Of a stretch of 36,442 bases of DNA, positions 1-36,442 are shown piece by piece; the first letter of the stretch is position 1, and every line of letters begins with the position of its first letter. The notes beneath the pieces were generated by a model that ran no database searches, was not told the origin of the DNA, and saw only the letters and a program-made list of their open reading frames with translations. Origin of the DNA: Planctomycetota bacterium (GTDB taxonomy: Bacteria; Planctomycetota; J132). The stretch covers positions 1 through 36,442 of the forward strand of contig RFKQ01000001.1 in assembly GCA_003694635.1 (NCBI GenBank), read 5' to 3'. A program made the translations under genes and the position numbers.

Positions 1-165
1 AACCTATCCAACGCCAACCTCGAAAATGCTAACCTATCCAACGCCAACCTCGAAAATGCTAACCTATCCAACGCCAACCTCGAAAATGCTAACCTATCCA
101 ACGCCAACCTCGAAAACGCAAACCTCGAAAACGCTAACCTATCCAACGCCAACCTCGAAAACGCA
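1..165 (+). repeat. Tandem 30-bp coding repeat (pentapeptide pairs)
   Basis: Three exact copies of a 30-bp unit starting AACCTATCCAACGCC occupy 1-90. They are followed by a near copy (91-120), a 15-bp half unit (121-135) and another near copy (136-165). Each unit encodes two pentapeptides in frame with the gene. The window begins inside the array, so its full length is not visible. Confidence 0.95.
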
Positions 166-846
166 AACCTCGCCCTCTGCGATCTTGCAAATACCTTTAT
201 GCAAAATGCCAATGTCGGCGCTGGTGTGCGCTTCCGACTAAATCAACTCCCCGAACTCCTCTCCCTCACTACCCTAGAAAAAGGAACATGGCAGCTACTC
301 GTAATCCTAAGCCATTGGCTCGAAAAGGGAAAACATCAAAAATGCAAAACAACTCTAACGCGTTTGCGAAAAATCCAAGCCGTCTCCGCTCTTCCCTCTC
401 TGGTGAAATTTTTGGAACTCTCCCCCAACTCTCTGAAAAAAGATCTACTCAAACTAATAGAATATCTCCTGCTAACAGGGTTGCAACAAAAAGAAACCTA
501 CCTACAACAAGGAAGCTCCCACCAAAAACGAAAAATCTTAGAAACAACTCTACGTATCACCTTCACTCACCTTATCGCACAAAAACATTTAGAAACTAAC
601 CTAGCTCAAAAAAAACAAGAAATCCTAAATAAAACCTTCTCCCTACAAATCCAACTCTGGCTCCAAAAAGACTACCAAAACCTGAACGAAGTTCAAAAAG
701 AAATGCTCCTACAAGCCCTCTCTCACCCCAATATTTACCTACAACAAAAAGTGTATTCCTATCTCGAAAATATAAACTCCCCACAAATACAACAAGCTCT
801 GAATCTACATCGACTCCGCCTTAAAAGGAACAAAAATGGAGCGTGA
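1..846 (+). CDS. Pentapeptide-repeat protein, 5' end outside window
   Basis: The reading frame is open from base 1, so the start lies upstream. The first 55 or so codons are perfect A(N)LxN pentapeptides, alternating NLSNA and NLENA, ending near [21 protein letters not shown]. Pentapeptide repeats fold as a right-handed quadrilateral beta-helix, and this register (central Leu, Ala/Asn flank) is typical. The remaining 215 residues are Leu-, Gln- and Lys-rich and predicted helical, perhaps HEAT-like, with no motif I recognise. The stop at 844-846 lies inside the kinase-like gene that starts at 836, so the two genes are probably translationally coupled. The DNA repeats are almost identical, which suggests recent expansion. 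Function is unknown. An internal ATG at 199 exists but would discard the repeats. Confidence 0.85.
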
Positions 847-2185
847 ATTTGTCATAAAACTACTTCGCAATAAAGGAATCCTTACCTCTGAACAACTCCA
901 AAACTGCGTCAAAGCTCAAAATATCTGGCAGTTTTTGGAAAAACAATGCCGTATACCCCCCTCCAAACTCCAGCATCTGCGACAAGAAATCAACATTATT
1001 CTCAAAGCAATCCCATCACAAAACAAAATCCCATCCGTCGACGAAAACTCCCTCCTCACCTCTAAAACACAAATTCCTAACTCAAAATTACCAAAAAATT
1101 CCCCGAAAATCCCTATCTCCTGCCCCAGCTGCCAAGAAAAAATCCCTCTATATCCCGCCATCATCCAACAAAAAAAACCCATCGCCTGTCCACACTGCAG
1201 CCACATCCTCTCCGTACCCGAGTGGCAAAAAGAATTGCAAATCCACGCCCCCTACATCCTCCTAAATCCAATAAACTCTCAACCTAACTCAACCACCAAA
1301 TCTTCCTCCCCAACCCCACAACTCCCCCTCGAAAATCTTCCCAACGCCACAACCATAGAAGGCTACAAAATTCTGCGCAAACTAGGACGTGGCAGCTTCG
1401 GAATTACTTACGAAGCCATACAAATCACAATGAAACGACGAGTCGCCCTGAAAATTATCCTACCTCATCTAACCCAACACCCCCAACTCCTACAAGAACT
1501 CTCCCAAAATCTTACCGCTCTAGCTTCCCTTCATTCCCCTAACATTGTCTCCTTAATCGATAAAAAAGATAAACCTTTCCTTTTCTATGTAATGCCCTAC
1601 CAAGAAAGAGGGAATCTTCGTGCCACCCTCTCCAACCAGCAGTGGAGCATGGAACAAATCCAAGAACTTATGATAAAAATTGCCGTAAGCCTCCAAAACC
1701 TCCATCAAAAAAACTTAGTACATAAAGGGTTGCATCCTGCCAATATCTTCCTAGGCGAAGAAGATGAAGTCATCTTCTCCGACTTCGGTCTAAGTACCTT
1801 AAAAACACACCACCAAGACAACTATATACCACCAGAATTGAAACAACCTCACCACCACCCCAACGTGCAAAGCGATATCTACTCACTCGGAGCTATCTTC
1901 CTCAAACTCCTAAATTGCATCGATTCCCAACTCGTAAATAAAAATATCATCCATTCCCTCCAACAAATCATTTACCGTATGATGGCCCCCTCCCCACAAC
2001 GTCGCTACCCTAATCTAGAAGAAGTACTCCTCGACCTAACCCAACTTTCCCTACTCCCTCCACCTTCTACTCCATCTACACCACAAAAACAACAAAATAA
2101 CCACACCCTGACCACTTTAATCCTAACAACTCTCATCGCCCTCTCTATGCTCCTTATGGGATGGGCCCTCCTGCAACTGCTCTAA
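836..2185 (+). CDS. Zinc-ribbon Ser/Thr kinase-fold protein, probable pseudokinase, C-terminal membrane anchor
   Basis: This 449-residue protein has, in order: a helical N-terminus; a four-Cys zinc ribbon (C96/C99, C118/C121); a Ser/Thr-kinase fold at about 176-405; a Pro/Thr-rich linker; and one transmembrane segment at 424-449 that places the kinase domain in the cytoplasm. The glycine loop GRGSFG (184-189), the VALK lysine K206, DFG (316-318) and SDIYSLG (346-352) are present. The catalytic loop reads HKGLHPAN (296-303) where active kinases have HRDLKPxN. The catalytic Asp is therefore Gly and the loop Lys is His. Known kinase chemistry predicts very weak or no phosphotransfer, but ATP binding may remain. 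The ATG overlaps the upstream pentapeptide gene by 11 bp. The 3' end overlaps convergent trmL by 63 bp. Confidence 0.9.
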   Translation: MEREFVIKLLRNKGILTSEQLQNCVKAQNIWQFLEKQCRIPPSKLQHLRQEINIILKAIPSQNKIPSVDENSLLTSKTQIPNSKLPKNSPKIPISCPSCQEKIPLYPAIIQQKKPIACPHCSHILSVPEWQKELQIHAPYILLNPINSQPNSTTKSSSPTPQLPLENLPNATTIEGYKILRKLGRGSFGITYEAIQITMKRRVALKIILPHLTQHPQLLQELSQNLTALASLHSPNIVSLIDKKDKPFLFYVMPYQERGNLRATLSNQQWSMEQIQELMIKIAVSLQNLHQKNLVHKGLHPANIFLGEEDEVIFSDFGLSTLKTHHQDNYIPPELKQPHHHPNVQSDIYSLGAIFLKLLNCIDSQLVNKNIIHSLQQIIYRMMAPSPQRRYPNLEEVLLDLTQLSLLPPPSTPSTPQKQQNNHTLTTLILTTLIALSMLLMGWALLQLL

Positions 2186-2656
2186 ATCTACCGCCTCCCC
2201 CAACTGCCTTCGCAACGCCTCATAAGCAACTACAGAAACCGCATTCGCTAAATTCAGACTGCGACCATATCTGCCAGGCATGGGAATGCAATACAACCTC
2301 TCTCGGTATCTGCAATAAAACTCCGCAGGCAAACCCCTCCCCTCATTCCCAAATACCAAATATACCGGCGGAGTAAAATCCACCTCCCAATAAACCCTTC
2401 TGCCCTTCGTGGAAAAAAAATAAAAACGCGATGGTCTGGACGACTCCAAAAAATCTTCCCAACTATCATAAACCGTATATTGAACATAACGCCAATAATC
2501 TAAACCAGCACGACGAAACTTCACACCATCCATGAAAAATCCTAATGGCCGAATTAAATGCAAATGAGCACCTAAACACACACATGTCCGACCAACTGAA
2601 GCCGTATTCTGCGGAATCTGAGGTGAATGCAATACAATGTGAATCCTCGCTTCCAT
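2123..2656 (-). CDS. trmL: tRNA (cytidine(34)-2'-O)-methyltransferase TrmL, SPOUT family
   Basis: This 177-residue protein matches TrmL, which 2'-O-methylates the wobble nucleotide of tRNA-Leu using S-adenosylmethionine in the cytoplasm. The N-terminus has the family pattern HIVLHSPQIPQNTASVGRTC. LHLIRPLGF and RAGLDYW follow. The SPOUT trefoil-knot motifs are FGNEGRGLP (102-110) and IPMPGRYGRSLNLANAVSV (124-142). E. coli TrmL is about 157 residues, so there is a charged C-terminal tail of about 20 residues. That tail is encoded within the stretch overlapping the kinase-like gene on the other strand and may be a local addition. The ATG at 2656 directly precedes the conserved core. Confidence 0.95.
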   Translation of the reverse strand: MEARIHIVLHSPQIPQNTASVGRTCVCLGAHLHLIRPLGFFMDGVKFRRAGLDYWRYVQYTVYDSWEDFLESSRPSRFYFFSTKGRRVYWEVDFTPPVYLVFGNEGRGLPAEFYCRYRERLYCIPMPGRYGRSLNLANAVSVVAYEALRRQLGEAVDLEQLQEGPSHKEHREGDESC

Positions 2657-2721
2657 TGCCGTAAATCCTAGCTACCACTCTAAATCTTCGTATAAGCGGA
2701 TTTTTTAATTTCCCTAAAAAA

Positions 2722-2898
2722 TTTTTAAACACCCCACCCAGGGTGGGGGGAGTCTAAAACAAGGCGCACCACCTCCCTTTGTACAAGCGATAAGAGTTTG
2801 CTTATACTTAAAAAAGGGGTTTTCTCCTTCCTGGTCTCTCCCTATTCCGACCCGCCTCCCGAGGGAGAGGGGAGAGGAGAAAACCCGTGTATGTTTGA
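2722..2898 (+). repeat. Structured 177-bp intergenic repeat, copy A
   Basis: It differs from the copy at 15875-16050 by only about ten changes. It contains a GC-rich palindrome CCCCACCCAGGGTGGGG, a middle segment containing TGTACAAGCGATAA, and a long stem-loop. The outer stem GGGTTTTCTCC (2817-2827) pairs with GGAGAAAACCC (2876-2886). The inner stem CTCTCCCT (2836-2843) pairs with AGGGAGAG (2862-2869). The apical loop contains CCGACCCGCCTCCCG. No terminal target duplication is evident. Confidence 0.92.
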
Positions 2899-3192
2899 GA
2901 GGTTTTCTAGCAAAGAATGTACCATTTTTAGAAAAAAGAGGAAATCTTTTATTTTTTTCGACTTCCTTCGGCAGTTTTCTAGAATTAGAAAATACCTAAT
3001 TCTTTTATTTTTAATGAATTACTCCAACTAAACTTTTTTCGGAATATTTGCAAAAATTGAAAAATAATTTTAACTGCTTTCTCTTCTAAAGGAAATAAAA
3101 CCAGAAAATAATCTGGCTTATTTTTAAGAGATCTGGGAAAATTTGAGCGATCTTTGGGGTCAGTTCGCTCTTATCCCGCACCGGAGAAGAAT

Positions 3193-3232
3193 GTAAAAAT
3201 ATTTAAAGTAACCCTGTCTCGTTTTGGGACAC
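3193..3232 (+). repeat. 40-bp hairpin element, copy A
   Basis: Its core is AAGTAACCCTGTCTCGTTTT followed by GGGACAC, preceded by an A/T-rich GTAAAAATATTTA. As RNA on this strand, UGUCUC (3215-3220) pairs with GGGACA (3226-3231), including one G-U pair, around the loop GUUUU. It lies about 295 bp downstream of repeat copy A in the same orientation. Confidence 0.85.
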
Positions 3233-3477
3233 ACGGATTTAGGCAGAAGAAAATCCAACAAAATTTCTCTTCTCGAAATGCTTGAATCCAAAATGAAAAA
3301 AGATTTTTATCTACATTAAATTAAATATATAGAAAAAGAAAAAAATCTGGCAGAATCTAATGACCGTTGTCCGCAAATTAGTACACTTTTTGCTAAGCAA
3401 AAAAAAACTCCCCTACCATCTGCGCCCTTATTTAAATTTGCCCTGGAACCAATGAATTCCAACCGCATCTGATAAGC

Positions 3478-6400
3478 TCATTTGTACTGCATCCATACCC
3501 CACTGCTGGCTGAAGCCCATACCTGAGTAGGAGAACTACCCACTATCCAGTAAAACGAGCGATCTGTCCCCACATTCTTCTGAGACCACGTTTTCCCTCC
3601 ATCATCCGAATAGAGAACCGTTCCACCAGCCCCTACAATATGTAACTCTTGACCAAAACCAAGAATAGCGCGTAGATTACTACTTACCGGACTAGTCTGA
3701 GCACTCCAAGACATACCGTTAAAATGCGCGATACTCCCCCCATCACCAACAGCATAGACATTGCCAAAGGAATCCCCCCATAGATGCACAAAATCCTTCG
3801 TAGAAAACGTAAGACTATCCACCCAATTCACCCCACCATCCGTGGTGTAGAGCACAGAGCCATCATCCCCAGCTGCAAAAGCTTGCGTAGGAGAGAGCAC
3901 CAAAAGCGAATGAAGAGTATCGTTGGCCGTATCCGCCGGATTGTTGGCCGAACGGGTCCAGGTGCTTCCTTGATCGGTGGTGTAGAGAATCACCCCGGAG
4001 CTACCGCAAGCATAAACTCGACTTGCGTCAAATCCCCGAATAACCCGCAACGAATTGCTCACCCCAGAGTTTTGTTTCACCCACGTTTTCCCCTGATCTG
4101 AGCTATAGAGAATGGTGCCACTTGCACCGCTAACAAAGATATGAGCTCCATCCCCTGTTCCCCAAACACTGTAGAGATTGGCACTCACTGTGCTATTCTG
4201 AGGGCGAAATGTCTTCCCATCAAAATGGTAGATGCTCCCCTCATCGCCTACAGCATAAGCCGCTGTGGCACTGTAGGCCCAGATGGAACGAAAGCGCAAA
4301 GGGCCAGCCAAATACCGATGCCAGCGTTTGCCGTCAAAGCGAAGCAAATTTCCCTCATTGGTGCAAGCAAAAATCACATCGCTGTTGGGCAAAGCGTACA
4401 TTGGAGCCCCTAAATCACTGGATCGCTCAGCGGTATGCTTGGTTATGCGAAAAGAACGAAAAGCAGCCTGCCATCGAGGTCCCTTAAAAAAAGCTCCCTG
4501 GGCGCCAGCTAAGTAAATGGCATTTCCATAGCTCCCCTCAAAAGGATTGGACGCATTGGAGCTGTGATCCCCCCAACTATCGCCCCAAAGGCTTTTAAAA
4601 TCCACTCCCATAGAAGCAAGCAAATTCCATCGCCCCGCACTTAAATCAAAAACATACACCTCTCCCCCCGAACCTGCCGTATAAATGTCGTAAAATCTGT
4701 TGAGAAATACCGTATACAAATGAGTGTTGTTGCCAATTCCTGTATTGCGCGCACTCCACGAAAGGCCATCATAGCGCTGTACCGTACCATTTTCACCAAC
4801 GGCGTAAACCTCATTCACCTCAAGACCATGAATCGCCCGCAAATTTTGAGCGGTGTTGCTGGTCATCGCCTGCCAGGTGGCCCCTTTATCCGTACTCCGC
4901 AAAATTGTGCCATTGTCCCCCACAACGTAAATATGATAGCCCTTGGGCGCCGGAGTCCCCTTGGAATAATTCCCCCAAATGCCGTATAAATTGGCAGTGG
5001 TGCCACTGTTTTGCGCGCTCCAATTGGCACCATCGTAGTATAAAATGGTACCACCATCCCCCACCGCCCAGATATTCCCTGCATCATATCCCCAAATCCC
5101 CCTCAAATGGCGCGTGGTGGACGAAACCATAGCCTGCCAGCTCTGACCATCGTAATGAACAATCGCCCCCCCATCGCCTACAGCAAATAGATCGGCCGCA
5201 GCGCTTCCCCATAGAGCCCGCAAAGTGCCTTGTGCAGGAGTGGAAAACACCCTCCAACTCTGACCGTCATAATAGGCCACACTCCCCTGCTCACCCGCCA
5301 CAAAGATTTCTTCCCCAAAGGTAAAAACACTCTCCCAATCGTGAGAACTTCCCAAAGAAATGAACTGAGCCTCCGAAGAGGTGCGCTGCAAAACCTTACC
5401 CCGAATCCCCACCGCATAAATCTGTCCAGCAATATTGGCCACATTTTTTAAAGTCTCCCCACTCCTCTGCTCCACCTTCCAGACATTGCCATCAAAATAT
5501 AAACTCACCCCATTCTCTCCACTAAACTCCCCCCCAACCGCCACCACACTTGTGCCAGAAGTCCCACTTACCTTGTACAAAGAAACCGTAGTGTTCGAGG
5601 CCATCTGACTCCAACTCTGCCCGTTGTAATGATAAATGGTGCCACCATCCCCCACAACAAAGACACTATCGGCACCCGCACCCCAAACTCCATTCAAATC
5701 CTGCGTCGTGGAAGGACTTAAAGAAATAGCACTCCAAACCTGACCGTTGTAGTGCAACAAAGTACCCGATCGCCCCACAGCGTAAACATCCTTGGCAGAA
5801 GAACCCCATACGTCATAAAGAGTATTGGTGGTCCCACTGGCCTGAACCTGCCATTGCTTTCCATCTGGAGAATAAAGAATCGTGCCCGAAGAGCCCACCG
5901 CAAACAACTCGCCCGTGTTGGAATCTCCCCAAATACCATTCAAAAACGCCGTAGAATTGGAGTTCTGCTTGCTCCAACTCTGCCCATTGAAATACAAAAT
6001 CGTACCAAATTGCCCCACACAATAAACATTATCCTCCCCATTTGCCCAAACTTCGTTGATATCCGCTCCCTCTGCAGGCACCTCCAAACGACGCCAAGAA
6101 GAACCATCCCATTTGGCCACAAATCCTCCCTCTCCTACAATATAAACATTCTGCAGATCCACCCCCCAAATCCCCTCCAAATCATCCCCCGGAAAAGGAT
6201 TGCTATACTGCCATGAAGGCGTGGACTGGACGAGAACCTTACCCAAACGCACCGGAAAAGGTGAACTCACAGGAATATCCGCCCCAATATCAGAAGACTG
6301 TGAAAGCTCAAAACCAATTTCACCAGTGGCGAAATTTTGAATATTAACCACAACATGCAAATAGGTATAACCTCCCACCGGCACCAAAAGAGAACCAAAA

Positions 6401-6804
6401 AAATCGGCCCCCTTAGAAGCATCTAAGGAGGCCACCGACGAGCCAAAAAGGCCTTGATCCAATTCGGGATTGTATACCCCATCCCCATCGTCTAAATACA
6501 ACCGAATTTGACTAACAGCATCCGCAGAAGCCGAAGCATACTGCGTCAGGCGAATGCGGGAGATGGTGATGGGATCGGGAAAAGCCTGAAAACGAAAAGT
6601 GCCCATGTAAATTTTTGTCGTGGAGGGATAAAGCACGTTGGAACTGGGTTGAGCCGCTACCTCTGCCGTGAAATGAACAGAAACCAAGAGGTTGTTTTCA
6701 ATAAATCGCGCCAGCCGCTTCCCCTTCCCACAAGCAAGGGGAAAAGCAAAAATGAAAAGAATTAGAAAATACCTCACTTTTCCAAACGTCTTCTCAGCTT
6801 CCAT
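3478..6804 (-). CDS. Exported beta-propeller (BNR/Ycf48-like) repeat protein, probable lipoprotein
   Basis: The ATG at 6804 is chosen because AAGGAGG lies 11 bases upstream, overlapping the sirtuin stop codon. An upstream in-frame ATG at 6912 would run deep into the sirtuin gene. The N-terminus MEAEKTFGKVRYFLILFIFA ends in FPLAC, a loose lipobox. Next comes a beta-rich domain with an acidic DDGDGVYNPELD loop that may bind calcium. The rest is about 22 repeats of roughly 40 residues of the form LxxIWGxxxxxVYAVGDGGTI.YYDGxSW, resembling BNR or Ycf48/HCF136 propeller blades. Twenty-one blades would make three seven-bladed propellers (inference). The ligand is unknown. It sits last in the apparent pst operon, 16 bp after the sirtuin gene. 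Confidence 0.85.
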   Translation of the reverse strand: MEAEKTFGKVRYFLILFIFAFPLACGKGKRLARFIENNLLVSVHFTAEVAAQPSSNVLYPSTTKIYMGTFRFQAFPDPITISRIRLTQYASASADAVSQIRLYLDDGDGVYNPELDQGLFGSSVASLDASKGADFFGSLLVPVGGYTYLHVVVNIQNFATGEIGFELSQSSDIGADIPVSSPFPVRLGKVLVQSTPSWQYSNPFPGDDLEGIWGVDLQNVYIVGEGGFVAKWDGSSWRRLEVPAEGADINEVWANGEDNVYCVGQFGTILYFNGQSWSKQNSNSTAFLNGIWGDSNTGELFAVGSSGTILYSPDGKQWQVQASGTTNTLYDVWGSSAKDVYAVGRSGTLLHYNGQVWSAISLSPSTTQDLNGVWGAGADSVFVVGDGGTIYHYNGQSWSQMASNTTVSLYKVSGTSGTSVVAVGGEFSGENGVSLYFDGNVWKVEQRSGETLKNVANIAGQIYAVGIRGKVLQRTSSEAQFISLGSSHDWESVFTFGEEIFVAGEQGSVAYYDGQSWRVFSTPAQGTLRALWGSAAADLFAVGDGGAIVHYDGQSWQAMVSSTTRHLRGIWGYDAGNIWAVGDGGTILYYDGANWSAQNSGTTANLYGIWGNYSKGTPAPKGYHIYVVGDNGTILRSTDKGATWQAMTSNTAQNLRAIHGLEVNEVYAVGENGTVQRYDGLSWSARNTGIGNNTHLYTVFLNRFYDIYTAGSGGEVYVFDLSAGRWNLLASMGVDFKSLWGDSWGDHSSNASNPFEGSYGNAIYLAGAQGAFFKGPRWQAAFRSFRITKHTAERSSDLGAPMYALPNSDVIFACTNEGNLLRFDGKRWHRYLAGPLRFRSIWAYSATAAYAVGDEGSIYHFDGKTFRPQNSTVSANLYSVWGTGDGAHIFVSGASGTILYSSDQGKTWVKQNSGVSNSLRVIRGFDASRVYACGSSGVILYTTDQGSTWTRSANNPADTANDTLHSLLVLSPTQAFAAGDDGSVLYTTDGGVNWVDSLTFSTKDFVHLWGDSFGNVYAVGDGGSIAHFNGMSWSAQTSPVSSNLRAILGFGQELHIVGAGGTVLYSDDGGKTWSQKNVGTDRSFYWIVGSSPTQVWASASSGVWMQYK

Positions 6805-6820
6805 AAATACCCTTTCCTCC

Positions 6821-7639
6821 TTAGGAATCCGGAAATTGAAGAAGAGAAGGCAAAATTTCTCCAGCAGCACCCTCAAAAACAAAATCCAAAAATCGATGAG
6901 AAACCGGTACATCCAAATTTACCACCGCAATCTTCGCTCCTCCCTGCGCCGCCAATTCCACCAACCCTGCCGCAGGATACACCACAGCTGAGGTGCCCAC
7001 CACCAGAAAAAGTTCCGCCTCTAACGCAGCCTTCTGGGCACTCGCAAGAACCTCAGGATCCAACATCTCCCCAAACCAAACCACATGAGGACGCAAAAGC
7101 CCCCCACACTCCGAACAGTGCGGCAAATCCGCCTCCCGAAAAGCTTTCGAAGGCCCATTCCCCTCTACTCCACCCGTGCCCGCAAACGCCGGAGTAATGG
7201 GAACCTCACGGTTTGGAGACACTTTTGCACAACGAACACAACGTACCTCCCAAAGGGAACCATGCAAGCGTATGAGATTCTGAGATCCCGCCTCTAAATG
7301 CAAGTCATCAATATTCTGGGTAATCAATGTAAAGGCTTTGCCCAACTTCTGAAATTCCTTCTCGATTTTGGCCAAAGCCAAATGGGCAGGATTGGGCCTC
7401 TTCTCCCCCATCAATACCCGACGGTAGTTGTAAAATTCCCATACCAAACCAGGATTTTCCGACCACGCCTGAGGAGTGGCCAACTCCACTGCAGAATACT
7501 GCCTCCATAACCCCCCCGGCCCTCGAAACGTAGGAATACCAGATTCCGCAGAAACCCCCGCCCCCGTAAGAACCGCGAAGCGCTCAGATTTTTGCAACCA
7601 ACGCTGAAATTCCGATACCTCCCCTCGCAAAACGCGCAT
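6821..7639 (-). CDS. cobB: SIR2-family NAD-dependent protein deacylase, SIRT5/CobB type
   Basis: This 272-residue sirtuin removes acyl groups from lysines using NAD+. Visible motifs are GAGVSAESGIPTFRG (26-40), TQNIDDLH (107-114), the catalytic His in RLHGSLW (H126), and two zinc Cys pairs (C134/C137 and C175/C178) 37 residues apart, as in SIRT5. EFYNYRR has Tyr70 and Arg73 at the positions that in SIRT5 and CobB bind negatively charged acyl groups, so desuccinylase activity as well as deacetylase activity is plausible. It starts one base after the phoU stop and is probably co-transcribed with the phosphate genes, an uncommon setting for a sirtuin. Confidence 0.93.
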   Translation of the reverse strand: MRVLRGEVSEFQRWLQKSERFAVLTGAGVSAESGIPTFRGPGGLWRQYSAVELATPQAWSENPGLVWEFYNYRRVLMGEKRPNPAHLALAKIEKEFQKLGKAFTLITQNIDDLHLEAGSQNLIRLHGSLWEVRCVRCAKVSPNREVPITPAFAGTGGVEGNGPSKAFREADLPHCSECGGLLRPHVVWFGEMLDPEVLASAQKAALEAELFLVVGTSAVVYPAAGLVELAAQGGAKIAVVNLDVPVSHRFLDFVFEGAAGEILPSLLQFPDS

Positions 7640-7640
7640 T

Positions 7641-8354
7641 TCATTTCTCCTGATCCGAAGAGCTTTCCCTCTTCTTGCGCCTCTTCCTCTCCTCCTTGGC
7701 CTTGTGGACCTCCTCCATCTTCCCCGTTACCAAAAAAATTACCCGCTCTGCAATATTCACCACCCTGTCCGCAATCCGCTCCAAATTATGAGCCACCCAT
7801 AGCAAATACGTCGCCCGTGTAATCGTCTTGGGATCCTCAACCATAAAGCCAATCAGCTCCGTGTACACCTGATCGTAAAGAGCATCTATCTCCTCTTCTC
7901 CACGGTACAAACCCTCGAGCGGACTCAAATCATGCTCCAAAAACGCCTTTACACTGGTGTGAATCATCTCCACATTCTTCCTGCACATCCGAGGAATATC
8001 AATCAAGGGCTTAATATGAGGCTCTTTGCCAATGCGCTCGGTGATAATCGCAATCCCCTGGGCATAATCGCCCATCCGCTCTAGGTCGGTGACAATATGG
8101 GAAATGCAAACCAATTTTCTTAAGTCCACCGCTACAGGCTGTTGCGTGCCTATCAACTCAAGCACCATTTCCTCAATTTCCCAACGCCGATCATTGATTT
8201 TCTGATCCCCCTCGATCACTTCCAACGCACCCTCTAAATCCTGCTTTTTCAACACCTCCACCGACCGCTCCACCGCCTGAGCCACCATTTGGCCCATCTC
8301 CTTCAGCTTCCGTTCCAAATCCTTGAGGTGCTCATGAAAATGCTTTCTGCTCAT
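7641..8354 (-). CDS. phoU: Phosphate signalling/transport regulator PhoU
   Basis: This 237-residue all-helical protein has two PhoU domains. The first includes RKLVCISHIVTDLERMGDYA and the second includes LLWVAHNLERIADRVVNIAE, the metal-binding E/DxxxD motifs of the family. PhoU couples the PstSCAB transporter to the phosphate-sensing histidine kinase and restrains uptake when phosphate is plentiful. Its length is close to the usual 230-240. The C-terminus is a highly charged tail (KAKEERKRRKKRESSSDQEK). A GAGGAG ribosome site lies immediately before the ATG. It follows pstB by 52 bp. No phoR/phoB pair is in the window. Confidence 0.96.
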   Translation of the reverse strand: MSRKHFHEHLKDLERKLKEMGQMVAQAVERSVEVLKKQDLEGALEVIEGDQKINDRRWEIEEMVLELIGTQQPVAVDLRKLVCISHIVTDLERMGDYAQGIAIITERIGKEPHIKPLIDIPRMCRKNVEMIHTSVKAFLEHDLSPLEGLYRGEEEIDALYDQVYTELIGFMVEDPKTITRATYLLWVAHNLERIADRVVNIAERVIFLVTGKMEEVHKAKEERKRRKKRESSSDQEK

Positions 8355-8406
8355 AACTCCTCGGCTCCCCTACAACTGGATTTTCGAGAAAATCTAAATC
8401 GCGTTT

Positions 8407-9171
8407 TTAACCAAATCTTCCTGTAATATAACTCTCGGTTAACTCCTCCTGCGGATTTGTAAAAATCTGCTTGGTTGGACCGTATTCAATGAGCTTTCCC
8501 AGATAAAAAAATGCTGTGTAATCGGAAACCCTAGCCGCCTGCTGCATACTGTGGGTGACCAACACAATCGTGTACTTCTCCTTCAGCGAATCAATCAACT
8601 CCTCAATGCGATACGTAGCAATAGGATCTAAAGCCGAACATGGCTCATCCATCAAAAGTACCTCCGGCTCAATAGAAATCGCCCGCGCAATACACAAACG
8701 CTGCTGCTGCCCACCCGAAAGCTCAAGCGCTGAGCTAAAAAGTCGATCCTTCACCTCCTCCCATAAACCACACTGAATCAGACTCCTCTCCACAATCTCA
8801 AGTATCCGCGACTTTTCCCTTACCCCATTGATGCGCAACCCATAAGCAATGTTCTCATAAATAGTTTTGGGAAATGGATTGGGCTTTTGAAAAACCATCC
8901 CCACCTTTTTGCGCAACTGCACTACATCCATTTCCTTGCTGTAGATATTCTGACCATCCAAGAGCACCTCCCCCTCTATCCGTACCCGAGGATTGAGCTC
9001 GTTTAGGCGGTTTAAACAGCGCAAAAACGTGGATTTCCCACAACCAGAAGGACCAATTACCGCCGTCACCTGCCGCTCCAATATCGAAAGATGAATCCTC
9101 TCCAAAGCCTGCTTCTCACCATAAAATAAACTTAAATCCTTCGAAAGCAACTTTTCCTTTGTAGGAGACAC
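8407..9171 (-). CDS. pstB: Phosphate ABC transporter ATPase PstB
   Basis: The 254-residue nucleotide-binding subunit of the high-affinity phosphate importer. Walker [10 protein letters not shown] is at 40-48, the Q-loop in [18 protein letters not shown], signature LSGGQQQR at 151-158 and Walker B VLLMDEP at 171-177. [10 protein letters not shown] and the SALDP context are typical of PstB. Translation starts at GTG. AAAGGA eight bases upstream supports this, and no closer ATG is available. It lies two bases after the pstA stop, so it is tightly coupled in the operon. Confidence 0.97.
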
Positions 9172-9173
9172 CG

Positions 9174-10022
9174 CTAATTCCTTTTTTGTTTTCGCAATCT
9201 GTACCGGATCAAAATCGCAACCAAATTCATCGCCAAAACCAACCCAATCAACACCATCGCCGTCCCATAAGCTAAATGACGAACCCCCTCAATGTCGTGG
9301 TGCTGAGTGGAAAGATTAAACAAATGATAAGGGAGCGCCATAAACTGATCAAAAGGTGAGCTAGGAAGATGAGGTAAATAAAACGCCGCACCTGTAAAAA
9401 GAATCGGTGCCGTCTCGCCCGCCGCACGAGAAATCCCCAAAATCGTCCCCGTCAAAATCCCAGGAAACGCCGACGGCAATACCTGAGAACGTATGGTCTG
9501 CCACTTCGTCGCACCCAAAGCATACGAAGCCTCCCGGTAAGTCTGAGGAACACTCTTTAACGCCTCCTCCGCCGTAGCAATAATCCAAGGCAAGGTCAAC
9601 AAACCTAACGTCAAACCCGCCGAAAGCACACTTGTGCCAAAACGCAAACCCTCTACAAATAAAGCTACACCAAACAATCCATACACAATCGAAGGTACCC
9701 CCGCTAAATTGCGAATGGAAGAACGAATCACACGAGTGGTCCAACCCTCCCTCGCATACTCACTAAGGTAAATCGCCGCCCCAACCCCCAACGGAATCGA
9801 ACAAATCGCCGTGATAAGCGTCACATACACCGTCCCCACCACCGCCGGCCAAATGCCACCCTTTGTCATCCCCTCCCGTGGATAAGAGGTAAGAAATTCC
9901 CACGAAATCGCCGGCATCCCCTGAACCAGAATATCATACAAAATTACAAAAATCGCCAACACCACCAAAAAAGCACACAACCGAAGCGTGTAAAGCCCTA
10001 TGACTTCCTCTAAATTCTTCAT
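9174..10022 (-). CDS. pstA: Phosphate ABC transporter permease PstA
   Basis: This 282-residue inner-membrane subunit has about six transmembrane segments, beginning with [20 protein letters not shown]. The cytoplasmic EAA loop reads [23 protein letters not shown], characteristic of PstA/Pst[16 protein letters not shown] and [12 protein letters not shown] are further PstA-type stretches. Its ATG overlaps the pstC stop in an ATGA arrangement, so translation is coupled. With PstC it forms the phosphate channel driven by PstB. Confidence 0.96.
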
Positions 10023-10909
10023 GCGTACCTTCTCATCTTAGAATTAAAATAATCCGCAAGAAGATTGACCAATAAACTAATCAAAAATAACAAACACCCT
10101 ACCGCAAATAGACCATAGTAGTGCTCGCTTCCGTAATCCACCTCGCCAATCTCCGAAGCAATCACCGCCGTCATCGTGGCCACAGAGTCAAAAAAACTAT
10201 GGGGCATCGCCTTGGCATTGCCCGTGGCCATCAAAACCGTCATCGTCTCACCTACCGCCCTCCCAATCCCAAGCATCACCGCCACCAAAATCCCCGGCAA
10301 TGCCGCCGGAAGCGTCACCCAAACAATGGTCTGCCACTTCGTTGCACCCAACGCACACGAAGCCTCCCGATAACTCAACGGTACCGAAGAAAACGCATCC
10401 TCAGATACACTAATAATGGTAGGCAATGCCATAATCGCCAATAAAATGGAACCATTTAACGCATTTATCCCAGAAGAAAGATGAAAAACCTTCGCCAAAA
10501 ATGGCCCCACCAAAACAATCCCCAAAAAACCAATCGCCACCGAAGGAACACCCGCCAACAATTCCACCAACGGCTTAAGCCACTCTCGCACGTGAGGCGA
10601 AGCTACCTCCGATAAATACGCCGCCGCCCCAATCCCTACGGGAATGGCGATCACCATAGCACCTACGGTCACCATCAAAGTACTCACCAACATCGCCAAA
10701 ACACCATACGTCGGCTTAGAATACGCAGATGGCTTCCAAATCCTCTCCAAAAAAAATTCCCCTAAACCCACCAACTCAAAAAACTTTAAAGTTTTATACA
10801 AAAGCATTATAAAAATCCCCCCCAAAATCACCACCGTCATCAGAGCGCATACAAAAAATAAATATTGAACAAACCGTTCCTTACTAAACATCACCACGCT
10901 CTCAAACAC
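10019..10909 (-). CDS. pstC: Phosphate ABC transporter permease PstC
   Basis: The 296-residue partner permease of PstA, with multiple hydrophobic segments starting at YLFFVCALMTVVILGGIFIM. It has the EAA-type loop [20 protein letters not shown] and the family stretch PVGIGAAAYLSEVASP. The start is uncertain. GTG at 10909 gives the longest frame, but an in-frame ATG at 10891 would remove six residues, and neither has a strong ribosome-binding site. It lies 55 bases after pstS and overlaps pstA by four bases. Confidence 0.95.
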   Translation of the reverse strand: MFESVVMFSKERFVQYLFFVCALMTVVILGGIFIMLLYKTLKFFELVGLGEFFLERIWKPSAYSKPTYGVLAMLVSTLMVTVGAMVIAIPVGIGAAAYLSEVASPHVREWLKPLVELLAGVPSVAIGFLGIVLVGPFLAKVFHLSSGINALNGSILLAIMALPTIISVSEDAFSSVPLSYREASCALGATKWQTIVWVTLPAALPGILVAVMLGIGRAVGETMTVLMATGNAKAMPHSFFDSVATMTAVIASEIGEVDYGSEHYYGLFAVGCLLFLISLLVNLLADYFNSKMRRYA

Positions 10910-10964
10910 ATATTAAACAATCCATAAACCTGTAATAAAGAAAGAATCTCCGCCGCGCAACTCC

Positions 10965-11891
10965 CTAAAGCCCCAACTTTTTATTCGCCTCACGATATTG
11001 AGGCGTAACCGGGTAGAAACCCTCTTCCTCTACAATTTTCTGCCCATCCTCACTCAATTCAAACTGGAGAAACTTCAGCAATAACCCCGTAGGCTTTCCA
11101 TTGCAATACTGATAAAGAGGCCGAGCCAATGGATATTTCCCCGATCTAATATTCTCCCGATGCAACGGATCTACAACCTCCTCCCCCCTCTTAAGCGGAA
11201 CAATATGCACCCCCTCTATTTTCTTTCCCCCCTTCACCACATAACCTATCCCCACGTATCCAATCCCAGAACGATCGTTTTTTACCGCAGCCACAATCGC
11301 AGAATTCCCAGGCATATTCTTCATCTTGGGGGAATAATCCCCCTTGAGTACAGTGTCTCGAAAGTAAACAAAAGTCCCAGAATTGCTCTGACGACCGTAG
11401 AGATTTATCTCTAAATCCGGCCCACCTACCTCCTTGAAATTCCGGATCTTCCCCCGATAAATTAAACCCAACTGCTCTAAAGTCAGCGATTTTAAAGGAT
11501 TGCTCGGATGAGTGATCACAGAAAGCGCATCCATCGCAAACACCACCCCAACAGGCGTGATGCCCTTCTTCTTCGCTCTAGATAACTCCTTCGGCTTCAT
11601 AGGACGAGAAGAATTTGCCAAATCTGTGGTGCCATTGAAAAGCGCCGCAATACCCGTTCCAGAACCACCCCCTGTCACCGCAATCTTCGCTCCCTTATGT
11701 CTGGCCATAAACGCCTCAGCAAGCCTCTGTACCAAATTTACCTCCGTGTCCGATCCCTTTATCTGCAAAGAATTGGCATTAGAACCTCTCCCTCTCTTCG
11801 AAGAAGGACATCCCAACTCCGAAAATAATAAAATGCCTAAAACTACCGCAAAAAAAATGTAGGAAATTCGCATCTTACTCATAATCCTCAT
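10965..11891 (-). CDS. pstS: Phosphate-binding lipoprotein PstS
   Basis: The 308-residue periplasmic phosphate receptor of the Pst importer. The N-terminus is a signal peptide ending in SELGC, with lipobox Cys28, so it is predicted to be lipid-anchored. Ligand-site stretches are KGSDTEVNLVQRLAEAF, GGGSGTGIAAL, TDLANSSRPM and YGRQSNSGTF. They correspond to the Ser/Thr/Arg/Asp phosphate cradle of the PstS family. AAAGGAGC precedes the ATG at 11891 closely. In-frame ATGs 9 and 18 bases further in are possible alternatives. It is the first gene of the pst operon and is preceded by a promoter-like sequence and a tandem 12-bp repeat. Confidence 0.95.
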   Translation of the reverse strand: MRIMSKMRISYIFFAVVLGILLFSELGCPSSKRGRGSNANSLQIKGSDTEVNLVQRLAEAFMARHKGAKIAVTGGGSGTGIAALFNGTTDLANSSRPMKPKELSRAKKKGITPVGVVFAMDALSVITHPSNPLKSLTLEQLGLIYRGKIRNFKEVGGPDLEINLYGRQSNSGTFVYFRDTVLKGDYSPKMKNMPGNSAIVAAVKNDRSGIGYVGIGYVVKGGKKIEGVHIVPLKRGEEVVDPLHRENIRSGKYPLARPLYQYCNGKPTGLLLKFLQFELSEDGQKIVEEEGFYPVTPQYREANKKLGL

Positions 11892-11916
11892 AAAGCTCCT
11901 TTGATCTAGAACTCTT

Positions 11917-11940
11917 TATACCTTTCACTATACCTTTCAC
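11917..11940 (-). promoter_or_regulatory. Perfect tandem 12-bp repeat before pstS, possible Pho-type operator
   Basis: On the coding strand GTGAAAGGTATA occurs twice without a gap, ending 26 bases before the pstS ATG. Pho boxes of PhoB-type regulators are direct repeats with an 11-bp period. Here the period is 12, so the assignment is tentative. A TATAAA overlaps the downstream end and could be a -10 element. Confidence 0.5.
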
Positions 11941-12004
11941 TTGAACATCTTTGCCCTTCATTTCTCCTAACCAAAATGGAAATAACCAAAAAAGAAAAGT
12001 TATT

Positions 12005-12035
12005 TTATAATTCCCAAAGTTTTTTTCAAGTCAAC
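12005..12035 (-). promoter_or_regulatory. Candidate promoter for the pst operon
   Basis: On the minus strand TTGACT (12030-12035) is followed by AT-rich sequence and TATAAA (12005-12010), with 19 bases between. Shifted -10 choices give 16 to 17. Transcription from here would leave a leader of roughly 110 bases containing the tandem 12-mer. Confidence 0.4.
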
Positions 12036-12224
12036 AAGTTTTTCATAAAAATTTAACCCAGCCAAACTCCTTTTCACATTTTCACAGAATAATCAAGAAA
12101 GAATGCAACTTTCCCTACCCTCCCTTATATCTAGGGGTCTAGCAATGTACAAAAACCTAAACTCCCTTACTCTACTCGCCCACCAGAAACGTATTTCTTC
12201 CTTCTCTTCTCCCTCCTTTTCCAA

Positions 12225-12264
12225 GTGCCCCAAAATGAGACAGGGTTACTTAAAAGATTTTTAC
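12225..12264 (-). repeat. 40-bp hairpin element, copy C (inverted)
   Basis: Read on the minus strand it is GTAAAAATCTTTTAAGTAAC followed by CCTGTCTCATTTTGGGGCAC. The stem UGUCUC/GGGGCA still forms on this strand using G-U pairs. This is the only one of the four copies without a 177-bp repeat nearby. Confidence 0.85.
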
Positions 12265-12347
12265 TCTCTTTTCTGGATATAGAAACTACCATAGTTTTCT
12301 AACAGTTAATGAATTAAAAAAAATAAATCTAGAAAAATTGTACGCTT

Positions 12348-13907
12348 CTAGGAACGTTTGCCGCGTCTTCGACGCTTTGAAGAGTGAGAAGATCGCTTTC
12401 TTTCCCCCCCTTTGTGATGGAACTCTCCACCATTTTCTCGCGCAAGATTTTCCATAAAGCGTCGATCGCGCGATTTACTCGAGCCAATAATGATGGTATG
12501 AATTTCAAAGTTTGCAAATCTGTTGATTTGACGCACTTTTTCTTCCACTCGACGGGTAAAAATATACTTGCCTTCACTAGGACCGCCATCAGAGAGAAGA
12601 AAGATGGTATCTGCAAATGGATCATTTAGAGCTTGGAATAAAGAGTCATAAATATTCGTCCGGCCGCGGATTTGCATAGAGGAAACAAATTTTATCGCGC
12701 TTGCTTTATTGGCTCTGGTAGCTTTCTGTAGTTGTTTTTTCCAAGGTCTTAACTTTGTTCCAAAAAATATAATATTGAAATACGTATCCTTGCTAAGGCT
12801 GCGAATCGTTTTAATCAATGCTTCTTTACAGACATCCATTTTGATACGATTTTTATACTCTCCCTCCCCCTTGACAGGATAGCGCATGCTGCCAGATTTG
12901 TCTACAATAAAAATGATCCGCTTAGAGTAAATCGAAACCCCATGATACCGTACTGCTGTAGAAGGGCGGGTAATGCTTCCAGAATTTCCTTCGGGGACAA
13001 AGCGTGATTTATTCATATCCCACCAGTATTTCCATGCTCGATAGTCCGGATTAAGGCTCTTGCCAGTAGCTTTTGCAAGAGTTTCAAAGGTAGCGTATTT
13101 CATTCTGCCATCCAATTTTCTAACAATAGAAATAATTTTATCGATGACAGCACGCAGTTTAGAAATGGGAGCTTTGGGGTTTTTGGCGTTTTTTTCCAGA
13201 ATCTTTAGACAAGCATAGTAAACCGGCCAATATCGGAGTTGAATCTTCTTCGGTTTTAATTTTTTTAACTGCACAAGCGCCTCCTCCAGCGCCTGTAAAG
13301 GAGAATATTTCAAAAGAATCTGGAGAGCTGCCGCCTGGACTCGAGGGTGCCGCGACTTTAATACCTTTTTCAAAACTTTATCGGATTTTTGAATTCCTCG
13401 AATCTTTGCATACGCGCTAAAGGCCTCCACTTGCAGCAACCAAAATCGACTCTTTTGTGCATATTTACCTAGCAGTTTTACAGCTGGCTTATACTCCAAC
13501 TTTCCCAACGCTCTAACCGCTTCCAGCCGTACATCCTGCGAAGTATCCTTTAGGGCGCGCAGCAAACTTTTCCCCGCAGTTTCAGCACTAGCGATATTGC
13601 CTAGAAGCTCAGCAATTTGCTCACGAACCATTGGATTGGAGTTTGTGGTAAGCTCTTTGGCAAGGAGTCTAATGGCGCCTTCATCGCGAATGTTCAGGAG
13701 TATATTCTTATATGCAGTCTCCCGAATATAGGGAGAGGAATCCCCTAAATAGGGGATAATTTTGGCAACCGCGGCGGCGCTGTTTTTTACTGCCTCAGAG
13801 CGAATCTCTTTTGAAATGCGAGTCTCTCGCTCTCGCTTAGAAGCAGCAAAAAGAGAAAAAGTAATAAAGATACTACAAAAAATACACAACAATGACTTCA
13901 ACCTCAT
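12348..13907 (-). CDS. Exported HEAT-repeat plus von Willebrand factor A protein
   Basis: This 519-residue protein starts with a signal peptide (about 1-22, FSLFAAS). HEAT-type helical repeats follow at about 40-240, for example SSPYIRETAYKNILLNI and TSQDVRLEAVRALGKL. A VWA domain spans about 328-495. The metal-ion-dependent adhesion site is intact: DKSGS (336-340), T417 in GRTNIYD and D440 in SDGGPS. The C-terminus is very basic and Ser-rich (GERKRSSHSSKRRRRGKRS). HEAT-VWA proteins of this kind are common in planctomycetes (general knowledge). CAGGAG seven bases before the ATG supports the start. It lies 128 bp after a MoxR ATPase gene on the same strand, the classic MoxR-VWA pairing. Function is unknown. 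Confidence 0.88.
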   Translation of the reverse strand: MRLKSLLCIFCSIFITFSLFAASKRERETRISKEIRSEAVKNSAAAVAKIIPYLGDSSPYIRETAYKNILLNIRDEGAIRLLAKELTTNSNPMVREQIAELLGNIASAETAGKSLLRALKDTSQDVRLEAVRALGKLEYKPAVKLLGKYAQKSRFWLLQVEAFSAYAKIRGIQKSDKVLKKVLKSRHPRVQAAALQILLKYSPLQALEEALVQLKKLKPKKIQLRYWPVYYACLKILEKNAKNPKAPISKLRAVIDKIISIVRKLDGRMKYATFETLAKATGKSLNPDYRAWKYWWDMNKSRFVPEGNSGSITRPSTAVRYHGVSIYSKRIIFIVDKSGSMRYPVKGEGEYKNRIKMDVCKEALIKTIRSLSKDTYFNIIFFGTKLRPWKKQLQKATRANKASAIKFVSSMQIRGRTNIYDSLFQALNDPFADTIFLLSDGGPSEGKYIFTRRVEEKVRQINRFANFEIHTIIIGSSKSRDRRFMENLARENGGEFHHKGGERKRSSHSSKRRRRGKRS

Positions 13908-14035
13908 AATAAAACTCCTGAAAAAGCGCTTAGCAATGACTCTCCATAAATTCTCTATAGCCTAACCCCAAACCACTCGAAAATCTTCTTAATTTTTCAA
14001 TCTCTTGGTTTTGACGAAAAAATGATCGGATCTTA

Positions 14036-14878
14036 TCACCTCTTTGGATTTCTAAATTCTAATATATCCTTGGTTCTCTTAAGAAGTGTACCTAGAAAAG
14101 GGATTTTATCCCGCTTCGGAAGCTGAGAGGACCTTTCTAAGGCTGACAACCAATCGAGAAACTCAGCTGTAGCTGGAGGCTTTTCCAGCCCTTGCTGGCG
14201 CAAGTGATAAAAAACATCCAGCGCCCTTACCAAAAGATCTTGATCCAAATGAGGGAAATGAAGCCTCACAATTTTCTCCATCTCCTCTTCTGTAGGAAAA
14301 GGAATAAAATGGCAAAAACATCGACGCAAAAAAGGATCGGATAATTCCCTTTTGGCGTTGCTTGTGATAAGAATAATGGGCTTATGCTTAGCACGAACAA
14401 GATAATTAATCTCTCGAATAACGAAAGAACAGTCCTCTAGCACATCTAAAAGATTGTCCTGAGTATCCGAATCCGTCTTATCAATTTCATCGAGAAGAAG
14501 AACCCTTTTTTCCTCAGCTCGAAAAGCTCTCCCAATAGGCCCAAAGCGCAAATAGTCCCAAATATTGTTCACATCTCGCTGATCTGTCCCAAAACGAGAA
14601 TCGTTCAACCGTAAAACAGTATCATAAACATAGCAAAGCTCTTCCCCTTGAAAAGTTGACTTACAACGAGCAATTTCCATCTGCAATCCTAAAGCTCTGG
14701 CAATTTCAAAAGCAAGTTGAGTCTTGCCAGTACCCGCCTCCCCACTTAACAAAAGAGGTTTCTCCATTGCAATCGAAATATTGACAATTTCCTCTAACTC
14801 AGGACTAAGATAATAACGATCCGTTCCGCGAAACTCCAACAACGCTAAATCCTTTCTATCTCCCAAGCTCTTATTCAC
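14036..14878 (-). CDS. MoxR-family AAA+ ATPase
   Basis: This 280-residue cytoplasmic ATPase is of the MoxR type. Walker A GEAGTGKT is at 46-53, Walker B VLLLDE at 126-131, sensor-1 Asn in ITSNAKREL near 174, and Arg-finger candidates at R185-R186 in FLRRCF. MoxR ATPases act as chaperone-like partners of VWA-domain proteins, and the next gene downstream encodes one. Translation starts at GTG (14878) with GAAGG eight bases upstream. A good promoter lies just before it. The protein is a little shorter than typical MoxR (about 300-330). Confidence 0.9.
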   Translation of the reverse strand: MNKSLGDRKDLALLEFRGTDRYYLSPELEEIVNISIAMEKPLLLSGEAGTGKTQLAFEIARALGLQMEIARCKSTFQGEELCYVYDTVLRLNDSRFGTDQRDVNNIWDYLRFGPIGRAFRAEEKRVLLLDEIDKTDSDTQDNLLDVLEDCSFVIREINYLVRAKHKPIILITSNAKRELSDPFLRRCFCHFIPFPTEEEMEKIVRLHFPHLDQDLLVRALDVFYHLRQQGLEKPPATAEFLDWLSALERSSQLPKRDKIPFLGTLLKRTKDILEFRNPKR

Positions 14879-14907
14879 TATTCAAACCTTCAAAAAAGAG
14901 AAAAAAT

Positions 14908-14936
14908 ATTATAACTGCGCCCTATCAGAATTGCAA
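14908..14936 (-). promoter_or_regulatory. Sigma-70-type promoter for the MoxR gene
   Basis: On the minus strand TTGCAA (14931-14936), a 17-base spacer and TATAAT (14908-14913) lie about 30 bases before the GTG start. The -10 is a perfect consensus. Confidence 0.7.
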
Positions 14937-14995
14937 TCAAATCTTAGAAGAACCTGAATAATCTAAAGTTAAAGTTGATTGCTTGAAAGATATCG

Positions 14996-15023
14996 TTGGC
15001 AGCTAGATTTTATCTGCTATAAT
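14996..15023 (+). promoter_or_regulatory. Sigma-70-type promoter for the 15087 gene
   Basis: TTGGCA (14996-15001), a 16-base spacer and TATAAT (15018-15023) are followed by the ATG at 15087, leaving a leader of about 55 bases. It is divergent from the MoxR promoter. Confidence 0.65.
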
Positions 15024-15086
15024 CGTAATAGGAACATTCTGCCATATAAATTATACTAACCCATAAAACTCAAATCGGGTGTCAAT

Positions 15087-15779
15087 ATGACAAAAAAACA
15101 ACCGCGCCTCAATAACCACCCCTCTATCAAAATTCTAAACATTCCTCCAATAAGAAAGTTCTATCTGTATTGCCTATTTACTACAACTTACATAGGATTG
15201 ATTTTCTCAACTGGATGCAGTAGCTCAAAAGACGCCTTCCTACGCTATAAAAAAGCTCAGGCATTTTTGGAACAAGGTGAAAAAAATCGACGCAAACTTG
15301 TGGTAGAAGGAAGTGAAGTCCTAGAAAATTTTGAAAAACAAGTACTCGAAATCTGGGCCAAAGGCCTACGCCTGGATCCTACTCACACAAAATTAAGAGA
15401 AAATTATGCTCTCCTAAGCATGCGCCTCGGTGTGGAGTACAGCATCAAAAGCTCTCGCTTTCGAAAAAACGCAAATGCTCTCCAAAAATTGGATAAAAAA
15501 GAAGCTGCCTCTGTTCAATTCGCCAAAGCAAAAGCAATGGAAAAAAAAGCCCAGAAACTCCTACGCCAAGCACTTAACCACTTTTTAAAACTAAAACAAA
15601 TGGGAATTTCCCCCGGGAAAATCAATACCTACCTAGGGCAAACTTATTTTTTTCTCCGCAATTACTCCTTGGCTATCTACCATCTGCGCTCAGCCATCGA
15701 TTCTGGTGAACTCTCCCCAACTCGGAAAAGAAAACTAGAAAAATCTATCCTGCAAATAAAACAATTACAAGGTAAATAA
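15087..15779 (+). CDS. Predicted lipoprotein with TPR-like helices
   Basis: This 230-residue protein has a long basic N-terminal region, a hydrophobic stretch FYLYCLFTTTYIGLIF and the lipobox STGC (Cys44), so it is predicted to be exported and lipid-anchored. The mature part is Lys-rich and helical. Near the C-terminus, INTYLGQTYFFLRNYSLAIY resembles a tetratricopeptide repeat, and the family likely mediates protein contacts. No catalytic motif is seen. It has its own consensus promoter upstream and is divergent from the MoxR-VWA pair. The 580-base gap after it suggests it is a single-gene unit. Confidence 0.75.
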   Translation: MTKKQPRLNNHPSIKILNIPPIRKFYLYCLFTTTYIGLIFSTGCSSSKDAFLRYKKAQAFLEQGEKNRRKLVVEGSEVLENFEKQVLEIWAKGLRLDPTHTKLRENYALLSMRLGVEYSIKSSRFRKNANALQKLDKKEAASVQFAKAKAMEKKAQKLLRQALNHFLKLKQMGISPGKINTYLGQTYFFLRNYSLAIYHLRSAIDSGELSPTRKRKLEKSILQIKQLQGK

Positions 15780-15874
15780 ATACGCTTTTATGAAATCTTC
15801 TCAATGAATTACTCTTCCTTGTCTACAAGTCTAACCCTGAAATACATACCAATTCTTCGATCCAAGTTTCTGAG

Positions 15875-16050
15875 TTTTTAAACACCCCACCCAGGGTGGG
15901 GGGAGTCTAAAATAAGGCGCACCTCCTCCCTTTGTACAAGCGATAAAAAGTTTGCTTATACTTAAAAAGAGGTTTTCTCCTTCCTAGTCTCTCCCTATTC
16001 CGACCCGCCTCCCGAGGGAGAGGGGAGAGGAGAAAACCCAGTATGTTGAG
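15875..16050 (+). repeat. Structured 177-bp intergenic repeat, copy B
   Basis: It is nearly identical to copy A at 2722. The GC palindrome, the middle TTTGTACAAGCGATAA segment, and the outer (GGTTTTCTCC/GGAGAAAACC) and inner (CTCTCCCT/AGGGAGAG) stems are all kept. The few differences lie mainly in unpaired stretches. Confidence 0.92.
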
Positions 16051-16231
16051 TTTTATAGAAGCAAAATTTGTTCCATATCTCTAATCAGCGATACATTTTA
16101 ATCATTCAGCCTCTCTATTTTTTTAAGAAATTTTTTGTATCTTCTTTATCCTTAAAAAATTAAAATTTTTCAATAACTTAAAGCCATAAGACAAAAGAAA
16201 GCAAAGTTCAGCTCCCATAAGCTCATAAATA

Positions 16232-16271
16232 GTAAAAATATTTAAAGTGACTCTGTCTCGTTTTGGGACAC
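16232..16271 (+). repeat. 40-bp hairpin element, copy B
   Basis: Begins GTAAAAATATTTAAAGTGAC and ends TCTCGTTTTGGGACAC. The first 18 bases match copy A exactly. The UGUCUC/GGGACA hairpin occupies 16254-16270. It ends about 90 bp before the ATG of the phosphoesterase gene and points toward it. Confidence 0.85.
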
Positions 16272-16359
16272 TCTACTCCAAAAACCTCTTCTCCTTCTTC
16301 CTCCACCACCATTGCCCATTTCTTAGACAACTGAAAAGTTCAAAAAAGGATGGTAAATC

Positions 16360-17514
16360 ATGAAAAAGAAAAAAAAGAGAAAATATTTGCCTACCTTCTA
16401 TTGCACTCTCCAAAGCTTTGCCATCGTTCTACTTACCCTATGGATGGCTGTCCCTGCACTGTCCAGAGAAAAACTGTATTCTCTTCCCAACAAAAAAATT
16501 GTACTAAAACAAATGAAAAATAAGAAAAAAAAGCTATATCATATCTATAGACTTCTAAAAAAACACATCCTCCCCTACCTTCCCTATTTAGAACTTCAAC
16601 CCTCTCCCCATACCCCTCAGTGGGCCAAAATAAAAGAAAAGCCTCGCTTTGCCTTTGTGCAAATCGCAGACCTCCATTTGTGGAGATACCGAACAAGACG
16701 CCTCGAAATCGCCCGAGATTATATCCGTAAAAACTTTCAATTAGATTTCTTTGTTTTTACCGGCGACAACGTCTCTGGACCCGATAAAATCGCCCACCAA
16801 ACATTTTTAAAAAAATTCTTGGATCAACAGCTCGGCTTCCCCTACTTCATCATTCGCGGAGATAACGATGCAATCGCCTTTGAACAATCTTTCGGCACCA
16901 GCCACTGGTCGTTCACATACAAAGGTATTCATTTTATTGGCACCGCCTTGGACGTGGATATCGACTCCGTTGGCATCGGGTTTTATCGACATTACCAATG
17001 GCTAGAGAAAACTATCCGAAAACAAACTATCCCCACCGTTATTTTCCTTCACCAACCTATCTACCCTCCCACCTTCTTAGACGCCATCTTACTTCGAAAA
17101 CTTCTAGAGAAATACCCTCAAGTACGTCTTGTGGTCTGTGGCCATATCCATTATGATTTTGAATTTCGCCGCTCCCATATCCTCCACATCTTAGCCCCGT
17201 CTCTAGAAAAACACCCCGCCCATCCCTTTAAATTATACCTAGTTTACTCCGATCGAATTATCATCAAAACCTACCATTTTGAAAATGGACGCTACCGTTT
17301 TTCTCACAAATGGCAAAAAGTCCTCTTCCCCAAATCCCTCCAACTTCCCCCCTCCGTATCCTCACAATTCTCACCCCTCTCTACCCCCTCTAACTCAAAA
17401 ATCCAGCATGTAGCCAATCTGCCCCAACTTCTCAAACAATTCTGGAACTATCAACAACAATACCGGCTCAAAAAAATTTTTTCCACAAAAAAGAACTCCC
17501 AATACCCAAAATAA
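16360..17514 (+). CDS. Membrane-anchored calcineurin-like metallophosphoesterase with atypical GNHD motif
   Basis: This 384-residue protein has a very basic start and a signal anchor (about 14-34), then a calcineurin-like phosphoesterase domain from about residue 96. Metal-site motifs are ADLHL (D104, H106), TGDNV (D136), LHQP (H231) and GHIH (261-264). The usual GNH(D/E) motif instead reads GDND (167-170), replacing a metal ligand Asn by Asp and the catalytic His by Asn. The fold is clear, but activity or substrate may differ from standard phosphodiesterases. The C-terminal 80 residues are Gln/Ser/Pro-rich without known motif. AAAGGA lies nine bases before the ATG. The active site is probably outside the cytoplasmic membrane. 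Confidence 0.85.
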   Translation: MKKKKKRKYLPTFYCTLQSFAIVLLTLWMAVPALSREKLYSLPNKKIVLKQMKNKKKKLYHIYRLLKKHILPYLPYLELQPSPHTPQWAKIKEKPRFAFVQIADLHLWRYRTRRLEIARDYIRKNFQLDFFVFTGDNVSGPDKIAHQTFLKKFLDQQLGFPYFIIRGDNDAIAFEQSFGTSHWSFTYKGIHFIGTALDVDIDSVGIGFYRHYQWLEKTIRKQTIPTVIFLHQPIYPPTFLDAILLRKLLEKYPQVRLVVCGHIHYDFEFRRSHILHILAPSLEKHPAHPFKLYLVYSDRIIIKTYHFENGRYRFSHKWQKVLFPKSLQLPPSVSSQFSPLSTPSNSKIQHVANLPQLLKQFWNYQQQYRLKKIFSTKKNSQYPK

Positions 17515-17669
17515 TGCCTCTTGCCTCTTAACACTTATATCCTTTTATTTACAACATCATCGACAGTAGCCACAATAACGGAGAAAATGCGTCGTGCCAG
17601 TCCCCTCCCTAAGTAAAAGCGCTTCCCATTATGTTTCCTGATGTTTTTGCAAAAGCACCTCTCCCCCCC

Positions 17670-19088
17670 CTAAAAAGACTCTCCCGAATACGGCAAAACC
17701 TTAAGAATTTGAGAGAGAGCCAAAAGTGCAAAAGAAGTAGAAAGAATCGCGTGCTCTTCCCCCATTCCCGAAACTTTATTCACCCACTCCCCACCAGGAC
17801 GTTGAAGCTGCTTTAAACGAGCTATCATCTGATGGTGCCAATTGCCCTGATTAAAATTGATAAGAACGTACTTCTTCCCTTTGCGAAAAATCAAAGCCTT
17901 CGCAAGAGAGTGATAGTAATAGTAAAAAATCCCACGCTTAAATTGAGTGAGCTGATCCGGAGAGAATCCAGGATTCTGCTCCAAAGTAAGGTTGCGCTCC
18001 AACCACTTTAAAGCCGCCTGCACACGCTTGGATGTAGGGGATAGCCCTACATAAAAAAGAGAGCGCAAACCATCGCATGTGGCACTCCCATAAGAACGAT
18101 AAATGATATCCCCATCCGCCGTGCGGTATTCCCCCGCCTTAGAATTGCGCGGAGAAAAAGCAAAACCACCGTCGTAAATCCTGTACTGCTTTGTGTCCGA
18201 GCGGAAATTTTGCGTGCGCCTCAAAAACAAATAAGCCCGCCTAAATACCGGATGCGAAGAAGCTAAACCGCTCTCATAAAGACTCTCAAGCACGTACGAG
18301 GTAAGCGAAATATCCACACGACGGCTTTGCAAATGATCCCCCGTCTCATAGTACCTCCAAGCACCATATTGCCAATTGGTACGCGGCAACTGACTAAGCT
18401 GAGCCCGAATCAAATAAGCGCGCAATTTTTGAATAGAAGTAGCGTATTTCTTTTTGTCTAACTTCACCAAAGCCAGCAAGGACAACGCTGTGGTATAGCT
18501 CCGATAAGCCAAATCGTCCTCCTCCATCACCGCCCCCTGAGAATCCATCCGAGAAATGAGAAATTGAGCCGCCCGGTGCAATTTATCTAAGTACGGCCCG
18601 CGTATCACCTCCGGCTGACTAGCTGCAGCAAAAAGAGCCAAGGCCGTCGTGGGCGCCCCTGCTCTAGGCTCCTTCCACTGAAAATGCGGCCAACCACCCT
18701 CTTTTTCTAAAAATTGCTTCATAAGCCATTCCATCCCCCTCTTCGTCATTTTCAAAGTCTCTCTAGCCCAAGAAATAGGCTTCTTCTTCCTCCGCCACTC
18801 CTTCTTTACCTCCCCTTGGTGGCGAGACTTTATCCGAACATACTTGGTAGGATGGCGCCTAGCCTGAATCTGAGCATAAATCCCCCAAATCCCCAAAGCA
18901 GCTAAAAATAAAAGCGCCGACAATACCCAAATATCTTTCGACCTCTTGCCCCCCTCTGCCCTCACCCCATCCCCTTCTCCTAAACCTTTGCCCGCTTTGT
19001 CTAAAGCGGGGGAAGTCTCCGACCTCTGTGGACTTTCTGGAGAAGACAATTGCCCATCCTCCGGATCCTTCCCTTTGTCCTCTTCCAT
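17670..19088 (-). CDS. Membrane-anchored prenyltransferase/squalene-oxidase-repeat protein
   Basis: This 472-residue protein has an acidic, Ser/Pro/Gly-rich N-terminus, one transmembrane helix (about 53-71) and an alpha-toroid-like domain of helical repeats. Repeat features are KEGGWPHFQW (near 130), MDSQGA and QRPGGEW, resembling the QxxxGxW motifs of terpene-cyclase/prenyltransferase-fold proteins. The DxDD catalytic motif of squalene-hopene cyclases is absent, so a terpene cyclase role is not supported. Such repeat proteins of unknown function are frequent in planctomycetes (general knowledge). It is the last gene of a minus-strand run after the exported protein at 19113 (24 bp apart). Confidence 0.75.
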   Translation of the reverse strand: MEEDKGKDPEDGQLSSPESPQRSETSPALDKAGKGLGEGDGVRAEGGKRSKDIWVLSALLFLAALGIWGIYAQIQARRHPTKYVRIKSRHQGEVKKEWRRKKKPISWARETLKMTKRGMEWLMKQFLEKEGGWPHFQWKEPRAGAPTTALALFAAASQPEVIRGPYLDKLHRAAQFLISRMDSQGAVMEEDDLAYRSYTTALSLLALVKLDKKKYATSIQKLRAYLIRAQLSQLPRTNWQYGAWRYYETGDHLQSRRVDISLTSYVLESLYESGLASSHPVFRRAYLFLRRTQNFRSDTKQYRIYDGGFAFSPRNSKAGEYRTADGDIIYRSYGSATCDGLRSLFYVGLSPTSKRVQAALKWLERNLTLEQNPGFSPDQLTQFKRGIFYYYYHSLAKALIFRKGKKYVLINFNQGNWHHQMIARLKQLQRPGGEWVNKVSGMGEEHAILSTSFALLALSQILKVLPYSGESF

Positions 19089-19112
19089 CTCTTTTACCCT
19101 TTCTTGCCAAAA

Positions 19113-20486
19113 TTAAGGTACCCGAAACGTCTGGATTAAAGTCTCAAATTCTTTTTGAAAACTCTCAAAAACATTTGAAGGCGCAAATAAACGCAATGTA
19201 TACACCCGCTTTTTGTCTTTGCCAAAAATCTGATAAACCCTGTTCTTGTACACCCCACCAATCACATACCGATCATCTCTGGTCAAAAATACAAAGTGAA
19301 AACCATGCCTCACCTCTCCCTGTAACTTTAACGTGATCGGAAAACTCTCCACCTTCTGAAAACCGGGCCAACCTTCCTGAGCCTGAACCACCGTTAACAT
19401 CCGCAAATCCCGATAACTCCTCGATAAAGGATAATCATTCACCTCCAGATAAATCCGAACCAACGGATTTTGTAAAGAAATTAAACAAAGTCGCACCCGT
19501 GGACCAATTGGCACCAAAGAAACTCGCCAACGCTTGGAAAAAGACAACCGAATCTTTAACCATTTCTCCACATAATCCTTTCCCTCTAGACGAAACTCAG
19601 AGGGCCGCTCCAACCACCTCCAGCGCAAACGAACAGGAGAGACAATCCTGAGAGCCTTTGCCAGCCTCTTGTAAATCTTCGAAAGAATATAAATCTTCTG
19701 CCCAATATCCCTCTCCACAGACTCCAACTCCTTCGGACGATAACTCCATAAAATCAACCAGTTCGTGTAATCCACCACAAGCTGCCTAGCCAACTTGAGC
19801 AAATACTCCAAATCTTTTCTCACCTCCGGGCAAGGATTTAGATAAAGCAACTCATCCAAATCCTTGAGATTGCGCAAGCCCGCCTCCAGCAAACGATGAA
19901 GATAAAATGTATACTTCCCTTCTTCTGTCTCATTGGCCTCCACCTTCTTCCAGTGCCGAATCCACTCCAAACGACTCTTTCTAACTCGCTTAATCCGAGA
20001 AGAATACTTCGCAATCGTGCGGATAAAAAACTCCCCCCCAGCAATCACCTCCCGAACCGCAACCACAGATGTGCGAAATAAATCGCGCAAATGATCGAGA
20101 AATTTCTGCCTTTCCTCCTGGATCTGCTCCGCTCTCCCCCACGAAAAAATACGGGATGTGTAGCGCCGCTGAGAACCTTCATACAAAACCACTCGATACC
20201 GCCCCCGTAAAATCTGCTTGGAAGTTCGCAAAATAAAATTAAAACCCCCATCCCTACCCACCTCTAAACTATGCTTGGGCCCACTGTGCCACTTCCCCTC
20301 CCAATCCAGCTCCAACGCCAGCGCCAACCGCTTCCCCCCCTGCGATACGTTCCCCCTTACCACACACACGTACCCCTCCAACTCCTCCCCAATCTCCAAA
20401 GCTTCCACCCCATCTGCCCACAAACTCCTCCTCCACCCAAGCCACATCCCTCCCAAAACGCACACAAATACCATCCAATACCTCAT
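19113..20486 (-). CDS. Exported protein of unknown function
   Basis: The ATG at 20486 is preferred over a TTG two codons upstream because GGAG lies eight bases before it. The 457-residue product starts with a signal peptide (MRYWMVFVCVLGGMWLGWRR, cleavage near SLWA). A short beta-rich domain, a long basic helical domain (about 110-290) and a C-terminal beta-rich domain follow. The C-terminus ends in an FxxEFETLIQTFRV pattern reminiscent of PsbP/Mog1-like domains (weak). I do not recognise the family. It starts two bases after the stop of the GH13 gene, so the two are probably co-translated. Confidence 0.7.
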   Translation of the reverse strand: MRYWMVFVCVLGGMWLGWRRSLWADGVEALEIGEELEGYVCVVRGNVSQGGKRLALALELDWEGKWHSGPKHSLEVGRDGGFNFILRTSKQILRGRYRVVLYEGSQRRYTSRIFSWGRAEQIQEERQKFLDHLRDLFRTSVVAVREVIAGGEFFIRTIAKYSSRIKRVRKSRLEWIRHWKKVEANETEEGKYTFYLHRLLEAGLRNLKDLDELLYLNPCPEVRKDLEYLLKLARQLVVDYTNWLILWSYRPKELESVERDIGQKIYILSKIYKRLAKALRIVSPVRLRWRWLERPSEFRLEGKDYVEKWLKIRLSFSKRWRVSLVPIGPRVRLCLISLQNPLVRIYLEVNDYPLSRSYRDLRMLTVVQAQEGWPGFQKVESFPITLKLQGEVRHGFHFVFLTRDDRYVIGGVYKNRVYQIFGKDKKRVYTLRLFAPSNVFESFQKEFETLIQTFRVP

Positions 20487-20488
20487 CT

Positions 20489-22435
20489 TCAAAACTCCAC
20501 CTCAAAAACCATACATTGACCAGGCCTCAATTTCACGTGAAAAAAAGGCCTCCTCGCCTCATCCAACGCCAACAATACCTCCCACTGCGTAAAATAATCC
20601 CTCAACCTCTGCTCCCGGATATTCTGACAAAAAGAAAACCAAACCTTTCCTTCCTGAGGCAAGGAAAAATTCCGATTCCCCACCACCACTAACCCCCTCC
20701 CACCCTTTCGATAGCGACAAAACCCAATCATATCCCTATGGCGAGAGCGCAACACAAAAAAACTCTTCGCATCCGAATCCACCACTAAATCCAAATACTT
20801 CCGGCGAAGCCGAACCACCTCCGAGATCCAATCCCCCATCCCCTCCTCCCACGCAAAAGCATAAGCACTAAAAAGCGGCAACCGCTCAGATGGATAGCGT
20901 TCCAATTCCTCGCGCGTAAACCCTAACCCCGTATTGATGGGATATTCCTCAAAAAGCTCAAAACCAGAATGAATAAACAAAATCGCAGGCAAAAAGGCAT
21001 TCATGGTCAAAGCAAATTTCGAATACAACCTCCCTCCTTCCCGAGAGGCCGCCCTTGGAGTGTTGTGTGTCTCCGGCGTTGCAAAAAAAGGAACCGGAAC
21101 CCCCTCCCTTTCGATACGCTCCAATAGATCCACAAACTCCTCCCGATGCTGATCCGCCCAACAATGCCCCACCACCGCACTATATCCCTCCGCCTGCGAA
21201 GACGCCCGCAGCTCAAAATTCTCATCCCAAAACACAAAGCCCTCCCTCTTCGCCTTCCTCATCATCTGCGCCTTTAACTCCGCCGGCAGCGCATGCCCCA
21301 TATCCAACATCACCCCATCAATCCCAAACCTCTCCTGATAATAAGGAATCACTTCCCCCAATCTCTGCCAAAGCTCCTCATTTCGATACCCCTCCTCCCG
21401 TAAACGCTCATCGTACATTCGCAACGTATTGTACGCCATATAATTAAAATCAGGATGCGTGTGCAACTTCAAATACGTCACATCCTCCCACGGCGGCTGA
21501 ATGTCATCCGGCGGCCAGTCCGCAAAAGCCGGAGGAATCTTTACCCGCCGACCATCCTTCAATACCCCCCTCCACTCCTCCCCTTCCAAAAGAACATCCT
21601 CAGCAGAAGGCGGAGAAGTAAACCAACCCCGATAAAACTCCGAAGGCGGCGGAAGATTTCGAAAATCCTCCTCCAAAACCTTCCGGCGAATCTCCTCCAA
21701 CTCCACCTCACTAAACTCGGGCGCCCCAAACACCCCTTCCCCTCCCCCATCCCCATCACGCGCCTCCAAAATCCAATAATACCACTCCGGATGCTCCTTT
21801 ACCCAATCGCTATCCCGAGCAGAAGTGCGCAACACAAACTCCAACACCACCTTCATCCCCAACCAATGCGCCGCCTCCACAAACGCTAAAAATTGCGTCT
21901 CCAAATCCAACCCCAACAACGGCTCCCCTAGCAACTCATCCAAGCGAAAAGGATTTTTTATCGCATACGGAGAACCTAAATCCCCCTTCGCTCCATGCTT
22001 ACCCACCGCCGTAATCGGCAAAAGATGAACAGCGTTTACCCCCATAGAACGCAGATAAGGCAGGAAAGCAATCGCCTTTAAAAATGTCCCCGTCTCCCGA
22101 AATCCATCCCGATTCAACACAGATACCACACCATCCCCATCATGATCAAACGCAACACTCACCCGCACCATCATATTGTAAACCACCGCATAAGGGCTCC
22201 AATCCCCCGCCGGAAAATCCTCTCCACCACCAGGAAAATCCAAAATCGCCCGTATCCTATCCCGGAAAAAAGATACCGGTTCCACCTTTACACAAGAACT
22301 CCTTCCACCACTCCCCTCCCTCAACCAAAGAGAAGGAACAAAATAAGAAACTTCAGCTCCCCCAGAAATCTCGAAACGCTCTAAACTCCTATAAACCTCC
22401 CCCAAAGCCGGCGGAAAATCAAATCCTAAACTCAT
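20489..22435 (-). CDS. GH13 alpha-glucan maltosyltransferase-like protein (Thermotoga MTase type)
   Basis: The ATG at 22435 has AAGAGG eight bases upstream. A TTG 11 codons earlier is less likely. The 648-residue protein closely resembles Thermotoga maltosyltransferase as I recall it: NRDGFRETGTFLKAIAFLP, LGSPYAIKNPFRLDE, FVLRTSARDSDWVKEHPEWY, PPWEDVTYLKL and FGIDGVMLDMGHALP. These enzymes move maltosyl units between alpha-1,4-glucans. The nucleophile Asp is D378 and the acid/base Glu is E405 in WDENF. Conserved region IV reads ATPETHNTPR, with Asn458 where Asp is expected, so catalytic competence is uncertain. No signal peptide is seen, so it is cytoplasmic. Confidence 0.88.
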   Translation of the reverse strand: MSLGFDFPPALGEVYRSLERFEISGGAEVSYFVPSLWLREGSGGRSSCVKVEPVSFFRDRIRAILDFPGGGEDFPAGDWSPYAVVYNMMVRVSVAFDHDGDGVVSVLNRDGFRETGTFLKAIAFLPYLRSMGVNAVHLLPITAVGKHGAKGDLGSPYAIKNPFRLDELLGEPLLGLDLETQFLAFVEAAHWLGMKVVLEFVLRTSARDSDWVKEHPEWYYWILEARDGDGGGEGVFGAPEFSEVELEEIRRKVLEEDFRNLPPPSEFYRGWFTSPPSAEDVLLEGEEWRGVLKDGRRVKIPPAFADWPPDDIQPPWEDVTYLKLHTHPDFNYMAYNTLRMYDERLREEGYRNEELWQRLGEVIPYYQERFGIDGVMLDMGHALPAELKAQMMRKAKREGFVFWDENFELRASSQAEGYSAVVGHCWADQHREEFVDLLERIEREGVPVPFFATPETHNTPRAASREGGRLYSKFALTMNAFLPAILFIHSGFELFEEYPINTGLGFTREELERYPSERLPLFSAYAFAWEEGMGDWISEVVRLRRKYLDLVVDSDAKSFFVLRSRHRDMIGFCRYRKGGRGLVVVGNRNFSLPQEGKVWFSFCQNIREQRLRDYFTQWEVLLALDEARRPFFHVKLRPGQCMVFEVEF

Positions 22436-22589
22436 CTGCAGAGCCTCTTTTGGACAGCTTTTCGACAAAAGCTCCCAAGCCTCTCAAAGATTTTAACTTG
22501 AGGAAAAACCTCTTTGAAAAACGTTTTCAGACTTCCAAAAACACTCACTCACCCAAAACTCCAACAACTTCTCCTCTCCATTCCACCAC

Positions 22590-23921
22590 CTACGCCCCCC
22601 TCTCCACCTCCCACTCCTTGCACCGCAAATAAACCGCCGAAACCACCAACCCCACAACCACTACCCCCACCAACAATGTCAACGAATTTCCTCCTCCCTC
22701 GTAGAGAACCTCCTTCAATAATTTCCTAGAATGCAAAGGAAGATGCTCACGTTGGATCAGATTGGCAATATGATACGATATCGTGAGCTTCTGCAATGCT
22801 ACCAGCGCCGAACCCAACCCAAGCTCTATCAACAAAATATAAAAAATCCCCGCCACCGTGCTGCGCTTGAGAAATAGGCCAAACAACATAAAAAACGCTG
22901 TGTAAGCAAAAACCCCAAAGACAAGAGACTTGGCAAACTCAAAAAATAACGAAAAGTCTGCGCTCAAAAATACCCCTCCTACCAATACCCCAAGCGTAAG
23001 AAATAGCAAAAGAAGAGAAGCAAAAAACAAAGGTGTGAGCAGCAAAATCACCCCAATGTACTTTCCCACCACAATCCAAAAGCGCGAAAATGGCACTGTC
23101 AATAAATAAACCAACGTCCCTTCCTCCCACTCATCCCGAAACATCGACGTGGCATAAAGCAAACAAAGCAAAGGCAAAAGAAGCTGCAAAAATAAAAACT
23201 TCCCAATCCCCACAAATACTCCCTGCTGAAAAAAATAACCACTGATCTGAGGACTAATCCAATGAAGGGAATCATGCTGGCGTTTAAAACGCATCTGCCA
23301 CCCACGCTGGAGATCCCTAAGACGCCAAACCCTTCCGTCATTGGCAAAAGGATCTTGATATAAATTTACCTTCTCCCGATAAAGGGAAATTCCATCCCCC
23401 TGCTTTATCAACTTAAATTTAAACATTCCAAGAAAAAAAAACCAACCCTCCTTCCTACCATAAGATAAAAAAATCCTCTCCTTTCCCTTTCCCAAAAAAG
23501 GTCTTCCTAAACGCTTCCTCAGCACCTGAAGTATAGCCTCAGGCAGAACCCCTCTCTCCAAATCCTTAATGTACTGGAGCGAAAATTTCCCTAAAAACTC
23601 CGGAGAAGACGGCACGAACCTCTCCCCCTTCTCCACCACCTCTACCTCCACCTCGTCGGAGAGGGAAAGCCCCTCGCGCTCCAGCGCTCTCCGCAGCCGA
23701 ATCGTCAGCTTATTCTCATCCAACTCATGAATATAATTTTCCGAAAACGCATACACCACCCCCCTCTCTATATCCTCGCGCTCTATCAAAAAGGCCAATA
23801 CCCCCACCCCTGTAGGCAACAGCAATAGCAATAAAGTCAAAAAAAACTGGCGGCGCTTCACCAGCCGCAATAATTCAAATACCAAAAGAGCACGTAGCTG
23901 AAAAATAATCCTGCTCATCAT
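22590..23921 (-). CDS. ABC-2 type transporter permease
   Basis: About 443 residues from the ATG at 23921. The longest frame begins at TTG 23936 and an ATG follows at 23918, and no ribosome site decides. There is one N-terminal transmembrane helix (FFLTLLLLLLPTGVGVLAFL), a large extracytoplasmic domain of about 170 residues, then about five membrane helices. ATSMFRDEWEEGTLVYLLTVPFSR matches the coupling region of ABC-2/NosY/GldF-type permeases. The C-terminus ends with another helix. It lies 18 bases after the ATPase gene and the two surely work together. The substrate is unknown. The 121 bases after its stop carry no gene. Confidence 0.88.
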   Translation of the reverse strand: MMSRIIFQLRALLVFELLRLVKRRQFFLTLLLLLLPTGVGVLAFLIEREDIERGVVYAFSENYIHELDENKLTIRLRRALEREGLSLSDEVEVEVVEKGERFVPSSPEFLGKFSLQYIKDLERGVLPEAILQVLRKRLGRPFLGKGKERIFLSYGRKEGWFFFLGMFKFKLIKQGDGISLYREKVNLYQDPFANDGRVWRLRDLQRGWQMRFKRQHDSLHWISPQISGYFFQQGVFVGIGKFLFLQLLLPLLCLLYATSMFRDEWEEGTLVYLLTVPFSRFWIVVGKYIGVILLLTPLFFASLLLLFLTLGVLVGGVFLSADFSLFFEFAKSLVFGVFAYTAFFMLFGLFLKRSTVAGIFYILLIELGLGSALVALQKLTISYHIANLIQREHLPLHSRKLLKEVLYEGGGNSLTLLVGVVVVGLVVSAVYLRCKEWEVERGA

Positions 23922-23939
23922 ACCAAAACCATTCAAGCT

Positions 23940-24869
23940 CTATTTCTTCACTAAATACCGAAACACCGCCTCCAAATTGTCATCCTCGGAAAAAATCTCC
24001 TCCACCTCTATCCCCAATTCCACAATCAAAGAGGGCAAACGCTGGTAAAATCGCGAAGGATTCTGCGCCAAAACCACAATAGCCCTCTTCTCTGCAACTA
24101 TCTCCACCCCTCTCACCTCCTCCCAAAATACCAAGCGGGATCCCAGTTCCCGAAAAGAAGCAGTCTGCAAATAAATCCGATGGGGAAACCTATTCATCAA
24201 AGAACGAATTTCATCCACCTCCCCCACCGCGCGAATCTTCCCCTTGTGAATCAACACAAAACTATGAGTAAGCGCCTCCACCTCATGCAAAATATGACTG
24301 GAGAAAAGAATATGACGCTCCCCCTGCTGAACAAAACGACGAAAAAAGTCCATCAGATGCTTGCGACCTACCGGATCCATTCCCGTAAACGGCTCGTCTA
24401 AAATCAGTAATTTAGGATCATGCAAAATCGCCCGAGCCACCTTAATGCGCTGGCGCATTCCCTTGGAATAAGACGCGATGCTCTTGTTCTGATGCGAACT
24501 CATCCCCACCTCCTCCAACGCCCTCTCCGCCCGCTGCCTAGCCTCACCTCCACTATACCCGTACATTTGTGCCATCAAATGCAAAAACTGAAACCCACTT
24601 AAATGAGCGTAAACCAAGTCATTCTCCGGCACATACCCCACCTTCTCAAAAATCTTGGAATTCCCCCACGGAACCTCATCCAACACCCGAATCGTCCCCC
24701 GGGTAGGGCGAAGCTGACCGGTGATCAACTTCAATAAGGTCGACTTCCCCGCCCCATTGGGGCCAAGCAACCCCACAATTCCCCCCTCCATCTCAAGCTC
24801 TACTCCGTTTATCCCCACAATATCTCCATACCACTTCCCCAACTGGCGCGCCACTATCACCGGAGACAT
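23940..24869 (-). CDS. ABC transporter ATP-binding protein (ABC-2 exporter type)
   Basis: The ATG at 24869 has AGGA seven bases upstream. An earlier TTG is less likely. The 309-residue ATPase has Walker A GPNGAGKST (36-44), signature YSKGMRQR (134-141), Walker B LLILDEP (154-160) and the switch His in FSSHILHEVEAL. YSKGMRQR with EPFTGMDPVGR is typical of the CcmA/NosF/GldA exporter class. The C-terminal 90 residues form a regulatory-type extension. It pairs with the permease gene immediately downstream and follows the STAS gene by nine bases. Confidence 0.93.
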   Translation of the reverse strand: MSPVIVARQLGKWYGDIVGINGVELEMEGGIVGLLGPNGAGKSTLLKLITGQLRPTRGTIRVLDEVPWGNSKIFEKVGYVPENDLVYAHLSGFQFLHLMAQMYGYSGGEARQRAERALEEVGMSSHQNKSIASYSKGMRQRIKVARAILHDPKLLILDEPFTGMDPVGRKHLMDFFRRFVQQGERHILFSSHILHEVEALTHSFVLIHKGKIRAVGEVDEIRSLMNRFPHRIYLQTASFRELGSRLVFWEEVRGVEIVAEKRAIVVLAQNPSRFYQRLPSLIVELGIEVEEIFSEDDNLEAVFRYLVKK

Positions 24870-24878
24870 AACCAAATC

Positions 24879-25232
24879 CTACGCTGATTGATACGAAGCC
24901 ACCGCTTCATCCAATGTGTCAAAAATCTGAAACAAATTGTGCAACCCTAAAACCGTGATCACCGTCTTGCCAATGTCTTTCATATTGCAAAAGCGAATAT
25001 CACCTCCCTTCTGACGAGCTGCTTGAAGATGAGAAATAAACACTCCCATCCCATTGCTACTAATATAATTTAACTCCTCGCAATGAACAATAATCTTGCT
25101 CTTGCCTGCCTCCAATAAATCCGCTAGAGCCTTATCTAACGTATCCAGGGTGTGCCGATCCACAAAACCAATCACCTCTACCACGTAAATACCACTGGCA
25201 ACCTCCTTGGTATTAACGTTAAGCTTCTTCAT
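24879..25232 (-). CDS. STAS-domain anti-sigma factor antagonist
   Basis: This 117-residue single-domain STAS protein resembles SpoIIAA/RsbV. The phosphoacceptor region reads YISSNGMGVF, with Ser58/Ser59 at the position phosphorylated by anti-sigma kinases. VIGFVDRHTLDTLDKAL matches the N-terminal strand-helix. No anti-sigma kinase or sigma factor gene is nearby. It is 9 bp before the ABC ATPase gene and may be co-transcribed, so a regulatory link to that exporter is possible but only inferred. AAGGGA precedes the ATG. Confidence 0.9.
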   Translation of the reverse strand: MKKLNVNTKEVASGIYVVEVIGFVDRHTLDTLDKALADLLEAGKSKIIVHCEELNYISSNGMGVFISHLQAARQKGGDIRFCNMKDIGKTVITVLGLHNLFQIFDTLDEAVASYQSA

Positions 25233-25370
25233 GGCTTTCCCTTAAATTTTGCTTAAAATAGTCAACTATCAAAAAGGCCATAACAAACACCTAATACGAT
25301 TGTTTTCCTCCAAATCCTCTTCATGAAATCCTACCCATCACATAACTCACCAGAATATTAAAGAATAAGG

Positions 25371-26162
25371 CTACTTTTTTACCTGGATCTCATCATAGGA
25401 CTTCAGACGCATCACCACCGTCGCCGTGTAAAGAGTTCCCAAAACCTCCTTGCTCACCGTAGATTCCATCTTCAAAATCCCCAACACCGGAACCTCATAG
25501 CTAATCCAATACTTTGCACTCAACTTCGCCTTTTTCGCCGCATTTTTCCTCGCACTTCCATACTTGATCATCTCCGGTGAGGGCTTCCTAGATTCAAAAT
25601 ACTCCCCCTCCACCTGCAACGTGATCACATAACAACGAAAACGATACTTCTTCACCGGCGCCGGCTGGTTGGGCAAATAAGTATAATCCGTCGCCCCTCT
25701 GCGACGAACAAGCACCACCTGCTTGCTCACAAAGGGCATGCCAAGGTCCTTTAAACTCACCTCCTTCTTCTCTACCTTCAACTGTTTGACCTGAAACTTC
25801 TCCCACCCCCTTTCCTTCCTATCACTGTATTTTAAATGCGCCTGAATACGTGCAAGCAAATCTTTATTTGTAGGATACTTTGTGTCCAAAACATACTTCC
25901 TCCCCTTCCACTTTGTCACTCTGCTCACTTCTATGGAAGTAAAGGAAGGCCGAACAACCTTTAAAAGCATCTCAGCCACAGCTTTCCCAAACTTGGAAGA
26001 GACCTCCACCGCATAAGTACAAGACTCTCCCTTCTTCGCATCCGCCAAAGGATCCTTTAACTTTTCCTTCGCTCCCAAAATAGAAACCATCCCCACCATC
26101 CATACAAATACCAAACCCACAAAACCGAATCGAATTCTTCTAATATACCGAAAAATGACCAT
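25371..26162 (-). CDS. Exported protein of unknown function
   Basis: This 263-residue protein has a signal peptide (basic start, hydrophobic FGFVGLVFVWMVGMVSILGA, cleavage near residue 31). The mature part is Lys/Val/Tyr-rich with alternating beta-strand pattern. GAGGTG seven bases upstream supports the ATG at 26162, which is two bases after the stop of the MBL-fold hydrolase. No catalytic motif or known domain is recognised. It may be a periplasmic or outer-surface beta protein. Confidence 0.75.
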   Translation of the reverse strand: MVIFRYIRRIRFGFVGLVFVWMVGMVSILGAKEKLKDPLADAKKGESCTYAVEVSSKFGKAVAEMLLKVVRPSFTSIEVSRVTKWKGRKYVLDTKYPTNKDLLARIQAHLKYSDRKERGWEKFQVKQLKVEKKEVSLKDLGMPFVSKQVVLVRRRGATDYTYLPNQPAPVKKYRFRCYVITLQVEGEYFESRKPSPEMIKYGSARKNAAKKAKLSAKYWISYEVPVLGILKMESTVSKEVLGTLYTATVVMRLKSYDEIQVKK

Positions 26163-26164
26163 AT

Positions 26165-26815
26165 CTACACCTCTGTTCCAAAAAAAGGATTGTACTTTTT
26201 CTCATCTCCTACCGTAGTGGCTGGCCCATGACCAGGGAAAATGGTAGTTTCCTCTGGAAGTGTCAAAATCTTCTTGGTAATAGACTCCATCAAAAGATCG
26301 TAGGAACACCTAGGCAGATCCGTCCTTCCAATCGAACGATAAAACACACAATCGCCAGAAAATAATTTATCCTCCACCAAAAACATCACATGACCCGGCG
26401 AATGCCCAGGAACCTCAAATACCCTCATCTCAAACCTCCCGAAAGAAAAAGTATCTCCCTCCCGCAACTCTATATCCACCTCCGGCACCTCCCCAGAAAA
26501 TGGCAGTCCAAACATCGCCGCCTGCTCCGGCAACGCATCCAACCAAAACCTCTCCTCCCGATGCAGCCCAAAAGGCACCCCCAACTCCCGCTTTAGATCC
26601 AAAACCGCCATCACATGATCAATATGAGCATGGGTGCAGAAAAGATAACGAATCTGCAAACCAGAACGCTCTACCATATCCAAAATTACCCCCGACTCCG
26701 CCCCAGCGTCTACCACTACCCCCTCTCGGGTTACCCTATCCCCCACCACATAACAATTCATCTGAAATATCCCCACCGGCTTGGAAAAAACTAACAAATT
26801 CTCTAATGTTTCCAT
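26165..26815 (-). CDS. Metallo-beta-lactamase-fold hydrolase, glyoxalase II-like
   Basis: About 216 residues from the ATG at 26815. An in-frame TTG at 26845 would add ten residues, and neither has a clear ribosome site. Metal ligands are in THAHIDHV (61-68), GHSPGHVMF, FSGDCVF and GHGPATTVGDEK, the standard order for the hydroxyacylglutathione-hydrolase-like branch of the fold. Members cleave thioesters or related substrates in the cytoplasm. The exact substrate cannot be told. The length (about 210) fits the short glyoxalase II-like family rather than full GloB (about 250). Confidence 0.9.
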   Translation of the reverse strand: METLENLLVFSKPVGIFQMNCYVVGDRVTREGVVVDAGAESGVILDMVERSGLQIRYLFCTHAHIDHVMAVLDLKRELGVPFGLHREERFWLDALPEQAAMFGLPFSGEVPEVDIELREGDTFSFGRFEMRVFEVPGHSPGHVMFLVEDKLFSGDCVFYRSIGRTDLPRCSYDLLMESITKKILTLPEETTIFPGHGPATTVGDEKKYNPFFGTEV

Positions 26816-26885
26816 TCCTACACTACGCTTATTATCGCTTTTCAAACTTCCATACCACTAAACCTTAGTGGCAACCACACGGCCC

Positions 26886-27077
26886 TCATGTCCCTCCGGA
26901 CGGAGAAGCAGAAACATCGCTTCCACCCTCTGAGCGAGAGGAAAACGGAGAAAACTTCCTGCGAACATTGCCAGAACGACAATGGGGACAAATCGTCTCG
27001 GCTTCTGTAGTACCTATCTTCTGCAAGAGCTCAAAATCTTTTTGACAGTCTTCACATCGATACTCATAAAATGGCAT
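26886..27077 (-). CDS. FmdB-type zinc ribbon protein
   Basis: This 63-residue protein begins MPFYEYRCEDCQKDFELLQK, the typical FmdB-family start. Zinc-binding Cys pairs are C8/C11 and C30/C33. A Ser/Gly-rich tail follows. These small proteins are thought to be regulatory or metal-handling, with no firmly known role. AGAGGG seven bases before the ATG supports the start. A Fur-box-like sequence lies about 50 bases upstream. Confidence 0.88.
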   Translation of the reverse strand: MPFYEYRCEDCQKDFELLQKIGTTEAETICPHCRSGNVRRKFSPFSSRSEGGSDVSASPSGGT

Positions 27078-27126
27078 CGAATCACCCTCTCTCTCAACTC
27101 TATACTATGACCTCTACATACACAAG

Positions 27127-27141
27127 TGATAATCGTTATTA
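27127..27141. promoter_or_regulatory. Fur-box-like palindrome
   Basis: TGATAATCGTTATTA matches the 7-1-7 Fur consensus TGATAATNATTATCA at 12 of 14 defined positions. It starts 50 bases upstream of the FmdB-type gene. No iron-transport gene is nearby, and the match is in AT-rich sequence. Confidence 0.45.
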
Positions 27142-27258
27142 TTAAAAATTAGGATACTTTGTCAAGAGAACTATAAGAATTTCTATACATTGCTAATCTC
27201 AATCATTAGTAAATGACAAAAAAATCCTCTCTCCGTAATTTTATTCAAATGGATTGTA

Positions 27259-27286
27259 TTGAATTCATCAACCAATTTTGTATAAT
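27259..27286 (+). promoter_or_regulatory. Sigma-70-type promoter for the 27392 gene cassette
   Basis: TTGAAT (27259-27264), a 16-base spacer and a perfect TATAAT (27281-27286) lie about 105 bases before the ATG at 27392. Confidence 0.65.
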
Positions 27287-27391
27287 TTTAAGAGATTTAT
27301 TCTGAATTCTTGAAACATTCTCTTAGAATCAATTACGAGAAAGCCTTCTTCTCATAAATCTTGGTACCTTGCTCAAATAAAGGAGAGAAAA

Positions 27392-27688
27392 ATGCCCCAA
27401 CAGGAATACATAGAACCTGTAAAAATCACCACCGAAGAAGTCCACCTCACCATTGTAGGTGAACCCTATGTACGCTATACCCATAGAGGCTATGCCCCGG
27501 TGGTCAATGTCAAAGTCAATGAAAAAGAAAAAAAAGTGCTCTTTATCTCCTCCGCTTCTCTCGCTGCCGGCCTCCAACCCCTTGTGGAAAAGCAAAATGG
27601 AAAATTTGACGGCATACAAATCAAAGTTCGTAAGGAATCCAATGACCGCTTTGCAAAATACCTAGTCACTCCCGTCACAGATGAATAA
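27392..27688 (+). CDS. Small protein of unknown function
   Basis: This 98-residue protein starts MPQQEYIEPVKITTEEVHLT. AAAGGAG seven bases upstream and an upstream consensus promoter support it as a real gene. There is no signal peptide or membrane segment. The strand pattern around YVRYTHRGYAPVVNVKVNEK suggests a small beta-rich cytoplasmic protein. I recognise no family. Its stop overlaps the ATG of the next gene by eight bases, so it is probably coupled to the lipoprotein downstream. Confidence 0.8.
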   Translation: MPQQEYIEPVKITTEEVHLTIVGEPYVRYTHRGYAPVVNVKVNEKEKKVLFISSASLAAGLQPLVEKQNGKFDGIQIKVRKESNDRFAKYLVTPVTDE

Positions 27689-28133
27689 ATACAAACCCAA
27701 ACGGATATCTAGAAAAATGAACTCCAAGCATGCCCTGCTCTACCTCTTCACTATCTTCCTGACTCTCCCATGTGCCTGCTCCAGCACAGAAATCAACGGC
27801 TCTACCCCCAAATATGCCCGACAACTGTGCACGGAAGCTCTTCAACCTACCCAAGAAAAAATTGAAGAAGCTACTTCTAAACAACAATGGCAACAGCTCC
27901 CTCCCCTTTTTCAACAATTGCAACGCTCTGCCAAAGATATGTGGAAAAATTGTGTGCCTAAAAATTCTCTCAATAATATCCACTCCTTCCGCGCACAAGC
28001 CAAAGTTTTTTTCCAAATTTGCCAACAAGCCCTCCAAACAGCCAATCAACAAAAATGGGATAAAATTCCACCCCTGATAAAAAAAATCAAACAACGCTGT
28101 TCCCTATGCCACGATGAATTCAAGTTTCCTTAA
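27681..28133 (+). CDS. Cytochrome c'-like monohaem lipoprotein
   Basis: Up to 150 residues. An in-frame ATG at 27717 would give a more compact signal peptide beginning MNSKHALLYLFTIFLTLP. The signal ends at CAC-SS (lipobox-like Cys33). The mature part is helical and Gln/Lys-rich, and ends with CSLCHDEF (140-147). A single CxxCH close to the C-terminus after a helical bundle is the hallmark of cytochrome c'/c-556 proteins. It is therefore predicted to be an exported, lipid-anchored c-type cytochrome. Its redox partner is unknown. It overlaps the previous gene by eight bases. Confidence 0.72.
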   Translation: MNKYKPKRISRKMNSKHALLYLFTIFLTLPCACSSTEINGSTPKYARQLCTEALQPTQEKIEEATSKQQWQQLPPLFQQLQRSAKDMWKNCVPKNSLNNIHSFRAQAKVFFQICQQALQTANQQKWDKIPPLIKKIKQRCSLCHDEFKFP

Positions 28134-28155
28134 TCTCCCAAAAAGGAAAAAAAAA

Positions 28156-29352
28156 ATGAACAGCCAATTCAAAATTTTTCTCCCTCTCCTTCTACTTCTT
28201 CTTGCCACAAACGCTTTTTCTGAGGAATACCATCCTCTTTCTTTAGAAGAGCTCCGCCAAAACCCAAAAAAATATCAACAACAAAAAATTTCCTTTTGGG
28301 GAAAATATAAATCTCTTCTAGGTACAGAAGAAAATTATCAAATGGCCATTTATTACTGTTCACTAATCCTCATCTTTGACATCAAATGGGAAGAAAAACT
28401 AACTCAACTCCAGGAAAGAAGTTATATCGAATTCCGCGGTGTCCTGACCTCCCCCAAAACCTTCTATGTGCACTCCTTTACCCCCCTGAAAGAAAAAATT
28501 AAACTCCTCGATAAACAATTCAAGAATGCTCTTGCCAACCAAAATCTCCCTAAACTAAAAAAAATTTCTCTAAATATGCTATCTATCTATCATATTACAG
28601 GTTATGAACCCCTTCAGGATAAAATAAAAAACTCTTTCACTCTCTACCTGCAACTTCAGGAAAAACAAGCTCCACCTCAATCCTTTGAAGAAAAATTTAA
28701 AAACGCACAAGCCTGGCTAACTCTAGCTAAAAATAGAAAAGCCGCCCTAAAACGCCTGGTTAAACTCCTCCGTGATTATCCACAATATACTACTAATATC
28801 AAAAATCTATTAACCGCTCCTTACCCCCAAGGAGTACAGGCGATATCCATAAAAGAAAAAAACAAAACAATATGGCTACTCCAAGAAGAATTCCACCAAA
28901 AGCAAGGAACTCTCAAACTAAAAGACGGCACTATCGCTTCCTTCGATTGGGTGGTGTTTCGAGACTTTGTTAAAATCTATATCCTAGCCGAAGATCCAGA
29001 ATACTTTCGCTTTGAAAATTTCTTCCAAATCTCTACCCATCCTCTCAATTACAACCAAGCTAAGATAAAAATTCAAAAAGGCGAAGCTAGCGAGGGTATG
29101 AAAAAAGATCAAATTATCTATGCTTGGGGATACCCAAAACAAACTTATTTTTATTTCCAAAAAGATGAATTTCAAGCCTCTCAAAATAAACAAGCCGAAG
29201 TATGGATCTACCTACGCACAGAACCAGAATATAAGTTGATCGGGAAAAAAATCAAAAAAATTCGGTCGACAGAAAAATATTACCTCTTTTTCTATAACGG
29301 TATCTTGATCGGAAAACTCAATAAAAAACAAGTAATGGAAATGAAAAAATAA
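28156..29352 (+). CDS. Exported protein with SmpA/OmlA-like C-terminus
   Basis: The start is the ATG giving MNSQFKIFLPLLLLLLATNA, with AAAAGGA upstream. An ATG 14 codons earlier lies inside the cytochrome gene. The 398-residue protein has a clear signal peptide with cleavage after AFS. A middle helical, Lys-rich part follows. Near the C-terminus, GEASEGMKKDQIIYAWGYPK followed by AEVWIYL resembles the SmpA/OmlA (BamE-like) beta domain pattern (weak). It has an A/C-rich, Lys/Gln-heavy composition like its + strand neighbours. Function is unknown, probably an envelope protein. Confidence 0.72.
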   Translation: MNSQFKIFLPLLLLLLATNAFSEEYHPLSLEELRQNPKKYQQQKISFWGKYKSLLGTEENYQMAIYYCSLILIFDIKWEEKLTQLQERSYIEFRGVLTSPKTFYVHSFTPLKEKIKLLDKQFKNALANQNLPKLKKISLNMLSIYHITGYEPLQDKIKNSFTLYLQLQEKQAPPQSFEEKFKNAQAWLTLAKNRKAALKRLVKLLRDYPQYTTNIKNLLTAPYPQGVQAISIKEKNKTIWLLQEEFHQKQGTLKLKDGTIASFDWVVFRDFVKIYILAEDPEYFRFENFFQISTHPLNYNQAKIKIQKGEASEGMKKDQIIYAWGYPKQTYFYFQKDEFQASQNKQAEVWIYLRTEPEYKLIGKKIKKIRSTEKYYLFFYNGILIGKLNKKQVMEMKK

Positions 29353-29397
29353 ACTCTCTTCCTCTTTCACACATCTACTTTAAAAATAAAAACGCTA

Positions 29398-29838
29398 ATG
29401 ACTCTCCCCCATTCCTTCCTCTTCTTTCTTCTCCTTACCACTATCCCCTTCCTCAATTCTTGCTCTACCTCAAAACCCGCCTCTACCCCCCGTCCATCAC
29501 GACAAAATATCAAACAAAAACAGCTCTATACCCTCCGCAAAATCCATCAAAAAGCCCAAAAAATTCAAAAAGAAATCAAAAAAAAACTCACCTCTGTAGC
29601 CAAAGTAGAAGTCAATTGCACAAAAAAACAAATCTTTATCTGGATCAAACTCCTACCCCCCAAACAACGCCTTAGCCTCAACGATAAAAAACATCTTGTC
29701 CTTATCCTACACTCCTATGGGTACACCCCCCAAAATGCTCACGTCTTTAGCCAACCCCAAACACAAAACTCTACAATCCACAAAAAAACTAGCTCGAATT
29801 CAACCCTCCCCAACTCAACTCCTGAAAAGAAAAAATAA
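29398..29838 (+). CDS. Small predicted lipoprotein
   Basis: This 146-residue protein has a signal peptide SFLFFLLLTTIPF and lipobox LNSC (Cys22), then a Lys/Gln-rich helical stretch, a short beta segment VAKVEVNCTKKQIFIWI, and a Ser/Thr/Asn-rich tail. No ribosome site is obvious before the ATG, but the signal peptide and gene order support it. It is the last gene of the + strand secreted-protein cassette. No family is recognised. Confidence 0.65.
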   Translation: MTLPHSFLFFLLLTTIPFLNSCSTSKPASTPRPSRQNIKQKQLYTLRKIHQKAQKIQKEIKKKLTSVAKVEVNCTKKQIFIWIKLLPPKQRLSLNDKKHLVLILHSYGYTPQNAHVFSQPQTQNSTIHKKTSSNSTLPNSTPEKKK

Positions 29839-29947
29839 TCCCCCTCTTTTAACTTCTTTGTTAAACCGATTCAGCTCTGCTCTTGCTAACAAACAAAAAA
29901 ATTCTTTTCTCTTTCTTCTCAAATACAACCCCTCGTTTCCCTTGTAA

Positions 29948-29987
29948 GTGTCCCAAAACGAGACAAGGTTACTTGAAAAATTTTGAC
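29948..29987 (-). repeat. 40-bp hairpin element, copy D (inverted)
   Basis: Read on the minus strand it contains CAAGTAACCTTGTCTCGTTT followed by TGGGACAC. The UGUCUC/GGGACA hairpin occupies 29949-29965. In minus-strand reading it lies downstream of the inverted 177-bp repeat, the same order as at the other two pairs. Confidence 0.85.
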
Positions 29988-30150
29988 TAACTTGCTGCGT
30001 TGAGAAGCTTTCACTCCTACCTCCCATATTCCCCAAAAAAAATACACAACTTACTGAAAAACAAATAGATACGTCAATTATCACAAAAAAAAATCTATTA
30101 AAACAAAATAAACTCTTCAAAATGGAACGTTTTTTGCTAAAAATTTAGCC

Positions 30151-30326
30151 CAACATCTGGGGTTTTCTCCCTATCCCCTCGCCCTCGGGAGGCGGGTCGG
30201 TATGGGCGAATCGGAAAGGAGAAAACCCCCCTCTATCCATAAGTATAAGCGGATCTATTCTAGCTTGTACGTAGGGGGAGGTATGCCATCATTTCTTACC
30301 CCCACCCTGGGTGGGGGTCTAAAAAA
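30151..30326 (-). repeat. Structured 177-bp intergenic repeat, copy E (inverted, diverged)
   Basis: The inverted and most diverged copy. The outer stem is perfect over 12 bp (GGGGTTTTCTCC at 30159-30170 with GGAGAAAACCCC at 30218-30229). The inner stem is TCGCCC (30179-30184) with GGGCGA (30204-30209), and the GC palindrome CCCCACCCTGGGTGGGG is kept. The apical loop sequence CCGACCCGCCTCCCG is identical to the other copies, while flanking linkers differ. Confidence 0.88.
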
Positions 30327-30513
30327 CGTAAGGATTCCCAAAAATCTAGCCTTTCTTCTCTGCTTCAATCTGAATTAACACACTATGAAAACTAACCAAT
30401 TTAATAGAAGGAGAGCACTTTTTCTATAAAGGCTAAAAAGATGTTGAGGATATGAAAAACAAATAGATTTTTAAATTTCATTGATATTTGAACAAATTCT
30501 TTCCAATGAAAAA

Positions 30514-30528
30514 TTCCTGCATCAGGAA
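30514..30528. promoter_or_regulatory. Perfect palindrome upstream of copA, possible operator
   Basis: TTCCTGCATCAGGAA has two perfect 6-base arms with a CAT centre and lies about 76 bases before the copA ATG. A regulator site is plausible. It does not match the CopY box (TACANNTGTA) and I cannot assign a regulator. Confidence 0.4.
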
Positions 30529-30604
30529 AGTATCGAATAATATAACTCTAGCTATTCTAGGACGTTGCGCAAACTTCAAATAAATAAAAAATTCAAAATC
30601 CCAA

Positions 30605-32728
30605 ATGAGGTTAGAAGAGATGAAACAAAGCCATGATATGTATGTTCTCCTGTTAGAAGGACTAAAATGCGGTGGCTGCGTTCGCAAAGTAGAGGGGGTG
30701 TTGGAGAATTTGGCGGGGGTAGAAGAAGTCAGTGTCAACCTTGCCACAAAGGAGGCATGGATACAGGGGAAAAGCGGTTTGGAGGAAGAGTTGATCCAGC
30801 GTTTATCAGAAGCAGGATTTCCGGCCACTATCAGGAGGAAAAAGACAGGTAAGCCCGGGCATAAAGAATGGAAATTTTTTTTGCTAGCGGCTTTACTCAC
30901 GTTGCCGGTGTTTGTTTTAAGTATGGGGGGATGGCAACAGCAATGGTCACAGCTGGTTCAATTTTTCGCTTCAGCGTTGGTGGTGTTTGTGGTAGGTTGG
31001 GGCTTTCACTGGCGCACAGTAAGTCAATTTCCTTCGATGAATATGGATACCCTGATTTCGCTTGGTACAGTGGCCGCGTTTGGCTACAGCGTCTATTTGT
31101 TGTACATCTGTTCTGGACATTTATACTTTGAGACTGCTTCGATGATCATTACTTTGGTGCTGTTTGGCCGCTTTTTAGAGGCAAGAGCCTTAGACAAAAG
31201 TGGGGATGCAATCCGGGCCTTGATGTCAAAGCGTCCACAGCAGGCTTGCGTTCTGGAAGGTGAGCTTGAGAAAGTTGTCCCCGTTCAGAAGGTAAAGGTG
31301 GGAGATATTGTGTTGATTCGCCCTGGAGAAAAGGTTCCATTAGATGCGGAAATTGTGGAGGGGAGCAGTTATATCGACGAATCTCTCTTGACAGGAGAGA
31401 GTTTGCCAGTTTTTAAAAAAGAAGGAGATCATTTAATTGGAGCGACGTTAAACACTCATGGAGCACTGAAGGCGAAGGTGCTTAAATCTTTTTCAGAATC
31501 TTATTTCAGCCAAATTTTAGATTTTGTTCAAAAGGCTCAGTCCTCCAAAGCCCCTGTTCAACGGCTGGCGGACAGAGTAGCGGGGGTGTTTGTGCCATTT
31601 GTGATCGGAATTTCGATCACCACCTTCTTAGGTTGGTTATGGTATGGGCAGGCACCTTGGCAAGAGGCTTTGCTTCCAGCAGTGGCGGTGCTTTTGATCT
31701 CTTGTCCATGCGCGCTGGGCTTGGCAACACCGGTAGCGGTGATACAGGCGTTGGGAAAATTTGCCTCCCACGGTATTCTGGTTAGAGATGCGGCGAGTGT
31801 GGAGAAGTTGGCGACAATTTCCAAGCTAGCTTTAGACAAAACGGGTACCTTGACGGAGGGCAGACCTGAGTTGCAGAAGGTGCTCGTTTTTTCCAAAGAA
31901 TTTGATGAGGATAAAGTTTTAGAGTTGGCGGCTTCGTTGGAGAAGCGTTCAGAGCATCCCCTAGGGCGAGCGATTTGTGCTGCAGCGCAGAAGCGGAAGC
32001 TCCCTTTGAGGGAGGTGCAAGATTTCTGCTACAGCCCAGGGGTTGGGATTTCCGCCAAACTGGATGAGGAAGAAATCTTTATTGGAAAGGTATCTTCGGA
32101 GCTCCCAAATTTAGTTAAGGATCAAATAGAGCGTTTAACCTCACAGGGTTGGAGTGTGGTTTTTCTTAAAAAAGGTTCTGAGATTATAGGGGTTTTGGCG
32201 TTAGGGGATCGACCCCGCGAGGGGGCGAGAGAGGCTGTGGAAGGGTTAAAGCGACTTGGGGTAGCGGTGGTTATGCTAACAGGGGACTCACGCCAGAGTG
32301 CTCAGGCCATTGCTCAGGAGGTGGGAATAGGTGAGGTTTACGCAGAGCTATTACCCCACCAGAAGCTGGAGATTATCCGCACCCATTCGCTGGCCATGGT
32401 TGGCGATGGTGTCAACGATGCGCCGGCGCTAGCGTTGGCAGAAGTATCTATTGCGATGGGTGGAGGAACGGATGTGGCATTGGACTCAGCGAATATTATT
32501 TTATCCTCCAATCGACTAGAACTTTTGCCTTTGATGGTGCGGTTTGCCCGGCTGACTATGAGGACCATTCGACAAAATTTATTTTTTGCCTTTATTTACA
32601 ATTCGATTGGGATTCCGCTAGCGGCGCTAGGATATTTGCATCCAATGCTAGCCGCTGGCGCCATGGCGCTCAGCTCTGTGTCGGTGGTAGGAAACTCCAA
32701 CCGTTTATCCAAAGTAAAGTTTAGATGA
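30605..32728 (+). CDS. copA: Copper-exporting P1B-type ATPase CopA
   Basis: This 707-residue heavy-metal ATPase exports Cu(I) across the inner membrane. Domains: one N-terminal HMA metal-binding domain with CGGC (C22/C25); eight predicted membrane helices; TGES in the actuator domain (264-267); the CPC ion-site motif at 367-369; phosphorylation Asp411 in DKTGTLTEG; HP at 451-452; GDGVNDAP at 600-607. YNSIGIPLAALGYLHP and MALSSVSVVGNSNRL are the TM7/TM8 copper-site signatures. The first ATG (30605) lacks a good ribosome site. The in-frame ATG at 30620 has GAGG nine bases upstream and may be the true start. The stop overlaps the next gene in an ATGA. Codon use is G/T-rich, unlike + strand genes to the left. 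Confidence 0.96.
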   Translation: MRLEEMKQSHDMYVLLLEGLKCGGCVRKVEGVLENLAGVEEVSVNLATKEAWIQGKSGLEEELIQRLSEAGFPATIRRKKTGKPGHKEWKFFLLAALLTLPVFVLSMGGWQQQWSQLVQFFASALVVFVVGWGFHWRTVSQFPSMNMDTLISLGTVAAFGYSVYLLYICSGHLYFETASMIITLVLFGRFLEARALDKSGDAIRALMSKRPQQACVLEGELEKVVPVQKVKVGDIVLIRPGEKVPLDAEIVEGSSYIDESLLTGESLPVFKKEGDHLIGATLNTHGALKAKVLKSFSESYFSQILDFVQKAQSSKAPVQRLADRVAGVFVPFVIGISITTFLGWLWYGQAPWQEALLPAVAVLLISCPCALGLATPVAVIQALGKFASHGILVRDAASVEKLATISKLALDKTGTLTEGRPELQKVLVFSKEFDEDKVLELAASLEKRSEHPLGRAICAAAQKRKLPLREVQDFCYSPGVGISAKLDEEEIFIGKVSSELPNLVKDQIERLTSQGWSVVFLKKGSEIIGVLALGDRPREGAREAVEGLKRLGVAVVMLTGDSRQSAQAIAQEVGIGEVYAELLPHQKLEIIRTHSLAMVGDGVNDAPALALAEVSIAMGGGTDVALDSANIILSSNRLELLPLMVRFARLTMRTIRQNLFFAFIYNSIGIPLAALGYLHPMLAAGAMALSSVSVVGNSNRLSKVKFR

Positions 32729-33642
32729 TTTGTTCCAACAGCCTTAGAAGGTGGTTGCCATTTTCTCGGGTGGAGTTTTATCTTTTCGAGCCTTTGCCAA
32801 AGAGGGAATTGGAGGATTTCTGGAATCTGATCTGTTTTCAGAATGGCAAGGTGGTCTCTAGAAGTAAAGGAAAGGAAATTTTATACTTTCCTATTGGTGA
32901 GAGAGAAAGAGAAGATGGAAGCTATGGAAGAGGGGGAGGAAATCTGAGCGCAAGGGGTGCAGGAGTGTACATAAAAAAAAGGGGATTTGATGGCTGGGGC
33001 TATCTATTTTCCTGTCTGTGCTCTTTGAGGCGGCCTGAGAGTATTTGCATGCGCGAGGTAAAAATGCTAAGGGAGCTGGAAGAGTGTGGCTTCTCTATCA
33101 TGCCGCCGTTGGCGGTGGGACAGCTTTTGTTGGGGGGAGTTATTCCCTTAGCGGGGGTGGGTGTGTTTGGTTATGTGGAGGGTGAGGATTTAGAGGTGCT
33201 ATTTCGGAAGGGTTCGTTGGCATTGCGCCGTAAAATCATGCGCCATTGGGGGAGTTTGTTGGGTTTGCTGCACCGCAGGGGTTTTTATCAAACTGTGGTG
33301 CTAAAGGATCTCATTTGCATTAGAGACGGTACCCGGCTGCATTTTACCATCATTGACCGAGAGGTGCACACCCCTTGGTCGGTGCCATTTTCTCTTTCGA
33401 GGGCGCGTCGAGCATTGGTGAAAACTTTGTTTCGTTTGGAGAAGGATGGGTTGGATTGCCGGGCAAAAGAGTTGGCTGTCTTTTGGGATGCTTATTGGCC
33501 TTGTGTTGAGGTTTTGCAGAGTAGGCAGCAGCGGCGTAAATTTCTGGCTCAGCTTAGGCGGGAATACAGCTGGTATTTGTGGCGACGCGGCTGGAAAAAG
33601 CGGCTGCGCACGCTCAGATTGTGGTGCTTTGGGAGGAGTTAG
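32725..33642 (+). CDS. Lipopolysaccharide-kinase (InaA/Kdo kinase) family protein with degenerate catalytic loop
   Basis: This 305-residue protein has the layout of the WaaP/InaA/Kdo-kinase family: VYIKK (K84/K85) as the ATP-Lys strand, MREVKML with a helix-C Glu near 111, WGSLLGLLHRRGFY and a metal-binding Asp211 in IIDRE. In active members GF(Y/V)HRD follows the helix. Here the loop reads GFYQTVVLKDLIC (186-198), so HRD is replaced by QTV and the catalytic Asp is missing at the usual place. It may be a pseudokinase, or a nearby Asp (D195) may substitute. It starts within the copA stop codon, suggesting one transcript, and overlaps convergent tsaB by four bases. The substrate is unknown. Confidence 0.72.
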   Translation: MICSNSLRRWLPFSRVEFYLFEPLPKRELEDFWNLICFQNGKVVSRSKGKEILYFPIGEREREDGSYGRGGGNLSARGAGVYIKKRGFDGWGYLFSCLCSLRRPESICMREVKMLRELEECGFSIMPPLAVGQLLLGGVIPLAGVGVFGYVEGEDLEVLFRKGSLALRRKIMRHWGSLLGLLHRRGFYQTVVLKDLICIRDGTRLHFTIIDREVHTPWSVPFSLSRARRALVKTLFRLEKDGLDCRAKELAVFWDAYWPCVEVLQSRQQRRKFLAQLRREYSWYLWRRGWKKRLRTLRLWCFGRS

Positions 33643-34370
33643 AGTAGGGATTTTTTTTGTAAATTTTCTTCCGCTTCAGATTTCATCAGGTAGATTAGTT
33701 GAATAGGTCGTTGAAATTCGTCGAGCTTGGAGTTTGAGGAGAGTTTATCTTTTAGTTTTTGCCAGGCGAGTTGGGCGATATCTTGGGCGCGGGGAACGGA
33801 AAATTTTTCCTCGAGAGTAACCACTTTAATTTGCGAGGGGAGGTAGGTGCTTCCGGCGCCTATGGCGTAGCTGTTGGAGGGGATGGCTTTGTGGAGCTGG
33901 GAAAGAGGGAGGAGGGTGGTGGTTTGCGTGCAGTGTGGGGGAGAGTTTTGGCGGAACTGGTACAGGGCCAAGTACATTCTCTGGCGCCTTGCGTAGTAGA
34001 GGGTGGCTAGAGCCCCTTGGGAAAATTGTTTTTGTTCCCACAAATGGTAGGCCATGGCATCGAAGGAGGGGATGCCAACCACGGGGATTTTTTGAGCAAA
34101 ACGTAGTCCCTCCACGGCAGCTAAGCCGACCCTCAGGCCGGTGAACGATCCTGGTCCTATTCCCAAGGCGATGGCGTGAAGAGAGGAGACGGAAAGATGG
34201 GCTTGGCGTAGAAGTTGATCAACAGCGGGTAGGATTTCCCGGCCATGTTGGGTTCCTTTGGCAAGCTGACGGGTGAGTTGCACTGCTCCGTTTTTACAGA
34301 GAGCTACACTACCCTGGAGAGTAGAGGTTTCTAGAGCGAGTATCCATTGATCGGAATGGGGGCGGGGCAT
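33639..34370 (-). CDS. tsaB: tRNA threonylcarbamoyladenosine biosynthesis protein TsaB
   Basis: This 243-residue ASKHA-fold protein is the TsaB partner of TsaD in making N6-threonylcarbamoyladenosine at position 37 of ANN-decoding tRNAs. LALETSTLQGSVAL (11-24) and GIGPGSFTGLRVGLAAVEGL are diagnostic, followed by VVGIPSFDAMAYH. The catalytic ligands of TsaD are absent, as expected for TsaB. Coding sequence is A/C-rich, fitting the local strand bias. It lies 12 bases after the helical-repeat gene upstream and may be in one operon with it. Its stop overlaps the converging gene by four bases. Confidence 0.95.
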   Translation of the reverse strand: MPRPHSDQWILALETSTLQGSVALCKNGAVQLTRQLAKGTQHGREILPAVDQLLRQAHLSVSSLHAIALGIGPGSFTGLRVGLAAVEGLRFAQKIPVVGIPSFDAMAYHLWEQKQFSQGALATLYYARRQRMYLALYQFRQNSPPHCTQTTTLLPLSQLHKAIPSNSYAIGAGSTYLPSQIKVVTLEEKFSVPRAQDIAQLAWQKLKDKLSSNSKLDEFQRPIQLIYLMKSEAEENLQKKSLL

Positions 34371-34382
34371 GGCAGTTTTTCC

Positions 34383-36442
34383 TTACGGGTTTTTAGGGAA
34401 TTTTTCTTCGGTTTTTATTTCCAGAGGTTCGAGAAGGGCAGGTTGGATGGGAATTTTGGTATCTGCGAATTGAAGAATCAGGCCACGGGTGCGAATTTTA
34501 TAGAGTTTTGAAGGGAGGGGAGGTAGGATTTTATGGAATTTAGGATGGACTTGGGTTTTGAGGTGGGCGAGTTGAGGTTCCGCGTTTGCGAGGTGGAGGT
34601 GGTGGAGTTGGCGTCGGAAATCTTCGTAGGGGTAGGCGTGTTCTTCCATACGTTCGAGGATGGGGGCGATTGAAGTGGCGAGGTTTTGGAGAGCTTCTTG
34701 GAGAGGTTGAGGGGGGTTAGCATGCCAGCGGAGCAGCTTTTGATGAAGGTGGTGGAGTTCTTTCCAGAGCCAGTGGGCAAAATCAGTGCGAAACTGGTCC
34801 GGGATCAGTTGATTTCGCCGCTGGGGGTGGGTGACCAGGAGGTGATGGAGAAAGCGAAAGGCGCCCTCTTGGAGGTAGGGGTGAGGTAGCCAATATTTTT
34901 GCGCGGTGTGGAGAAAGGTGGAGAGTGCGTTTTCTGGAGAAGATAAGGAGATTTTCCACCATTGTTTTAGGGCGCAGAAGAGGGCGAGGGGGCCACAAGA
35001 AGAGAGAGTTAGGGGGTGTTGGAATAGAAGTGATTCAAGAAGAGAGGGAGTTTGGTGTTGCATCGCTTGAGTGAAGGAAGGAAGAGAGGCGGGGATTTTC
35101 TTTAGATAATTGAGGAGTGGATCGGGAGACGAAAAAGGTGGAGGAGGTGGCGGCGTAGAGAGAAGTGGGAGCTGAAGTTGAAGAAGTTTATCTTCTAAGA
35201 GTTTGCACTGTAGAGCAAGAAAGGGAGAGGTATTTTGGCAGGTGCTATGAAGTTTCTTGACATGCGCTAAAATCTGATCAGCATGCGCGGTTAGCTGTTT
35301 ATGATAGCGCTGTCGGTGGTCGTTTTCGAGTTTTTGCAAAGTCTGCTGAGTCTGGTGCAACTGACGAGCGATTTCGCCAAACAGTCGGGGAAACTTCTCA
35401 AAAAGAAACAGGAATTTTTTTCGTTGGGGAGGAAGGTGGGGGAGGATATTTTTTTTCCAAAAGTAGAGAAGTAGAGAGGGATGTACGGAATTTAGAAGTT
35501 TGCGGTAGCTCTCTTCAAAAGTCTCTAGATCTAGGTGCTTGGCGGCGGCTTGAAGAAGGCCGGCTTGGAGGTCGGGGCAGGTGAAGCGGTGGAAAGAAGA
35601 GGGTTGGAGCCACGAAGCAAGAAAGGGCTGGGAGTCCTCAAAAAACTTTAGCCATTGTTCTTGAGAGAGGGAGCAGTGTTTCAAGATACAGTGGGCGAGT
35701 TGGCGCTGAGGTAGCTTCCAGGCGGAGGGAGAGGGGGTGGATGAGTTGGCTAAAGCGGTGTAGAGCTGCAGCAGATGCAGATTGCGCTGAGGCGTGGAGA
35801 GGCGAGCGGAGAGAATGCAGGATTGCTGAAGACGGAGGAGTTCTTCCCCCTCCAGGTACTTGCGTTGGGTGTAGAGTTGTTGGAACAGTTGGGTGAGGAG
35901 GGAGTGGGGGAGGATGTAGCGTTTTTTTAATTGGGCGCCTAGGGGGTGCAAAAGTGCCTCGGACACGAAAGGAATGGCTTTGTAGGGGGGAGGTGGGAGA
36001 GGGAAAGAGGAGGGAGGTGCAGGGGAGAGTTGGCTTAGCCAGAGGAGGGCTTGAAGAGGGGGCGGGGAGTCGGGGGAATTGGCCAGCTGACGGAGTTGAG
36101 GCAAAAGGGGGAGCAGGGCGGGAGTGGTGGTGTGGAGGGCAACTTGGAAAGCCGCGGCGGGTTGGTCGGGGAGGAGTTGGCGGAGCAACTTGGTTTGTTG
36201 GTGGGAGTTCAGTCGTTGAAATACGGGGAGGACAAACTTGGGGGAGATTTTCTCTAGGGCGTGGGGGAGAAGGTGGGGAAAATGCGAAAGAGCGAATTGG
36301 GTGAGGAGGTGGAGGAGGGCGTGGCGCAGAGGGGGGAAGAGGGAGGGAAGGGTCAGGGTTTGTTTCCAGATTTCTTGCCAGCGGGCGAGGAGAGCATGCC
36401 AGGTTTGGGGGGATTGTTTTTTTAAAATGGATACAATTTTAT
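34383..36442 (-). CDS. Large helical-repeat-like protein, 5' end outside window
   Basis: The frame stays open from the stop at 34383 to the end of the window, giving at least 686 residues. A TTG at 36188 is a possible internal start, but sequence upstream in the same frame continues in the same style (for example TWHALLARWQEIWKQTLTLP), so the gene is best read as truncated by the window edge. The product is extremely rich in Leu, Pro, His and Gln, with repeated amphipathic helices suggesting a HEAT- or TPR-like solenoid. No catalytic motif or signal peptide is visible in this part. The composition mirrors the strong G-richness of the + strand here. No family is recognised. Confidence 0.7.
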   Translation of the reverse strand, partial: KIVSILKKQSPQTWHALLARWQEIWKQTLTLPSLFPPLRHALLHLLTQFALSHFPHLLPHALEKISPKFVLPVFQRLNSHQQTKLLRQLLPDQPAAAFQVALHTTTPALLPLLPQLRQLANSPDSPPPLQALLWLSQLSPAPPSSFPLPPPPYKAIPFVSEALLHPLGAQLKKRYILPHSLLTQLFQQLYTQRKYLEGEELLRLQQSCILSARLSTPQRNLHLLQLYTALANSSTPSPSAWKLPQRQLAHCILKHCSLSQEQWLKFFEDSQPFLASWLQPSSFHRFTCPDLQAGLLQAAAKHLDLETFEESYRKLLNSVHPSLLLYFWKKNILPHLPPQRKKFLFLFEKFPRLFGEIARQLHQTQQTLQKLENDHRQRYHKQLTAHADQILAHVKKLHSTCQNTSPFLALQCKLLEDKLLQLQLPLLSTPPPPPPFSSPDPLLNYLKKIPASLPSFTQAMQHQTPSLLESLLFQHPLTLSSCGPLALFCALKQWWKISLSSPENALSTFLHTAQKYWLPHPYLQEGAFRFLHHLLVTHPQRRNQLIPDQFRTDFAHWLWKELHHLHQKLLRWHANPPQPLQEALQNLATSIAPILERMEEHAYPYEDFRRQLHHLHLANAEPQLAHLKTQVHPKFHKILPPLPSKLYKIRTRGLILQFADTKIPIQPALLEPLEIKTEEKFPKNP

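Follow-up and report, generated by a model that had tools for sequence, protein, structure and literature searches.

A sharp GC-skew switch coincides with one copy of a dispersed, RNA-gene-like element in a Planctomycetota genome

The 36,442-nucleotide stretch of DNA analysed here (the window, contig C94 of a 2.52-Mb genome in 158 contigs that is 67% complete) contains a sharp switch from C-rich to G-rich composition on the + strand. This switch coincides with one copy of a dispersed two-part element, and across the genome the spacers carrying the element show an element-specific upward bias in GC skew. Judged from base composition, the switch at 30.1 kb may mark a site of replication fork divergence, one of about 40 origin-like element copies of variable efficiency, a tentative reading to which we would give slightly less than an even chance. 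The switch is not evidence for the single chromosomal origin, given that skew changes sign across many contigs.

The preliminary description had reported an abrupt C-to-G reversal in the spacer at 29839-30604, which our analysis confirmed. The cumulative G-C curve of the window reaches its minimum at base 30397, inside a switch zone (30120-30604, not assigned to a strand) delimited by skew segmentation and by a two-segment changepoint that beats 5000 block permutations. Values of GC skew lie between -0.3 and -0.5 ahead of 30.1 kb and between +0.2 and +0.5 beyond 30.6 kb, passing through a transition zone at about 30150-30600 where it is near 0 and which overlaps part B of the element. As would be expected of an origin, the change is sharp and holds regardless of gene orientation: third-codon-position skew on the + strand is -0.60 in + genes and -0.55 in - genes to the left of the switch, and +0.40 and +0.52, respectively, to its right. 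The sample line counts given earlier, 28 C with 0 G on one side and 30 G with 7 C on the other, are exact.

An origin had been proposed from this pattern, and its C-to-G polarity and replication-type asymmetry stand, but the site is probably not a single genome-wide minimum. The reversal is not unique to one spacer: changes of sign are found in numerous other contigs. No DnaA box was detected in 29839-30604 with the consensus TTATCCACA at one mismatch or fewer (other box consensuses may apply), no dnaA, dnaN, gyrB or parAB was recognised among the ORFs of the window when the ORF list was read by eye, and dnaA is located on another contig, C99. A single oriC at 30.1 kb was rejected on the missing boxes, the position of dnaA and the many similar reversals.

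Skew was analysed over 1.79 Mb of the genome, which segmented into 802 kb of C-rich, 448 kb of G-rich and 536 kb of neutral sequence, with many sign changes within contigs. The asymmetry is extreme, with a median |GC skew| of 0.52 at 4-fold sites (4-kb windows), and GC and AT skew at these sites are inversely correlated (r=-0.73), the leading strand being rich in G and T. It is of the replication type and independent of transcription: the sense-strand skew of genes has a mean of zero (intercept of the sense third-position skew, -0.04), and third-position skew tracks that of the flanks with r=0.89. The many sign changes imply that one origin on an undisturbed chromosome is insufficient, and that numerous rearrangements, numerous start sites, or a combination of the two must be involved.

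With a 49/51 split of genes across the two polarities of skew, there is no leading-strand gene preference despite the strong asymmetry. The asymmetry also shifts codon positions 1 and 2 (r of about 0.7 with position 3); by eye, T, P, Q, H, and L abound in proteins with C-rich sense strands and V, G, E, and R in those with G-rich sense strands, as exemplified by the genes at 20489-22468 and 34383-36188. Contig C99 (L010), on which dnaA adjoins mutS, shows no strong switch in skew, and inspection of its listed ORFs by eye revealed no further replication gene.

When the spacer 29839-30604 was used as a query, 68 matches were obtained in its own genome, the self-match included. The genome contains about 40 copies of a two-part element, in which part A is a palindromic box and part B a promoter followed by a structured RNA; a search of 391 other genomes of the phylum, none of them from the same class, returned neither part. 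Two relatives from this phylum share about 75% DNA identity with a named Phycisphaerae contig, which makes Planctomycetota the probable phylum. Part A (29941-29994, + strand, about 40 copies) carries the palindromic box TGTCCCAAAACGAGACA and a conserved GGTTACTTnAAAAATTTTGAC tail; in general form it is a 17-mer palindrome, TGTCCCAAAAYGRGACA, whose AT-rich tail is conserved. Its copies, which occur in both orientations and are occasionally tandem, nearly all have a part B at a distance of 60-350 bp. It resembles an activator-binding site and is a candidate enhancer-binding site, an iteron being possible as well.

Part B (30088-30336, + strand, nhmmer E=1.2e-56) is present in 41 copies in the 1.79 Mb analysed, and its model, R1, gives 45 matches in the genome when contig-end fragments are counted. 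It carries the sigma-54-type promoter GGAACGTTTTTTGCT (30124-30138, + strand), followed by the main hairpin GGGGTTTTCTCC/GGAGAAAACCCC with its invariant loop CGGGAGGCGGGTCGG (30159-30230, + strand, fold z=-2.71), a TATAAGC/GCTTATA hairpin, a GGGAGG-rich linker, and a terminator-like 3′ hairpin CCCCACCC/GGGTGGGG that is conserved in the alignment (30299-30316, + strand). In an alignment of 31 copies, five pairs of the main hairpin are changed on both sides. The GG-N10-GC promoter was found in all 36 copies with a complete upstream part, with the main hairpin usually 34-51 nt downstream, which by sequence is the fixed-distance arrangement of a sigma-54-dependent sRNA gene; the genome encodes rpoN and six full-strength Sigma54_activat matches. 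Rfam gave no family match for the 30.1-kb copy, the one searched, and six matches to the 17-mer loop in viral contigs are at about the chance level (estimated). These features point to part B as an RNA-gene-like element, a putative sigma-54-driven structured RNA.

Qrr and CrcZ are sigma-54-dependent small RNAs that combine a GG-N10-GC promoter, an upstream activator-type box, and a structured RNA ending in a terminator. The element has the same layout of promoter, box, and terminator-ended structured RNA. Unlike Qrr and CrcZ, it occurs in about 40 copies in one genome, has no Rfam match (30.1-kb copy), and is tied to skew switches.

The window holds two further copies of part B, both on the - strand and both detected by nhmmer: one at 2713-2957 (part A at 3187-3239), where skew steps up by 0.20, and one at 15867-16101 (part A at 16227-16275), where the jump is -0.12. 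A part A lacking part B is located at 12219-12270 (+ strand), with a jump of +0.25. The left side of the window had been described as C-rich throughout; it is not uniformly so, with smaller upward steps at 2.7 kb and 12.2 kb (part A only) and none at 15.9 kb. Elsewhere, the 8.7-kb contig C87 (L066) has element copies inverted at its two ends (269, + strand; 8580, - strand), which may be only assembly breaks at repeats.

The relation between element and skew was measured as a jump, the skew of the right 2.5-kb flank minus that of the left, across 853 spacers. The mean jump was +0.197 for the 27 spacers with part B versus -0.004 for the 826 others, irrespective of gene orientation or spacer length (permutation p of about 1e-5, spacers of at least 350 bp). 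Omission of the 30.1-kb copy, which had prompted the test and whose jump of 0.67 is the largest among element copies, left a mean of +0.179 (n=26, p of about 1e-4). Jumps were positive in 22 of the 27 spacers, and those beyond 0.3 numbered nine up and none down with the element versus 36 up and 34 down without it. The jump is maximal at zero offset from the element, and the half-jump, which is about 0.10-0.12 inside 3 kb, has dropped to about 0.03 at 5-6 kb. At 4-fold sites it amounts to +0.32±0.08 for GC and -0.15±0.05 for AT, matching the G+T coupling seen between the strands across the genome.

Neither long spacers in general nor RNA genes account for the jump: element-free spacers of at least 350 bp had a mean of -0.022, and tRNA loci were flat (-0.09 to +0.08). 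Divergent spacers without the element likewise showed no upward jump (-0.054). Together with the zero mean sense skew and the tracking of flanks, this value indicates that transcription is not the cause of the jumps. The association varies between copies: the copies L012, L062, and L020 and the 15.9-kb copy show no jump, jump size is uncorrelated with element score, and contig-end copies, a partly independent set, gave a weak outward bias of the right sign that was not significant (+0.059, n=15). Large reversals occur also at spacers without the element, and a sawtooth at all reversals was dropped, as the overall excess of up over down vanishes away from the element.

REP-like palindromic units were observed in about 118 spacers, in the forms CTGAAAACCTTTTTT/AAAAAGGTTTTCAG, CGGAACC...GGTTCCG, and GTAGGGGAAACCC...GGGTTTCCCCTAC (for example at L205:9850-10230, L018:6990-7220, and window:22439-22622). 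Their arrays, considered as the switch, showed a weak and mixed association with it. The surroundings of C-type REP linkers are more C-rich than those of G-type linkers, and the orientation of these units may record fork direction.

In terms of composition, divergent forks are marked by a C-to-G jump of one sign that does not depend on transcription; this favours an origin-like role for the element, and we infer fork divergence as the cause of the jumps from composition. Under this reading, forks would diverge at the 30.1-kb site in a fair share of replication rounds, and each copy would act as an origin-like start of its own efficiency, high for the 30.1-kb copy and low or nil for some of the rest. 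The averaged fork direction would then jump at the element and decay over about 5 kb, superposed on a genome with many rearrangements. The presence of dnaA in the genome, the copies that show no jump and the large reversals away from the element count against this reading. Initiation might rely on an RNA primer or R-loop, or on protein binding to part A; alternatively, it might be secondary to breaks at the hairpins. The broader proposition, in which chromosome replication starts at tens of origins that are defined by sequence and contain an RNA gene, each with a sigma-54 promoter and an enhancer-like box, giving a sawtooth of fork direction and of base and amino-acid composition, is possible, but we regard it as rather unlikely.

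The main competing explanation is that the switch at 30.1 kb is the breakpoint of an inversion or other rearrangement in a genome with one origin, the element being present as a repeat at which recombination took place; this could well be so, although we are inclined to doubt it. In its favour, sharp reversals are numerous in the genome and take either sign, the element is repeated at scattered sites in both orientations, and the jump at 30.1 kb, being the largest of any copy, could combine an inversion with an element effect. The preliminary description had itself named an inversion as a rival. Since each inversion produces one upward and one downward jump, the two should be equally frequent, which is what is seen at element-free spacers. 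The element spacers, in contrast, are one-signed, and because inversions, translocations, and assembly joins should all yield up and down jumps equally, an origin-like role is favoured for them as a class of sites rather than for the 30.1-kb copy alone. The 30.1-kb copy is also diverged, its longest exact run shared with other copies being 34 nt, so that it is unlikely to have recombined recently with another copy. For this particular copy an ordinary inversion is possible, as is one that adds to the element effect.

It is also conceivable, but improbable, that the element is no initiator and was inserted or retained at pre-existing zones of fork divergence, or that it serves as a site of fork restart or recombination-dependent start. 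The association by itself gives no direction of cause, and the strong hairpins are candidates for breaks and restart; the jump is nevertheless centred on the element and decays on both sides. Somewhat less probable again is long outward transcription from the elements, with transcription-coupled mutation making the non-template strand G-rich on both flanks. The sigma-54-type promoter and the expected polarity agree with it. However, this promoter is one-directional and yet both flanks are affected, and transcription was rejected as the cause of the jumps on the zero mean sense skew and the flat controls, namely the near-zero intercept, the divergent element-free spacers, and the tRNA loci. A chimeric assembly join at a repeat is very unlikely: the assembly is fragmented, with numerous contig ends located in or close to element copies, but the same signature recurs at other copies, joins would be sign-symmetric, and the 34-nt limit on exact repeats in the spacer also led us to reject misassembly by repeat collapse.

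The origin-like reading of the element can be set against several known systems. Multiple-origin replication with irregular skew profiles has been reported for the cyanobacteria Synechocystis sp. PCC 6803 and Nostoc sp. PCC 7120, in which dnaA is dispensable (PMC7198777). The part of that report available to us does not name a repeated DNA element at which replication starts; the upward skew jumps described here, by comparison, fall at a defined, repeated element. In other bacteria, too, multiple origins have been argued from skew, although polarity changes have other causes as well (PMC3269012). Skew changes near origins in yeast, where it correlates with origin efficiency and is unlinked to the orientation of the origin consensus (PMC3459929), and origin-associated skew jumps are known from the human N-/U-domains (PMC3320577). 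Those are eukaryotic origins defined by ORC/ACS or chromatin, while the genome studied here is bacterial, carries an RNA element of sigma-54 type, and has a per-gene skew of up to 0.5-0.8 at third positions. In oriK replication of E. coli rnhA mutants, R-loops initiate RNA-primed starts away from oriC (PMC7045392), which would be a possible mechanism here; oriK, however, needs the loss of RNase H and, unlike the element found here, is not a dispersed sequence family.

The rule of one origin per bacterial chromosome has reported exceptions in cyanobacteria. We are not aware of any dispersed sequence element linked to these exceptions and, to our knowledge, based on a limited literature search, a dispersed RNA-gene element at skew jumps has not been described in a bacterium. 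If the elements start replication, they would constitute a sequence-defined multi-origin system in a bacterium, with a possible link of nitrogen- or stress-type sigma-54 control to replication initiation. Even if they are not origins, a family of about 40 RNA-gene copies that consistently separates domains of strand bias needs explaining.
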